A stretch of DNA of 58,049 nucleotides from Erysipelothrix anatis (GTDB taxonomy: Bacteria; Bacillota_I; Bacilli_A; Erysipelotrichales; Erysipelotrichaceae). The notes under the pieces are model-generated. The model saw only the letters and a program-made list of their open reading frames with translations. It was not told the origin of the DNA and ran no database searches. The translations under genes and the position numbers were made by a program. Below are positions 1 to 58,049 of this stretch, one piece after another (the first letter of the stretch is position 1; the number at the start of each line of letters is the position of its first letter). Location: positions 1-58,049 of the forward strand of contig NZ_WTSX01000015.1 in the NCBI RefSeq assembly GCF_009828745.1, written 5' to 3'.

Positions 1-1
1 G

Positions 2-116
2 ATCTGGTGATTCTAGCAAAGTGGTCACACCTGTTCCCATCTCGAACACAGAAGTTAAGCACTTTAGCGGCGACAATATCTAGCCCAGCGTTAGTGAAGA
101 TAGCTCATTGCCAGGT
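2..116 (+). rRNA. rrf: 5S ribosomal RNA
   Basis: This is the RNA of the large ribosomal subunit central protuberance. The conserved core (cacctgttcccatctcgaa, then cagaagttaagcac) is present, and the ends pair: atctgg at 2-7 with ccaggt at 111-116, including one U-G pair. The length of about 115 nt is normal. It lies at the left edge of the window, so it is probably the last gene of an rRNA operon whose 16S and 23S genes are outside. A strong terminator follows directly. Confidence 0.95.
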
Positions 117-121
117 AATTC

Positions 122-147
122 GACATCCATTTGGATGTCTTTTTTTT
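122..147 (+). terminator. Rho-independent terminator of the rRNA operon
   Basis: A perfect 7-bp stem (gacatcc / ggatgtc) with a four-base loop is followed by eight T residues. It begins six bases after the 5S rRNA. Confidence 0.92.
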
Positions 148-160
148 ATGGGTTTGAATG

Positions 161-189
161 CACTACTGAACTTGTGATTATGGTATAAT
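161..189 (+). promoter_or_regulatory. Extended -10 promoter of the tsaE operon with an upstream motif shared with rex
   Basis: TGGTATAAT at 181-189 is a consensus extended -10 and no good -35 is present. The 18 bases at 161-178 (cactactgaacttgtgat) match the 18 bases upstream of rex at 2639-2656 at 16 positions, so a common regulator or a local duplication is possible. The start codon at 208 is preceded by a short ggtgat ribosome-binding site. Confidence 0.7.
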
Positions 190-207
190 ATTTAACATGG
201 TGATATT

Positions 208-633
208 ATGAAAAATTTAAAAGAATATAAAACAAATTCCGTCGATGAGACAATTCAGTGCGGAAAAACATTAACAGAAGCATTTACAAAAGGAGCGTTG
301 ATTGCTCTTGCTGGTGATTTAGGAGTAGGAAAAACTGCATTCACAAAAGGAATTGCATTAGGACTTGATATTACTGAAGCAGTAACGAGTCCGACTTTCA
401 CGCTTCTCAAAGAATACGAAGGACGTCTAAATTTAAAACATATTGATGCCTATCGATTGGAAGGTATAGACTCTGACTCTTTGGGTCTATTCGATCTTAT
501 TGATGAGGGGAATGTTGTGGTATTGGAATGGAGCAATTTTTTAGAAGACCTTGATTTTGCACCAGATTATATTGTGACAATTGACTATGTTACGGAAAAT
601 GAGCGTTTGATTAGAATTGAGGAACTTTCATGA
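208..633 (+). CDS. tsaE: tRNA threonylcarbamoyladenosine biosynthesis ATPase TsaE
   Basis: TsaE is the small P-loop ATPase that drives cycles of the TsaB-TsaD complex during synthesis of the t6A base at position 37 of ANN-decoding tRNAs. The 141 residues fit the family length. A Walker A motif GDLGVGKT lies at residues 36-43, followed by the family signature TSPTFTLLKEY and later LEWSNFLED. It is first in a tight operon, overlapping tsaB by four bases (ATGA), so translation is probably coupled. The operon groups three of the t6A proteins with RimI, a common Firmicute arrangement. Confidence 0.95.
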   Translation: MKNLKEYKTNSVDETIQCGKTLTEAFTKGALIALAGDLGVGKTAFTKGIALGLDITEAVTSPTFTLLKEYEGRLNLKHIDAYRLEGIDSDSLGLFDLIDEGNVVVLEWSNFLEDLDFAPDYIVTIDYVTENERLIRIEELS

Positions 634-1199
634 ATACATTAATTATTGATACATCACATACTTTGTTAGCTGTAGGATTGGTTATTGACGAGGTGTTAGT
701 TTACAATTACCAAGAACAAGTTAATAAGTCTCACTCTGAGCAATTACTTCCAATTGTAGATGCAGCATTAAAAGCACATGGTATTAATCCTCTTGAGATT
801 AGTAATGTAGTTTTAACTGTTGGACCAGGTAGCTATACTGGACTCAGAATAGGAATGACTTTTGTGAAGACCTTTGCAATTGCGAATCCAAATTTAAACG
901 TCTATACCGTGAATACACTTGCAAGTCTAGTCGGTAATAAGTCTGGGTTTGCATTTATTGATGCCCGATCCAAGCGAACATTTGGTGCCTATGTGGATAA
1001 TGGTGTTGTTCGTGATCAACGTGTCTATATGATTGACGAAGTAACTCAAATAAATGCGGAGTTGTATGGAGACTTAGACTTAATTGAAAATGACAAAGAA
1101 AAACGTTACGGTTCAATTTTGGAGAACATTGTTTCCATTAAGCAATTGTGGAAACCTGTAGCATCAATTGATACACTTGTTCCTGATTATCTCAAATGA
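630..1199 (+). CDS. tsaB: tRNA threonylcarbamoyladenosine biosynthesis protein TsaB
   Basis: TsaB is the inactive ASKHA-fold partner of TsaD and acts as the platform of the t6A complex. The conserved segments LIIDTSH at the N-terminus and GPGSYTGLRIG near residues 65-75 identify it. At 189 residues it is shorter than the roughly 230 residues usual for Bacillus and Escherichia, and the loss is in the C-terminal half. It overlaps its neighbours by four bases on both sides, and no frameshift is apparent, so the short form looks natural rather than broken. Confidence 0.92.
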   Translation: MNTLIIDTSHTLLAVGLVIDEVLVYNYQEQVNKSHSEQLLPIVDAALKAHGINPLEISNVVLTVGPGSYTGLRIGMTFVKTFAIANPNLNVYTVNTLASLVGNKSGFAFIDARSKRTFGAYVDNGVVRDQRVYMIDEVTQINAELYGDLDLIENDKEKRYGSILENIVSIKQLWKPVASIDTLVPDYLK

Positions 1200-1621
1200 T
1201 ACGCAGAGCAACACAGCGAGATTTAATTCAAATCGTTGGTATTGATGAAAAGGCACTTAACAATCACTGGTCGCTCCAGACCTATCATGATGCAATAAAT
1301 AATGACAATTATTGGTTTTTTATTTCTGAAGAGAAAGCACTAATCAATGGTTTCGTAATTGTACTTAATCTTGATACGGAGGCGGAGATATTGCAGATTG
1401 CAGTTTTACCGCAGCAACAACGTCAAGGTATTGGTACTTTACTGCTAAACCACGTTGAACAAGAAATGCAGTATCGAGGTTCAATGTTTCTTGAAGTGGC
1501 TTCAAATAATGTCAGTGCGTGTGCACTGTACTCACATTTAGGTTTTGAAGATATCGCTGTTCGTCACAATTATTATGATGATGGTACGGCTGCACATATC
1601 TTAAGGAAGGATTTAAAATGA
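1196..1621 (+). CDS. rimI: Ribosomal protein S18 alanine N-acetyltransferase RimI (GNAT family)
   Basis: This is a GNAT-fold acetyltransferase of 141 residues. The acetyl-CoA binding signature is visible as AVLPQQQRQGIGTLLL (motif A), followed by EVASNNVSACALYSHLGFED, typical of RimI. In this operon position RimI acetylates the N-terminus of ribosomal protein S18 in well-studied species; the substrate here is inferred. It overlaps tsaB and tsaD by four bases at each end. A different protein N-acetyltransferase specificity cannot be excluded from sequence alone. Confidence 0.88.
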   Translation: MIRRATQRDLIQIVGIDEKALNNHWSLQTYHDAINNDNYWFFISEEKALINGFVIVLNLDTEAEILQIAVLPQQQRQGIGTLLLNHVEQEMQYRGSMFLEVASNNVSACALYSHLGFEDIAVRHNYYDDGTAAHILRKDLK

Positions 1622-2622
1622 AAATATTAGCAATTGAATCAAGTTGTGATGAAACTTCAGCAGCTGTCGTTGAAAATGGTCAAGACGTATTAAGCAACGT
1701 TGTCTCAACACAAATAGATATACATAAACAATTTGGTGGTGTGTTTCCAGAAGTTGCATCCCGTCTACATGTTGAAAAAATAAACTTCGTAATAAAAGAG
1801 TCACTGGAAAAAGCTGATGTAACATTTGACGATATCGATGCTATTGCTGTTACTGAAGGTCCTGGTCTAGTAGGGTCATTGCATGTAGGTGTTACTGCTG
1901 CAAAATCGCTCGCATGGGCATTGGATAAACCGCTTATTCCTGTTCATCACATTGCCGGACATATTTATGCAAATAAACTTTCTGGTACTTTGGATTTTCC
2001 GTTATTATCACTCGTTGTTTCTGGTGGTCATACTGAATTAATTTATATGGAAAGTGATTATCATTTTGAAATTATTGGAAAAACTCAGGATGATGCGGTT
2101 GGGGAAGCCTATGATAAAGTAGCGCGTCTTCTTGGACTTTCATATCCGGGTGGTCCTGTTATCGATAAGATGGCTCAACAGGGTAAGGCAAACTATATCT
2201 TGCCCAAAGTAAAAACAGAAAATCCGCTAGACTTTTCTTTTAGTGGTCTTAAATCTGCAGTTCGTCAGTTGACCTTACGAGAAGAACGCAATGAACGTCC
2301 TGTTATCGTGGAAGATGTTGCGTATGCATTTCAACATGCTGCGGTAAATGAACTAGTGACACGAGTAAAATTAGCACTCGCATCGTATGATGTGAAAACA
2401 CTTGCATTAGCAGGCGGTGTTGCTGCGAACTCTGAGGTTCGAAAACAAATGAATGAATTAAAAGATACTTATCCGGAACTTAACATTCTTCAACCACCTT
2501 TGTGGGCATGTATGGATCAAGCAGCAATGATAGGACTTGCTGCATTTACAGCATTTGAAAAAGGTGCGCGTGCAACTTGTGAATTAACAGCACAATCTAA
2601 CAAACAACTCCAATCTTATTAA
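1618..2622 (+). CDS. tsaD: tRNA N6-adenosine threonylcarbamoyltransferase TsaD
   Basis: TsaD transfers the threonylcarbamoyl group from its AMP adduct to A37 of tRNA. The 334 residues match the family. The metal-binding motif HHIAGH is at residues 110-115 (ligands His111 and His115), and the Kae1/TsaD signatures ESSCDETSAAVV, VVSGGHTEL and GGVAANSEVR are all present. It is the last gene of the tsaE operon. The rex promoter begins 17 bases after its stop codon, and there is no clear terminator between them. Confidence 0.96.
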   Translation: MKILAIESSCDETSAAVVENGQDVLSNVVSTQIDIHKQFGGVFPEVASRLHVEKINFVIKESLEKADVTFDDIDAIAVTEGPGLVGSLHVGVTAAKSLAWALDKPLIPVHHIAGHIYANKLSGTLDFPLLSLVVSGGHTELIYMESDYHFEIIGKTQDDAVGEAYDKVARLLGLSYPGGPVIDKMAQQGKANYILPKVKTENPLDFSFSGLKSAVRQLTLREERNERPVIVEDVAYAFQHAAVNELVTRVKLALASYDVKTLALAGGVAANSEVRKQMNELKDTYPELNILQPPLWACMDQAAMIGLAAFTAFEKGARATCELTAQSNKQLQSY

Positions 2623-2638
2623 TATTTTCACATTCTAT

Positions 2639-2669
2639 CACTACTGACTTTGTGATATGATTTACACGG
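2639..2669 (+). promoter_or_regulatory. Extended -10 promoter of rex with possible operator half-site
   Basis: TGATATGAT at 2653-2661 is an extended -10. It overlaps a TTGTGA half-site (2650-2655), followed six bases later by TTACAC. This resembles a degraded Rex operator, which would fit rex autoregulation, but the dyad is weak. The region shares 16 of 18 bases with the tsaE promoter region (161-178). Confidence 0.55.
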
Positions 2670-2679
2670 TGGTGATAAC

Positions 2680-3312
2680 ATGATTAATCAAATCAATTCA
2701 AATAATGTACCAAAAGCAACAATGCAGCGTTATCCAATATATCTTAAAGCGCTTCGAAAACTCTATAATATGGGTGTAGAACGTATTTTATCCCGAGAGT
2801 TGTCGTTGTTTGTTGATATCGAATCAACAACCATTCGACGTGACTTTTCCTTTATTGGATCTCTTGGAAAACAAGGATATGGCTATGACGTGAAGACGCT
2901 TATTGACACCTTTGATAACCTATTAGGGGTTAGCTTTGATGAGGAATTAATTCTTGTTGGAGCGGGGAATCTTGGGCGTGCAATCTTGAACTATAACCGA
3001 TGGAATCATGTTGTCGGTGAAATTTCGTGTGCATTTGATATTGACCCAAACAAATTAGGTGAAGTATCGGATATTCCGATTTACCATATGAGTGAACTCG
3101 AAGAGCGGATTCCAAAAGGATGCCGCATTGCAATAGTAACTGTATCTAAAAATGTGCAAGAGACTATTGATCGTCTTGTAGATTTAGGAATCGTCGGGAT
3201 TGTTGACTTTTCAAGTGAGCATATTCAAGTTCCTAAAGATGTTGTCGTAAAAACTGTTGATGTTGTTTCGACAATTCAGGAGCTAATCTTCCAAACAAAT
3301 AATATTCGATAA
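2680..3312 (+). CDS. rex: Redox-sensing transcriptional repressor Rex
   Basis: Rex senses the NADH/NAD+ ratio and represses fermentative and respiratory genes when NADH is low. The N-terminal winged helix contains [25 protein letters not shown], and the Rossmann part carries the dinucleotide-binding motif GAGNLGR at residues 94-100. The 210 residues are normal. The ribosome-binding site is ggtggtg, six bases from the ATG. It has its own promoter, and asnS follows after 13 bases, so the two may be co-transcribed. Confidence 0.96.
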
Positions 3313-3325
3313 TAAGAGGTGTAGA

Positions 3326-4708
3326 ATGATATCGTATTTAACAATTAGAGAAATATATGACTTAATGTCTTATGGATCAGACATCGAGATAGATGCCATC
3401 GAGTATGTGCAACTTCAAGGATGGATTCGTACCAATCGTAAAGGTAAAAATGTTGGTTTTATCGAATTGAATGATGGAACTTACTTTAAAAATGCCCAAT
3501 GTGTTTATGCTGCTGAGATTTCCAACTATGATGAAATCGGTAAATACGGAACTGGAACTGCGATTACAGTTACAGGAAAGTTTAAGCGTACACCAGATGG
3601 TCGTCAGCCTTTTGAAATTGACGTTACTGAAGTAATTTTAGAAGGGGCTGCATCGTCAGACTACCCAATGCAAAAGAAACGTCATAGCTATGAATATTTA
3701 CGAGAAATTGCGCACTTACGCACTCGTACTAATACCTTTATGGCTGTCTTTAGAGTACGTTCAGTATTATCCATGGCAATTCATGAATTCTTCCAAAACC
3801 AGGGATTCGTGTATGTTCATTCGCCAATTATTACTGGAAATGACGCTGAGGGTGCGGGTGAAGCTTTTGTAGTTACAACCCGTCACGATGATAAATATGA
3901 AGAAGACTTCTTTGGTAAAAAAGCGAGTCTAACAGTTTCAGGACAATTGCATGGTGAAGCATTTGCGCTTGCATTCCGCGACATCTATACATTTGGACCA
4001 ACATTTAGAGCAGAAAAATCAAATACTGCACGTCATGCGAGTGAATTCTGGATGATTGAACCAGAGATTGCGTTTGCGGATCTAGAAGATAACATGAACT
4101 TAATTGAAGATCTTGTAAAATATACGATTGAGTATGTTTTAGAAAATGCTCCAGAGGAGATGAAATTCTTCAATGAACGTATTGATACAACGATTCTTGA
4201 GCGTCTCAATGGAATCGTAAATAGTGAATTTAAACGTATGCCATATACGGAAGCAATCGAAATCCTTGAAAAAGTAAATGACCGTTTCGAGTATAAAGTT
4301 GAATGGGGAAGTGACCTTCAGTCAGAACATGAACGCTACTTGAGTGAAGAAGTTGTTAAGGGTCCTGTATTCTTAACAGACTATCCGAAAGACATTAAAT
4401 CATTCTACATGCGATTGAATGATGATGGAAAAACGGTAGCAGCATGTGACTTACTGGTCCCTTATGTTGGGGAGTTAGTTGGTGGATCACAACGTGAAGA
4501 ACGATTGGATCTTCTTGAAGAGCGCATGGACGAGTTAAACATTCCAAAAGAACACTTACAGTGGTACTTAGATTTACGCCGTTATGGTGGCGTTAAACAT
4601 GCAGGATTTGGAATCGGATTTGACCGTTTCCTAATGTACATTACCGGTATGCAAAACATTCGTGATGTTGTGCCATTCCCACGTACACCAAGAAATTTAG
4701 AATATTAA
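3326..4708 (+). CDS. asnS: Asparaginyl-tRNA synthetase
   Basis: This class II synthetase charges tRNA-Asn. An N-terminal OB-fold anticodon-binding domain ([21 protein letters not shown]) is followed by the catalytic core with motif 2 ([25 protein letters not shown]) and motif 3 ([15 protein letters not shown]). The 460 residues match bacterial AsnRS. The ribosome-binding site is aagaggtg. AspRS-type residues are absent at the discriminating positions I can judge, and a separate aspS is present at 49943, which supports the Asn assignment. Confidence 0.95.
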
Positions 4709-4721
4709 GCGTGAGGTTTCT

Positions 4722-5996
4722 ATGGACTATAGATCAAACTATGTTCCGAAGACTAAAAAAGTGAACTACAAACTTGTAGTTCCTTTTCTGTTTGTATTGG
4801 CATTACTGATTGTTTATGGGATTAATGCATTGCGCCCTACACCTGTAGAGAATCAAGAACAATTCGCATTCTGCCGTATGACACCAGAAGAGTCACGGAG
4901 TGTGATTAAAAAGAATTTAACCGATAATGTGATTGAGTTCTCCGATTATGGCGTCTACGGGCAATCTTTGGGCTTATATGGAGCAGATTATCAAGTGACT
5001 ACTGCAGACCCATTCAATGGACGTACGGTATTCCTAACTAACCTTTGCACGGGTACAGAACAAGTGTTCCTTATGGGTGCGGAGTTGGATGCAAAGATTC
5101 CAATGAACGCACTGGATCCCGGATTCTACATTATCGAAGTCAGTGTTGGGTTTGAACGTTCACGTCTTATTGCAGATGAAAAAATGGATGAAGTCTTTCA
5201 TGCTACATCTCGTAGTGGAGAAGCACGAGAAGTACGCTTAATCGCAAACAAAAATTTATTTAATACAAATGAAGAAACAATTATGGATCAACACTATGCA
5301 TTTTTAGATGTGAAAAATACGCAAATAGATGCGAATACTTATGACGTAGTACTTGACCCAAGTGGTCTTTATGACGATATGGGCATGATTCTACATGGTA
5401 GTGAGTTTAAGGATTTTGTTGAGTCAAAAGAAATGTACCGTATGGCGGAAGCTATTGAAGCACATCTGACCAGTGCCGGCTACAAAGTGAAAATCGTTCG
5501 TGAGAAAGATAAACCTCGCGATACTAATGATGTGAATGGCCGTCTCCATGCTGGTTATTTAGCGGATGCAAAATATTATGTGAACTTAACAATGTTGCAG
5601 CAACCATATCCTAAGGAAACAGGAGCATCAATTATATATTCAAGTCATGCAACAAGCCGTATGGCATCGACGATTGCGAAACAGCTTGAAGCACAAACTA
5701 CACTCGAATTGTTTGACTATGGTTCTAATGAAGGAATCGTGCAAACATCCAAGGTAGAAGGTTATGATAATAACGCTAAAATTCGTGAAGCAGGCGGTCG
5801 TTTTACGGGTGCAGGCGTACTCGAAGAATTTAAAGAATGGAATATTTTTGCCAAAGACAGTAATCGTGGAATGCAAGGAACTGTTATTGAATTTGGCTAC
5901 ATCGAAGACACAAAGGCCTACACAACTTGGTTTGCAGAGTTTGATCAAATTGCGAAGGCTGTCGCGGATGGTATTGCCATTGAATTAGCAAGTTAG
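4722..5996 (+). CDS. Membrane-anchored amidase_3-like protein, zinc ligands apparently lost
   Basis: The protein of 424 residues has a short cytoplasmic start, one membrane segment (about residues 19-38, VVPFLFVLALLIVYGINAL), a region of unknown fold, and a C-terminal domain that aligns with N-acetylmuramoyl-L-alanine amidases. In that domain the usual DPGHGG is DPSGLY (residues 212-217), so the first zinc His is replaced. The usual SLHAN segment is NLTML, with Thr290 in place of the second His. The late catalytic Glu appears kept (Glu390). I therefore infer a pseudo-amidase that binds or regulates wall material rather than cutting it. It lies between asnS and an ABC-F gene with 13- and 8-base gaps. 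Confidence 0.7.
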   Translation: MDYRSNYVPKTKKVNYKLVVPFLFVLALLIVYGINALRPTPVENQEQFAFCRMTPEESRSVIKKNLTDNVIEFSDYGVYGQSLGLYGADYQVTTADPFNGRTVFLTNLCTGTEQVFLMGAELDAKIPMNALDPGFYIIEVSVGFERSRLIADEKMDEVFHATSRSGEAREVRLIANKNLFNTNEETIMDQHYAFLDVKNTQIDANTYDVVLDPSGLYDDMGMILHGSEFKDFVESKEMYRMAEAIEAHLTSAGYKVKIVREKDKPRDTNDVNGRLHAGYLADAKYYVNLTMLQQPYPKETGASIIYSSHATSRMASTIAKQLEAQTTLELFDYGSNEGIVQTSKVEGYDNNAKIREAGGRFTGAGVLEEFKEWNIFAKDSNRGMQGTVIEFGYIEDTKAYTTWFAEFDQIAKAVADGIAIELAS

Positions 5997-6004
5997 GTGA
6001 AAGT

Positions 6005-7861
6005 ATGATCGTACAAGTTAGAAATGCTACAAAATCTTTTGGTTCGCAAGATCTATTTAAAGATCTCAATATGCTGATCAAAGAAAATGAAAAAGTAGCA
6101 CTTATTGGTGCAAACGGTGTTGGTAAATCAACACTTTTTCACGTGTTGTCGGGAGAAATTACGTTGGATGAAGGGGATGTCTTTTGGAAGTCAGGTGTGC
6201 GCACAGGATTTCTCGAACAAATTCATGTAACCCAGGATAGTATTCTCGTTAAGGATTATTTTGATGAGGTCTTCCAAGATGTTTTCGAACTTCAAAACCG
6301 TCTGAATGAACTGGAACTGATCCTTCAGGAGGATCCAAGCGAGAAAAACTTAAAACAATTTGATCGGGTTCAACATGAATTCTTGCGTCGAGGCGGATAT
6401 ACCTACGAAACGGAAATCCATACAATTCTGACACAGTTTAATTTCTCAGTTGAAGATCTCAATCGTTCGTTAAGCACATTTTCAGGTGGTCAAGTAACGC
6501 GGTTGGCGTTTATCAGACTTCTTTTAAGTAAACCAGATATTCTCTTTTTAGATGAGCCAACAAACCATTTGGACATATCAACGATTGAATGGTTAGAAGG
6601 TTACTTGAATAAATACGATGGTGCAGTGGTTGTGGTATCTCATGACCGCTTGTTCCTTGATCGTGTATGTAATGTTGTTGTTGAAATCGATGATTATCAA
6701 GCGACACGATTTGAGTCGAACTATTCTGGATATCTCAAACAAAAAGAAGTCATGATTGAACGTCATAATGTTAAATATGAGAATCAACAACGCGAAATTG
6801 AGCGGCTTGAAAAATTAATTGAAAAGTTCCGATACAAACGAAGTAAAGCTGCATTTGCGCAGTCAAAAATTAAATATCTAGACCGCATGGATAAACTCGA
6901 AAAGAAAACTGAGTCGAAACGTGAATTTAAAGCAGATTTCAAAGCGCGTTTACGTGGTGGAAAAGATGTCTTGACTGCTAATGAACTTCAAGTTGGTTAT
7001 GATAAACCGTTGTTAGAGTTTAGTGGTATCTTTAACCGTGGTAAGCGGTATGCCATTATTGGTAATAATGGAACTGGTAAATCAACATTGCTTAAAACTA
7101 TCTCAGGTCGTATGGAACCATTAAGTGGAGAGGTTCTTTTGGGACATCAAATTGAAATGGGATACTTTGACCAACAATTGTTGGAGTTTAACATGAATAA
7201 AACGGTCCTTGAGGAGGTCTGGGATGGATTTCCGGAACTTGATCATACTGAAATTCGTACAGCTTTAGGACGATTCTTGTTTAAAGGAGAAGAAGTGTTT
7301 AAATCTGTGGGTGTTTTATCAGGGGGCGAGCGGGTTCGTTTGGCCCTAGTTAAGCTCATGTTGAAACAGGATAATCTTTTAATTCTTGATGAGCCGACAA
7401 ACCACTTAGATATCCAAGGGAAAGAAGCATTAGAAAAGGCTTTAAGTGATTATGATGGGACGATGATTTTTGTATCCCATGACCGTTACTTTATCGAGAA
7501 GATGGCAACGGACACATATGTCATTAAAGATGGTGCGATAACACACACTGAAAAGAAAGTGACTGAAATTCTTGCGGAGTCGAAACAACAAGTTGATGAG
7601 CAAAAAGAAATCAATAAGCTTTCATATCAGAATATTAAAAAAATGAAGAATCGTATTAAAAAAATCGAGGAAGAACTTGTTGAGTTATCTGAAGATTTAG
7701 AAGTGCATCGCGAATTGCGTTTTGATCCCGACTATTATCACGACTTCGAAAAAATGGATGAACTTAATGCAGTAATTGACGGTATTCATAATGAAATCAA
7801 ACACCTCGAAATTGAGTGGGCAGAGATTGCTGAGGCTTTAGAAGAGAGTAACAACGGATAG
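6005..7861 (+). CDS. ABC-F family ATP-binding protein (ribosome-associated, Uup/YfmR-like)
   Basis: There are two ABC nucleotide-binding domains and no membrane segment. Walker A motifs are GANGVGKST (35-43) and GNNGTGKST (353-361). Signature motifs are FSGGQ and LSGGE, and both Walker B segments read LDEPTNHLD. A long charged linker around residues 240-320 and a C-terminal coiled coil (about 540-618) are typical of Uup/YfmR-type ABC-F proteins, which bind the ribosome E site. The 618 residues match this group. Whether it protects against antibiotics or resolves stalled ribosomes cannot be told from sequence. Confidence 0.88.
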   Translation: MIVQVRNATKSFGSQDLFKDLNMLIKENEKVALIGANGVGKSTLFHVLSGEITLDEGDVFWKSGVRTGFLEQIHVTQDSILVKDYFDEVFQDVFELQNRLNELELILQEDPSEKNLKQFDRVQHEFLRRGGYTYETEIHTILTQFNFSVEDLNRSLSTFSGGQVTRLAFIRLLLSKPDILFLDEPTNHLDISTIEWLEGYLNKYDGAVVVVSHDRLFLDRVCNVVVEIDDYQATRFESNYSGYLKQKEVMIERHNVKYENQQREIERLEKLIEKFRYKRSKAAFAQSKIKYLDRMDKLEKKTESKREFKADFKARLRGGKDVLTANELQVGYDKPLLEFSGIFNRGKRYAIIGNNGTGKSTLLKTISGRMEPLSGEVLLGHQIEMGYFDQQLLEFNMNKTVLEEVWDGFPELDHTEIRTALGRFLFKGEEVFKSVGVLSGGERVRLALVKLMLKQDNLLILDEPTNHLDIQGKEALEKALSDYDGTMIFVSHDRYFIEKMATDTYVIKDGAITHTEKKVTEILAESKQQVDEQKEINKLSYQNIKKMKNRIKKIEEELVELSEDLEVHRELRFDPDYYHDFEKMDELNAVIDGIHNEIKHLEIEWAEIAEALEESNNG

Positions 7862-7864
7862 GGC

Positions 7865-7893
7865 TTGGTTAATTAGATTTTATTGTGTATAAT
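7865..7893 (+). promoter_or_regulatory. Promoter of the phosphofructokinase gene
   Basis: TTGGTT (7865-7870), a 17-base spacer and TATAAT (7888-7893) form a sigma-A type promoter. The start codon lies 36 bases downstream. Confidence 0.8.
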
Positions 7894-7928
7894 GAGAATG
7901 GAAAAAAAAGGAGTAGGTATACTACTAT

Positions 7929-9137
7929 ATGGCTAAATGTTTAGTGGCTCAATCAGGTGGGCCAACATCAGTTATTAACGCAACCGTTGCGGGTGTCGTT
8001 AAAGCAAACCAATTAAACCCAGTCTATGACACAGTCTTAGGTGGTCTTCATGGAATCGAAGGAATTCTTGATGAACTATTTGTGGATCTTACACACATGA
8101 GTGAGGACGAAAACCGTGTGTTACGTCAATCACCTTCAAGTGCTTTAGGATCATGCCGTTACAAATTAAAGCGTGAAAACAAAGCAGATTTCGAAAAACT
8201 CTTCGCAATCCTTGAAAAACACGATATCCGTACAATGTTCTATACAGGTGGTAACGACTCAATGGATACAGTTGCTGCTCTTGATGAATATGCAAAAGCA
8301 AACGGAATCGAAGGTTTCCAATTTGTTGGATGTCCTAAAACAGTTGACAATGACTTAATGGTCATGGATCATGCTCCTGGATTTGCTTCAGCAGCTAAAT
8401 TCATTGCAACAACAGCTTACCAAACATGGATGGACTCAACAGTCTATACGCGTCAAGATGTTTTCATTCTTGAAACAATGGGTCGCGATGCAGGTTGGTT
8501 AGCAGCGAGTGCATGTGTTTCAGGTATCGTTGATATGGTCGTTCTTCCAGAAGTACCATTCGATAAAGAAGCATTCTTAGCAACTGTTAAGAAACATGTT
8601 GATGCAAAAAACAAATGCTATATCGTTGTCAGTGAAGGGGTACGTTACGAAGACGGAACATACCTTGCAGCTGGAGAATCAAAAAATGATACATTCGGAC
8701 ATGCTGTTTTAGGTGGTTCAGGTCACGCATTACGTGAAATGATCCTTGAAGCAGGTGTATCAGAACGTGCTAAAGTTCAAGACTTAAGCAACGCACAACG
8801 TTCACATGCAAGTGAGCAATCAAAAGTTGACGTTGAAGAATCATTCAAACTTGGAATGTCAGCACACATGCGTTCAATCGATCCATCATTTACAGGACAA
8901 ACTGTATATGTTAAACGTATTGAAGGCGAAACATACGACGTAGAATTCTTAGCAACTGCATCAAGCAATATTGCAAACCACGTACGTCACTTCCCAACAG
9001 AGTGGATCTTACCAGAATATGCTGGAATCACTCAAGAAGCTCATGATTACTTTGCACCACTCTTAGTAGGTCAACCAGAAATCATGCGTGATGAAAAAGG
9101 ATTACCACGCCAAGTAAAACCTTACTACATGCGTTAA
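7929..9137 (+). CDS. pfp: Pyrophosphate-dependent 6-phosphofructokinase
   Basis: The enzyme phosphorylates fructose 6-phosphate and is inferred to use pyrophosphate instead of ATP, reversibly. The phosphoryl-donor loop reads GGNDSMDT (from residue 107), with Asp110 where ATP enzymes carry Gly, and the catalytic loop is PKTVDND (136-142) with the Lys typical of PPi enzymes. MGRDAGWLA follows. The 402 residues fit the PPi group better than the roughly 320 of ATP-PFK. It has its own promoter and terminator. Codon use favours a small set of codons, as expected for a highly expressed glycolytic gene. Confidence 0.88.
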   Translation: MAKCLVAQSGGPTSVINATVAGVVKANQLNPVYDTVLGGLHGIEGILDELFVDLTHMSEDENRVLRQSPSSALGSCRYKLKRENKADFEKLFAILEKHDIRTMFYTGGNDSMDTVAALDEYAKANGIEGFQFVGCPKTVDNDLMVMDHAPGFASAAKFIATTAYQTWMDSTVYTRQDVFILETMGRDAGWLAASACVSGIVDMVVLPEVPFDKEAFLATVKKHVDAKNKCYIVVSEGVRYEDGTYLAAGESKNDTFGHAVLGGSGHALREMILEAGVSERAKVQDLSNAQRSHASEQSKVDVEESFKLGMSAHMRSIDPSFTGQTVYVKRIEGETYDVEFLATASSNIANHVRHFPTEWILPEYAGITQEAHDYFAPLLVGQPEIMRDEKGLPRQVKPYYMR

Positions 9138-9145
9138 TAAACCTT

Positions 9146-9175
9146 AAAGCCATTGCTTGTGAGCAATGGCTTTTT
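9146..9175 (+). terminator. Terminator of the phosphofructokinase gene
   Basis: A 12-bp perfect stem (aaagccattgct / agcaatggcttt) with a four-base loop is followed by a T-rich tail. Confidence 0.92.
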
Positions 9176-9424
9176 CTTTTGACAAAAAATTATTCATGAT
9201 GAAAGCGTTTAGATGCACGATAACCGCTATATAAGTTGACTATATCGCATACAAGTGGTTTAATTTAGATGTACACGAAAAACACAATTCAATATTGATT
9301 TTTTGTGAAACGAGTTCTCAAAGTTACAAATTCAGGTTTTTGAATGGGAAGGGAATTTGTAAGAAATCTTGAGGTGCTTGATGGGTTTAATAACTTGTAT
9401 ACCAATTCAAAGTCTTCTTAGACA
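9176..9424. other. Intergenic stretch without a recognised gene
   Basis: These bases lie between the two convergent terminators (phosphofructokinase on +, tRNA-Ser on -). I see no open reading frame with a ribosome-binding site, no RNA gene and no convincing promoter. Confidence 0.5.
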
Positions 9425-9449
9425 CAAAAAAACCCACTCTTAAGTGGGT
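9425..9449 (-). terminator. Terminator of tRNA-Ser
   Basis: On the minus strand, a 7-bp stem (acccact / agtgggt) with loop taag is followed by seven T residues. It sits 12 bases beyond the CCA end of the tRNA. Confidence 0.9.
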
Positions 9450-9461
9450 GAATTGTTTAAT

Positions 9462-9551
9462 TGGCGGAGAAAGAGGGATTTGAACCCTCGCGAGCTATGA
9501 ACTCCTATCGGTTTTCGAGACCGACCCCTTCAGCCTCTTGGGTATTTCTCC
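9462..9551 (-). tRNA. tRNA-Ser (anticodon CGA)
   Basis: Read on the minus strand this is a 90-nt class II tRNA. The acceptor stem is GGAGAAA / TTTCTCC with discriminator G and an encoded CCA. The anticodon arm is TCGGT-CTCGAAA-ACCGA, giving anticodon CGA for UCG codons. A long variable arm (GAG...GCTC) and a T arm (GAGGGTTCAAATCCCTC) complete the serine type. It is transcribed against its neighbours and has its own promoter and terminator. Confidence 0.96.
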
Positions 9552-9560
9552 AACGTGATG

Positions 9561-9569
9561 ATTATAGCA
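9561..9569 (-). promoter_or_regulatory. Extended -10 of the tRNA-Ser promoter
   Basis: On the minus strand TGCTATAAT stands ten bases upstream of the tRNA 5' end. The -35 position (TTCCAT at a 17-base spacing) is poor, as at several extended -10 promoters in this window. Confidence 0.75.
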
Positions 9570-9597
9570 AAAATAATTATCAAATGGAATAATATTC

Positions 9598-9626
9598 TTG
9601 AAATTCAAAAAACTTAGGAGTATTAT
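9598..9626 (+). promoter_or_regulatory. Promoter of the V-type ATPase operon
   Basis: TTGAAA (9598-9603), a 17-base spacer and TATTAT (9621-9626) form a good sigma-A promoter. The first gene starts 31 bases later after a strong aaggaggg ribosome-binding site. Confidence 0.82.
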
Positions 9627-9656
9627 TGATTTTGTCTTTTTAAGGAGGGACAGTTT

Positions 9657-9977
9657 ATGGATGATTACATTTTACAGATTCTTAAAGCGAATTCAGTAGC
9701 TAAAGACCAAGTGAAAGACACACTTGACTCTCATGCAGATGGGCTAGAAGCAATCAAAGAAATGAAACAAAAAATTGATCAAGAATTGGAAACATATTTA
9801 GCAACAGAAACTGAGTCTATCTTAAACGAAACAGATTCATACCGTGCATCGATGAAACCCAAATACGATCAAGAATATCAAGAGCGTGTCTCAAACCTTG
9901 TTGATCGATTTAATGGTGCCAAATCCGAATGGTACTCAAAGCTGTATGAAAGGATAACCCTTCCAGATGGCAAGTGA
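9657..9977 (+). CDS. V-type ATPase peripheral stalk subunit (G/H-like)
   Basis: This is a 106-residue, charged, almost fully helical protein predicted to form a coiled coil (for example EAIKEMKQKIDQELETYLATETESIL). It is first in the V-ATPase operon and probably pairs with subunit E (13531) in the peripheral stalk that holds the catalytic head. The assignment rests on position, size and coiled-coil character; the primary sequence of this subunit is poorly conserved. Its stop codon overlaps the start of the C subunit by 11 bases. Confidence 0.72.
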   Translation: MDDYILQILKANSVAKDQVKDTLDSHADGLEAIKEMKQKIDQELETYLATETESILNETDSYRASMKPKYDQEYQERVSNLVDRFNGAKSEWYSKLYERITLPDGK

Positions 9978-10977
9978 TTATGCAATGGCTGCGAAGGCAC
10001 GTTCTTTGTTTTCTCAACATTTAACGGCTGAGCAATATCGTATAATGACAAACTATAAAGATGTCCCAAGTATTGCAGCATATCTAAAAAATGATACGCG
10101 CTATGCACAGGTATTGGATGGCATCAACGAATCGTCGATTCACCGTGAGGTTTTGGAACAAAAAGTTCGTATCATGGGACAGGTTGAGTTTGTTAAGTTA
10201 ATGCATTACGTGAAAGTTAATCGGGTAAATTTCTTTTCCTACTATACAAAGCGTCGTGAGATTGAACAAATTTTATTTGTTTTACACTCGATTGAATCGG
10301 GTGTTGATCATCATGTGAATTATTACATTGATGATATTAATGAAATGTTGTCGTTTGACGTACATAAGTTAGCAGAGTTAAAAAGCTTCTCTGCATTGCA
10401 TGATTTTTTAGAACTTACAGATTATCGAGGTGTCTTGACGGGACTTCTTGATGAAAATGTTGATATTGGGAAATGTGAATATGAACTGAATGCTTATTAC
10501 CAAGATTTCTTTAAGAAACTAATTCAAAAAGAACCAAGTAATAAAGATATTCAAGATGCCTTCAATCTTGAAATTGAATTGAAAACAATTGGCTATGTGT
10601 ACCGTCTCAAAAAGTATTATGATACGCCTGCCGAAGATATCCTTGCAATGATCCATTATGAACCATACCTCATCCCTGTTGCGCGTATGGAAAAATGGAT
10701 TCGTACCATGAATGCAGAAGAGTTCTTAGATGCTTTTCATAAGTCACCTTATGGTAAATACGTCGAAGCCCCAGAAGAAGTCAATATTGAATTGCATCTC
10801 AACAATATTCGTAAGTTAATTGCGCAACACTATTTGCGGTTTACAACGAATACGAATTTAACCATGCTTTCATATATGACATTACTAAGCTTTGAAATTG
10901 ATAATATAATTGATGTCATCGAAGGTGTTCGATATCAAATGAATTCCGAGGAAATTATGAAGTTGCTTACGAAGTAG
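9967..10977 (+). CDS. ntpC: V-type ATPase subunit C
   Basis: Subunit C (AC39/d type) is the socket that joins the central stalk to the membrane ring. The 336 residues and the repeated all-helical layout (AAYLKNDTRYAQVLDGINESSIHREVLEQKV near the start; ELNAYYQDFFKKLI; IELKTIGYVYRLKKYY) fit the vATP-synt_AC39 family. The start overlaps the previous gene by 11 bases, with no separate ribosome-binding site of note, suggesting translational coupling. Placing it second, before subunit I, differs from the F-I-K-E-C-G-A-B-D order of Enterococcus. Confidence 0.88.
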   Translation: MASDYAMAAKARSLFSQHLTAEQYRIMTNYKDVPSIAAYLKNDTRYAQVLDGINESSIHREVLEQKVRIMGQVEFVKLMHYVKVNRVNFFSYYTKRREIEQILFVLHSIESGVDHHVNYYIDDINEMLSFDVHKLAELKSFSALHDFLELTDYRGVLTGLLDENVDIGKCEYELNAYYQDFFKKLIQKEPSNKDIQDAFNLEIELKTIGYVYRLKKYYDTPAEDILAMIHYEPYLIPVARMEKWIRTMNAEEFLDAFHKSPYGKYVEAPEEVNIELHLNNIRKLIAQHYLRFTTNTNLTMLSYMTLLSFEIDNIIDVIEGVRYQMNSEEIMKLLTK

Positions 10978-10988
10978 GAGGTGTTTCT

Positions 10989-12779
10989 GTGGCAATTGAA
11001 AAGATGCGTTTGGTGTTAACCGTGACGACGCCAGACAATGTCTTGAATATGATAAGTGCGATAAAAGAGTATGAGCATTTCCATCCCGAATTGTCGACGG
11101 ATGTTATGACAAACGATGATGGTGGTGAGCCGTATGTGGCAGATCATATCTATGAAGCTTATTTATCAAGGATTGAGCATTTAATACACGAATATGATAT
11201 TCATATCAAACCAACATATGTAAAAGATATGGATTTAGAAACTGTTGAAAAAAATATTGCAGCTGCGGAGGCGGTATGTGATAAGAACGTGGCGATTGCA
11301 ACGACTATTTCAACATTACACAAAGATGATAAGATTGCGTTGGAGAACTTGCAGTCTTATCCACTTGATGAATTGGATGAAGGTTTCATTACATTTAAAT
11401 TTGGACGGATGCCGCTTAATTCGTTTCAAAAGTTAACCTTGTATCATAGCGAAGAATTTGTGTTTACAGAATTACATCGTAATAAGCACAATGCGTGGAT
11501 TATCTATGTATGTCTTAAATCAAAAGAGGAGCATTTTGCTGAGTTCTTTGAGTCAATGTATTTTGAACCTATAACGATTCCAGAATCACGTGAGAAAACA
11601 CTTGCATTTGATTTTGCAGGGCTTCTTAACGAAACCTATGGCTACGTTAAAGAACAAGCAGAACGTGAAGCTTTCTATAAATATATTTCGGTTTACAACG
11701 GTCAAACAACAATGACTGGTTTTGTATCTGAAGGAAACTTGGAAGCGTTTGATCAATTATTCGATGATCGGGTTAAAACGTATGACTTCCCACCAGAAAT
11801 CCAAAAAGAAATTCTGGCGCCAACAGCATTAAAGAATAATTGGTTCTCATACCCTTTTGAAATGCTTGTTGAAATGTATGGACTTCCAAAATATGGAGAA
11901 TATGATCCAACGCGTTACTTTGCGATTACGTACTCCCTATTATTCGGAATGATGTTTGGAGATGTTGGACAAGGACTCGTAATTGTCTTGGTCGGATATT
12001 TGCTTGCTAAGAAAAAAGATATGATGTTAGGACGCATTATGTTCCGCTTGGGATTCTTCTCAATGTTCTTTGGGATAATTTATGGTTCAGTGTTTGGAAA
12101 TGAAGAATTGCTGACGCCGTTCTTAAAACCCTTGGGTCTTCCGATTCATGTTGCGAGTCCAGACTTTACAAGTAACCTCTTGATTTCTACAGTTGGAATC
12201 GGAGTTGTCCTGATTCTTGGATCGATATTGATAAATATTATTGTGTCGTTGAAGCACAAACGCTATACCCGAGCTTTATTCTCGCAAAATGGACTTGCAG
12301 GACTAATGTTCTATGGGTTTATGATGGCTTGGATTGTAACAATGACATTGGGATATTCAATTATGAACCCCCTCACAATTATTGTGTTTATTGTTGTTCC
12401 ACTCTTATCAATACTCTTCCACGAACCTTTATCAAATCTAATTGCAAAAATGAAGGTTACACCGCAAGAGGGTTGGGGTGGTTATATAGTGGAAGGCTTC
12501 TTTGAATTGTTTGAAGTTTTACTTGGATTTGTGACCAATACATTGTCGTTCTTACGTGTCGGTGGGTTTATCCTTAGTCACGCAGGGATGATGAGTGTCG
12601 TTATGGTTTTAAAAGATATGTCAGGTGGTGCAGGATTTATCGTCTTTATTATCGGTAATATCATTGTCATCGGGCTTGAGGGTCTAATCGTAGGGATCCA
12701 GACATTACGTCTACAATACTACGAAATGTTTAGTCGTTATTATGATGGTGGCGGTAAGCCGTTTAAGCCAGTTAACTAA
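10989..12779 (+). CDS. ntpI: V-type ATPase subunit I (membrane stator, a subunit)
   Basis: Subunit I forms the ion half-channels beside the rotor and anchors the peripheral stalks. Residues 1-310 are the soluble arm, and from about residue 315 there are seven or eight membrane segments (LLFGMMFGDVGQGLVIVLVGYLLA; then LISTVGIGVVLILGSILINIIVSL and further). The C-terminal part, NTLSFLRVGGFILSHAGMMSVV, contains the conserved Arg of the ion path. The length of 596 is slightly short for the family. The start is GTG, seven bases after a perfect aggagg. Confidence 0.93.
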   Translation: MAIEKMRLVLTVTTPDNVLNMISAIKEYEHFHPELSTDVMTNDDGGEPYVADHIYEAYLSRIEHLIHEYDIHIKPTYVKDMDLETVEKNIAAAEAVCDKNVAIATTISTLHKDDKIALENLQSYPLDELDEGFITFKFGRMPLNSFQKLTLYHSEEFVFTELHRNKHNAWIIYVCLKSKEEHFAEFFESMYFEPITIPESREKTLAFDFAGLLNETYGYVKEQAEREAFYKYISVYNGQTTMTGFVSEGNLEAFDQLFDDRVKTYDFPPEIQKEILAPTALKNNWFSYPFEMLVEMYGLPKYGEYDPTRYFAITYSLLFGMMFGDVGQGLVIVLVGYLLAKKKDMMLGRIMFRLGFFSMFFGIIYGSVFGNEELLTPFLKPLGLPIHVASPDFTSNLLISTVGIGVVLILGSILINIIVSLKHKRYTRALFSQNGLAGLMFYGFMMAWIVTMTLGYSIMNPLTIIVFIVVPLLSILFHEPLSNLIAKMKVTPQEGWGGYIVEGFFELFEVLLGFVTNTLSFLRVGGFILSHAGMMSVVMVLKDMSGGAGFIVFIIGNIIVIGLEGLIVGIQTLRLQYYEMFSRYYDGGGKPFKPVN

Positions 12780-12793
12780 GGAGGAATATGACG

Positions 12794-13225
12794 ATGTTAA
12801 GTTTATTAGAAATTATTTTACCACTAGTGTTAATCGCGGTAATTACGTTACCACTCATTCCAGTATTTAGAGGAAAAGTTGATGTTCGTAATGCAAAATT
12901 TAGAGTTTATATGCAAGTATCAATGTTCTTTGTTGCATTGATTGGAACAGTATTAATTACTGGTGCTACCTATGCTGCGGAAGAAGTTGCAACAGGGTTC
13001 CAAGGAAGTTTTGGACAAGGTATGGGATTCATTGCTGCTTCTATTGCTGTTAGTGCTTCAGTATTGGGTGCGGGTTATGCCGTAGGTCAAGCTGCTCCTG
13101 CTGCTATCGGTGCGATCTCAGAAAACTCAGAAAACTTTGGTAAAGCAATGATCTTCGTTGCGCTTGCTGAAGGGGTTGCTATTTACGGACTTCTAATCGC
13201 TATCCAAATTATTGCTAAATTATGA
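12794..13225 (+). CDS. ntpK: V-type ATPase subunit K (rotor ring proteolipid)
   Basis: This is the membrane rotor subunit. Four membrane segments are visible, with the ion-binding Glu in the last one (FVALAEGVAIYG). The C-terminal hairpin keeps the glycine/alanine packing of the family, but the N-terminal hairpin (LLEIILPLVLIAVITLPLIPVF) has no such pattern and no carboxylate, so each subunit offers one ion site. I chose ATG 12794 because it is nine bases from aaggagg; an in-frame ATG at 12788 is only three bases away from it. The residues cannot decide between H+ and Na+. Confidence 0.9.
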   Translation: MLSLLEIILPLVLIAVITLPLIPVFRGKVDVRNAKFRVYMQVSMFFVALIGTVLITGATYAAEEVATGFQGSFGQGMGFIAASIAVSASVLGAGYAVGQAAPAAIGAISENSENFGKAMIFVALAEGVAIYGLLIAIQIIAKL

Positions 13226-13530
13226 AAATGTTTCTTATCAGCGACAATATTGATACTCAAATGGGATTACGTCTTGCGGGTATTGAAGGAATCGTTGTTC
13301 ATGAAGCAGATGAACTTAAGGAAGCCATTCAAGACGTCTTGCAAGATGACACCATTGGTGTCTTATTGTTAACAACAAAACTTTTCGACTTGGATCGTGA
13401 GCATATATTAGATTTGAAATTGACTCTGAAACAACCATTAATTGTTGAAATCAGTGACCGTCACAAGTCCCATGAAGTTCAAGCAATGATTGATGAGACA
13501 ATTTCTAAAATCGTTGGAAAGGTGGTTTAA
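13222..13530 (+). CDS. ntpG: V-type ATPase subunit F (central stalk)
   Basis: Subunit F is a small receiver-like alpha/beta protein that binds subunit D in the central rotor shaft. The 102 residues start MKMFLISDNIDTQMGLRLAGIEG, matching the family pattern of an N-terminal strand followed by a DTVLGFRLAG-like helix, and contain IGVLLLTTKLFD and KQPLIVEIS strands. It overlaps subunit K by four bases and abuts subunit E with no gap. Confidence 0.88.
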   Translation: MKMFLISDNIDTQMGLRLAGIEGIVVHEADELKEAIQDVLQDDTIGVLLLTTKLFDLDREHILDLKLTLKQPLIVEISDRHKSHEVQAMIDETISKIVGKVV

Positions 13531-14097
13531 ATGGAGAATATTAAAGCAAAAGTTACTCAAGATATCGTTGATTCGATTATTGAAGATGTAAAGCGTGAAA
13601 CAAATGACATTAATTCTCATTTTGATAAACGCCTACAACAAGAAGTGGATGAATACCGAGAAAAAAAAGAAAGTATTATTAATACAAAACTCGAAACACT
13701 GCGCGACAAAGCCGATCGTGAACGATTTAAACTCGAATCAGAAATGCGCTTTGAAGTTGCGAAAGCATTGCGTGAGAAACGCAATGCATTACTGGCACAG
13801 TTTGAGAAAGAACTCAAAGATGATCTTGCTCGATTCATACAAAGTGACGGGTATGTTGCGTATTTAAACGGAACCCTTGACTACTTAGAATCGCGTATTG
13901 ATTTAACGCGTGCCAAAATTTTAGTTCGTAAACAAGATTATGAACTCTTAAATCGTAAAGTTCATGCAGAATATGCTGATTTAAAAATGGGTGGACTGAT
14001 GTGTGAATTTGAAAATAGTATTCTTGATTTCTCATTAGAAACGCGGTTTAAAAATGCAATGACAGAATTTATCAATGAAAGTAAAGTAAACATTTAG
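13531..14097 (+). CDS. ntpE: V-type ATPase subunit E (peripheral stalk)
   Basis: Subunit E forms the peripheral stalk with the G/H-like subunit. Residues 1-90 are a long charged helix typical of the coiled-coil arm (EVDEYREKKESIINTKLETLRDKADRERFKLES), and the C-terminal 90 residues form the globular head-binding domain. The 188 residues are normal for the family. It starts directly after the stop codon of subunit F, and the ribosome-binding site (ggaaaggtgg) lies within that gene. Confidence 0.88.
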   Translation: MENIKAKVTQDIVDSIIEDVKRETNDINSHFDKRLQQEVDEYREKKESIINTKLETLRDKADRERFKLESEMRFEVAKALREKRNALLAQFEKELKDDLARFIQSDGYVAYLNGTLDYLESRIDLTRAKILVRKQDYELLNRKVHAEYADLKMGGLMCEFENSILDFSLETRFKNAMTEFINESKVNI

Positions 14098-14108
14098 GAG
14101 GCGTCAAT

Positions 14109-15833
14109 ATGAGTACAGTATATTGGATAAATGGTCCAATTATTAAAAGTCGTGATGTTGACAACTTCGTAATGTCAGAAATGGTTTACGTTGGTAATAG
14201 TCACATTATGGGTGAGGTCATCGGAATTGATTCTGAGTACGTCACCATCCAAGTTTATGAATCAACAACATCAATGCGTGTGGGTGAAAGCATTACGCAT
14301 ACTGGGAAACCGTTGAGTGTTGAACTTGGTCCAGGTTTATTAGGAAATATTTATGATGGGATTGGCCGTCCATTAAAAGGTTTATCAGAAAAATACGGAT
14401 CTTATTTGGAAGTGGGTCAAAGTATGCGAACACTTCCAGACTCAAAAAAATGGAATGTTACATACAAGGTTGCGAAAGGCGATTTTGTTAAACGTGGCCA
14501 AGTTTATGCGATTTTCCAAGAAACAGGTTCCATAGAACACCGTTTAATGGCAACACATGAAGGAATTGTTTCCATTGACCCTGTTGATGGTCCATACGGG
14601 CTTGATGACGTTGTCTTACACTATGAAGATGGAACAACACTCTCAATGTCCGTACATTGGCCAATTCGCCACGAACGTCCTGTGACAAGCCGTATCGATG
14701 CTAAAGAGCCACTTATTACGGGGCAACGTGTTATTGATACGTTGTTCCCAATTGTTAAAGGTGGAAGTGCCGCAATTCCTGGTGGCTTCGGTGCTGGAAA
14801 AACAATGCTCCAGCATCAACTTGCAAAATGGTGTGATGCAGACATCATTGTTTATATTGGTTGTGGTGAACGTGGTAACGAAATGGCACAAGTTCTTGAA
14901 GAGTTCTCCGAATTGGTGGACCCTAAGACAGGCCGTACAATGCTTGAACGGACTATCTTAATTGCGAATACATCAAACATGCCTGTCGCTGCACGTGAAG
15001 CGTCAATTTATACCGGAATCACATTTGCTGAGTACTATCGGGATATGGGGTATCATGTTGCCTTAATGGCAGACTCAACGTCTCGTTGGGCCGAAGCTTT
15101 ACGTGAACTTTCAGGTCGATTGGAAGAAATGCCTGCGGAGGAAGGATTCCCAGCATATCTTGCATCACGATTAGCACAATTCTATGAACGAAGTTCTTTT
15201 GTAAACACATTAAATGGGGATATTGGTTCAATTAGTATTGTTGGTGCAATTTCACCTCAAGGTGCCGACTTCTCTGAACCGGTAACTCAAAACACCCAAC
15301 GATTTATTGGAAGTTTCTGGGCATTGGATAAATCATTGGCGTATATTCGCCATTTCCCATCCATTAACTACACCCAAAGCTATTCCGAATATTTAGTCCA
15401 ATTACAAGATTGGTATACCGTAAACATAGCTGAAGATTATTTGGATCTTCGCCAAATGGTTTTATCCGTTCTTAATGAAGAAACAAGTTTAATGGAAATT
15501 GTTAAATTGATTGGGCAAGATGTTCTTGCAGACCGTCAAAAACTCGTCTTGGAAATTGCACGAGTCATTCGTGTTGGATATCTTCAACAAAATGCTTTCC
15601 ATAAGTTTGATAGTTCAGTATCGTTGCAAAAACAATATGAAATGCTCAAATTAATTAAGTATGTTTTTGATCAAAGTCAAAAATTACTGGATCAAAAGAA
15701 AACGATGAATGCGATTATCGAAACACGTATCTTTGAAGAAATCATTGGTCTAAAGTATGTAATCGATGAGGATTTATCACAGTTTAAAGCTTATTATGAC
15801 AAAGTTGATGCAGCACTTGCATCGATAGAATAG
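14109..15833 (+). CDS. ntpA: V-type ATPase catalytic subunit A
   Basis: This is the ATP-hydrolysing subunit of the A3B3 head. The P-loop GGFGAGKT follows [12 protein letters not shown], the catalytic GERGNEM segment and the SRWAEALRE segment are intact, and the long non-homologous insert typical of V/A-type A subunits lies before the P-loop. The 574 residues match the family. The ribosome-binding site is taggaggcg, and subunit B follows after ten bases. Confidence 0.97.
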
Positions 15834-15843
15834 GAGGACATTC

Positions 15844-17289
15844 ATGAGTATCTATTTTAAAGGATTATCAAGTATCAATGGTCCTCTTGTTGCAATAGAG
15901 GGTGTTGAAACAGCATCATACGATGAACTTGTTGAGTTAATTGATGAAAATGACCACACACGTCTAGGACGTATCATTGAAATTCAGGGAGACCGTGCCC
16001 TCATCCAAGTCTTTGAAAGTACCGAAGGACTCTCAAAAAATAATGTTGTTTCAAAATTAACGGGCCGCCCGATTGAGATTGGGTTATCTGAAGAAATTCT
16101 TGGTCGTTCTTTCAACGGATCTGGTGCTCCGATTGATGGGCTTGGTCCGGTCTTTATCGACAAACATGCTGATATTAATGGCCGTGTTATCAACCCAGTC
16201 GCACGAACATATCCTCGTAACTTCATCAATACTGGAATCAGTGCGATAGACGGACTTAATACCTTGATTCGTGGTCAAAAATTACCAATCTTCTCGGGAA
16301 GTGGTTTATCCCATAATGAACTTGCGGCACAAATTGTGCGTCAAGCGAAATTACATGGGGATTCTGGTGAAGACTTTGCGATTGTCTTTGCGGCAATGGG
16401 TGTTAAGCATGATGTTGCGGCTTTCTTTAAACAAACATTTTTAGATCATGGGGTTATGGATCACGTTACGATGTTCCTCAACCTCGCCAATGATCCAATT
16501 ATTGAAAGAATTCTCACGCCACGTTTTGCATTAACGGCTGCTGAATACCTAGCATTTGAAAAGAACAAACATATCCTTGTTGTTATGACTGATATTACTT
16601 CGTATTGTGAGGCACTTCGTGAATATAGTTCCTCTAAAGAAGAAGTTCCAGGTCGTAAAGGATATCCAGGATACCTCTACTCCGACCTTGCATCGATGTA
16701 TGAACGTGCTGGATGTATCGAAGGAAGTACTGGATCTTTAACACAAATTCCAATTCTCACGATGCCAAATGATGATATTTCACATCCAATTCCAGACTGT
16801 ACGGGATACATTACTGAGGGTCAAATTGTATTGGATCGAGGTATGACCCAACAAGGTATCTACCCACCAATTAATGTGTTACCATCATTATCACGCTTGA
16901 TGAAGGATGGTATCGGTGAAGGATTGACGCGAAAAGACCATTCCAGTGTTTCCGCACAATTGTTTGCAGCCTATGCGAAAGTAATTGATGTTCGTAACCT
17001 TGCGTCTGTCATTGGACTGGATGAACTTTCACGACATGATCAACGCTATCTTGGGTTTGGTCGACTCTTCGAACATTTCTTTGTAGGTCAAGGTGGAAAT
17101 AGTAACCGACCAATCACCGAAACTTTAGATATTGGTTGGCATCTTTTATCACTGTTGCCAAAATACGACTTAGATCGTCTTGATGCAGAGACACTTGAGG
17201 CGTTCTACAATAATCAAGAAGCCATCAACTATTTCAAGGTTAATAGCCCAACTGTGATTGATGATAGCCTTCTTGAAGGCAATAACTAG
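15844..17289 (+). CDS. ntpB: V-type ATPase regulatory subunit B
   Basis: Subunit B alternates with A in the head and completes the nucleotide sites without its own P-loop; the P-loop position reads [11 protein letters not shown], as is usual for B. Other conserved segments are [55 protein letters not shown] and [22 protein letters not shown]. The 481 residues are normal. Its final base is shared with the GTG start of subunit D. Confidence 0.97.
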
Positions 17290-17879
17290 TGTTAATTACC
17301 AAAGGTAACTTACTCGCAAGCAAAGAATCACTTCGATTAGCGAATTTGGGCTATGAGCTAATGGATCGAAAACGTATCATTCTCATGCAAGAACTTTCAA
17401 AAATGATGGATGATGTTAAAGATTTACGTGAAGTGATTGATAATGCATACGAAGAAGCATATATTGCACTTCAAAAAGCCAACGTAAGTTATGGGGTTAT
17501 TGATCGCATTGCGCAATTAATGCCTGTCGAAGAAGATATAAAAATCGTCTATCGTTCGGTAATGGGAATTGAAATTCCCAAAGTATCACTGGAAGATAAA
17601 CCATTAGAAATCCCATTTTCTCTTGGAATTACCAATTCAAAATTAGATGATGTCTACCTAAAAATGCGGGCCGTAAAATATTACACCGTGAAATTAGCAG
17701 AACTTGATAATGGCATGTATCGATTGGCTAAAGCCATCGAAAAGAGTCGTAAACGAGCGAATGCTCTGGATCGTGTTGTTATTCCGAATCTTGAGCGAGA
17801 CATTAAAACAATTTCAGAAGCCCTTGAAGAAAAAGAGCGTGAGGAATTCCTGCGCATGAAGATGGTAAAAAAACTCTAG
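17289..17879 (+). CDS. ntpD: V-type ATPase subunit D (central stalk)
   Basis: Subunit D is the main rotor shaft. The protein of 196 residues begins LITKGNLLASKESLRLANLGYELMDRKRIILMQEL, close to the family signature (TK..L...K..L..A..G..LLK.KR..L), and is helical at both ends, as expected for a long coiled coil. It uses a GTG start that shares its first base with the preceding TAG stop. It is the last gene of the operon, and a terminator overlaps its stop codon. Confidence 0.94.
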   Translation: MLITKGNLLASKESLRLANLGYELMDRKRIILMQELSKMMDDVKDLREVIDNAYEEAYIALQKANVSYGVIDRIAQLMPVEEDIKIVYRSVMGIEIPKVSLEDKPLEIPFSLGITNSKLDDVYLKMRAVKYYTVKLAELDNGMYRLAKAIEKSRKRANALDRVVIPNLERDIKTISEALEEKEREEFLRMKMVKKL

Positions 17880-17902
17880 CAGCACAATTTGTGCTGCTTT
17901 TT
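17878..17902 (+). terminator. Terminator of the V-type ATPase operon
   Basis: The inverted repeat agcagcac / gtgctgct, with a short A/T loop, is followed by a T-rich tail. The stem begins within the TAG stop codon of subunit D. Confidence 0.9.
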
Positions 17903-17944
17903 ACATTTAAGAATAAATTCTCAAATATACACGTTTAAAAGACT

Positions 17945-17973
17945 TTGATAAGCACCTGTAAAAGTGATAGAAT
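17945..17973 (+). promoter_or_regulatory. Promoter of ptsI
   Basis: TTGATA (17945-17950), a 17-base spacer ending in TG-A, and TAGAAT (17968-17973) give a strong promoter with an extended -10 element. The ribosome-binding site aaaaggag lies just before the start. Confidence 0.85.
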
Positions 17974-18008
17974 GAAGAAGATGTGATAAGGAAAAAGGAG
18001 ATTAGTTT

Positions 18009-19712
18009 ATGATTAAAGGAATTGCTGCATCAGCAGGAGTATCAGTATCAAAAGTATTCAAATTACAACACCCAGAATTTGTAATTGAACGTCGTGATGC
18101 AATCGTTGAGGAAGAATTAGCGAAATTGCACAATGCAATCGCTGCAACACAAAAAGACATTGAAATGATTAAAGCAAAAGCGGTAGGACGCCTTGCTGAC
18201 GAAGAACTTGCTATTTTTGATGCTCACTTAATGGTTTCACAAGACCCAGAATTTGTTGGCCAAATCGAAGAAATGATCAAAAATGACGCAGTAAACGCTG
18301 AATTTGCGGTTGAACAAGTATCAAACATGTTTATTGGTATGTTTGAAAGCATGGAAGATGAATACTTCCGTGAACGTGCAGCTGACATCAAAGACGTTAC
18401 CTTCCGTATTAAAGTTCACGTACTTGGACTTGTGATTCCTGATTTATCAGCAATCAATGAAGAAGTCGTGATCGTAGCTGAAGATTTAACACCTTCAGAC
18501 ACTGCTCAATTGAACCGTGAATTTGTAAAAGGATTCGCAACTGAAATTGGTGGGCGTACTTCTCACTCAGCAATCATGGCACGTAGTCTTGAAATTCCAG
18601 CAGTTGTTGGAGCAGGTTCATTACTCGATAAATGCGAACATGGTGATGAAATTATCTTAGATGCAATCGCGGGAACAATTATCTTCAAACCTACAGACGC
18701 ACAAAAAACTGAGTATGCTGAAAAAGCACAAGCATTCGCAGATCATAAAGCAAGTTTACTTGCACTTAAAGATGCAGAAACAGTTACAACAGATGGACAT
18801 CACGTTGAACTTGCTGGTAACATCGGAACACCAAAAGACGTTGAAGGTGTTATCAACAATGGTGGAGAAGGTGTTGGATTATATCGTACAGAATTCTTAT
18901 ACATGGATGCATCAGAACTTCCTAACGAAGAAGATCAATTCCAAGCGTATAAAGCAGTTCTTGAAAATATGGCTCCAGGTCGTGTTGTCGTTCGTACGCT
19001 CGACATTGGTGGTGACAAAGAGTTATCATATCTAAAATTCCCACACGAAATGAACCCGTTCTTAGGATACCGTGCGATTCGTCTATGTCTAGACCGTCCA
19101 GATATCTTCCGTGTTCAATTACGTGCACTCTTACGCGCAAGTGTATTCGGAAAATTAAGCATCATGTTCCCAATGATTGCAACAATTCAAGAATTCCGTC
19201 AAGCAAAAGCACTTGTTGAAGATGAAAAGAAAAACTTATCAAAAGAAGGTATTGCATTCAGTGATGATATTGAATTAGGAATGATGGTTGAAATTCCTGC
19301 AGCAGCAATGTTAGCAGACCAATTTGCTAAAGAAGCTGACTTCTTCAGTATTGGTACTAATGACTTAATTCAATACTCAATGGCTGCAGACCGTATGAAC
19401 GAAAAAGTTTCATACCTTTACCAACCATATAGCCCATCAATTCTACGCCTCATCAAACTTACCATTGATGGTGGACACAAAGAAGGAAAATGGGTCGGAA
19501 TGTGTGGAGAGATGGCTGGAGACGAGCGTGCAATTCCATTGTTACTAGGACTTGGACTTGACGAATTCTCAATGTCAGCCTCATCAATTCTTGAAGCACG
19601 TCGTATTATCCGTGACTTAAGCTTTGCTGAAATGCAAGATTTAGCTACTAAAGCATTAGATATGCCAACAACTGAAGATGTTCTTGAGTTATTGGCTGCA
19701 AATGTTAAGTAA
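18009..19712 (+). CDS. ptsI: Phosphoenolpyruvate-protein phosphotransferase (PTS enzyme I)
   Basis: Enzyme I takes the phosphoryl group from PEP and passes it to HPr for all PTS sugars. The phosphorylated His is His186 in [21 protein letters not shown]. The PEP-binding barrel carries [26 protein letters not shown]-like [14 protein letters not shown], and the C-terminal catalytic Cys in GMCGEMAGD. The 567 residues match the family. HPr (ptsH) is not adjacent, unlike in many Firmicutes. The next gene starts inside its 3' end. Confidence 0.97.
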
Positions 19713-20352
19713 GCACGAGCAATCAGTTTTATCAAATATTGACACTCACATTTTTGATTACTTTCAAAATGAAACGAGCGGTCATGATTACTATCATATT
19801 AAGCGTGTTGTGGATATCACTTCACGCTTAATTGCTTTAGAGGACGAAGCCCGGTATTTGGCACTTCTGATTGCGTATTTTCATGATGTTTTTGATGACA
19901 AAGTTAATCCGACAGATGACTTGGACAGCTCGTTACGCGAGTTGTTTATATCATGGAATCTTGACTTTGATGGACTAGAATCCGAAATAATTGCCGGTGT
20001 CGCACAAATTGGTTACAAGGGTGGACATGGCGTTGTAAATAAAACGTATGCGGCTCAGTATGTGAGTGATGCGGATATGATTGACTCAATGGGGGCGATC
20101 GGCATTGCACGAACCTTCTATTATGCAGGATCCAAGGGAACACCGATTTACGATCCTTCGCTCAAAGGTGTCACAATCGAGAGTTATGATGACTATCGCA
20201 ATGTGCAACGTAATGCTATTGATCACTTTGATGAAAAACTATTAAAGCTCATTGACTGGATTAAGACGCCTGAGGGTAAACGTATGGCACAAGAACGTCA
20301 TGATGTCATGCAGGCATTTAAAAATCAGTTCTACAAAGAAATGGATATTTAA
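19702..20352 (+). CDS. HD-domain phosphohydrolase (YpgQ/YedJ-like)
   Basis: The protein has the HD metal-binding layout: [15 protein letters not shown] near residues 25-40 and [10 protein letters not shown] around residue 60, followed by a helical C-terminal half with [22 protein letters not shown]. This arrangement (H...HD...D) matches small HD hydrolases such as YpgQ and YedJ, which in studied cases act on nucleotides or PPi-linked substrates. I start it at ATG 19702, overlapping ptsI by 11 bases, because an earlier in-frame ATG at 19678 lies deep inside ptsI. The true substrate is unknown. Confidence 0.82.
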
Positions 20353-20354
20353 TC

Positions 20355-20993
20355 ATGGCAAGGGATGAAAACATAATGGTTTTTGTACATGGCTTAGGTC
20401 AAGATGCGACTGCATGGAATGATGTCCTAAAAGTAATGCCTGATACACTTACACTTCGAGTTCCAAGTTTATTGAAGTCTACTGGTACGCAACAACTCAC
20501 ATATCAAACACTTTATGAAAGTTTTGAGACTATGTGCTTAGAATACAAAGCACCAATCCAGTTATGTGGACTTTCGCTAGGGGCAATTCTATCTCTAAAT
20601 TATGCCATCGATCATCCAGAACGCGTTGAATCACTGGTTTTGATTGCACCACAATATCGTATCCCTAAGTTCCTCTTTACAATACAAAATGGAGTTTTTC
20701 GGATTCTTCCTCAAAAATTTTTTAAAAATATGGGGTTTTCAAAGAATGATACGCTATCATTAATGAAATCAATGACACACTTAGATTTCACATCGCGTTT
20801 GGATGCAGTTCATATGAATACATGGGTTCTATGTGGTACCAAAGACCGAGCGAATCGCAAAGCGGCAGAGTCATTAACCACTTTGCTTTCGAATGCAACC
20901 TTTAAACAGGTGAGTGATGCAGGACATGAAGTCAATAAAGATAACCCGTTAGCGCTTGCTGCAATACTCAATAGTATTGTGTGTGGTGAATAA
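20355..20993 (+). CDS. Alpha/beta hydrolase
   Basis: This protein of 212 residues has a complete alpha/beta-hydrolase triad: the oxyanion segment FVHGLGQDATAW, the nucleophile elbow GLSLG, an acid in CGTKDRAN and a His in DAGHEVNKDNP. There is no signal peptide, so it is probably cytoplasmic. It begins two bases after the HD gene and likely shares its transcript. The family covers esterases, lipases and C-C hydrolases, and nothing here narrows the substrate. Confidence 0.85.
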   Translation: MARDENIMVFVHGLGQDATAWNDVLKVMPDTLTLRVPSLLKSTGTQQLTYQTLYESFETMCLEYKAPIQLCGLSLGAILSLNYAIDHPERVESLVLIAPQYRIPKFLFTIQNGVFRILPQKFFKNMGFSKNDTLSLMKSMTHLDFTSRLDAVHMNTWVLCGTKDRANRKAAESLTTLLSNATFKQVSDAGHEVNKDNPLALAAILNSIVCGE

Positions 20994-21100
20994 TCAATAC
21001 AAGTTTCACATAAAAATTCACGGAATATTCAATTCTGTCACGTGAATAACGATGATAAACCCCTCAAAATCTGTTAAGATAATATAAAGGGGGTATTACT

Positions 21101-21304
21101 ATGAAACAATCAACAAAATTTGGATTAGGAATTGCTTTTGCAACCGGTTTAACAGTAGCTGCGGGTTCATTCGCATACTACCAGTTACGAGACTCAGAAG
21201 CAGCTCAAAACAAACGTAAAGCCAAAGAAGCCCTTGATTATCTTCAAGAAAAATATGGTGAAGAAATCATGGAAGGCAAACGTATCGAAATTTTAGAAGA
21301 CTAA
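21101..21304 (+). CDS. Small membrane-anchored protein, function unknown
   Basis: The 67 residues consist of an N-terminal membrane segment (about residues 8-27, GLGIAFATGLTVAAGSFAYY) and a charged, helical cytoplasmic tail (AQNKRKAKEALDYLQEKYGEEIMEGKR). I do not recognise a family. The upstream region carries a GATAAT/TAATAT-like -10 near 21078-21085. The ribosome-binding site is unusual: AAAGGGGG (21086-21093), seven bases from ATG. Its AAAGGGG core is exactly complementary to the CCCCTTT loop of sRNA B1 in the downstream array. It has its own terminator. Confidence 0.72.
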   Translation: MKQSTKFGLGIAFATGLTVAAGSFAYYQLRDSEAAQNKRKAKEALDYLQEKYGEEIMEGKRIEILED

Positions 21305-21305
21305 G

Positions 21306-21329
21306 CAAAAGGGAAACCTTTTGTTTTTT
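21306..21329 (+). terminator. Terminator of the 67-aa gene
   Basis: Stem caaaagg / ccttttg with loop gaaa, followed by six T residues, two bases after the stop codon. Confidence 0.88.
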
Positions 21330-21344
21330 CTTTTCTTAATAAGA

Positions 21345-21399
21345 GTCACATATTCTAACATTATCTTATGGTATTTTCACCGTAATGTCTTGCTATACT
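21345..21399 (+). promoter_or_regulatory. Promoter and upstream box of putative sRNA A1
   Basis: TGCTATACT at 21391-21399 is an extended -10. There is no -35 hexamer at the right distance. The box TCACATATTCTAACA begins at 21346, exactly 48 bases before the TATACT, the same spacing as in the other four units. This pattern suggests activation by a DNA-binding protein. Confidence 0.65.
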
Positions 21400-21404
21400 T
21401 ACAC

Positions 21405-21540
21405 ATGTAAGAACTCCTTCTTACGACTCAATAATAAGATCTTCTCCTATAATTCATTCCCTGTGAATTTAATGTATCTTATTATTCCATATTCTTTCCC
21501 CTTAAGAGAAAAACGAGGCACATAATCGCCTCTTTTTTTT
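21405..21540 (+). ncRNA. Putative small RNA A1 (C-rich-loop family)
   Basis: The predicted transcript is about 136 nt. It starts with a perfect 7-bp hairpin, GTAAGAA / TTCTTAC, with loop CTCC. An 11-bp helix (aataataagat 21430-21440 with atcttattatt 21476-21486) then encloses the linker CTTCTCCT and a hairpin AATTCA / TGAATT with loop TTCCCTG. A small hairpin with a CCCCTTA loop follows, and the terminator GAGGC / GCCTC plus eight T ends it. There is no start codon with a credible reading frame. Start and end are inferred from the -10 and the terminator. Confidence 0.75.
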
Positions 21541-21552
21541 ATTTCAAATGTA

Positions 21553-21607
21553 ATCACACATTCTAACACGAACCTGTGAAAGTTTATCCGTATTTGAGGG
21601 CTATACT
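21553..21607 (+). promoter_or_regulatory. Promoter and upstream box of putative sRNA A2
   Basis: TATACT at 21602-21607 is the -10, and the box TCACACATTCTAACA starts at 21554, again 48 bases upstream. The DNA between the box and the -10 differs from unit A1, so the conservation of box and spacing is not simply the result of a recent duplication. Confidence 0.65.
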
Positions 21608-21612
21608 TACAA

Positions 21613-21744
21613 ATGTAAGAACTCCTTCTTACGACCCTAATAAGATCTTCTCCTACAATTCATTCCCCTATGAATTACAATGTATCTTATTAATCCATAT
21701 TCTTTCCCTTAAAAGAAATGAGGCACATAATCGCCTCTTTTTTT
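21613..21744 (+). ncRNA. Putative small RNA A2 (C-rich-loop family)
   Basis: About 132 nt, parallel to A1: hairpin GTAAGAA / TTCTTAC with loop CTCC, a 9-bp helix (taataagat 21638-21646 with atcttatta 21684-21692), linker CTTCTCCT, hairpin AATTCAT / ATGAATT with loop TCCCCT, hairpin TTCTTT / AAAGAA with loop CCCTTA, and terminator GAGGC / GCCTC with seven T. Base changes relative to A1 keep the pairing (a U-G pair in A1 is U-A here), which supports RNA structure. Confidence 0.75.
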
Positions 21745-21804
21745 GTGTTTGATATGAAGTTGTCGTGAAGAAATTGGAGAACTGGGTGATGCTATGAAGT
21801 GCTA

Positions 21805-21813
21805 TGCTATAAT
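21805..21813 (+). promoter_or_regulatory. Extended -10 promoter of the two-component system
   Basis: TGCTATAAT stands 15 bases before the start codon of the response regulator. No TCACA box is found 48 bases upstream, so this promoter appears to differ from the sRNA promoters. Confidence 0.75.
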
Positions 21814-21828
21814 CAAAATGGTGATATT

Positions 21829-22500
21829 ATGGAAACAATACTTGTAATTGAAGATGAATTTGAAATTCGACGCTCACTCGTTAAGAACCTGGAAAAAGAG
21901 GGGTTTTTAGTTTATGCGACGGGTTATGCGGAGGAAGGATTTGACCTTCTTAGAAAACATCCAATAGATCTCATTTTATTAGATATGATGCTACCTCAAA
22001 TGCAAGGGGATGTGTTTTTGGAAACATTGCGCCAGCAGAATCAAACGATTCCAATAATTGTTATAAGTGCTTTGAGCGATGAGCAAATTCAATACAAAGC
22101 ATTTGATCATGATGTTGACGATTATGTCGTCAAACCATTTTCGATGAATATTCTCACATACAAAATTAAAGCAGTCCTCCGGCGGATTCCAAAAGATACA
22201 GCACCCGAAGATATGATTAATTATGCAGGCTTAGTGCTATCAATTGATAATTATGAAGTGCGTTATCACCAAACTGCTATTATTCTGACAGCTAAAGAAT
22301 TTGAGATTTTGCAGCTTTTGATGTTAAATATTGGACGTGTGTTTACCCGTGAGGAAATTTTAACACTGGTTTGGGGTTATGACTATTTTGGCGATGCTCG
22401 TAATATTGATGTGCACGTCAAGAATCTTCGTAAAAAACTTCCAATTCAATGTATTGCAACAATTAAGGGCGTTGGTTACCGTTTGGAGGTGAAATCATAA
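21829..22500 (+). CDS. OmpR/PhoB-family response regulator
   Basis: The receiver domain (residues 1-115) has the acidic pair in VIEDE, the phosphorylated Asp52 in LILLDMMLP, the Ser/Thr position in VISALSD and the Lys in DDYVVKPF, so it looks fully active. The winged-helix domain (about 128-223) ends with VHVKNLRKKLP and TIKGVGYRLEV, typical of OmpR-type DNA binding. I chose ATG 21829, preceded by ggtgat and in line with the family N-terminus; an upstream in-frame ATG at 21799 lies at or before the promoter. It overlaps the kinase gene by one base. The neighbouring sRNA promoters are candidate targets. Confidence 0.93.
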   Translation: METILVIEDEFEIRRSLVKNLEKEGFLVYATGYAEEGFDLLRKHPIDLILLDMMLPQMQGDVFLETLRQQNQTIPIIVISALSDEQIQYKAFDHDVDDYVVKPFSMNILTYKIKAVLRRIPKDTAPEDMINYAGLVLSIDNYEVRYHQTAIILTAKEFEILQLLMLNIGRVFTREEILTLVWGYDYFGDARNIDVHVKNLRKKLPIQCIATIKGVGYRLEVKS

Positions 22501-23870
22501 TGAAGTACTTTAAAAACCTCAAACTCTTTCCGAAAACATTTGCACTGACTTTAATTACAATCTTAACAACAATCATGGTCTTTGCGTTTGGCTTCAAATT
22601 TATGTATACATCGTATATTAATAGTTTTCTTGATAAGCAATTTAACAGTTCCGTCTCACAAGTACAGAATATGCTCGAAACTTCATCAATGGATAATCTT
22701 ATTTTGAATAATAAGCTAATTGAATTTGAGCGTAGTGCGGGAGTGTATATTGTCGTTACAGATGCATATCGCAATGTTGTGTATCCGTATACTGGTGGGA
22801 TTTATCTGCCATCTTTGGAAACGGCAACGACCCAAATTATTTCTGGTGATGTGAATATCTCTGCAAGTGTTGTGGGCACCACATCAACGGCGCGAACTAA
22901 AGAGTTTCAATTTCTTAATGCGGGAAATGTGTATACAGCCCGGATTGCCTCGAATACGGGTATTGATAATGAAATGTTCTCGTCAATATTTTTTAGTGTG
23001 ATGCCGTACATGGTTATTGTTGGTCTCATTGTTTCGGCACTCATATCTTACATTTATGCGCGGTATACCGCTCATAAAATTATTCACTTGAATCACATTA
23101 TGGAAAAAATGGAGTCGTTTCAATATGTCGCTTTAGATGCACCGGTTCGTGGTGATGAAATCGCAACCTTGGAAAATCAGATTGATCACTTATACAAACG
23201 TCTGATGCATGAGATGGATACTATACAAAAATTTGAAAAGGATCGCGATATCTTTATGAAAGGAAGTATTCATGAGCTTAAGACACCACTTATGGTCATG
23301 AGTTTGTATATTGAAGAGTTAATGCATGATGAAGAACTCCCGTTAAATTACCAGGAGATAATTTACGAACTAAATCATAAATTAGTGCACATGAATGCTT
23401 TGATTAACGAAACGCTAAAGGTTAGTCGCTTAGAATCAATTCGAGATATACCAAATCTAATTGTTAAAGAGCCATTAGAGACGGTACAGGCCTTGTATCA
23501 TCCTATGTTGGTTGATAATCGCCAACAACTTGATCTAGATATTACGTCTTCAACGGTACCAATGAGTGAATTAGATTTTAGTCGTGTCACTTCGAACTTA
23601 ATTGGAAATGCGATTCGCTATGGAACCGTTGATTCTACGATAAAAATGATACTCTCTGATACTGTGCTCAGTGTTTCAAATGTCTATGAAGGGGCATGGG
23701 ATGACAGTGTCAATCTTTGCGCACCGTTCACGAGCATGGGACAACATGATGACAGTCATGGACTGGGCCTCTATGTTGTATCGATGATTCTCAACAAATA
23801 CAACTATTCCTATAATTATATATACGATTCACGTGAACATTGTTTTACCTTTACCATATTTTTAAAATAG
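22500..23870 (+). CDS. Sensor histidine kinase
   Basis: The protein has two membrane segments (about 13-37 and 164-186) bracketing an extracytoplasmic sensor region of about 125 residues, then a linker of HAMP type, a dimerisation domain with phosphorylated His258 in GSIHELKTP, and an ATPase domain with N box NLIGNAIRYG and G2-like SHGLGLYVVSMILNKY. The 456 residues fit. The large extracytoplasmic loop separates it from the short-loop BceS type that senses through its ABC transporter. A terminator overlaps its stop codon, so the exporter genes behind it are transcribed separately. Confidence 0.93.
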   Translation: MKYFKNLKLFPKTFALTLITILTTIMVFAFGFKFMYTSYINSFLDKQFNSSVSQVQNMLETSSMDNLILNNKLIEFERSAGVYIVVTDAYRNVVYPYTGGIYLPSLETATTQIISGDVNISASVVGTTSTARTKEFQFLNAGNVYTARIASNTGIDNEMFSSIFFSVMPYMVIVGLIVSALISYIYARYTAHKIIHLNHIMEKMESFQYVALDAPVRGDEIATLENQIDHLYKRLMHEMDTIQKFEKDRDIFMKGSIHELKTPLMVMSLYIEELMHDEELPLNYQEIIYELNHKLVHMNALINETLKVSRLESIRDIPNLIVKEPLETVQALYHPMLVDNRQQLDLDITSSTVPMSELDFSRVTSNLIGNAIRYGTVDSTIKMILSDTVLSVSNVYEGAWDDSVNLCAPFTSMGQHDDSHGLGLYVVSMILNKYNYSYNYIYDSREHCFTFTIFLK

Positions 23871-23890
23871 AGCCTTCGGGCTCTTTTTTT
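23870..23890 (+). terminator. Terminator of the two-component operon
   Basis: Stem gagcc / ggctc with the stable loop ttcg, followed by seven T residues. The stem starts in the kinase stop codon. Confidence 0.9.
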
Positions 23891-23938
23891 ATCTTTACAC
23901 TAACTTCATCTTGACCCCATGAGTACTCCATATCTTAT

Positions 23939-23947
23939 TGTTATGAT
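23939..23947 (+). promoter_or_regulatory. Possible extended -10 promoter of the ABC exporter genes
   Basis: TGTTATGAT stands 24 bases before the permease start codon. A TTGACC hexamer lies at 23911-23916 but is 25 bases from this -10, too far for a normal promoter. Confidence 0.5.
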
Positions 23948-23970
23948 GGGTTCGAAAGCGAGGAATATAC

Positions 23971-25434
23971 ATGAATATTTATCAGCGGGCACTCACGAGT
24001 ATCTCGAAACGAAAGGGAAAAACACTCATCTTATTTATGGTTGTTTTTCTTCTTGGAAATTTAATTGCGGGTGCGGCGGCGGTCTACAATGCAACACAGC
24101 AATTAGAAACATCGATGAAAGAACAGTTGGGTGCAAAAGCACGCATTGATCTGGACTTTATGAATTTGAAACAGAATGATGTCATTATGCCATTAACCGC
24201 AGACCAAGCGGATGCGATTGGTGCGCTTCCTGAGGTAAAATCAGTTTCGTACCAATTAAATACGCATATGGGTTCAGAAAAGCTAAAGCGCTATACTCAA
24301 GAAAAGCAAGATGAGACAACCAATGGCATCATGATTTCTGGAAGTGCCAGTCTTGCGGACTTTGCGAATTTCAGTTTAGTGGGAAGTAGACATGAACTCC
24401 CAGATGCATTTATGAATGGAAAGCAAAAAATTATCGAAGGAAGGTATCCCAAAGCAAGTGACACCGAACGTGAAATTCTTATTTCCAAGAAACTTGCATC
24501 ACAAAATGCGCTCGAATTGGGATCTGAAATTACATTGGATCATAGCCTAGTAGAATTTGATCCGAAAGCACAAGACATCAACGTTAAACAAAAGGAATCG
24601 TTTACCTTTAAAGTTGTAGGAATATTTGACACGACAGACTCAGCGTCAAGTAATGACCCGATGGCATCTTTTATGGAAGAAGGACAACACAATACCCTGT
24701 ACACGAACTATGAGTTTCTAGCGGCCTTAGATCTAGCGGATGCTAAAGTCATGGCAACATTTGAAAAAGGTTTTTGTAACAGTGTTGAAACATGTCGTAC
24801 CATGGTAACGCCCACGTATGAATTAACGTCACCCGATGTTATTGATCAGTTTGTTGAAAAGGCAAACCAACTGCTTAATAGTAAGCAATTTAAAATCGAA
24901 ACGACTAAAGACAGTTTTGATGCCGTTGCTGGATCGCTAATGAACATGAAGGAAATGTCGAACACGATTTTACTATTTGGAGTTGGAGGATCTGTTTTGG
25001 TATTATCATTAGTTCTTATCTTGTTTATGCGTGATCGCAAACATGAGTTTGGTATCTATCAAGCTTTAGGTGAGACAAAACTAAAATCAATGTTCCAAGT
25101 ACTTCTAGAAGTTATCTTGATATCGGTACTAGCGGTAAGTTTAGCGCTCTTTACTGGATTGAAACTGGCAGGCGGCTTATCACAGTCGATGATTCAAAAT
25201 CAATTAAAACAACAAGAAACACCACCGGAAGGAAACTTTGTCATGAGTATTGGAGGGTCGGAAAACCAACTTACCGATATTACTGAGGAAGAGATTGCAA
25301 AAAACTTTAAAGTTGAAATTAGTCAAGAATATGTTGTGGTCTTTTATAGCATCATGCTTGGAACAACACTTGCTGCAACCATGGTTTCATCGATATATAT
25401 TTTAAGACTTAAACCAAGAGAAATTTTACTATAG
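23971..25434 (+). CDS. ABC transporter permease (MacB/FtsX type)
   Basis: The membrane topology is that of MacB-like exporters: one membrane segment near the N-terminus (about 18-39), a large extracytoplasmic domain of nearly 290 residues, then three segments near 330-352, 370-395 and 455-478. The last helices carry the FtsX pattern (VLSLVLILFMRDRKHEFGIYQALGETKLKSMFQVL). It is followed nine bases later by its ATPase. Exporters of this type move peptides or lipids, or sense antimicrobial peptides; the substrate here is unknown. The start has an aggaa ribosome-binding site. Confidence 0.88.
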   Translation: MNIYQRALTSISKRKGKTLILFMVVFLLGNLIAGAAAVYNATQQLETSMKEQLGAKARIDLDFMNLKQNDVIMPLTADQADAIGALPEVKSVSYQLNTHMGSEKLKRYTQEKQDETTNGIMISGSASLADFANFSLVGSRHELPDAFMNGKQKIIEGRYPKASDTEREILISKKLASQNALELGSEITLDHSLVEFDPKAQDINVKQKESFTFKVVGIFDTTDSASSNDPMASFMEEGQHNTLYTNYEFLAALDLADAKVMATFEKGFCNSVETCRTMVTPTYELTSPDVIDQFVEKANQLLNSKQFKIETTKDSFDAVAGSLMNMKEMSNTILLFGVGGSVLVLSLVLILFMRDRKHEFGIYQALGETKLKSMFQVLLEVILISVLAVSLALFTGLKLAGGLSQSMIQNQLKQQETPPEGNFVMSIGGSENQLTDITEEEIAKNFKVEISQEYVVVFYSIMLGTTLAATMVSSIYILRLKPREILL

Positions 25435-25443
25435 GAGGTATTT

Positions 25444-26103
25444 ATGTTAGAAATCGAAAATGTTTCATTTAGCTATCAGGATGGTACACAACGCAAAAAT
25501 GTCTTGGATGATATCAGTGCAAATTTTGAAAGGGGTGTTTTCTATACTATTTTAGGTGAATCGGGATCTGGAAAGACTACATTACTTTCAATGTTGAGTG
25601 CTTTAGATATCCCGGAAAAGGGACGAATTCTGTGCGATGGTCGTGACATTCAAAAGACAGGACTTCAGAAGTATCGGCGCAATGAGATTGGTATTGTCTT
25701 TCAGAATTTTCATTTGATCCCGTATATGTCAGGCTTACAAAATGTATTGGTAGCGATGTCTATTACCGACAATGAAGTAGGTGGAACACAACGAGCTCTT
25801 GAAATTCTAGAAGATTTAGGAATTACTGAACGTATGGCGAAACGTCCAGTAACGCAATTATCTGGGGGTGAACAACAACGTGTTGCGATTGCGCGTGCTC
25901 TTGCAACGGATATCGATATTATGCTCGCAGATGAGCCAACAGGTAATCTCGATAAGAAAACCCAACAGGAAATTATTAATGTCTTCAAAACATTGGCGCA
26001 TGAATATAATAAATGTGTTATTGTCGTTACACATTCTAATGATGTATCACGAGGTAGTGACAAAGTGTATCGAATGGAAGCGGGCAGACTGGTCGAAGGA
26101 TAA
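25444..26103 (+). CDS. ABC transporter ATP-binding protein (MacB/LolD type)
   Basis: This is a 219-residue ABC ATPase with Walker A GESGSGKTT, Q-loop in GIVFQNFHLIPYMSGLQNV, signature LSGGEQQRVAIARALA and Walker B IMLADEPTGNLD. The GNLD ending and the QNFHLIP segment are typical of the LolD/MacB/SalX subfamily that pairs with FtsX-type permeases. The ribosome-binding site is aggagg. Its stop codon is followed after one base by the TCACA box of the first downstream sRNA unit, so the array is packed directly against it. Confidence 0.93.
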   Translation: MLEIENVSFSYQDGTQRKNVLDDISANFERGVFYTILGESGSGKTTLLSMLSALDIPEKGRILCDGRDIQKTGLQKYRRNEIGIVFQNFHLIPYMSGLQNVLVAMSITDNEVGGTQRALEILEDLGITERMAKRPVTQLSGGEQQRVAIARALATDIDIMLADEPTGNLDKKTQQEIINVFKTLAHEYNKCVIVVTHSNDVSRGSDKVYRMEAGRLVEG

Positions 26104-26158
26104 GTCACATTTTCTTCCATAGTTCTATCGTGTTCTCATCACAAAGATACAATATACT
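26104..26158 (+). promoter_or_regulatory. Promoter and upstream box of putative sRNA B1
   Basis: TCACATTTTCTTCCA begins at 26105 and TATACT at 26153, a start-to-start distance of 48 bases. A second TCACA lies in the spacer at 26139. No -35 hexamer is found. Confidence 0.65.
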
Positions 26159-26164
26159 AACAGT

Positions 26165-26281
26165 GTAAGATAATTCTTACATATGTTAGTTCTCCAAATA
26201 ATTCATTCCCCTTTGAATTATCAGATATTACATATTCTTCTCCCTTAAAAAAACGAGGCTCATAATCGCCTCTTTTTTTTT
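26165..26281 (+). ncRNA. Putative small RNA B1 (C-rich-loop family)
   Basis: About 117 nt: hairpin TGTAAGA / TCTTACA with loop taat, linker GTTCTCC, hairpin ATAATTCA / TGAATTAT with loop TTCCCCTT, unpaired TTCTTCTCCCTT, terminator GAGGC / GCCTC with nine T. It shares the middle hairpin, the pyrimidine-rich segment and the terminator with units A1 and A2, although the 5' hairpin loop lacks CTCC. Confidence 0.75.
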
Positions 26282-26290
26282 GCAGAAACA

Positions 26291-26345
26291 GTCACATTTT
26301 CTTCCATAGTTCTATCGTATTCTCATCACAAAGATACAGTATACT
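26291..26345 (+). promoter_or_regulatory. Promoter and upstream box of putative sRNA B2
   Basis: TCACATTTTCTTCCA at 26292 and TATACT at 26340, again 48 bases apart. Confidence 0.65.
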
Positions 26346-26351
26346 AACAGT

Positions 26352-26468
26352 GTAAGATAATTCTTACATATGTTAGTTCTCCAAATAATTCATTCCCCTA
26401 TGAATTATCAGATATTACATATTCTTCTCCCTTAAAAAAAACGAGGCTCATAATTGCCTCTTTTTTTT
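26352..26468 (+). ncRNA. Putative small RNA B2 (C-rich-loop family)
   Basis: Nearly identical to B1, about 117 nt. The middle hairpin is one pair longer (ATAATTCAT / ATGAATTAT) with loop TCCCCT. The terminator stem is unchanged (GAGGC / GCCTC); the loop ends in tt instead of tc. Confidence 0.75.
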
Positions 26469-26478
26469 CGCAGAAACA

Positions 26479-26533
26479 GTCACATTTTCTTCCATAGTTC
26501 TATCGTATTCTCATCACAAAGGTACAGTATACT
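26479..26533 (+). promoter_or_regulatory. Promoter and upstream box of putative sRNA B3
   Basis: TCACATTTTCTTCCA at 26480 and TATACT at 26528, again 48 bases apart. Confidence 0.65.
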
Positions 26534-26539
26534 AACAGT

Positions 26540-26652
26540 GTAAGATAATTCTTACATATGTTAGTTCTCCAAATAATTCATTCCCCTGTGAATTATCAGA
26601 TATTACATATTCTTTCCCTTAAGAAAAAGAGGCCCATAATCGCCTCTTTTTT
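26540..26652 (+). ncRNA. Putative small RNA B3 (C-rich-loop family)
   Basis: About 113 nt. The middle hairpin has loop TCCCCT and a T-G closing pair. The last pyrimidine segment, TTCTTTCCCTTAAGAA, can fold as TTCTT / AAGAA with loop TCCCTT, as in the A units and unlike B1 and B2. The terminator is GAGGC / GCCTC with six T. Confidence 0.75.
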
Positions 26653-26804
26653 GTTATATTAAAAAAATGAAACATCTGTATTATCCATGAAAATATAAAA
26701 AACTCATAATTATTAAATTTTGATTAACTTGTTCAAAAATTAATTTAAATTATCTTCAAAAATGACATACAATTTATATATAGAAAATCAGGGGGGGGTA
26801 TTCT

Positions 26805-27494
26805 ATGATTACAATTATAAGTGAGGACGTCTTTAAAAGCCATGAGCTTCGAGACGCTTTAACGGGCATAAAATCCATTGTTGATGTGGTATCGCCATTA
26901 GAGGCATTGACACAAAACTATGGAGATATTTGCTTTGTTATGGATGCGCATATGGAACGATTCAACTGGATTGATTATTATGAGATTTTGAAATTTCAAA
27001 ATAAGAATTCTGCGATTGTATTGTTACATGATGATGGTGATGAAACGGAACTAGAAATCATTCAACGTGATATTCGATTCCATACACATCGCGATGCTAA
27101 CATTGATCTGATTAAAGCCTATGTACTGAAAGCTGTAACAGAATGTGATTCATTGAAAAAGACACGTAACTCTGGCTACGAGCCAATTCGTTATTTGGAT
27201 AATGATTTAGAAATAAATAACCTGACGAATACAATACAACGGGGTAAACAAATGGTTTCATTAACCGCGATTGAAAAAGAAATTCTCTTGTTGCTCATCG
27301 ATGCGAAAGAGAATATTGTAACACGTCAAGAAGTTATGGAAACACTCTATCCAGAAAAACGCGATGATGAGAGTGTGAACCACCGTTTCGTTGATGTTCA
27401 CATTAAGAACATTCGTGACAAACTCGGCCGTGATTCAATTCGAACCGTCCGTGGTCGTGGCTATTTCATCAACTTAAATGCAATTTTAGGATAA
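26805..27494 (+). CDS. Orphan OmpR-type regulator with degenerate receiver domain
   Basis: The C-terminal part (about 140-229) is a clear OmpR/PhoB winged helix (VSLTAIEKEILLLLIDAKENIVTRQEVMETLYP, VDVHIKNIRDKLGRDSIRTVRGRGYFIN). The N-terminal 120 residues have receiver-like spacing with an Asp in CFVMDAHM, but the conserved Thr/Ser position reads LLHDD and the Lys of the KP motif is missing (RFHTHRDA). Control by phosphorylation is therefore doubtful. No kinase is adjacent. The ribosome-binding site is a run of eight G (26791-26798), six bases from ATG and complementary to the C-rich loops of the adjacent sRNAs. Confidence 0.82.
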   Translation: MITIISEDVFKSHELRDALTGIKSIVDVVSPLEALTQNYGDICFVMDAHMERFNWIDYYEILKFQNKNSAIVLLHDDGDETELEIIQRDIRFHTHRDANIDLIKAYVLKAVTECDSLKKTRNSGYEPIRYLDNDLEINNLTNTIQRGKQMVSLTAIEKEILLLLIDAKENIVTRQEVMETLYPEKRDDESVNHRFVDVHIKNIRDKLGRDSIRTVRGRGYFINLNAILG

Positions 27495-27593
27495 TTCTCT
27501 GTTCAAAATACATTGAAACTAATTTAAAAAAAGAACAGATTACAATAAATAAATTAATAATCAGAAGAAAGCACCAAATCAGTCACAATTCGT

Positions 27594-27622
27594 TTGACAA
27601 GATAGGTGCTTTTCTCTATAAT
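27594..27622 (+). promoter_or_regulatory. Consensus promoter of yceD-rpmF
   Basis: TTGACA, a 17-base spacer and TATAAT: a perfect match to the sigma-A consensus. It lies 30 bases before the yceD start. The spacer overlaps the 3' arm (ggtgcttt) of a long inverted repeat with aaagcacc at 27569-27576, which may also end the previous transcript. Confidence 0.92.
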
Positions 27623-27651
27623 TAAGTAGCGTTAAAAAAGTAGGTGAGAGT

Positions 27652-28164
27652 ATGATTTTTGTTAGAAATGATTTGGACAAGCTAACGTCACAACGTATCG
27701 ATCTGGATGAGGCTGTGGAATTAGACCCAACACGACTTAAAGAAAACCCTCGTCTCTTAGGTTTACGTGATATCTTCGCAGTAGGTCATGGTTATTATGA
27801 CAGCCACTCTTCAAGACTGATTTTAGATCTTCGGGTTGAGGGGATCATGACAGTGCCTTGTGCGATAACGTTACGTCCATTTGATATTGAATTCTCAGTA
27901 CGTGTGGATGATATGTTTAGTTTTGATCCATTAGGACCAGAAGACGAAGGTATAGAAGAAGTTGAAGGGGAAACACTTGATTTGTCTCCATACTTTATGG
28001 ATGCAATCTTTGCTGAAGTTCCACTGAAAGCAGTTCACCCGGATTTGGAAACATATCCTGAAGGTGATGGCTGGGTAGTGATGACTGAAGAAGATTATAT
28101 AAACGAAAAAAGTCAAGAAATTGATCCTAGACTCGCGAAATTGAAAGATTTCAAGTTTGATTAA
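27652..28164 (+). CDS. yceD: YceD family protein (DUF177)
   Basis: This 170-residue acidic protein has the DUF177 pattern, with strand-rich [28 protein letters not shown] followed by an acidic segment [35 protein letters not shown]. Members are always found next to rpmF and are needed for normal 23S rRNA levels in studied species. The Cys pair seen in many members is reduced to a single Cys here. rpmF follows after 14 bases, under one consensus promoter. Confidence 0.9.
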
Positions 28165-28178
28165 ACGGAGGTGAAAAC

Positions 28179-28325
28179 ATGGCAGTTCCAAAAAGACGTA
28201 CTTCTAAGGCTCGTAAAAACAGCCGTCGTACACATTACAAATTACCTAGAGTAACTCTAGCTAAAGATCCACAAACAGGTGAGTGGAAAGTACCTCATCG
28301 TGTTGACCGTAAAGAGGTTAAATAA
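28179..28325 (+). CDS. rpmF: 50S ribosomal protein L32
   Basis: The 48-residue protein [21 protein letters not shown]... is the classic L32 start. It lacks the C-terminal Cys pairs that bind zinc in other L32 proteins, so it is the zinc-free form. The ribosome-binding site is cggaggtg. It is co-transcribed with yceD and followed by a terminator. Confidence 0.97.
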
Positions 28326-28332
28326 TAAAAAT

Positions 28333-28357
28333 AGTCTTGGATAACAAGACTTTTTTT
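28333..28357 (+). terminator. Terminator of yceD-rpmF
   Basis: Stem agtcttg / caagact with a five-base loop and a run of seven T residues. Confidence 0.9.
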
Positions 28358-28388
28358 ATGTGATTTTGTGGGAAAAGGAAGTGACAGG

Positions 28389-29777
28389 ATGAAAAACAAA
28401 ACGGTAAAACCTTATGCAACAATCTTCATCGTCATAGCGAGTGCCATCTTAGTGATGTCACTTTTAAGTATGCGATTCTTACCGATGCAGTATCGATTGA
28501 TACTAATCTTTGCGTGTGGGGCACTTTCAATGTTAGTTTTACTCTTAACAAAAAAATCAATATGGCGATATACATTAGGTGTTTCTATGTTGATTATTGC
28601 TTTTGGTTTTGTGTTGGGACAACAATTTGTCGATAATCTATCCGATGCTAAAGACTACGAAGTCTTGGAATTTGTGGTAGTACGTCGCAATGACGTTGTT
28701 GATGCAGATACAATAAATAAAGTTGGCTATTACGGACATTTTTCTAAAGAGACGTTAGCGGACGTTAAAAAAAATAATGAACAAGTTGCTAAAGCAGAAT
28801 TAATACATTATGGTGATACCAACCAATTAGTCGATGATCTTAAGTCAGAGAAAATTGATGGTATTTTATCTCAAAGCAACGTTTTACAAGATATAATGTT
28901 CTTTGAAACAGATTTCGAATCATGGGCTCATGTATCTGAAAAAATTGTCTTTCAAGTAGCACGTCCTGAGATTGTGAAACCTGTAGATGTTACGAAGGAG
29001 CCTTTCACAGTATTAATAAGTGGTGTTGATCTCTATGGTGATGTAGTAACCCGATCACGAAGTGACATGAATATGATTGTTGCAGTAAATCCAACAACCC
29101 AATCATTGCTGAGTGTAAGTCTACCACGTGATACTTATATACCGCTAGGGTGCGAAGATGGATCACTCGATAAACTTACACACGCAGGGCTTTATGGAAT
29201 CTCGTGTACTGTTAAAACTGTCGAGAATCTTATGGACCAGCCGATTAATTATTTTGTCCGGATAAACTTTACAGGATTAGTAGATATAATTGATATTCTG
29301 GGTGGTGTAGAGGTTTACTCAGATAATGAGTTTACGACAGATTCAGGAATGCATATCAAAAAAGGCATGAATACTCTGGATGGTACGCAAGCATTAGAAT
29401 TTGCACGTGAGCGTTATAATATCGAATCAGGTGATCTTGCTCGGGTAGCGAATCATCAAGCCTTACTAAAAGGAATTATTACGAAGATTTCGTCATCTGA
29501 ACAAATGATGAAAATTCCACAATTGAGTCGATACTTCAAGGATATGGTCGATACCAACTTAACAGAGGACGACATATCAAAATTACTGTCACAACACCTA
29601 TCTCAAAACAACAGTTGGACCATCCATGAGGCAATACTTGGCGGAACCGGTGATATGCAAGAGGTTTATTCCTTACCATCGGATTACAAGTATTATGTTT
29701 ACTGGCCAAATGCTGAAAGTTTGCAAGAAATTCGACGTCAAATTGATGATATAATGACAGTGGGTGAGGAATCATAA
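28389..29777 (+). CDS. LytR-CpsA-Psr (LCP) family wall-polymer ligase
   Basis: LCP enzymes attach anionic glycopolymers from undecaprenyl carriers to peptidoglycan outside the membrane. Residues 10-85 contain three hydrophobic segments (YATIFIVIASAILVMSLLSM and two more), then an accessory region, then the LCP domain from about residue 210, with RSRSDMNMIVAVNPTTQSLLSVSLPRDTYIPL and FVRINFTGLVDIIDILGGVEV and the late ALEFARERYNIESGDLARVANHQALLKGI. The 462 residues are typical. I use ATG 28389, nine bases after aagga, rather than a GTG at 28368. The next gene overlaps its stop by one base. Confidence 0.9.
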   Translation: MKNKTVKPYATIFIVIASAILVMSLLSMRFLPMQYRLILIFACGALSMLVLLLTKKSIWRYTLGVSMLIIAFGFVLGQQFVDNLSDAKDYEVLEFVVVRRNDVVDADTINKVGYYGHFSKETLADVKKNNEQVAKAELIHYGDTNQLVDDLKSEKIDGILSQSNVLQDIMFFETDFESWAHVSEKIVFQVARPEIVKPVDVTKEPFTVLISGVDLYGDVVTRSRSDMNMIVAVNPTTQSLLSVSLPRDTYIPLGCEDGSLDKLTHAGLYGISCTVKTVENLMDQPINYFVRINFTGLVDIIDILGGVEVYSDNEFTTDSGMHIKKGMNTLDGTQALEFARERYNIESGDLARVANHQALLKGIITKISSSEQMMKIPQLSRYFKDMVDTNLTEDDISKLLSQHLSQNNSWTIHEAILGGTGDMQEVYSLPSDYKYYVYWPNAESLQEIRRQIDDIMTVGEES

Positions 29778-30490
29778 TGGATACCAAAAATTCTGAAAAA
29801 TTTATTGATGCATTTGTAACGATTGAAATGTTCTTGAAAGACTACTTGGGTAGCCCCAATGTTGGGTTTTCGCAAATGGTTCATATGGCCGCACCGAAAC
29901 ACCCGGTGATTGGAACCTATAAAAACGAGCTGACTGAGTTTGGCCAGCTTCGTAATGCTATTGTTCATAATCGTGCAGGGAAAAATGAAGCAATTGCTGA
30001 GCCTCATGATTCTGTAATTTCGACAATGGAATTGATTATCCAAGCTTTAGAATCGCCTCGTCGTATTCGCGATGTCTTTCCGATGAATCGTGTGTTTGTT
30101 GCAGAAGGAACCGAATCGTTCTCGAAAATTTTAAAAATTCAACGTGAGCAAAATTATTCGGCTGTACCTGTTTATCGAGATAACCGATATGTTGGCTTAT
30201 TACACACACGCCTTTATCAAATGTTCTTAGAACAAAATGCTGACGCTACGTTAGACCTTAAACAATATACTGTGAACGATATTCTCAAGTACTATGAAAA
30301 GGACTCACGAGTAATTTTTGTAAGTGGTGAGACAACACTGTATGATGTGTTAAAGATATTTAATCGGATGCATGAAAAGGGACAATCTATGATTGCAATG
30401 ATTATCACCGAACAAGGATTTGTGAACGAAAAACCGATTGGAATTATTACGGTAGCAGATGTGCCGAAAATTCTATCAGAACTTGAATAA
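29777..30490 (+). CDS. HEPN-like domain fused to a CBS-domain pair
   Basis: Residues 1-100 are helical and contain LRNAIVHNRAG, with Arg59 and His64 in the R-x4-H spacing of HEPN domains. Residues from about 100 to 237 form two CBS motifs (FVAEGTESFSKILKIQREQNYSAVPVYRDNRYVGLLHTRLY and VIFVSGETTLYDVLKIFN ... PIGIITVADVPKIL), which usually bind adenine nucleotides. A nucleotide-gated RNA-binding or RNase role is possible but is inference only. The gene starts in the stop codon of the LCP gene (TAATG) and shares its transcript. Confidence 0.65.
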   Translation: MDTKNSEKFIDAFVTIEMFLKDYLGSPNVGFSQMVHMAAPKHPVIGTYKNELTEFGQLRNAIVHNRAGKNEAIAEPHDSVISTMELIIQALESPRRIRDVFPMNRVFVAEGTESFSKILKIQREQNYSAVPVYRDNRYVGLLHTRLYQMFLEQNADATLDLKQYTVNDILKYYEKDSRVIFVSGETTLYDVLKIFNRMHEKGQSMIAMIITEQGFVNEKPIGIITVADVPKILSELE

Positions 30491-30548
30491 TGACCCCTAA
30501 AAATGATAGACTTTAGGTTGATGACTACACGTTAAAAAAGGAGTTTGT

Positions 30549-31433
30549 ATGACTGAATACTTCGTAATGAGAGATGCGTCTTTGAAACGCTTCAATACAC
30601 TAAGATTAGATGTTAAAGCTGATACGATTGTAATGCCACACACGATTAATGGATTCGTGCAAGCATTGCGAGCATTTAAAGATAAAAAAATTGTAATTAT
30701 TGGAAATGGATCAAATATGATGTTTGATCAAGATTATTTTGATGACAGCACGGTATTTATTATCACATCGATGATAAACGATATCGAACTCAATGATGGA
30801 GAAATCGTCGTTGAAGCTGGGACACGTCTCAATCGTCTCGCATGGTTTTCATGTGAACAATCCATTGGTGGCTATGAATTCTGCGAAGATATTCCTGGTA
30901 CCATGGGTGGTGCATTGATTATGAATGCCGGACAATGGCAGTATGCTATTGGTCAATATGTAAACTGGATTGAAGTGTATAACTATGAGACAGATCAGGT
31001 TGAACGTATTGTGCCAGATGAAGCATTCTTTGCTTATCGCTATTCACGACTCACACAAATGCCCGTCTTCATGTTGCGTGCTGGACTAAGTGCTCCTGAA
31101 GGTGATTATAACGAATCCCTTGAGAAGATGCTTTACTACCGCCATGAACGTTACGTTAAACAACCGCGTAATTTTGCAAATGCGGGAAGTGTGTTTAAAC
31201 GTCCAAAAGACAAAGATGGAAACTCACTCTTCGTATGGAAATTATTCGATGGTGTCAATCTTCGTGGCTTCACATCTGGGGGAGCAATGGTATCAGAAAA
31301 ACACCCAGGATTTATTGTTAACACAGGAAACGCAACGGTTGCGGATATGAAAGCTGTTATCAATGAATGCATGACACGCGTTAAAGATACGTATGATGTC
31401 CAACTTGAATTAGAATGGCGCGTAATCCGCTAA
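30549..31433 (+). CDS. murB: UDP-N-acetylenolpyruvoylglucosamine reductase
   Basis: MurB is the FAD enzyme that reduces UDP-GlcNAc-enolpyruvate to UDP-MurNAc, the second committed step of peptidoglycan synthesis. The FAD-binding segment IIGNGSNMMF, then GYEFCEDIPGTMGGALIMNAGQW, the Tyr-Arg-Ser segment YRYSRL and NAGSVFKRPKD are present. The absence of a Tyr-loop insert and the length of 294 fit the type IIb enzymes of Gram-positives. The ribosome-binding site is aaaggag. murJ follows after 13 bases. Confidence 0.95.
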   Translation: MTEYFVMRDASLKRFNTLRLDVKADTIVMPHTINGFVQALRAFKDKKIVIIGNGSNMMFDQDYFDDSTVFIITSMINDIELNDGEIVVEAGTRLNRLAWFSCEQSIGGYEFCEDIPGTMGGALIMNAGQWQYAIGQYVNWIEVYNYETDQVERIVPDEAFFAYRYSRLTQMPVFMLRAGLSAPEGDYNESLEKMLYYRHERYVKQPRNFANAGSVFKRPKDKDGNSLFVWKLFDGVNLRGFTSGGAMVSEKHPGFIVNTGNATVADMKAVINECMTRVKDTYDVQLELEWRVIR

Positions 31434-31446
31434 GGAAGTAGAAACT

Positions 31447-32979
31447 ATGAAAAAAATGACCGTTGTCGTTATGTTCATAACCATACTTTCAAAAGTATTG
31501 GGATTTATACGAGACATAACGCTTAGTTCTAACTTTGGATTTGGTGCAGTTTCAGATTCATTCACACTTGCTATTACCATTCCAAATAGTGTTCTTTCAA
31601 TCATTGGAGCAGTCTTGGTAACGGGAATTATCCCGATGCTAACACGAATTCTTAATGAAGACGAAGATCGCGCAAACCGATTCACAAGTAATATATTAAA
31701 TATCATGTTGCTATTCTGTATGGTCATGATGGTCTTGATGTTTGTATTACCAGAATTTGTAATTTTCTTGTTTGCTTCAAATTTAAGTCATGAAGCGATG
31801 TTGTACGCAGTACCGTTTTTACGAGTTATTGCCTTTGGAATCTTCTCGATTGCCATAGTCCAACTCGGAAGTGGATATCTAAACGTCAAGAAAAATTTTA
31901 TTATCCCTGCGTTGGTGACAATTCCATCAAATATGATTGTTATCGTCGCAATTATTATTGCAAATAAAAGCGGGAATACGCTCTTACTTGCATATGGACA
32001 ACTTGCTGCTTTAATTTTCCAAGCTGCAGTCATATTCATTTATATGAAAAAGATGGGCTTCGATTACCGTGCAGTAATTGACTTAAATGATAAAGATTTA
32101 CGCTTAATGGTTACATTAGCATTGCCGTTACTCTTATCAGCTGTCTTGGGTCAATTAAATGATATTATTATGAAAAACTTTGCGACAGTCCTTGTGCCGG
32201 TCGGTGGATACAGTTATATGTCTTATGCTACAAAACTTATTGGGTTTGTATCAGGGATCTTCATTACTGCAATTCTTAATGTATCCTATCCAACGATTGC
32301 TCAAAATGTTGTAAACAATGATAATAAACGTCTTAACAAGTCAATCAATGATGCAATCCTAATGATTTTCGTGTTTGTAACACCAGCTGTTGTTGGATTT
32401 ATTACATTAGCACGTCCTATCATTGAATTTGTCTTCTTGAGTGGTGAAGTAACTGCAGCCGATGTAAGTATCATCGTCCCAATCTTTGTTGCTGATGCAC
32501 TTGTGCTTCTTGCAATGGGTATGCGAGAATTACTCTTTAGAATTCACTATGCATATCATGACATGAAGTCACCGGTACGCAATACGGTCTTTGTGACGAT
32601 TGTCTTTATAATTGGACTTATCATTTTCCCATTCTTATTTGGAAAATTAGGACATCCACTCGCAGGACTTTCGTTCTCCTATTCTGTGGCTGCACTGATT
32701 GCAGTTGTTCCACTCTTCAAGAGTGCTAAGAAACTGATAGGAAAAACATACTTCAAATATATCGTTAAAGATATGACGAAAATTCTGTTGTCTGCTCTAA
32801 TGATGGGGGTATTCCTCTTGTTAGTAAGAGGGCCATTACTAAGTGTGATGCCAGGTCGAATCGGAACATTGGTTGCGATTGCAGGTGCAGGAATTGTTTA
32901 CGTTGTTGCATTAATTGCACTCCGTACTCGTTTTGCACTCTCACTGCTATCAAGTGTTCTCTTTAAAGAAACCAATTAA
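31447..32979 (+). CDS. murJ: Lipid II flippase MurJ
   Basis: This is a MOP/MviN-family transporter of 510 residues with about 14 membrane segments. The start LSKVLGFIRDITLSSNFGFGAVSDSFTLAITIP is the MurJ signature, including the Arg (RD) conserved in the first helix. MurJ moves lipid II across the membrane. It sits in a wall block with murB upstream and the mra cluster downstream, and ends at a strong terminator. Confidence 0.94.
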   Translation: MKKMTVVVMFITILSKVLGFIRDITLSSNFGFGAVSDSFTLAITIPNSVLSIIGAVLVTGIIPMLTRILNEDEDRANRFTSNILNIMLLFCMVMMVLMFVLPEFVIFLFASNLSHEAMLYAVPFLRVIAFGIFSIAIVQLGSGYLNVKKNFIIPALVTIPSNMIVIVAIIIANKSGNTLLLAYGQLAALIFQAAVIFIYMKKMGFDYRAVIDLNDKDLRLMVTLALPLLLSAVLGQLNDIIMKNFATVLVPVGGYSYMSYATKLIGFVSGIFITAILNVSYPTIAQNVVNNDNKRLNKSINDAILMIFVFVTPAVVGFITLARPIIEFVFLSGEVTAADVSIIVPIFVADALVLLAMGMRELLFRIHYAYHDMKSPVRNTVFVTIVFIIGLIIFPFLFGKLGHPLAGLSFSYSVAALIAVVPLFKSAKKLIGKTYFKYIVKDMTKILLSALMMGVFLLLVRGPLLSVMPGRIGTLVAIAGAGIVYVVALIALRTRFALSLLSSVLFKETN

Positions 32980-32990
32980 TACACGAATTT

Positions 32991-33019
32991 AAGACTCAAG
33001 GACTTTCCTTGAGTCTTTT
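32991..33019 (+). terminator. Terminator of murB-murJ
   Basis: A 12-bp perfect stem (aagactcaagga / tccttgagtctt) with loop ctt and a T-rich tail. Confidence 0.93.
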
Positions 33020-33053
33020 CTTTTGCTAGTATTAATAGGAAAAGGGGAACGCT

Positions 33054-34172
33054 ATGCAATCATTTATTTATCCGGTTAAAACCGCTCTGTTTATTTTTCC
33101 GGTTTTGGCATTTCTATTTACAATGCCGTACACAATTTACCAGTACCGTAAATATGGTGTCATTCCATTATTTCGAACATTTGTCATTTTTTCATTTCTC
33201 TACTATATGATGAATGCTTACTTTATGGTAATTCTTCCGTTACCAGCACGAGAATCTGTACACACTACATATCGAGAGATGATGCAACTCGTGCCGTTTC
33301 AGTTTATTACTGATATACGTAATGAAGCAGGCTTGGTATTATCCAATCCATCAACATACATCAGTGCACTCAAACAACCTGTTGTGACTCAAGTGCTCTT
33401 CAATATTATCCTGACCATACCTTTTGGTGTATATTTACGTTACTTCTTCAAACGCTCATTGCTCCAAACTTTTATGATGTCCTTTGCGCTTGCATTATTC
33501 TTTGAGTTAAGTCAACTTTCTGGATTGTTCTTTATTTATCCAGGTCCGTATCGTCTTTTCGACGTTGATGATTTAATGCTCAACACATTCGGAGGGATTA
33601 TTGGTTATGCGATTGCTCCACTCTTTATGAGTGTGCTGCCTAACCAAGATAAAATGCTTGAACGGCATCAAGATTATACAAATCATGTTACCATTTGGAA
33701 ACGATTTACGGGATTCGTTGTAGATCTTATCGTGATTAATGTTTTGGTGATGCTGGTCACAATTGGCCTTTATGCCATCGAAAGACCAATTAATGAAGCA
33801 GTACTTCAGGGTATTGTCTTTGTGCTTTACTTTGTACTAGTGCCTTATCTTACCAAGGGATATACTGTTGGAAGTAAGATATTGAAGACCCGCTTCAATT
33901 CTCATGAACTCTCCTTCAAAGTATTCCGCTATCTATGGCGCGCATTGTTAGTTTTCTTTGTACTGTATAGTCCAGGGATTATCGTTAATGTGTTGACTGA
34001 ATCATTACTGTTTTTCGAAGAGCCGATGATTATCATGGGTGGGGGTGCAATCATTGCGGGTATCATTCTATTTGGCGTGATTTACTGGATTCAGTTATTA
34101 ATCCGTCGTCCCTATGTTCTTTTCTTCGAAAAGATGAGTGGGGTTACCTTAGACTCAAATTATCACAAGTAA
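33054..34172 (+). CDS. VanZ-like and RDD-domain membrane protein
   Basis: Residues 1-200 form a VanZ-like domain with five membrane segments and the typical MMNAYFMVILPLP, VLFNIILTIPFGVYLRYFFKRS and RLFDVDDLMLNTFGGIIGY. Residues 218-372 form an RDD domain (TIWKRFTGFVVDLIVINVLVM, with Arg and Asp near the start, then LVPYLTKGYTVGSKILKTRF). VanZ proteins are linked to glycopeptide resistance and RDD proteins to ion exchange, but the function of the fused form is not known. It stands alone between two terminators. Confidence 0.85.
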   Translation: MQSFIYPVKTALFIFPVLAFLFTMPYTIYQYRKYGVIPLFRTFVIFSFLYYMMNAYFMVILPLPARESVHTTYREMMQLVPFQFITDIRNEAGLVLSNPSTYISALKQPVVTQVLFNIILTIPFGVYLRYFFKRSLLQTFMMSFALALFFELSQLSGLFFIYPGPYRLFDVDDLMLNTFGGIIGYAIAPLFMSVLPNQDKMLERHQDYTNHVTIWKRFTGFVVDLIVINVLVMLVTIGLYAIERPINEAVLQGIVFVLYFVLVPYLTKGYTVGSKILKTRFNSHELSFKVFRYLWRALLVFFVLYSPGIIVNVLTESLLFFEEPMIIMGGGAIIAGIILFGVIYWIQLLIRRPYVLFFEKMSGVTLDSNYHK

Positions 34173-34198
34173 CCGCCAAACTTCTTAAATTTTTCTAC

Positions 34199-34227
34199 AA
34201 GAGTTGTGAAAACAGCTCTTTTTTTTA
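34199..34227 (+). terminator. Terminator of the VanZ-RDD gene
   Basis: Stem aagagttgt / acagctctt (one G-T pair), loop gaaa, followed by seven further T residues. Confidence 0.9.
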
Positions 34228-34253
34228 TGTTTCCGTACACTATGGTGAACGTT

Positions 34254-34301
34254 TATGATAATATAGTGGTAGAAAGTGGTGAAAAGTGGTAGAAAGTGGG
34301 G
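34254..34301 (+). promoter_or_regulatory. mraZ promoter and four-copy MraZ operator
   Basis: A TATGAT -10 is at 34254-34259. Immediately downstream, GTGGT, GTGGT, GTGGT and GTGGG begin at 34266, 34276, 34286 and 34296, with an exact period of 10 bases. MraZ binds direct TGGGN-like repeats with this period upstream of its own operon, so autoregulation is expected. The last repeat also forms part of the ribosome-binding site (ggggtg). Confidence 0.82.
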
Positions 34302-34310
34302 TGTTACGTC

Positions 34311-34742
34311 ATGTTCATGGGCGAGTACCAACATACAATCGATAGCAAGGGACGTATCATCGTACCTGCTAAGTTCCGTGATGAACTCGGTGAAACAATG
34401 ATTGTTACCCGATGGCTTGACGGCTGTTTGGCTATCTACACACAAGATCAATGGCTTAAAGTTTATGAAAACTTGAAACGCCTTCCTTCAACAAAACGTG
34501 AAGCGCGTATGTATACGCACATGATTATGTCGAAGGCCGCTGAATGTGATATCGATGGACAAGGGCGTATCCGTATCCCCAGTCATCTCGTTAAAGAAGC
34601 GACACTGGAGAAAAACTGTGTGCTTGTCGGTGTGAGTGATCACGTTGAAATATGGGATAAAGACAAGTGGGATAACTACTATGCACTTGCTAGTGAGAAT
34701 TTTGAAGAGATCGCTGAATCTCTAACGGAGTTTTTTGAATGA
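34311..34742 (+). CDS. mraZ: Transcriptional regulator MraZ
   Basis: MraZ is a SpoVT/AbrB-like DNA-binding protein that controls the division and cell wall operon. It contains two copies of the DxGR motif: TIDSKGRIIVPAKFRDEL near residue 9 and CDIDGQGRIRIPSHL near residue 82. I start at ATG 34311 (MFMGEYQHTIDSKG), seven bases after ggggtg; a GTG at 34296 lies inside the operator repeats. The 143 residues match the family. Its last four bases overlap rsmH. Confidence 0.95.
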   Translation: MFMGEYQHTIDSKGRIIVPAKFRDELGETMIVTRWLDGCLAIYTQDQWLKVYENLKRLPSTKREARMYTHMIMSKAAECDIDGQGRIRIPSHLVKEATLEKNCVLVGVSDHVEIWDKDKWDNYYALASENFEEIAESLTEFFE

Positions 34743-35650
34743 AACATATACCAGTAATGCTTAAAGAAACAATCGAACTCTTAAATGTAAAACCTGATGG
34801 TGTCTACATAGACGCAACATTGGGAGCGGGAGGTCATAGCTTCGAAATTGTGAAGCAATTGACGACTGGACGTTTAATTGGATTTGATAAAGATTATGAT
34901 GCGTTAGAGCGAACGAAAAAGCGTCTCGAAGCATATTCCGATAAAGTAACATTTGTGCAAGGGAGCTATACACAACTTGCAGAAACATTAAAAACGTTAA
35001 ATATTGAAGCAGTTGATGGTGTTCTCTTTGATTTAGGAGTATCGTCACCACAGTTTGATGATCCAGAGCGCGGCTTTAGTTATCGCTATGATGCACGGCT
35101 TGATATGCGAATGGACCAAACACAAGCACTGAGCGCCTATGAAGTTGTCAATGAGTACAGTGACACTGAGCTCATCCGAATTTTTAAAGAGAATGCAGAA
35201 GAACGGTATGCGGCTCGTATTGTTAAAAACATTATGAGTAATAGACCGGTCACAACGACATTTGAATTAGTCGAATGCATCCGTGCAGCATATCCTGCAA
35301 AAGACTTAAAAAAAGGACATCCTGCAAAGAAAGTATTTCAAGCCTTAAGAATTGAAGTAAACAACGAATTTGAAGAAGCACAAAGTGCTATCGAACAAGC
35401 AATAAACGCAGTTAACGTTGGGGGACGTGTTGTGGTTATTACTTTCCATTCATTGGAAGATCGTATTGTTAAAAATATCTTTAACAAATACGGAAAACCA
35501 ACTAAAGTCAACCCACGTATACCAGTTATTGAAGAAGAAGTATTAGATTACAAATTGGTATCGAAAGCTATAAAAGCATCGACTTCTGAACTAGAGACAA
35601 ACAATCGTGCACATAGTGCGATCTTAAGAGGAATCGAAAGGGTAAAATAG
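34739..35650 (+). CDS. rsmH: 16S rRNA (cytosine-1402-N4)-methyltransferase RsmH
   Basis: The 303-residue SAM-dependent enzyme methylates C1402 in the ribosomal decoding centre. Its motifs are the start HIPVMLKETIELLNV, the SAM site YIDATLGAGGHS, GVLFDLGVSSPQFDDPERGFSYRYDARLDMRM and the late NVGGRVVVITFHSLEDRIVK. It occupies its usual place after mraZ, with overlapping stop and start codons. Confidence 0.97.
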   Translation: MKHIPVMLKETIELLNVKPDGVYIDATLGAGGHSFEIVKQLTTGRLIGFDKDYDALERTKKRLEAYSDKVTFVQGSYTQLAETLKTLNIEAVDGVLFDLGVSSPQFDDPERGFSYRYDARLDMRMDQTQALSAYEVVNEYSDTELIRIFKENAEERYAARIVKNIMSNRPVTTTFELVECIRAAYPAKDLKKGHPAKKVFQALRIEVNNEFEEAQSAIEQAINAVNVGGRVVVITFHSLEDRIVKNIFNKYGKPTKVNPRIPVIEEEVLDYKLVSKAIKASTSELETNNRAHSAILRGIERVK

Positions 35651-35652
35651 AC

Positions 35653-35952
35653 ATGGCAAAACATATAATCGTTAAGAAAACTAGAAAAGTACGTTGGAGT
35701 GGATTGATTGGATCAATCTTCGCACTTTCATTATGCTTCGCATTTGTAACTCAAATCTTTGTGAAGACAACAAACCAACACCTTGCAAACAACATTCAAA
35801 AAATTGAAGCTGAAATCATGAATGTTCAAACTGCCAATGAATCCGTAACTGTTAGCATCCAACAATTACGTGACGCAACACGCATCGTCGGTATCGCAAA
35901 TGAAGCAGGACTTCAAGCGAGCAAGAATACAGTAACGATTAAGGGTGAATAG
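35653..35952 (+). CDS. ftsL: FtsL-like cell division protein
   Basis: This is a 99-residue bitopic protein with a basic N-terminus (KHIIVKKTRKVRW), one membrane segment (about 17-36) and an extracytoplasmic coiled coil (NHLANNIQKIEAEIMNVQTANESVTVSIQQL). Sequence identity in FtsL is low, and the call rests on size, topology and the position between rsmH and the division PBP. Confidence 0.82.
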   Translation: MAKHIIVKKTRKVRWSGLIGSIFALSLCFAFVTQIFVKTTNQHLANNIQKIEAEIMNVQTANESVTVSIQQLRDATRIVGIANEAGLQASKNTVTIKGE

Positions 35953-35954
35953 TT

Positions 35955-38114
35955 TTGAAACGTTCTGTTAATTTTAAAGTATTGATGATCACATTAGGCA
36001 TGGCGCTCACCTTTACAGTAGTGGGTGCCAATGTTTTTATTGTGTCTGTGTTTGGGTACCATCTCAACTCGGGGACTAATATTGGTAATGAGATTAAAGG
36101 AATACACAAAGTTGATCAAAAATTATTGGCCGAACGTGGTCGAATTTTAGATCGAAATGGTGTTGTGCTTGCGCAGGATGTTATAGCGTATACTTTATCA
36201 GCAAATATCGACACAGAACGTGTCGCTGCTAATGGGGATATTGCACACATTAATGATAAAGAAGCTGCAGCTGAAATTATTGGCGGCATTATTGGACAAG
36301 ATCCAGCCACGACGTTAGCGCATTTAAATACTGATGCGAAACAAGTGGAGTTTGGATATGAAGGAAAATATATTACATCGTCGATGAAGGCACAGCTCGA
36401 AGAGAGCGGTCTTAAAGGATTAGGATTTACACAAGTACGTACCCGCGAGTATCCTAATACGGATGGAACATCGAAACTTATCGGAAATACGTATTATGAC
36501 GATGAAGATGACAAGCTCAAAGGTGCTATGGGAATCGAACAACTCTATGATAATGAGTTGAGTGGAACCAATGGTTATGAGAAATATCAGCAAGATCGAG
36601 ATGGTTATAAACTCTACAGTACTATTGACGATCGTAAAGAACCGAAGAACGGTCAAGACGTACAATTAACGTTAGATGCCAATATTCAACGCCAGTTGGA
36701 TGAATCACTACGCGGTATCACAGAAGATCCGGGTGTTAAAGCAACTGCTGCATGGGGTCTTGTGATGGAAGCTAAAACAGGTCGTATTTTGGCTTGGGGT
36801 GAATATCCAGGATTTGATCCAAATAAAGAGGGCAATGTTTATGAGGACCGTGTTGGAACATGGACTTATGAGCCAGGATCAACAATGAAGACCTTCACCG
36901 TTGCGAGTGCCATTGAAGAGGGTGTATGGGATGATGCTGCTGTCTATGACACTGGACCTTTCCATGTTGGTGAAGACACTAACGGAAATCCAATTCGTTT
37001 ATCGTCGCCTGAAAATGCTACAAATACAATTACGAATGCTAACGAAAGTGATAGTGGGATGTACCGATATGATTACGGTTATGCTGTATCATCAAACGTT
37101 ATGATAGCGGAAATGTTATCAAATCAACTTAAATACGACGTTTATCAAAACTATTTAACCAAACTTCGTTTCTTTCAGCCAATTGAAATAGATCGCGTCC
37201 AAACCTCTGAAGGGTATTTCAATCCAGACGACATGTCACCGGCGTCAAAATTGTCGCGAGGCTATGGACATGCTCTTACGGTGAACTCGGCACAAATTGC
37301 GCAAGCTTATACGACGGTGATGACAGATGGAAGTTTAATTAAACCGTATATCATAGATTCATTTACCGATCCAGTAACAAAAGAAAAGGTGCAAATTGGA
37401 AAAACACAAAACTTAGGTCGTGTTTATTCGCCAGAAACGGCGGCACACATGCGTGATTTGATGCGCCAAGTTGTTACAACGGGATCAGCGCGTCGTTTTG
37501 ATAGTCCTGATGTTGAAGTTATTGCGAAAACCGGAACCGCTCAATATGTTGAAAATGGAGTCTACTCGAAAGAAGATTATATCTTCTCAAGTGTTCAAGG
37601 ATTCCCTTACAACGACCCAGAGGTCATTGTGTATACTTCATATGCTGCGAAATATGGTCATGATGTTGACTATTCTGCTGTGCATGTCAATAAAATTGTG
37701 AGAGCGGCCGTTAATGCGATGAATGTGAGTCAAGCAAACGGAAATTCCGTGATTGAGGCAGTTAAACCAACAGCATTAGAAAACTATACGAATACTAATG
37801 CAGTAACTGCAGAGGAAAGTGTTAAGTCACATGGACTCACACCGATTCGTGCTGGAAATGGATCACATGTTATTAAACAATTCCCGTTGCCAGAAACGAA
37901 TATGATTGCGAATGAACGGGTTATCTTATATACCGGGGGAAGTGAAATTGTCATGCCAGATATGACGGGATGGTCTCATAAAGAAGTTACATCATTCATG
38001 TCGATGACTGGTTATATCATTTCAATTGAAGGTTCTGGATATGTCGCATCACAAAGTGTCGCAGCGGGTACTGTACTGAGCGCCGACACAACAATCAGTG
38101 TCAAATTGTCATAA
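35955..38114 (+). CDS. Division-type penicillin-binding protein (class B transpeptidase with PASTA domains)
   Basis: This 719-residue transpeptidase crosslinks peptidoglycan, probably at the septum. It has an N-terminal membrane segment, a PBP dimerisation domain, and the catalytic motifs STMK (Ser309-Lys312), SSN in AVSSNVMIAEM, and KTG (525-527). The C-terminal 110 residues form two PASTA repeats (VKSHGLTPIRAG..., MPDMTGWSHKEVTSFM...). The start is TTG, eight bases after agggtg. The position after ftsL marks it as the FtsI/Pbp2B/Pbp2X equivalent. Confidence 0.93.
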   Translation: MKRSVNFKVLMITLGMALTFTVVGANVFIVSVFGYHLNSGTNIGNEIKGIHKVDQKLLAERGRILDRNGVVLAQDVIAYTLSANIDTERVAANGDIAHINDKEAAAEIIGGIIGQDPATTLAHLNTDAKQVEFGYEGKYITSSMKAQLEESGLKGLGFTQVRTREYPNTDGTSKLIGNTYYDDEDDKLKGAMGIEQLYDNELSGTNGYEKYQQDRDGYKLYSTIDDRKEPKNGQDVQLTLDANIQRQLDESLRGITEDPGVKATAAWGLVMEAKTGRILAWGEYPGFDPNKEGNVYEDRVGTWTYEPGSTMKTFTVASAIEEGVWDDAAVYDTGPFHVGEDTNGNPIRLSSPENATNTITNANESDSGMYRYDYGYAVSSNVMIAEMLSNQLKYDVYQNYLTKLRFFQPIEIDRVQTSEGYFNPDDMSPASKLSRGYGHALTVNSAQIAQAYTTVMTDGSLIKPYIIDSFTDPVTKEKVQIGKTQNLGRVYSPETAAHMRDLMRQVVTTGSARRFDSPDVEVIAKTGTAQYVENGVYSKEDYIFSSVQGFPYNDPEVIVYTSYAAKYGHDVDYSAVHVNKIVRAAVNAMNVSQANGNSVIEAVKPTALENYTNTNAVTAEESVKSHGLTPIRAGNGSHVIKQFPLPETNMIANERVILYTGGSEIVMPDMTGWSHKEVTSFMSMTGYIISIEGSGYVASQSVAAGTVLSADTTISVKLS

Positions 38115-38117
38115 ATT

Positions 38118-38126
38118 TGGTATAAT
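38118..38126 (+). promoter_or_regulatory. Internal extended -10 promoter before mraY
   Basis: TGGTATAAT, identical to the tsaE -10 element, lies four bases after the PBP stop codon and 25 bases before the mraY start. It would allow mraY-murD expression independent of the mraZ promoter. Confidence 0.75.
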
Positions 38127-38151
38127 AGTACAGATTTAAGGAGAATTGTAT

Positions 38152-39114
38152 ATGGAAATCGCATTGTTAGGCCTTGTTGCCTCAGCAATACTTACGATCT
38201 TAGCGTATCCTCGTTTCATTGCTTTTTTAGAAACACGAGGGTCAAAACAAACTGTGAGTGAGTATGCACTAGACGCATTTAAGAATAAGAAAAAAACACC
38301 AACATTTGGAGGCGCATTGTTTGTTATTGTACCAATTGTTGTAGCATTAATCCTCAATGGATTCAATGTTAATCGTGATTTATGGTTGTTGGTCCTAGTC
38401 TTTGGAAGCTATGCTTTTATTGGTTTTGTGGATGATTACAAAATCGTGACTGAAGGAAAAAACGATGGTATTTCACCTCGTACAAAAATGCTTTCACAGC
38501 TTGTTTTATCAGTTGTGTTCTACGTAATATATATTCAAACAGGTGGCGATAATTTACTCGCGATTCCGTTTGTTAAACAACCGATAGATTTAGGAATTGG
38601 TTACTTGTTCTTGATTATGTTTATGTTTGCTGGAGCATCCAATGCTGTAAACTTAACAGATGGCATGGATGGCTTAGCTGGTGGAACAACCTTGATTGCA
38701 CTGATTCCGTTTGCGTATCTTGCGATTAAATTAGGTCGTAACAGTGTACTTCTTTTTATACTATCCTTAATTGGTGCCTTAATTGGCTTCTTAGTATTTA
38801 ACCGTAAACCCGCAAAAATATTTATGGGTGACGTTGGGTCGTTGGCATTGGGAGCAGCACTTGCTGCGATTTCAGTGCTATTAGGTGCTGAGCTTATCTT
38901 TGCAGTTGTTGGTGGTGTTTTCGTTTTTGAAACAGTATGTGTTATTATTCAACGTACTTCATGGAAAATTCGTAAAAAACGTGTTTTCCGTTATACACCA
39001 ATTCACTATAGTTTTACATTAAATGGTTGGGAAGAAACAGATGTTGTAAATCTATTTTATGCAATCGGACTTGTGTGTATGGTGATTGGATCAGTCTTGA
39101 TTGCTCTCACATGA
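38152..39114 (+). CDS. mraY: Phospho-N-acetylmuramoyl-pentapeptide transferase MraY
   Basis: MraY makes lipid I by moving phospho-MurNAc-pentapeptide to undecaprenyl phosphate. It has about ten membrane segments and the conserved motifs KKKTPTFGG, FIGFVDDYK, NAVNLTDGMDGLAGG and FMGDVGSLALG, followed by the His-rich cytoplasmic loop RYTPIHYSFTLNGWEE. I use ATG 38152, eight bases after aaggag, rather than the in-frame TTG at 38146. It overlaps murD by four bases. Confidence 0.97.
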   Translation: MEIALLGLVASAILTILAYPRFIAFLETRGSKQTVSEYALDAFKNKKKTPTFGGALFVIVPIVVALILNGFNVNRDLWLLVLVFGSYAFIGFVDDYKIVTEGKNDGISPRTKMLSQLVLSVVFYVIYIQTGGDNLLAIPFVKQPIDLGIGYLFLIMFMFAGASNAVNLTDGMDGLAGGTTLIALIPFAYLAIKLGRNSVLLFILSLIGALIGFLVFNRKPAKIFMGDVGSLALGAALAAISVLLGAELIFAVVGGVFVFETVCVIIQRTSWKIRKKRVFRYTPIHYSFTLNGWEETDVVNLFYAIGLVCMVIGSVLIALT

Positions 39115-40394
39115 ATGCATTAGTTATCGGTGGTGCACGTTCGGGTTTAGCTGTGGCTAAACTTTTGAACGCTAAGGGGTATGATGTTACGCTCACCACG
39201 AACCAAGATTTCCGAGAGCGTGAGGCAATAGAGCGTCTAGGCATTCATGTGTCACTCAATGACCGCGATTTAAATTTAGTAAAGCCGTATGATGTGGTTG
39301 TCAAGAATCCTGGAATTCCCAATAATCACCCCTTAGTCTGCAAATTTGAATCAGTAGTTAACGAGATTGAAGTAGCAACATGGTTTGCGCCTCATTACAC
39401 GTACTACGCCGTATCGGGAACGAATGGTAAAACAACGACCGTATCGTTATTAAATGAAATGCTCGTATCGAAAAATAACAATGCGTTGCTTGCTGGAAAT
39501 GTGGGTTATGCATTAAGTGAAGCAGTCTTCCAAGATGGGGATGCAGTGCGTGATGTTGCATTAGAAATTTCTGCTTTTCAAATGGAAGGAACGCCTTCGT
39601 TTACTCCAGATGTTTATGGGATATTAAACTTAAGTCCTGATCACTTGGATCGTTATGACGGTGATGCTGAGGCATATTATGCTGAAAAGGTACGAATTTT
39701 ACCAAATGTTAAATGTTTTGTGAAGAACATGGATGACGCAAATATCGTACGCTTAACGCAAAACTATCAAGGGGAAACAATAACCCTTTCGCTTAAAAAT
39801 CAAAATACAGATATTTATCGTGATGGAACGCATATTATGTATCGGGATATGATACTGTTTGACATCTCGTCGCTAAAAATTGTGGGCGAACATAACGTTT
39901 ATAACGCCACAATGGCAGCATATATGGCCTATCGGGCTGGTGTCCCGGTGGATACTATCCAAAATGTGATTGCATCGTTTACTGGCGTTGAACATCGTAT
40001 AGAGTATGTAGCGACGGTGAATGGTGTTCGCTATTATAATGACTCGAAAGCGACAAATCCTGAATCAACAGAAGTCGCGCTAAAAGCATTTGATAAGAAT
40101 ATCATCTTACTTGCTGGTGGATTTGACAAACGAATATCATTTGAGGGGCTTCGCCCTTACTCAAATCGTATCAAATCAATATATGTTTTTGGCGAAAGTG
40201 CGGAACAGATTAAATCAGTTTTCCCAAATGCAGTTGTGGTCAAAACAATGCTCGATGGTACCAAAAATGCTATAAACACAGCTGTTAGTGGTGATGTAGT
40301 CCTTTTATCTCCAGCTTGTGCAAGTTATGATCAATTTGATAATTACGAGCAGCGGGGAACAATCTTTAAAGAATACATAAAAACTCTTGAATAA
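39111..40394 (+). CDS. murD: UDP-N-acetylmuramoylalanine-D-glutamate ligase
   Basis: MurD adds D-Glu to UDP-MurNAc-L-Ala. The ATP-binding motif is VSGTNGKTTTVSLLNEM, followed by EISAFQME, LNLSPDHLDRYDG, EHNVYNATMAAY, FTGVEHRIEYVATVNGVRYYNDSKATNPEST and the C-terminal LLSPACASYDQFDNYEQRG. The start is ATG 39111, within the ATGA overlap with mraY; this gives 427 residues and the expected Rossmann start NALVIGGARSG. The cluster ends here. murG, ftsW, ftsQ, ftsA and ftsZ do not follow. Confidence 0.97.
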   Translation: MNALVIGGARSGLAVAKLLNAKGYDVTLTTNQDFREREAIERLGIHVSLNDRDLNLVKPYDVVVKNPGIPNNHPLVCKFESVVNEIEVATWFAPHYTYYAVSGTNGKTTTVSLLNEMLVSKNNNALLAGNVGYALSEAVFQDGDAVRDVALEISAFQMEGTPSFTPDVYGILNLSPDHLDRYDGDAEAYYAEKVRILPNVKCFVKNMDDANIVRLTQNYQGETITLSLKNQNTDIYRDGTHIMYRDMILFDISSLKIVGEHNVYNATMAAYMAYRAGVPVDTIQNVIASFTGVEHRIEYVATVNGVRYYNDSKATNPESTEVALKAFDKNIILLAGGFDKRISFEGLRPYSNRIKSIYVFGESAEQIKSVFPNAVVVKTMLDGTKNAINTAVSGDVVLLSPACASYDQFDNYEQRGTIFKEYIKTLE

Positions 40395-40405
40395 GAGTTT
40401 TTTAT
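40380..40405 (+). terminator. Terminator of the mra cluster
   Basis: Stem aaaactctt / aagagtttt with loop gaat, followed by T residues. The stem includes the last codons of murD. Confidence 0.88.
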
Positions 40406-40450
40406 TTATGCATTTTCGTGTATGATGATAGGTATGAATGGGGTGAAGCA

Positions 40451-40732
40451 ATGAACGAGAATTCTCAACAATTTAGATTGTTACTAACATTAAAATTGCG
40501 ACAACTCCATAACGGAGGGCTTGAGGGAATTTCCTATGACGATTTGTATCGTATGTTTACGACGCATATTTGGAAAAACCAAAAACCGACACGCCTAAGT
40601 GATTTGGCAGATCAAGTTCTTAATATAAAAGATGAAGATATTATACGTTGGCTCGCTGTAGAATCAAAAATCCAAGGCTACAAATCAACACTCGATGATT
40701 TCAAAGCGTTGTTGGATACTGAGGAGCTCTAA
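40451..40732 (+). CDS. ComN-like post-transcriptional regulator
   Basis: This 93-residue protein (FRLLLTLKLRQLHNGGLEGISYDDLYRMFTTHIWKNQKPTRLSDLADQVLNIKDEDIIRWLAVESKI) resembles the ComN/YrzD family of Bacillus, which affects comE mRNA and is found near secDF. The gene begins at ATG 40451, after ggggtg; an earlier ATG at 40418 lacks a ribosome-binding site. Its stop overlaps the SecDF-like gene by one base, matching the expected context. Family membership is from memory of the pattern and is not certain. Confidence 0.68.
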   Translation: MNENSQQFRLLLTLKLRQLHNGGLEGISYDDLYRMFTTHIWKNQKPTRLSDLADQVLNIKDEDIIRWLAVESKIQGYKSTLDDFKALLDTEEL

Positions 40733-42429
40733 TGAAAACAAGAAAAGATTATCGACTCGCGTTTATTGGACTCATCCTAACGCTTGGGATGGTTTTTTTT
40801 ACTTTGGCTATTTCCAGTTCAATTCATACGGGAATAGGTTTTGGACGTGATATCTCAACAATTGTGAAGACAAGTGATGTGCCATCTTTGAATTCATTTT
40901 TGGACAGTCAAACAACACAAAATCGTGAATGGGAACGGAAACAGATATCGGATGATACGTTTATTATTACAATTTCAGGCGTTGAAAGTGCGGAAGATTT
41001 TCGTAAGGCAATGATATCCAGTGTTGATGATGTAGAGGTATTGCGTTTGGATACCTTTGGCTCGACAACGAAACTTCGAAACAATCAAAGTTTCGTCAGT
41101 TTGTATATTATCGCAATCGTTGCTTTAACGTATATATTCTTAATTGTAAAATTCCGCTTTGTCGGAATTTTAAGTGCGACACAAATTAGTGTTTCTATTC
41201 TTGCAGGTCTTCTATTTATGGATATCATGGGTTATCCGTTTACCAAATCACTCTGGTATACGATTGTTCTTGTTTACCTAATTGCGATGATTCAAACACA
41301 TGTCTTTAATAGAACACACAATGGTAAGACCATAGAATCGGTTAATCAATCCAAGTTAAGTATGAGACGCGCAGAGATTATGGCATCCAGCTTTGCTGTG
41401 ATTGCTTTACTTATGTATACATTTTATGGTTATGGTTTTACCATTAATGCATCCTATGTCTTAGTCTTTACATTTACATATTTTATGGTTGATATCCTGA
41501 TTTCACAGTGGGCTTTCAACCGAATTAAAAGTCATCTTGAACCAGAAGATCTAATCTTTACTGAACAAGACTTCTTCGGTAAACCGAGCCAACCCCGTCG
41601 TGCATTCTATAACATTTTGATTCTGGTAACAGGAATTGTTATTATCATGGGTCTTTTCTCCATCAACAATACCCCACGGTTCCACAAGAGTAAGGATTTT
41701 GCGAAACAGAATGTTTTAATTGTACCGCACGGTAGTTCACGCACTTACCTAGAAATAGAAGCTATTTTAAATTCAATTGGAATGTTCGAAAATCAAATTG
41801 ATTATCAAGTAAGTGAACAAGGCTACATTTGGATTTATTTCGATGAAAATGTAAATACGATTGATTTACAAATTGCACGCGAATCGATTGCAAAGAAAAC
41901 TGGATTTGAGAGTTCGTACTACTCAACCGAGCCTATTCCATTTCCGTTGGTGCGACCAGAATTCTACCTTACCTACGTTTTAATGAGTGTGGTCGCGATG
42001 TTAATGTTACGACTTGTTTACGTTAAAACACCGACCGTTATGGCAGGGATAATCAGTCTTTTATCATTTATCTTCTATGTCCTCTTCTCAATGATTTTCA
42101 GTGTTCGTTGGAATCGTGAAATGATTTTTGTCACATGGGCAATACCGTTTATCGTATCCAACATCTATTCCAACGAATTGATGCTCGAAAACAACTTAGA
42201 TTTTGACAATTTCGTAAATAAATTTGTAACAACAGCATTTATGCTCGGAAGTATCCTTGCATCGATTATATCGGTGATACTGATTGTTATACCATTAACG
42301 ACAGGTATAGAAATTAGTAAAAATTTCTTCTTTGTGGTCGTATCAATTTTAGTTGCAATTGTTACATATTATGGCCTCTGTCTTCTAAAAAGAAAGGTAT
42401 TTAAATCTTATGATGACTTCACATCTTAA
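40732..42429 (+). CDS. Divergent SecDF-like membrane protein
   Basis: The protein has 565 residues and a two-fold plan, each half with one membrane segment, an extracytoplasmic head and five further segments, as in SecD-SecF fusions. Family traces include the GIGFGRDIS start of the first head and the paired membrane bundles. It is 150-200 residues shorter than Bacillus SecDF, and the heads are much reduced. The membrane Asp-containing motif GMAVDANV, needed for proton-driven pulling in SecD, is not present (the matching helix reads VYLIAMIQTHVFNRTHNGK). Its place upstream of recJ-apt-relA supports homology to secDF, but it may not work in the same way. Confidence 0.6.
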   Translation: MKTRKDYRLAFIGLILTLGMVFFTLAISSSIHTGIGFGRDISTIVKTSDVPSLNSFLDSQTTQNREWERKQISDDTFIITISGVESAEDFRKAMISSVDDVEVLRLDTFGSTTKLRNNQSFVSLYIIAIVALTYIFLIVKFRFVGILSATQISVSILAGLLFMDIMGYPFTKSLWYTIVLVYLIAMIQTHVFNRTHNGKTIESVNQSKLSMRRAEIMASSFAVIALLMYTFYGYGFTINASYVLVFTFTYFMVDILISQWAFNRIKSHLEPEDLIFTEQDFFGKPSQPRRAFYNILILVTGIVIIMGLFSINNTPRFHKSKDFAKQNVLIVPHGSSRTYLEIEAILNSIGMFENQIDYQVSEQGYIWIYFDENVNTIDLQIARESIAKKTGFESSYYSTEPIPFPLVRPEFYLTYVLMSVVAMLMLRLVYVKTPTVMAGIISLLSFIFYVLFSMIFSVRWNREMIFVTWAIPFIVSNIYSNELMLENNLDFDNFVNKFVTTAFMLGSILASIISVILIVIPLTTGIEISKNFFFVVVSILVAIVTYYGLCLLKRKVFKSYDDFTS

Positions 42430-43954
42430 ACATTATGAACCGTTAGTTCAAAAACTCTTTGAAGCACTCGAACTGAGTGATGCACAAGAGTTAGCATTGA
42501 TTCACCCTGAAACAAAAAAAGTAGAAAATCCAGCAATAGCGCATATTGCGGATTTTTTAAAGTCTGCCGATAAACTGATAATCTGTGGAGATTATGATTG
42601 TGACGGTATCGCATCCACGAGTTTGACAGTACTTTTGGCTCGCAAACTTGGTTTAGATCCTGGTTACTATATCCCAGACCGATTTAAGGAAGGCTATGGT
42701 GTTAACGTCAATACGATTGATGCAGCCCATAAAAAAGGATATACGGATGTCTTAATAATTGATAATGGTGTAAAAGCACACGTTGAAATTGAACGGGCAC
42801 AATCCTATGGAATGCGGGTTGCTGTTGTAGATCACCATATCATTGAAGAGCCACTGCCAATCGAAGCTTTCTTGCATCCGGACGTTTGTGAACCCTATGC
42901 TGCATCGATGTGTGCAACAGGTTTAATATATTGTGTTGCAGAGACGATGGGACTTGCTGATGATTACATGCTTTCTCTTGCAGCACTCGCAACGGTTGCG
43001 GATGTGATGCCACTATGGGGGAAAAACCGTGAAATCGTGCGTCGTGGCACAAAAGCACTTAATGAAAACCAGTTTAAACAATTTGATAAAATCGTTAAAC
43101 GAAACCAATATACACATTATTCTGCCAAATTATTAGCATTTCAGCTTGTGCCGAAAATCAACAGTGTCGGTCGAATGGCAGATGTTGCGAATGTTAATAC
43201 TGTGGTTCAGTATTTTACAACCGCAGATGATGCAATCATTAATTCATATTCAAAACAACTACTTAAATTGAATGATTTCCGAAAAGAGAAAGGGAAACAA
43301 CTTCAAGCCGTTGCTATGGAGAAAGTGACCGATGATGCCATTCAGATTATTACTGATGCTTCATTTCATGAAGGTCTTCTAGGTATTGTTGCTAATCAAG
43401 TTGCATCTGTAACACAAAAGCCAACATTAGTTTTGACAGAATATGAAACAACGCTTAAAGGGAGTGGGCGTTCAATGACTCACTCATTGCAGGATATCTT
43501 CTCCAGTATTAATCGTGACTATTTTGAAGCGATGGGTGGACACGACTTTGCATTTGGGATGACAATAAAAAAAGAATTTTACGCTCAATTTGTCACTGAC
43601 GTAAGGGCGGTCGTCGATACATTGCCACCATTTGTACAAACAGATACAGCTATCGTTTCAGTAGACCCTGAAGATGTTACACATAAAGCAATGTGTCAGT
43701 TAACTGATTTTGAACCGTATGGCGAGGCGTTCAAGCTACCAAAAGTTAAGATTCCATTACCAACTGTTTATGGACTTGTTAATCTCAATGGTTATGGATT
43801 TAAATTTACATTCAGTGATTATCCGATTCAAGAAGCAGTATTTTTCACGAAACAATATACACGCAACCAACTTGCGGGAAGAACCTATATGATTGGTGAG
43901 TTAGACTTAAGCAACACACGTAAATTATCAATATTAATCGAAGATATAATTTAA
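42410..43954 (+). CDS. recJ: Single-stranded-DNA exonuclease RecJ-like DHH protein
   Basis: RecJ degrades single-stranded DNA 5' to 3' in recombination and mismatch repair. The DHH motifs are clear: DYDCDGIAST (motif I), DNGVKAH (II), VVDHHIIE (III), a later ALATVADVMPLWG, and the DHHA1 part with KGSGRSM. The 514 residues form the compact core without the C-terminal extension of Bacillus RecJ (about 780). It overlaps the previous gene by 20 bases. It could also be an oligoribonuclease of the DHH group, but context and length favour RecJ. Confidence 0.82.
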   Translation: MMTSHLKHYEPLVQKLFEALELSDAQELALIHPETKKVENPAIAHIADFLKSADKLIICGDYDCDGIASTSLTVLLARKLGLDPGYYIPDRFKEGYGVNVNTIDAAHKKGYTDVLIIDNGVKAHVEIERAQSYGMRVAVVDHHIIEEPLPIEAFLHPDVCEPYAASMCATGLIYCVAETMGLADDYMLSLAALATVADVMPLWGKNREIVRRGTKALNENQFKQFDKIVKRNQYTHYSAKLLAFQLVPKINSVGRMADVANVNTVVQYFTTADDAIINSYSKQLLKLNDFRKEKGKQLQAVAMEKVTDDAIQIITDASFHEGLLGIVANQVASVTQKPTLVLTEYETTLKGSGRSMTHSLQDIFSSINRDYFEAMGGHDFAFGMTIKKEFYAQFVTDVRAVVDTLPPFVQTDTAIVSVDPEDVTHKAMCQLTDFEPYGEAFKLPKVKIPLPTVYGLVNLNGYGFKFTFSDYPIQEAVFFTKQYTRNQLAGRTYMIGELDLSNTRKLSILIEDII

Positions 43955-43987
43955 GTGTGTTATGATAAATAAAAAGGAGGAACGCCT

Positions 43988-45604
43988 ATGAAACGTCTAA
44001 GATTACGCAATACATTGGGGATATTTTTAATTGTGTCACTGATAGTTCCCACTGTCGTTCCACATACATTCAAAGTTCATGCTGAGGTATCAGACGACAC
44101 AGCGGCGACAGATCCTAAAGAAAATCTCACAGATCCGATTATCGTAAACGAAACGCAATTAACATTAGAACAGTTTCAAGCGACAACAATAACCTACTCA
44201 ATTGTTGATAATAAAGAAGCTCAAGTCACGTTTTCGACCGCAGATGCCAATATCGCTACAATCGATAGTAAAGGGTTTGTCAGTGCAAAAAATCCAGGAA
44301 CGACAACAGTATCGATTTACGCCGTTATAGAAGGTGAACGATATCAAAAAGACATTCTAGTTACCGTAAAACCTGTTGGTGGTTCGGTAACCTTTGCACA
44401 CAATGAAATCTCATTGAACCGAGGTTCAAGTTATGCACTAGAATATACGCTTTCCGATCCAAACTTAAACCAAAGTGCAATTGTATGGAGTAGTACCAAT
44501 TCGGCTGTTGCTACGGTAGAAAATGGAACTGTAACGGGTCATAGTATTGGAGAGACAATCATATCTGCTTCAATCGGTGATCAAGTTGCATCGGTAAAAG
44601 TAAATGTTGTTGTACCGCTAGAAAGTATTACATTTAATCCAGAATCACTTTCAATCATTGAAGGAAATAGCAAAGATTTACCAGGTCTCATTTATGTTCC
44701 TTATGATACGAGTACAAAACGTCACGTCGAATATAGCGTTAAAGATCCAAGCATTGTCCAGATTGAAGAATCGATGATTGTTGGTCTAAATGTTGGAAAA
44801 ACTACGATCACAGCCACTGTTAATGGAATTTCTACAGTGTTAGCGGTAGAAGTAACGCCCAAACAAACTGAAACAGGTGCTGAAATGATTACGCTTTCTG
44901 AACTTGGGGTGACAAATGATACAATAACTGTCGGACTTCAGAAGAACCAAATAAGTGATAAGATGAAACAATCACTGACTATTTCTGAAGATATCATTGT
45001 GAAAGCAATCGCAGGAAAGCAAAAAATTGTCGTCCAACTTCCACGTCAGTACTTTGAGAAAAATATGTCGCGTATTGATGCAATCAAGGTTCCAGAAGGA
45101 TCGTTAGCGACGCTTTCAGATACACCACTAATTGTTGAACTTCAAGCCGGCGAACAAAAACGAACGGTTGCAGAATATACTTTTTCAAAACCTCTAACCA
45201 AAGATTACAATATGCGTTTTGCAATTGATCCGCTTTCCGATACATCACCTTTAAGAGAACACGTTCATGGCAAAGCATTTGATATTCGTTTTCCTAAGAA
45301 TTTGGATGTAAGTGGTGTCAAAGTTACATTTCCGGCTAAAATCTTTGAGTCCAGTGATAGTCAAATTCATTTTGTATATACAGTTAGTGGGTCAGAGTTA
45401 GGAAGTAATCCGCAAACTGTCACTACTGCTGATAAAAAAGTAACGATAGCTCCGCTTGATTCCCGTCTCGTGTTGTCGTTCAATAAAGCATCAAAAACGT
45501 CCGATATGACGGTTATTTGGATTCTTGGAAGTATTGTACTTTTATTAGGTGCAGGCTTCGGTGTATTTTATTTTAATCGTTATCAAAAACAGAAAAAAAT
45601 ATGA
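43988..45604 (+). CDS. Surface protein with Big2 (bacterial Ig-like) domains and C-terminal membrane anchor
   Basis: The protein of 538 residues has a signal peptide (LGIFLIVSLIVPTVVPHTFKVHA, cut near residue 32), three Ig-like Big2 repeats (about 50-130, 135-210 and 213-290, each ending in a G.T.I.A.....V pattern), a C-terminal extracytoplasmic domain and a final membrane helix (WILGSIVLLLGAGFGVFYF) with a basic tail. No LPxTG motif is present, so it is membrane-anchored. In Bacillus nothing of this kind lies between recJ and apt. The ligand is unknown; adhesion or wall sensing would be typical. Confidence 0.85.
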   Translation: MKRLRLRNTLGIFLIVSLIVPTVVPHTFKVHAEVSDDTAATDPKENLTDPIIVNETQLTLEQFQATTITYSIVDNKEAQVTFSTADANIATIDSKGFVSAKNPGTTTVSIYAVIEGERYQKDILVTVKPVGGSVTFAHNEISLNRGSSYALEYTLSDPNLNQSAIVWSSTNSAVATVENGTVTGHSIGETIISASIGDQVASVKVNVVVPLESITFNPESLSIIEGNSKDLPGLIYVPYDTSTKRHVEYSVKDPSIVQIEESMIVGLNVGKTTITATVNGISTVLAVEVTPKQTETGAEMITLSELGVTNDTITVGLQKNQISDKMKQSLTISEDIIVKAIAGKQKIVVQLPRQYFEKNMSRIDAIKVPEGSLATLSDTPLIVELQAGEQKRTVAEYTFSKPLTKDYNMRFAIDPLSDTSPLREHVHGKAFDIRFPKNLDVSGVKVTFPAKIFESSDSQIHFVYTVSGSELGSNPQTVTTADKKVTIAPLDSRLVLSFNKASKTSDMTVIWILGSIVLLLGAGFGVFYFNRYQKQKKI

Positions 45605-45610
45605 TATAAT
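45602..45610 (+). promoter_or_regulatory. Extended -10 promoter of apt
   Basis: TGATATAAT overlaps the TGA stop codon of the Big2 gene and lies 24 bases before the apt start. Confidence 0.78.
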
Positions 45611-45634
45611 GGCTATTGCACTATGGAGGACATT

Positions 45635-46147
45635 ATGGATTTAAAAAACTATATTGCTACAATCGAAGATTTTCCCAAACCAGGTATTAAATTCAGAGAT
45701 ATTACGCCATTAATGGCTAATGGTGAAGCATTTGCCGAAGCAACGCGACGTTTCACAGAATTTGCGAAGAAAGTCGGTGCTGACGTTATTGTTGGACCCG
45801 AATCACGCGGTTTTATCTTTGGATGCCCTGTTGCCTATAACTTAGAAGTCGGATTCATTCCAGTCCGTAAGCCAGGTAAATTACCACGAGAAACAGTAAG
45901 CTATGCTTATGATTTAGAATATGGATCAAATGAACTTCATATTCATAAAGATGGCATAAAACCAGGACAAAAGGTCCTCATCATTGATGATCTCTTAGCA
46001 ACTGGTGGAACCATCGAAGCAAGCGTTGCTCTTGTGCGTGAATTAGGTGGTGAAGTCGTCGGGTGTGGGTTCTTAATTGAACTTGAAGAGCTCGAAGGCC
46101 GTAAAAAATTAGAAGGCATTGAAGTCTTTGCAATGATGCAATATTAA
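45635..46147 (+). CDS. apt: Adenine phosphoribosyltransferase
   Basis: Apt salvages adenine to AMP using PRPP. The 170 residues carry [43 protein letters not shown] and the PRPP-binding motif [13 protein letters not shown]. The start is ATG 45635, after tggagg; an in-frame ATG at 45623 lies upstream of that ribosome-binding site. The order apt-relA is conserved in Firmicutes. A terminator separates the two here. Confidence 0.96.
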
Positions 46148-46148
46148 T

Positions 46149-46173
46149 AACGAAGTGTGAACTTCGTTTTTTT
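46149..46173 (+). terminator. Terminator between apt and relA
   Basis: Stem aacgaagt / acttcgtt with loop gtga, then a T run. It lies directly behind apt, 20 bases before relA, so relA may depend on read-through; no separate relA promoter is evident. Confidence 0.85.
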
Positions 46174-46194
46174 CCAAATTAAGGAGGGGTAACC

Positions 46195-48390
46195 ATGAGT
46201 CAATTCAAAGAAGTATCATTCGAAACAATGATGGATGAAGTTGGGAAATACATTACAAACCCAGAAAACATCGATCTAATCGAACGTGCGTACGCATATG
46301 CCAAAGAACATCATGAAGGTCAATATCGTAAAAGTGGGGAACCTTACCTTGTCCATTTAGTCCATGTTGGATATATTTTAGCTGACATGGGAATGTCTCC
46401 GACAACCATTGCGGCGGGTTTGCTCCATGATGTTGTTGAAGATACAGATGTCACCAAAGAAGAACTAACTGAAGCTTTCTCTGAAGAGATTGCGACGCTT
46501 GTCGAAAGTGTCACTAAAATTGGAAATATTGAATTTAAAGATGAGCGCGAGTACCTAGCTGCAAATCACCGTAAAATCTTTATCGCGATGGCGAAAGATG
46601 TTCGTGTTATCTTTATCAAACTGGTGGATCGCCTCCATAATATGCGAACCTTACAATATCAAAAACCAGAAAAACAACAGAAAATTGCTGCGGAAACACT
46701 CGATGTTTATGCTCCAATTGCCCATAGGCTTGGGCTTGGAGAAATCAAGAACGAACTTGAAGATTTAAGTTTTAGCTATCTTCACCGAGACAAGTACTAT
46801 GAAATTGCGCGTCTTGTCGATTCTCGAAAAGCGGAGCGTGATGCATCGGTCACAAGCATGATTGAAGAAATTGCTGAACTCTTGCTTGAAAATAATATTA
46901 AGTTTAATGTGTTTGGGCGTTCAAAACATCTCTACAGTATTTATAAAAAAATGAATCAAAAACATAAACGATTTGATGAGATTTTGGATTTGCTTGCAAT
47001 TCGTATCATTACTGAAACAGAACTCAACTGTTATGAAATCTTAGGGCATATTCATGCAACGTATCGTCCGATTCCAGGGCGCTTGAAAGATTATATTGCA
47101 ATGCCAAAGATGAATATGTACCAATCACTTCATACCACCATTGTTGGTGATGAAGGCAATATTTTTGAAGTTCAAATTCGTACGAAACGAATGGATGAAA
47201 TTGCTGAACGCGGAGTTGCGGCCCACTGGCGATATAAAGAGGGATCCACAAATACGGAAACTAACCAACGCGAAATTGAAGATCGTCTCTCATGGTTTAG
47301 AGATTTTAATACCATCACAGAAGGGGTCGATCAAAACGCAGAGGACTACATGAACTTGTTACAAAAGGATATTTTTGAAGCAAATGTGTATGTTATGACA
47401 CCAAAGGGTCGCGTGATTGATTTACCCAATGGTGCCACACCGATTGATTTTGCATACCGTGTTCATACAGAGGTAGGACATCAGACAGTCGGTGCGATTG
47501 TTAACGGAACACTCGTGCCACTAAATACGCCCCTAAAAACGGGTGATGTCGTTCAGTTGAAAACCAATAAGCAGTCAACACCAAGTGAAGATTGGCTTAA
47601 AGTTGTAAAAACAACACATGCTCGGAATAAAATCCGAAGTTACATTCAAAAGAAACAACAAGATGATAAAACCCAATACATCAGTAAAGGCGAAACGATG
47701 TTCAAAGAAGAATGTAAGCGCCGTGGTGTTGATGAGAAAGAGTTGCGTCATTCTAAAAAATTTGAAGCTGCATACAAAGAATTTTCGGTGGCGTCGTACG
47801 ATGATTTGATGTTTGCCATTGCGACGAAATCATTATCATTACCTGCATTGTTTGAGCGTCTTGATATTAAAATTCAACAAGAGTCTAGTAAGCTTGACCG
47901 TGCTGTAAGTCGAAACGCCCTACAATCTAGCAAACAATCAAATGGAAAAACTGGGGTTCGTGTCCCTGGAATTGACTCCATGATGATTAGTTTAAGTCAA
48001 TGTTGTAATCCTGTTTATGGTGATGAAATCATTGGCTATGTTTCCAAAGGAAGCGGCGTTAAGGTACACCGTACGGATTGCCCCAATATTGTGAATGAGA
48101 CATCACGCTTGATTGATGTTTATTGGGAAGATGAACATAGTGGTAAAGAATACGAGGCAGTACTAAAAATTCTGTCGACTGATCGAAGTTTCTTATTGAC
48201 GGACTTAGTTACGATTGTATCGCAACTTAAAGTAAAACTTAATGCCGTTAATTCTGAAGTTGACCCCGATGCCATCCATGTTAATACAACCATGCGTGTC
48301 GTTGTTAAAGATGCCGATCATTTACGTAATTTAATCGTCAACCTGCGCAAAGTTGATAGCGTATTACGTGTTGACCGGATAACATTGTGA
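46195..48390 (+). CDS. relA: Bifunctional (p)ppGpp synthetase/hydrolase (Rel/RSH)
   Basis: This long RSH protein of 731 residues makes and degrades (p)ppGpp in the stringent response. The hydrolase domain keeps the HD metal site (PYLVHLVHVGYILADM, LLHDVVEDT), the synthetase domain has GRSKHLYSIYKKM and AMPKMNMYQSLHTTIVG, and TGS (DLPNGATPIDFAYRVHTEVG) and C-terminal zinc-finger/ACT regions follow. Both activities appear intact. The ribosome-binding site is aaggagggg. In Bacillus dtd and lytH would follow; here hisS does. Confidence 0.96.
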   Translation: MSQFKEVSFETMMDEVGKYITNPENIDLIERAYAYAKEHHEGQYRKSGEPYLVHLVHVGYILADMGMSPTTIAAGLLHDVVEDTDVTKEELTEAFSEEIATLVESVTKIGNIEFKDEREYLAANHRKIFIAMAKDVRVIFIKLVDRLHNMRTLQYQKPEKQQKIAAETLDVYAPIAHRLGLGEIKNELEDLSFSYLHRDKYYEIARLVDSRKAERDASVTSMIEEIAELLLENNIKFNVFGRSKHLYSIYKKMNQKHKRFDEILDLLAIRIITETELNCYEILGHIHATYRPIPGRLKDYIAMPKMNMYQSLHTTIVGDEGNIFEVQIRTKRMDEIAERGVAAHWRYKEGSTNTETNQREIEDRLSWFRDFNTITEGVDQNAEDYMNLLQKDIFEANVYVMTPKGRVIDLPNGATPIDFAYRVHTEVGHQTVGAIVNGTLVPLNTPLKTGDVVQLKTNKQSTPSEDWLKVVKTTHARNKIRSYIQKKQQDDKTQYISKGETMFKEECKRRGVDEKELRHSKKFEAAYKEFSVASYDDLMFAIATKSLSLPALFERLDIKIQQESSKLDRAVSRNALQSSKQSNGKTGVRVPGIDSMMISLSQCCNPVYGDEIIGYVSKGSGVKVHRTDCPNIVNETSRLIDVYWEDEHSGKEYEAVLKILSTDRSFLLTDLVTIVSQLKVKLNAVNSEVDPDAIHVNTTMRVVVKDADHLRNLIVNLRKVDSVLRVDRITL

Positions 48391-48419
48391 TTGCCTTTTC
48401 AATCATACTATGTTAAAGT

Positions 48420-48630
48420 GATATCAATATTCGAAGAACATGATTAAGTTGTTGAAAGTAGCAAAGAGAAGTGCTGGTTGGTGAGAAGCACATGTACGTG
48501 AGGCAATGGGACACATGGGAGAAATAACCCTGAAATGAGTAGGGGTTGTCGTATACCTGCGTTAAAGGTTTGAGTAAACAAACAAAGGTGGTACCACGTC
48601 GCAGACGTCCTTGGTAGCACCTTTTTATAT
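48420..48630 (+). promoter_or_regulatory. T-box leader of hisS-aspS
   Basis: The leader ends with the T-box AGGTGGTACCACG (48586-48598) and a terminator whose 3' arm is ccttggtagcacc followed by five T. Uncharged tRNA-His is expected to bind the T-box and stabilise an antiterminator. The distal stem I loop is visible as GTGCT-ggttggtga-AGCAC around 48472-48491. The specifier should be CAC; candidates are CAC at 48512-48514 (within gacacatggg) and, less likely, CAC at 48489. A weak promoter (TTGTGA, 18 bases, TATGTT) lies across the relA stop at 48385-48414. Confidence 0.9.
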
Positions 48631-48648
48631 ATTCGAGGAGGAACAGAC

Positions 48649-49941
48649 ATGAGTCAAAAATATATTGCACCCCGTGGTACACAAGATGTATACGGTGCTG
48701 AAGCCCGAAAATGGCAAAAACTTGAAAAGATTGCACGTGAGATTTGTGATCGTTACCATATCCAAGAAATGCGTACACCTATGTATGAACATACTGAAGT
48801 ATTTAAACGTGAAAATGATGCAAGTGATGTCGTCAACAAAGAAATGTACACATTTGTAATCAAGAATCGTGATGGTGAGAGTCCTTCACTAACACTTCGT
48901 CCTGAAGGAACTGCAGGTGTTGCCCGTGCTTTTGTACAACACAAATTGTATGCAACTGGTGGAAGCTATCAAAAATATTTCTATATCGCGCCAAACTTCC
49001 GTTATGAACGGCCACAAAAAGGACGTATGCGAATTCACCACCAATTTGGAGTTGAATTAATTGGCCCGATTAGCCCAATGGTTGATGTAGAGGCAATTTC
49101 AGTAGGATTATCATTCTTACATGAAGTTGGATTGAAGAAATTCAAACTCCTCGTCAATACAATCGGAGATGCAGAAAGTCAAGAAAATTATAAAGTTGCG
49201 CTACGTGAGCATTTTAAACCGCATCTTTCGACAATGTGTGGAGATTGCAACCGTCGTTACGAGCAAAACCCACTCCGTATGCTTGATTGCAAAGTAGATC
49301 ACGATCACGTTGCAGTTCAAACAGCCCCAACAAACTATGCTTATTTAAATGAGATGTCTCGTGAATACTTCGAATCCCTCAAGACACTACTTGATGCGCA
49401 GGGTATCGCGTATGAAATAGATAGTCGATTGGTTCGTGGTTTGGATTACTATCACCATACTGTTTTTGAAGTAGTTTCCACAGATGAAAAAGCAGGTGCT
49501 CAATCAACCATTTTTGGTGGTGGACGTTATAACCACCTCATTGACTACTTTGGTGGTCCGGAAACCGGTGCTGTTGGGCTCGGAATTGGACTTGAACGCT
49601 TGCTTATTTTAGCAGAAGATTCAGGGATTGAGTTCGATACTGAGGACGGTGTTGATGTCTTTGGTATGCCGATGGGAGCTGCATCCAATAATGCGGTCTT
49701 TGCGATGATTCAATCATTGCGTCAAGCAGGCTATGTCTGCGACATGGATGTAGAAAATAAATCATTTAAAGCACAATTTAAATTGGTTGATCGTAATAAT
49801 GCGAAAATCGCATTATTATGCGGTGATGATGAACTTGAAAAAGGGGAATTCACACTTAAAAATATTGAAACACAGGAACAAATTCGTGTCAGTGCGAACG
49901 AAGTTGTAACACATGTAAAAGCATGGTTAGGAGAAAAATAG
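48649..49941 (+). CDS. hisS: Histidyl-tRNA synthetase
   Basis: The class II enzyme for tRNA-His has 430 residues. Motif 1 is near MRTPMYEHTEVFKRENDAS, motif 2 contains FRYERPQKGRMRIHHQFGVELIG, and the histidine-specific motifs LVRGLDYYHHTVFEV and FGGGRYNHLIDYFGG are present, followed by motif 3 GLGIGLERLLIL. The ribosome-binding site is gaggagga. It is controlled by the T-box leader and probably co-transcribed with aspS, which starts one base after its stop codon. Confidence 0.97.
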   Translation: MSQKYIAPRGTQDVYGAEARKWQKLEKIAREICDRYHIQEMRTPMYEHTEVFKRENDASDVVNKEMYTFVIKNRDGESPSLTLRPEGTAGVARAFVQHKLYATGGSYQKYFYIAPNFRYERPQKGRMRIHHQFGVELIGPISPMVDVEAISVGLSFLHEVGLKKFKLLVNTIGDAESQENYKVALREHFKPHLSTMCGDCNRRYEQNPLRMLDCKVDHDHVAVQTAPTNYAYLNEMSREYFESLKTLLDAQGIAYEIDSRLVRGLDYYHHTVFEVVSTDEKAGAQSTIFGGGRYNHLIDYFGGPETGAVGLGIGLERLLILAEDSGIEFDTEDGVDVFGMPMGAASNNAVFAMIQSLRQAGYVCDMDVENKSFKAQFKLVDRNNAKIALLCGDDELEKGEFTLKNIETQEQIRVSANEVVTHVKAWLGEK

Positions 49942-49942
49942 T

Positions 49943-51682
49943 ATGAATAGAACACATCATAATGGAACATTACGAATGGAACATGTCGGTCAAGAAGTAT
50001 CACTAGTAGGATGGGTAGCAAAACGTCGAAATTTTGGCTCCATCAACTTTATTGATCTTCGTGACCGCAGTGGAATTGTCCAACTTGTAGTCAATCATGA
50101 CGAGTACCCAATTGTTGAAGGGATAAAAAATGAATATGTCTTAGCGGTAACGGGAATTGTTCGTGAACGTCAAGATAAGAACCCTAAAATCGCAACAGGT
50201 GATGTAGAAATTGAAATCTCAAACGTTGAAATTATCAATAAAGCAGCACAAACACCGATGATAATTGCTGATGAAACAGATGCACTTGAAGAAACACGTT
50301 TGAAGTACCGTTATTTAGATTTACGTCGTCCAATCATGCAACAACGCCTTGTGACCCGTGCGAAAATCGTGGGTGAAATGCGTCGTACACTAGAGAAACA
50401 AGATTTCATTGATATTGAAACACCAATGTTAACGAAATCGACACCTGAAGGTGCCCGTGAATATCTCGTACCGTCCCGTGTGCATCCCGGAGAATTTTAT
50501 GCGCTTGCTCAATCACCACAGATCTTCAAACAATTATTAATGATCGGTGGGTTTGAACGTTATTACCAAGTAGCGCGTTGTTTCCGTGATGAAGACTTAC
50601 GTGCTGATCGCCAATTGGACTTTACACAAGTCGATATTGAAGCATCCTTCTTGTCAGAAAATCAATTCCAAGAAATTGTCGAAGGAGTTGTAGATAATGT
50701 TATGGTAAACGTTTTAGGGGAAGCCAAACCAGATATTCCCAAAATTAAGTTTGTTGATGCAATGAATGACTATGGAAGTGATAAACCGGATTTACGTTTT
50801 GATATGAAATTAAAAGACTTTGGTGAAATCTTTGCTGCATCCGAATTTAAAGTATTTAGTGATACTTTAACGACAGGTGGAACATTGAAGGGATTGGTTC
50901 TTAAAGGACAAGCAGATGCCATCACCCGTAAAGTAACGGATAAATATACAGACTTAGTTAAAAAATATGGTCTTAAAGGACTTGTTGTCTTAAAAGTAGA
51001 AGCAGACACATTGACTGGATCTGCTGCGAAATTTATTAGTGAGCAAGAACGCGAAGCCATGATTGAAGCGTTCAACCTAGAAGTTGGTGACGTCGTCTTC
51101 ATCGGAAGTGGTGAGTGGGAACTTACTGCTACAGCGATTGGAGCTTTACGCCTTGCTTTAGGTAAAGACTTCGATCTTGTACCATTGAATACATTTGCAT
51201 ATTGCTGGGTTGTTGACTTCCCGATGTTTGCAGAAGAAGATGGGGTATTAGTTGCACGACACCATCCATTTACAGCACCTAAAGCTGAAGATGTGGCATT
51301 ACTAGATGAAAAGCCTCTAGAAGTAATTGCTCAAGCATATGACCTCGTATTAAATGGTTTTGAGGTAGCTGGTGGATCAATGCGTATCTTCCAACAAGAA
51401 CTTCAACAAAAACTTTTCCAAATGATCGGATTTACTGATGAAGAAATTCAACGTCGTTTCGGATTCTTTGTGGATGCATTCCAATATGGAACACCACCAC
51501 ACGGAGGAATTGCGTTTGGACTTGACCGATTCGCAATGGCATTAACACATTCGGATACAATTCGTGATGTTATTGCATTCCCTAAAAATGCATCAGCACG
51601 ATGCCCGCTTACAAATGCACCAAGCCCTGCGATTGAAAAACAACTGAACGAATTACATCTTGAAATCGTTCGTGAAGACTAA
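49943..51682 (+). CDS. aspS: Aspartyl-tRNA synthetase
   Basis: This class II synthetase of 579 residues has an N-terminal OB fold (VGWVAKRRNFGSINFIDLRDRSGIVQLV), the bacterial GAD insertion domain (about 280-420) and the catalytic motifs YLVPSRVHPGEFYALAQSPQIFKQLLMI, CFRDEDLRADRQLDFTQVDIE and GIAFGLDRFAMALT. The pair hisS-aspS is conserved in Firmicutes. Since a separate asnS is present (3326), this is probably a discriminating, Asp-only enzyme. Confidence 0.96.
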   Translation: MNRTHHNGTLRMEHVGQEVSLVGWVAKRRNFGSINFIDLRDRSGIVQLVVNHDEYPIVEGIKNEYVLAVTGIVRERQDKNPKIATGDVEIEISNVEIINKAAQTPMIIADETDALEETRLKYRYLDLRRPIMQQRLVTRAKIVGEMRRTLEKQDFIDIETPMLTKSTPEGAREYLVPSRVHPGEFYALAQSPQIFKQLLMIGGFERYYQVARCFRDEDLRADRQLDFTQVDIEASFLSENQFQEIVEGVVDNVMVNVLGEAKPDIPKIKFVDAMNDYGSDKPDLRFDMKLKDFGEIFAASEFKVFSDTLTTGGTLKGLVLKGQADAITRKVTDKYTDLVKKYGLKGLVVLKVEADTLTGSAAKFISEQEREAMIEAFNLEVGDVVFIGSGEWELTATAIGALRLALGKDFDLVPLNTFAYCWVVDFPMFAEEDGVLVARHHPFTAPKAEDVALLDEKPLEVIAQAYDLVLNGFEVAGGSMRIFQQELQQKLFQMIGFTDEEIQRRFGFFVDAFQYGTPPHGGIAFGLDRFAMALTHSDTIRDVIAFPKNASARCPLTNAPSPAIEKQLNELHLEIVRED

Positions 51683-51690
51683 GTAGAAAG

Positions 51691-51711
51691 AGACCTGAGT
51701 TCAGGTCTTTT
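51691..51711 (+). terminator. Terminator of hisS-aspS
   Basis: Stem agacctg / caggtct with loop agtt, followed by a T run. Confidence 0.9.
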
Positions 51712-51725
51712 TCTTTGTTTATAAA

Positions 51726-51802
51726 ATTAGATGATTATCTAATGATGTGTTGACATCAATCTAATGATAGTTTACAATATCACTAGAGGTGAATCTAATG
51801 AT
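51726..51802 (+). promoter_or_regulatory. MFS-regulator operon promoter with three ATCTAATGAT operator copies
   Basis: TTGACA (51750-51755), a 17-base spacer and TACAAT (51773-51778) form a strong promoter. ATCTAATGAT occurs at 51737-51746 (just upstream of the -35), 51759-51768 (in the spacer) and 51793-51802 (over the start codon). An inverted half (ATTAGAT at 51725-51731) makes the first copy part of a dyad TTAGAT-n4-ATCTAA. Binding at these sites would block transcription, and the regulator encoded two genes on is the obvious candidate. Confidence 0.82.
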
Positions 51803-53018
51803 AAAATCATATATAGTTCTAAAGAAGTATCCAGACTTCATTAAAGTTTGGATTGCCGGCGTTATTAATACGTTTGGTGATAGTTTTGATGCACTAGCAA
51901 TGTCCTGGCTAGTCTACGAGATTACAGAATCAAAATTTTGGTTTGCGCTAAACTTTACTATTAATGCAATTCCGAATCTTATTATTCAACCATTTTTAGG
52001 CGTATATATCGAACGATTGTCGAAACGTTGGGTTATGGTTGTGACAGATGTTGGGCGTGGCGTTTTGGTGCTTACACTCATTATGATTACCAACTTAGGT
52101 TATACAAATGGGTATCTTATACTTGTGTTCACATTCTTAATGACTTGCATGGAATCGTTGCGACAGCCAGCAGCAACATCCTTGATGCCGCATATCGTTG
52201 ACGTGGAGCATTTTGAATCAGCAACATCACTTCGTCAAATGTCTGCGACATTGTCGGCACTCGTAGGAACATCCCTTGCAGGGATTGTTATTGCAATGTT
52301 TGGAAGTATTACAGCATTGTGGGTTGATGGGATTTCATTCTTTATGAGTGCACTTATCCTCATACGGTTAAAAACAGATGCAAGAAATCGCTCAATCGAA
52401 AAACAATCCTATAGCGAGTCACTCAAAGAAGGGTGGGAAACATTCATTCATCATCCTTATCTTGTTAAGTTGACAGTTGTGATTTTCTTAATGCAAGTAT
52501 TTTTGACAGGGATTAATATTATCATGACCCCAATCACAATAGAAGTTATCTTTGGTGGTCCAAAGACGCTCGCATTCTTAAATATTCTCTTCCTTTTAGG
52601 CACACTGTTCGGGTCATTCATTTACCCAACACTTGCTCAAAAATACAATCCATACACGTTGTTTATTGTGTCGGGTTTAGTTGGATGTAGTGGACTTTTA
52701 TTAATGGGAACTGTTGGGTATGTTTCCTTTATGACCGCCATGATGGGTATTAGTATAACAGTTTTAAGTGTTGGATTCGGTATCCTTAATCCAACGATAA
52801 ATGTATCCCTTATGAAATCAGTTGATAAAGATCAACTTGCACGTGTCAGTGCGTTGTTAAATGCAGCAGTTTATGGTTCGATGCCGTTAGGATCACTCAT
52901 AACAACACTATTAATGACTCAAATTCCATTGCCCTTGATAGCAATGACCTATGGTATACTGTTGATATCAATACTCTTGCGATATAAAAATGATCGCTTG
53001 ATGCAAAGGATGGCCTAA
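51798..53018 (+). CDS. Major facilitator superfamily transporter (drug-efflux type)
   Basis: The protein of 406 residues has about 12 membrane segments. MFS hallmarks are WIAGVINTFGDSFDALAMSWLVYEIT in the first helix and the loop segment LGVYIERLSKRWVMVVTDVGRG between helices 2 and 3. This pattern is close to the macrolide/EntS-like efflux group. I use ATG 51798, six bases after agaggtg; a GTG at 51789 lies inside the ribosome-binding site. The substrate is unknown. The repressor-like gene follows after one base. Confidence 0.87.
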   Translation: MIKSYIVLKKYPDFIKVWIAGVINTFGDSFDALAMSWLVYEITESKFWFALNFTINAIPNLIIQPFLGVYIERLSKRWVMVVTDVGRGVLVLTLIMITNLGYTNGYLILVFTFLMTCMESLRQPAATSLMPHIVDVEHFESATSLRQMSATLSALVGTSLAGIVIAMFGSITALWVDGISFFMSALILIRLKTDARNRSIEKQSYSESLKEGWETFIHHPYLVKLTVVIFLMQVFLTGINIIMTPITIEVIFGGPKTLAFLNILFLLGTLFGSFIYPTLAQKYNPYTLFIVSGLVGCSGLLLMGTVGYVSFMTAMMGISITVLSVGFGILNPTINVSLMKSVDKDQLARVSALLNAAVYGSMPLGSLITTLLMTQIPLPLIAMTYGILLISILLRYKNDRLMQRMA

Positions 53019-53019
53019 C

Positions 53020-54024
53020 ATGGAAATATCAATCAAACCACTCGGAACTGTAACCCAAGAATTACTTCGGTATTTGACATTGCGTTATGAACACAAAGTA
53101 CCCCTAAACTTGGATACATTAGATCAGCGTTTTAGCACCAAACAGGATGTTGCACTCACATTGTCGGAAGCTTTTGTTGAGCGTCATCGTTTTATAGAAG
53201 CCTACGGAATAGTAGTAAACAATGACTATGACTTAATGTTCAAACCTCTTAATGTCAATAATCACTATTCACTTGCGGAACTTTTTGGTTTGGTTAAACA
53301 CTTTGGTAGTGATAAAATGATTGACATCATCAATGAGGCATTGAACACGACGTTTGAAAGTATGTACACAATTTCTCAATTCATCATCGAATCGGATTCC
53401 ATTCAAGTTGAAGATAAATATCGTCTGAATCTATTGATGCATGATCGAGAGATTGTTGAGGTTGTCTATGCAAGAATGATGGATCATTATACAACGCTAA
53501 TCGCACAGCTCGATCAACAACTTCCTGCAGTAAATACTGCGTTTGAGAAAACCATCGATAAGCAAAAAATGATTGATGTTGTCGCAGGATTCTTTCCGCA
53601 AATAAAAAAAATTCCGACAGTTTTACTCACACCAAGTTTTCTATTTCATGATCGGTTGACGATCAATCACACACCTGCTCAAAATGAAGTCCAAATCGTT
53701 GTTTCGGACATTATGCTGGAGTTAGAACAATTGGAAACAAATCTTGAAGCTACCGAAAAGAGGTTCCAAGACGGATTGAAAGTTTTAGGGGAGACCACAA
53801 AATTTGAAATTTTGAAACGCTGCTTAGAAGAAACAAAGTATGGTGCGCAATTGGCTGAAGAACTGAATATCAGTGGTGCAACTGTGAGTCATCATATGCA
53901 AGCACTGTTGAACCTGAGTTATGTAACAGTTGAAATCATAAATAAAAGAGCATACTACCAAACAAATATTGAAAAAGTGAGAGAAGATTTAGCACTCTTC
54001 GACCAGATTTTTACACAGAATTAG
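53020..54024 (+). CDS. ArsR-like winged-helix regulator with large N-terminal domain
   Basis: The C-terminal 80 residues are an ArsR/MarR-type winged helix (TTKFEILKRCLEETKYGAQLAEELNISGATVSHHMQALLNLSYVTVEIINKRAYYQTN). The first 240 residues are helical with no motif I can name and may bind a ligand. The 334 residues far exceed typical ArsR proteins (about 100), but fit the DUF5937-like group of long ArsR regulators. It is transcribed with the MFS gene, and the three ATCTAATGAT sites at their promoter suggest autoregulated repression relieved by the transporter's substrate. Confidence 0.78.
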   Translation: MEISIKPLGTVTQELLRYLTLRYEHKVPLNLDTLDQRFSTKQDVALTLSEAFVERHRFIEAYGIVVNNDYDLMFKPLNVNNHYSLAELFGLVKHFGSDKMIDIINEALNTTFESMYTISQFIIESDSIQVEDKYRLNLLMHDREIVEVVYARMMDHYTTLIAQLDQQLPAVNTAFEKTIDKQKMIDVVAGFFPQIKKIPTVLLTPSFLFHDRLTINHTPAQNEVQIVVSDIMLELEQLETNLEATEKRFQDGLKVLGETTKFEILKRCLEETKYGAQLAEELNISGATVSHHMQALLNLSYVTVEIINKRAYYQTNIEKVREDLALFDQIFTQN

Positions 54025-54033
54025 GGGTGAATC

Positions 54034-54522
54034 ATGATGCATACACTAGATACACTAATCAAATATGACGTTTTTAAAACCGTGACTGCTGAATCACTTG
54101 ATGTTGATTTTTTTGCAATCAGTTTTACAGATGGAATGTGCTCTTGTTGTCATGACGTGTTTGATTTACCTGATGATTCGTGGCGACATGGAAAATCTCG
54201 CAAATCATCTGATAATCCAACGTGGATTCTGTTTAATAATGCAGATAATCTTGTTGGGGAAGTAACAACAGAAATGTACATCAATGATTATACATTCATA
54301 AAATACTCTGAAAACCTTCAAAATACATTGCAGTTACAAAATTTCATAGTGCTTCTTGAAGATGTACTGAATGAAAATTATAAAATCGATGTTGAAGCTA
54401 CAGGAATCTCGATAGAGTTTGTAGAGCGTGCTGACCGCCTCTATAGGGATAACCTGTATCTTGAAGTGAAAGAGTACAACGAGCAATTCCGAAAGGGATT
54501 GAAGACTGCTTATTTTACTTAA
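54034..54522 (+). CDS. Hypothetical protein with CxCC motif
   Basis: This 162-residue acidic protein has no signal peptide or membrane segment. FTDGMCSCCHDVFDLPDDSWRHGK contains Cys-x-Cys-Cys-His, suggesting a metal or redox site. The rest (TWILFNNADNLVGEVTTEMYINDYTF...) is unlike any family I recognise. The ribosome-binding site is aggggtg. It begins nine bases after the regulator and could belong to the same transcript, followed by the S41 peptidase. Confidence 0.6.
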   Translation: MMHTLDTLIKYDVFKTVTAESLDVDFFAISFTDGMCSCCHDVFDLPDDSWRHGKSRKSSDNPTWILFNNADNLVGEVTTEMYINDYTFIKYSENLQNTLQLQNFIVLLEDVLNENYKIDVEATGISIEFVERADRLYRDNLYLEVKEYNEQFRKGLKTAYFT

Positions 54523-54570
54523 TGTTCGCTTAAGAGGTTTGTTGGTATAGACGAGTGAGGGTAAAGCATA

Positions 54571-55857
54571 ATGGATAATAAAGAAATTTTTAAACGAATT
54601 GTATCAATTGTCGAAAATGATTATTCTGGGTTTGTTGATAAATTTGATTGGGCTGATCCATTTGAATTTGAAGTGCAAATTAAAAGTGATATGACTCGTA
54701 ACGAATTCCGAGATGTATTGAATAACTACCTTGGCAAATTTAAAGACGGACACTTAAGAATTGTTGATTTATCTCAAGATGATACATACTGCGGATTTAG
54801 CATACGGCGATATGAGAACATTCTTGTTGTAACAGAGGCAAATCCTGACAGTGGTTACAAAAAAGGAGATATTATTCATGAAGTTGATGGTAAGTCGATT
54901 ATCGAACTTGAATCAGTTTATTGTCATCTCTTTTTCTCTGATGTTACAGACCGACAAGATTGGAGTATAATTTTAAAAAAGCACAGAACCTGTCGATTAG
55001 TTCGTGACGGAAAGAGTCTTACAAGAGAAATAAAGAGATTTCCGAAAAGTAAGTATTCACCCAGATTTTACGTTGATGTGGTTCATGGTATACCAAAGAT
55101 GACGATTACTGATTTTGTGGATAGTGCGTCATTGAAACAGTTAATTGACAAGTACATTGCAATAAGAACTAATGATGAAGCACTGATTATTGATGTTCGA
55201 TACAACATTGGTGGGGCTGATTTTTCATATTTTCCTTTGCTTGACTTCATTTTCAAAGATAAAAAATCATTTGTCTCTTTGTTTCCAAACGAAAAACAGC
55301 AAATGTTGTATTCTAAACGTAACTGTGAGCTTATGACACTAATGTTGAATGAATATTCTCAAAATACTAGCGACCCAGTGATTCAAGACTTAATACAAAA
55401 GGATCTACACTTGATGAAAGAAAACTTCGGAAAAGGATATGTAGATTTTGAAGGATTAAGTGATGATTTCAATTTTGAGGGCAACGAGATCCCAAAGAGG
55501 ATCTACGTGTTGATTGATCAATACTGTGCGAGTTCGGGAGAAAACTTTGCAAGAGCAGTAAGACATTCTGAAAAAGTGACACTAATCGGAAGAAATACAG
55601 CAGGAATACTAGACTACAGTAATGTAATTACGGAAAGTATTACAGATGACTTGAATATCATTTATCCAACTACACGGCTAATTAAGGGTAATAAAGTGCT
55701 TGGAATTGATAACATTGGAGTAAGTCCGGATATTTATGTACCGTGGACACCAAAAGCATTGGAAATTGATATTGATTTAAATAAAGTAGTACAGTTGGAA
55801 AAAATTATTGAGAAAGAAACTGTCGACCGAACTTCTGTGGTAAGTTCACATTTGTGA
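54571..55857 (+). CDS. S41-family serine peptidase, apparently cytoplasmic
   Basis: The protein of 428 residues contains a PDZ-like segment (NPDSGYKKGDIIHEVDGKSI, about 90-110) and an S41 catalytic domain: EALIIDVRYNIGGADFSYF and VLIDQYCASSGENFARAV, with the nucleophile in the Ser-Ser-Gly-Glu stretch near residue 322. The Lys of the CtpA dyad (GxxTFGKG) is absent (GRNTAGILDYSN), so it resembles the tricorn/NSR-like subgroup with a Glu. There is no signal peptide. Substrate unknown. It may be co-transcribed with the preceding gene. Confidence 0.78.
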   Translation: MDNKEIFKRIVSIVENDYSGFVDKFDWADPFEFEVQIKSDMTRNEFRDVLNNYLGKFKDGHLRIVDLSQDDTYCGFSIRRYENILVVTEANPDSGYKKGDIIHEVDGKSIIELESVYCHLFFSDVTDRQDWSIILKKHRTCRLVRDGKSLTREIKRFPKSKYSPRFYVDVVHGIPKMTITDFVDSASLKQLIDKYIAIRTNDEALIIDVRYNIGGADFSYFPLLDFIFKDKKSFVSLFPNEKQQMLYSKRNCELMTLMLNEYSQNTSDPVIQDLIQKDLHLMKENFGKGYVDFEGLSDDFNFEGNEIPKRIYVLIDQYCASSGENFARAVRHSEKVTLIGRNTAGILDYSNVITESITDDLNIIYPTTRLIKGNKVLGIDNIGVSPDIYVPWTPKALEIDIDLNKVVQLEKIIEKETVDRTSVVSSHL

Positions 55858-55913
55858 ATACTATTAGACAGAATGAGTTGTAATTTGTTACACTAATCGA
55901 GTAAGGAGATATT

Positions 55914-56093
55914 ATGGACAAGAATCTAGAAAAAACAGTTGAGAAAATCGAAAGTGGATTTGAAACGATTTTACGTTTTATCGAGAAATACGGAGATACA
56001 TTAACAGATGATCAACGAAAAGTATTCCTTGATAAAGTAGTTCAGATTGATGAAATGCTTGAAAAACTTGAAGCAACACAAGATGAACAATAA
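55914..56093 (+). CDS. Small acidic helical protein (59 aa)
   Basis: The reading frame MDKNLEKTVEKIESGFETIL... ending LEKLEATQDEQ has 59 codons and a good ribosome-binding site (aaggaga, five bases before ATG). It is predicted to be two amphipathic helices, highly charged, and cytoplasmic. I do not recognise a family. A short inverted repeat (gtaa-tttg-ttac) lies upstream at 55880-55891. The promoter is not clear. Confidence 0.68.
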   Translation: MDKNLEKTVEKIESGFETILRFIEKYGDTLTDDQRKVFLDKVVQIDEMLEKLEATQDEQ

Positions 56094-56140
56094 AAGCTTA
56101 AGACAGCTTTACTTTGCAACAAATTAAATAAGATAAAACC

Positions 56141-56169
56141 TTGACGAAAGCCACTGGGGATGCTATACT
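56141..56169 (+). promoter_or_regulatory. Promoter of the infC operon
   Basis: TTGACG (56141-56146), a 17-base spacer ending in TG-C and TATACT (56164-56169): a strong promoter with an extended -10. Confidence 0.88.
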
Positions 56170-56175
56170 TTACGA

Positions 56176-56290
56176 GCAATAAGAAAGTAGAAGCACTCTT
56201 CTCACCTGATGACTGACGTCATAGGTAAAGGCTTAGGTTCTAAATTATAACCTTTGAGTGTGTTCTTATAATATGTACACACTTTTTTAT
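56176..56290 (+). promoter_or_regulatory. L20-type leader with attenuator before infC
   Basis: The 5' leader contains the stem aggtt / aacct (56235-56253) and ends with a terminator, agtgtgt / acacact plus six T (56257-56288), just before the infC ribosome-binding site. The upstream part (cacctgatgactgacgtcatagg) pairs with itself. In Bacillus, L20 binds such a leader and promotes termination so that excess L20 shuts off infC-rpmI-rplT. The same control is inferred here from position and layout. Confidence 0.82.
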
Positions 56291-56318
56291 TGTTTCAACA
56301 CCAGAGGAGGTGAGTTTT

Positions 56319-56864
56319 ATCAGTAGAAGAATGGGACAAGACAATCGCAAGCCAGCTCAAGATGATATGGTGAACGATGCAATTCGTTTTAAAGAATTGT
56401 TAGTTATCGGACCAAACGGAGAACAACTTGGTATTTTGATGCGCCGCGAAGCTTTGGAAAAAGCATCTGAGCTAAATCTTGACTTAGTTGTTGTTGCACC
56501 AAATGGTAATCCGCCAGTAGCGAAAATTCTCGATCACGGGCGTTACCGCTATGAGCAACAAAAGAAGGCCAAAGAAGCGAAACGTAATCAACACGTTACT
56601 CAAATTAAACCATTGCGTCTTTCTCCAGTTATTGACCAACATGACTTTGATACAAAATTGAAGCATGCTCGTAAATGGCTTGCAGAGGGCACAAAAGTTA
56701 AACTTGATATGCGATTTAGAGGTCGTATGATGACACGTATCGATGTTGGTCGCAAGACAATGAATCGTTTCATCGAGGAGACAAAAGACTTGGGTAGTGT
56801 CGAAAAAATGCCTAAACTCGAAGGTAACACAATGTCAGTAGTTATCTCTCCAAATAAAAACTAA
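56319..56864 (+). CDS. infC: Translation initiation factor IF-3
   Basis: IF-3 keeps the ribosomal subunits apart and checks the start codon and initiator tRNA. The N-domain ([66 protein letters not shown]) and C-domain ([43 protein letters not shown]) are complete. The best start is ATC at 56319 (reads [10 protein letters not shown]), eight bases after aggagg. The GTG at 56310 overlaps that ribosome-binding site, and ATG 56331 is too far from it. Non-AUG, IF-3-sensitive starts are known for infC. Confidence 0.93.
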
Positions 56865-56887
56865 GAATATTGAAGGAGGGCTTCAGA

Positions 56888-57085
56888 ATGCCTAAAATGA
56901 AAACAAAGCGTACTTTAGCAAAACGTGTAAAACGTACAGGTACGGGAAAATTAAAACGCCAACAAGCATACGTTTCTCACTTTAAACGTCACAAAACAAC
57001 AAAACAAAACCGTCAATTACGTGGGGCTGTTCTTGTTTCTAAGAGCGACTACAAACGTATTAAACACTTGTTACAAGGTTTCTAA
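56888..57085 (+). CDS. rpmI: 50S ribosomal protein L35
   Basis: The 65-residue basic protein [31 protein letters not shown]... is typical L35. I start at ATG 56888, after aaggaggg; the upstream in-frame TTG at 56870 precedes the ribosome-binding site. Middle gene of infC-rpmI-rplT. Confidence 0.97.
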
Positions 57086-57099
57086 GGAGGACGAATTAA

Positions 57100-57459
57100 A
57101 TGCCAAGATCAACAAATTCAGTGGCGTCACGTGCACGCCGTAAAAAGGTTTTAAAATTAGCTAAAGGGTACTATGGTTCAAAACATACGTTATACCGTAC
57201 AGCGAATGAACAAGTTATGCGTTCACTACGTTACGCTTACCGTGACCGTAAACAACTTAAACGTGAAATGCGTAAACTTTGGATTACACGTATTAATGCA
57301 GCAGCACGTCAAAATGACATGAGCTACAGCACTTTAATGCATGGACTTCGTTTAGCAAACATCGATATTAACCGTAAAATGTTATCAGAAATTGCTATTC
57401 ACGATCCAAAAGGATTTGCTACATTAGTAACAAAAGCTCAAAAAGCTTTAGAAGCGTAA
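57100..57459 (+). CDS. rplT: 50S ribosomal protein L20
   Basis: L20 is an early assembly protein of the large subunit and, in Bacillus, the repressor of this operon through the leader. The 119 residues carry the standard core ([47 protein letters not shown] and [24 protein letters not shown]). The ribosome-binding site is aaggagga. No terminator is seen between it and the MarR gene nine bases later. Confidence 0.98.
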
Positions 57460-57468
57460 ATCTAGCAT

Positions 57469-57909
57469 ATGACAGCTGATGCTCGAAAGGTATTGAATGA
57501 ATTGCTGGTCGATATTTTTAATCAAATTTTGATTATTGAAGAACGCTACCATCGTGTTCATGGCGTAAAACTATCCATGACTGAAGTTCATACGCTTGAA
57601 GGCATACAAAATAGTGATACTAAAATGATGAGTGATGTTGCAGCTCGCCTTAGGATTACCCAAGGAACGCTGACAACAACAATCAATCGTTTAACTCACA
57701 AAGGATATGTGTATAGAGAACAAGACGTAAACGATAGACGTATCTATCGTCTCGGATTGACTGAAAAAGGGAAAGAAGTTATGGATATCCATAACCACTT
57801 CCACGAAGAAATGGTAGATAGATTACTTTTACATATTGATGATAGTAGTAATCTTATTGATTCTGTTAGTCAGATCAACTCCTTCTTTAAAGACTTGTAC
57901 GATATCTAA
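57469..57909 (+). CDS. MarR-family transcriptional regulator
   Basis: This winged-helix regulator of 146 residues has SMTEVHTLEGIQNSDTKMMSDVAARLRITQGTLTTTINRLTHKGYVYREQDVNDRRIYRLGLTEKGKEV, the full MarR core with the DxR wing. It resembles FabT, the fatty acid synthesis repressor, but no fab genes are within view to test that. The ribosome-binding site is poor, so translation may be coupled to rplT. An insertion sequence end lies directly behind it. Confidence 0.88.
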   Translation: MTADARKVLNELLVDIFNQILIIEERYHRVHGVKLSMTEVHTLEGIQNSDTKMMSDVAARLRITQGTLTTTINRLTHKGYVYREQDVNDRRIYRLGLTEKGKEVMDIHNHFHEEMVDRLLLHIDDSSNLIDSVSQINSFFKDLYDI

Positions 57910-57949
57910 AAAAAACTCCCGAAATCGGAACTGACCTAGTTCCTTGGGA
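57908..57949 (-). terminator. Probable minus-strand terminator at the insertion-sequence end
   Basis: Read on the minus strand, tccc and ggaact pair with agttcc and ggga (57917-57949), and a run of eight T follows (57908-57915). It would stop transcription leaving the transposase gene. The ggaactgacc sequence also resembles terminal inverted repeats of IS3-type elements, so this may be the right end of the element. Confidence 0.55.
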
Positions 57950-57966
57950 CTCAAGAAAAAACCAAG

Positions 57967-58049
57967 TTAGGATGAAGCCAACCGATAATTAACGGGAGAC
58001 TGATATCCTAGCTTTTCTTGTATTCGATTTTCATTGTAATATTTTAAAT
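57967..58049 (-). mobile_element. IS3-family transposase, C-terminal end (partial, cut by window edge)
   Basis: On the minus strand the last 26 codons read LKYYNENRIQEKLGYQSPVNYR... then stop (TAA at 57967-57969). The pattern YYN..RIQ.KL...SP..YR is the C-terminus of the OrfB integrase of IS3-family elements. The rest lies beyond the window, so completeness cannot be judged. Confidence 0.85.

Follow-up and report, generated by a model that had tools for sequence, protein, structure and literature searches.

A structured family of C-rich small RNAs behind a shared direct-repeat promoter box in Erysipelotrichaceae

Results

The window analysed here is the whole stretch of 58,049 nucleotides, one contig of an Erysipelothrix genome near E. 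aquatica. It holds five similar small-RNA (sRNA) units in two tandem arrays, two of them (U1 and U2) upstream and three (D1 to D3) downstream of a block encoding a two-component system and an ABC exporter (Table 1). Every unit consists of a promoter box, a TATACT hexamer located exactly 48 nt past the start of the box (5/5 units), a structured transcript, and a terminator of the form GAGGC(N8)GCCTC followed by a T run, which confirms the five units that the first-pass annotation had described from the letters alone. The inferred transcripts measure about 135, 131, 117, 117 and 113 nt for U1, U2, D1, D2 and D3, respectively, a range of 113-135 nt that matches the 113-136 nt read at first, and they are poor in G, with 10-13 G per 113-135 nt. 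In U1, the 5’ stem-loop is followed by UUCUCC, an outer stem with a CCC-loop hairpin inside, UUCUUUCCCC, and the terminator (21515-21540). Transcript identity is 89% between U1 and U2 and 93-97% among D1 to D3, while it drops to 73-74% between the upstream and the downstream array, in support of the earlier claim that the two arrays diverged long ago and kept one design.

Table 1. Features of the two sRNA arrays and the block between them. The inferred 3’ ends are the last positions of the sRNA rows; CM, covariance model; fold z, folding compared with dinucleotide-preserving shuffles.
Feature	Position	Strand	Remarks
Promoter box, unit U1	21346..21360	+	TCACATATTCTAACA; first two of ~4 weak direct repeats
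-10 hexamer TATACT, unit U1	21394..21399	+	
sRNA U1	21405..21540	+	start inferred; CM score 73.2 bits; fold z -5.9
Promoter box, unit U2	21554..21568	+	TCACACATTCTAACA
-10 hexamer TATACT, unit U2	21602..21607	+	
sRNA U2 and terminator	21613..21744	+	CM score 76.7 bits; fold z -6.4
Response regulator, OmpR/PhoB type	21829..22500	+	neighbour outside the family; Pfam Response_reg, Trans_reg_C
Sensor histidine kinase	22500..23870	+	neighbour; Pfam HisKA, HATPase_c
Permease, FtsX/MacB type	23971..25434	+	neighbour; separate promoter; Pfam
ABC-transporter ATPase, LolD/FtsE-like	25444..26103	+	neighbour
Promoter box, unit D1	26105..26119	+	TCACATTTTCTTCCA
-10 hexamer TATACT, unit D1	26153..26158	+	
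sRNA D1 and terminator	26163..26281	+	CM score 48.4 bits, outside R1 training set; fold z -6.3
Promoter box, unit D2	26292..26306	+	
-10 hexamer TATACT, unit D2	26340..26345	+	
sRNA D2 and terminator	26350..26468	+	CM score 52.1 bits, outside R1 training set; fold z -7.5
Promoter box, unit D3	26480..26494	+	
-10 hexamer TATACT, unit D3	26528..26533	+	
sRNA D3 and terminator	26538..26652	+	CM score 54.6 bits, outside R1 training set; fold z -8.3

Pattern searches with the C-rich motifs were the source of the first additional copies: three in another Erysipelothrix genome (G003), one beside xerC in the present genome (G000:C24:129738-129818), which is its sixth family copy, and others, arranged in tandem, in Erysipelothrix sp. 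HDW6A (G010). The copies of both G003 and HDW6A lie between xerC and yceD, an interval that is the site of RNA copies in several Erysipelothrix genomes. Genome-wide pattern matches in Peptoniphilaceae were rejected as chance, being sited inside an ABC-transporter gene. A covariance model (R1) was then built from a ten-sequence alignment with a clean consensus, from which D1, D2 and D3 had been left out; it recovered these three at 48-55 bits despite their absence from the training set. R1 found the RNA in 11/11 Erysipelothrix genomes of at least 90% completeness, at 1-6 copies each and with a six-copy tandem array in G012, and also matched seven other genera of Erysipelotrichaceae. A second model (R2), built from 58 aligned matches, detected the RNA in 45 of the 316 genomes of the order. 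These represent 18 of its 80 genera, all within one family (GTDB Erysipelotrichaceae), and no match was obtained in the ~43 genomes of the order’s other families. The covariance-model search that the first-pass annotation had proposed as a check thus places the RNA across Erysipelothrix and 17 related genera. Copy number varies from 1 to 6 and is mostly one outside Erysipelothrix, where a comparison of the neighbourhoods of the loci revealed no fixed neighbour gene. With its own promoter and intrinsic terminator, and without a consistent downstream gene, the RNA has the make-up of an independent sRNA gene, and we regard it as virtually certain that the five repeats are members of one RNA family.

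None of 200 dinucleotide-preserving shuffles per unit folded as well as the real sequence (Table 1). The consensus fold comprises a 5’ stem-loop, an outer stem that in most members encloses a small hairpin whose loop is C-rich, and the terminator. Across the three helices of 45 distinct sequences, 83.4% of the cells are paired, compared to 33-42% when the partners are slid by 1-3 columns, although the former percentage leans toward structure, as the alignment used (A7) was fitted to the model. In the same 45 sequences double compensatory changes occur at 21/24 pairs, and the covariation score of 0.322 (0.035-0.068 for the slid versions) was reached by 0/500 shuffles. Both the slid controls and the promoter box in held-out loci are independent of the fitting of A7, which does not account for how far the slid versions fall behind. 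As such, the compensatory base changes exceed the controls, as in a structured RNA family, and the conserved secondary structure is, as read from aligned sequences, real. No covariation was visible in the first MAFFT alignments (A1-A4), which misaligned the two arrays; they were replaced by A5, seeded with intermediate sequences, and by the model-based A7. We also observed that the outer stem is weaker in the downstream than in the upstream units of the window.

Sequence conservation is concentrated in the C-rich motifs, which are unpaired and nearly invariant in the consensus. These are CUUCUCCUA, UCCCC in the inner loop (not present in every copy), and UUCUWUCCCC ahead of the terminator. UUCUCCU and UUCUUUCCCC are single-stranded both in individual folds and in the consensus.

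The promoter box has the consensus TCACAYAAT-YTWACA and is located at -58 to -60 from the model start. It forms the start of ~4 weak direct repeats with a period of 10-11 bp, such that TNACA direct repeats stand in the place of a good -35. Since the covariance model covers the RNA only, with box and terminator outside it, the recovery of the box at held-out loci provides an independent check on the family. Nineteen R2 loci were read, one of which (L311) was dropped because it coincides with a locus already used for training (L151). In 17 of the remaining 18, TCACAYANTTTNACA was found at -58 to -60 with at least 13/15 positions matching; these 17 span eleven genera, with some loci near-identical to one another. 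Markov-shuffled upstream regions reach 13 matches, at any position, in ~2% of cases. Most held-out loci furthermore carry a -10-like hexamer just ahead of the model start, and intrinsic-terminator-like hairpins with T runs are present 3’ of them. That a common promoter element belongs to the family is, in our judgement, very nearly as secure as the family itself.

Exact boxes (TCACAYAATYTWACA) in 13 Erysipelothrix genomes precede small-RNA units in 14/14 cases, 11 of which are detected by the model and three of which (in G001, G008 and G011) are diverged units that the model misses, similar in layout to the family. When one mismatch is allowed, the box is also seen before a second class of diverged unit, located downstream of an MFS gene (L246 on G000:C24, and L251 in G002), and before a membrane-protein gene (L242), possibly a protein-coding member of the regulon. 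It was not found at the own promoters of response-regulator genes in 14 further regions of two species.

At gathering score, Rfam 15 identified only 5S rRNA and a tRNA in the window and left the five units unmatched, while a permissive Rfam search of seven other copy-bearing loci returned only three sub-threshold chance matches. Likewise, a literature search, conducted mostly outside subscription journals, found no published description. The family is previously undescribed, as the first-pass annotation had supposed; it is a new RNA family of an already known kind.

Discussion

In this study, we describe a family of C-rich sRNAs behind a common promoter box. The reading that we consider likely is that of trans-acting sRNAs, activated by a response regulator, that would block Shine-Dalgarno (SD) sequences through their C-rich single strands. 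In such a scheme, the unpaired UUCUCCU, UCCCC and UUCUUUCCCC would pair with SD sequences and thereby switch off mRNAs, the several copies would probably raise dosage, and their differing loops would widen the range of targets. Repression through SD pairing, taken by itself and as predicted from the motifs, is somewhat less assured, and we hold it to be reasonably probable. Motif 3 forms duplexes with gene-start regions at a mean of -9.0 kcal/mol, against -4.95 kcal/mol at random sites, a difference to be read with the start picker’s preference for SD sites in mind. Moreover, SD pairing is open to every C-rich RNA, and complementarity by itself thus proves little. A scan of 13 genomes for the exact complement of UCUUUCCCC before an ATG led mostly back to the sRNAs themselves, on their antisense strand, and to no convincing conserved target; a lipoprotein gene in G009 and G002 came out of it as a weak lead. 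Both the target and the regulon scans covered single genome stretches only and are hence incomplete.

Which regulator would then act on the box? Because TNACA direct repeats at 10-11 bp lie upstream of the -10 where a good -35 is lacking, we infer activation by a response regulator, which would be of the OmpR/PhoB family and probably not the adjacent one. The sRNAs might form part of the Pho or WalR regulon, with TNACA-N4/5-TNACA as a variant PhoP or WalR site. PhoPR-pst-phoU clusters do occur in Erysipelothrix, and the core of the sRNA repeats and their placement at ~-60 to -25 are features that we take to resemble a PHO box. However, the pst promoters of the genus bear the canonical TTAACA-N5-TTAAC at 11 bp, unlike the sRNA box in both bases and spacing, which makes PhoP less likely as the regulator; WalR or another paralogue is possible. 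We give membership of the Pho or WalR regulon a tentative place only, and a response-regulator system specific to the Erysipelotrichaceae, with a regulon made up almost wholly of small RNAs (the family and the diverged class downstream of the MFS gene), is a suggestion of equally limited weight. For a regulon of that type, the restriction of the strict box to positions ahead of sRNA units would mean that a single signal is converted straight into broad repression of translation via anti-SD RNAs.

The location of the arrays raises the question whether the two-component system between them (21829-23870) activates the five sRNAs, which would in turn tune the exporter in a local circuit like that of CiaRH and the csRNAs. 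The arrays bracket the block here as well as in the closely related E. aquatica (G007), where regulator and permease are each 95% identical, and the box resembles a response-regulator site. Yet an orthologue of the regulator is otherwise found only in G003 (56% identity; 43% for the permease), the best matches elsewhere being paralogues of 31-45%, and RNAs with the same box are present in species without it. In G003, family RNA is found neither before nor after the orthologous block, also by blastn, while its RNAs and box reside elsewhere; conversely, the E. rhusiopathiae-like genomes G002, G006 and G009 lack the block and carry both RNA and box. Furthermore, the promoter of the response regulator carries ATGAAGTT and that of the permease TTCAT, both in common with G003, and the sRNA box is absent from either. 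The tie that the first-pass annotation had drawn between the RNAs and the two-component/exporter block is therefore unsupported, and its expectation of matches beside homologous loci was not borne out, as matches adjoin xerC/yceD and unrelated genes. A local circuit thus appears improbable to us. Because the G003 block is bare, block-less species retain RNA and box, and the promoters of the block lack the box, the placement of the RNAs around it is probably incidental, and a functional link is not required. Just past the downstream array lies yceD (27652-28164), and xerC lies on another contig with one copy of the RNA beside it. The simplest history would be that the xerC-yceD interval was broken and the block gained. 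The arrays would adjoin the block because it sits where RNA copies multiplied and moved.

Tandem copies at several genomic places, some with transposase genes close by (L107, L111), could also suggest a repeated mobile or non-autonomous, MITE-like element rather than functional RNAs. This is very hard to reconcile with the low copy number (1-6, mostly one outside the genus), the maintenance of stems by compensatory changes, the conservation of promoter and terminator around single copies in other genera, and the conserved xerC-yceD site within Erysipelothrix; nor does any Rfam family match to identify the units as the mobile or rRNA-derived repeat that the first-pass annotation had named as contrary evidence. 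Equally far-fetched is that the RNA is an mRNA for small peptides, since the short ATG frames that exist (e.g. 21-34 codons in D1-D3) lack a ribosome-binding site, are missing from U1 and U2, differ between D1/D2 and D3 and are thus unconserved, with substitutions preserving the stems rather than the frames.

The Erysipelotrichia include the swine and human pathogen Erysipelothrix rhusiopathiae and many gut bacteria, and to our knowledge base-pairing regulatory RNAs are almost unknown among them; a search of the small-RNA literature for E. rhusiopathiae found no report of one. For this sRNA of family-wide occurrence, the covariance model, the clear seed motifs and the defined promoter element open regulator, signal and targets to direct testing. 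Alongside RsaE/RoxS and the csRNAs, it would also be a third and seemingly independent instance in which a C-rich sRNA goes with an activator box of direct repeats.

In Bacillus and Staphylococcus, the short RNA RsaE/RoxS acts in trans and offers several C-rich regions for pairing with SD sequences; upstream in its promoter, near -65, is a conserved site for the response regulator ResD/SrrA (PMC4409812). The present family likewise combines several C-rich regions capable of SD pairing with an upstream box of response-regulator form, but differs in structure, in promoter box and in its several tandem copies, and it gave no match to the Rfam RsaE model. The csRNAs of the CiaRH regulon in Streptococcus are present as multiple similar copies in each genome, preceded by one direct-repeat box adjacent to the -10 (the CiaR box, NTTAAG-N5-TTTAAG, ~10 nt before it), and between their stem-loops lie single-stranded segments with complementarity to SD sites (PMC3091779). 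Our family, too, is multi-copy behind a single direct-repeat box, with UUCUCCU and UUCUUUCCCC unpaired and complementary to SD and start-codon regions. In contrast to the csRNAs, its box is TCACAYAATYTWACA at 10-11 bp instead of TTTAAG-N5-TTTAAG, its fold with three stems is more complex, and the sequences are unrelated; membership was rejected, as all unit promoters carry TCACA..TNACA repeats and the CiaR box is absent. The csRNA analogy of the first-pass annotation was therefore apt as a mode of action, and rightly came with the remark that the sequences are not related. By analogy with these systems, the family most likely works in the manner of RsaE/RoxS or the csRNAs, yet belongs to neither.

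Small-RNA copies and the box in Erysipelothrix

The C-rich small RNA occurs in six tandem copies in one relative (L111), where its promoter box contains TCCCA in place of the usual TCACA; one transposase insertion lies close to this array. In another (L090), inserted cargo, a 1607-aa surface protein and PTS genes, separates the copies in the xerC-yceD interval, which may be an insertion hotspot. The E. aquatica contig (L034) stops within the third downstream repeat, an assembly break at the repeats, so the copy count at that place is a lower bound.

With one mismatch, and at a spacing to TATAAT similar to that in the small-RNA units, the box also lies upstream of a membrane-protein gene pair (L242), a possible protein-coding member of its regulon. 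The same box precedes units resembling small RNAs (L222, L223, L224, L246 and L251) that make up a diverged second class, which the small-RNA covariance model did not match. Wherever the gene upstream of these units was identified, it encodes an MFS transporter.

Features and their positions

Feature	Genome	Position	Source
Six-copy array, L111	G012	C1:1959669-1961375
Copies with cargo, L090	G003	C1:1830000-1845000
Contig end, L034	G007	C32:26463
Box before gene pair, L242	G000	C22:125504
Second-class unit, L246	G000	C24 near 153934
Second-class unit, L222	G001
Second-class unit, L223	G008
Second-class unit, L224	G011
Second-class unit, L251	G002
Element before regulator	window	within 21745-21830
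Element before permease	window	within 23870-23970
Regulator, OmpR-type DNA-binding domain	window	26805-27494	Pfam

Regulators and their promoters

The OmpR-type regulator listed last had no Pfam match to a receiver domain. Its ribosome-binding site is an unusual run of eight G, conceivably a small-RNA target or a slippage-prone start.

ATGAAGTT, which precedes the two-component regulator and is common to the window, G003 and E. aquatica, and AACTTCAT, which precedes the permease, likely form the autoregulation motif of the two-component system itself. Within the genus, the pst promoters (L204-L213), adjoining the phoH-phoP-phoR-pstSCAB-phoU cluster, carry the canonical PHO box TTAACA-N5-TTAAC.
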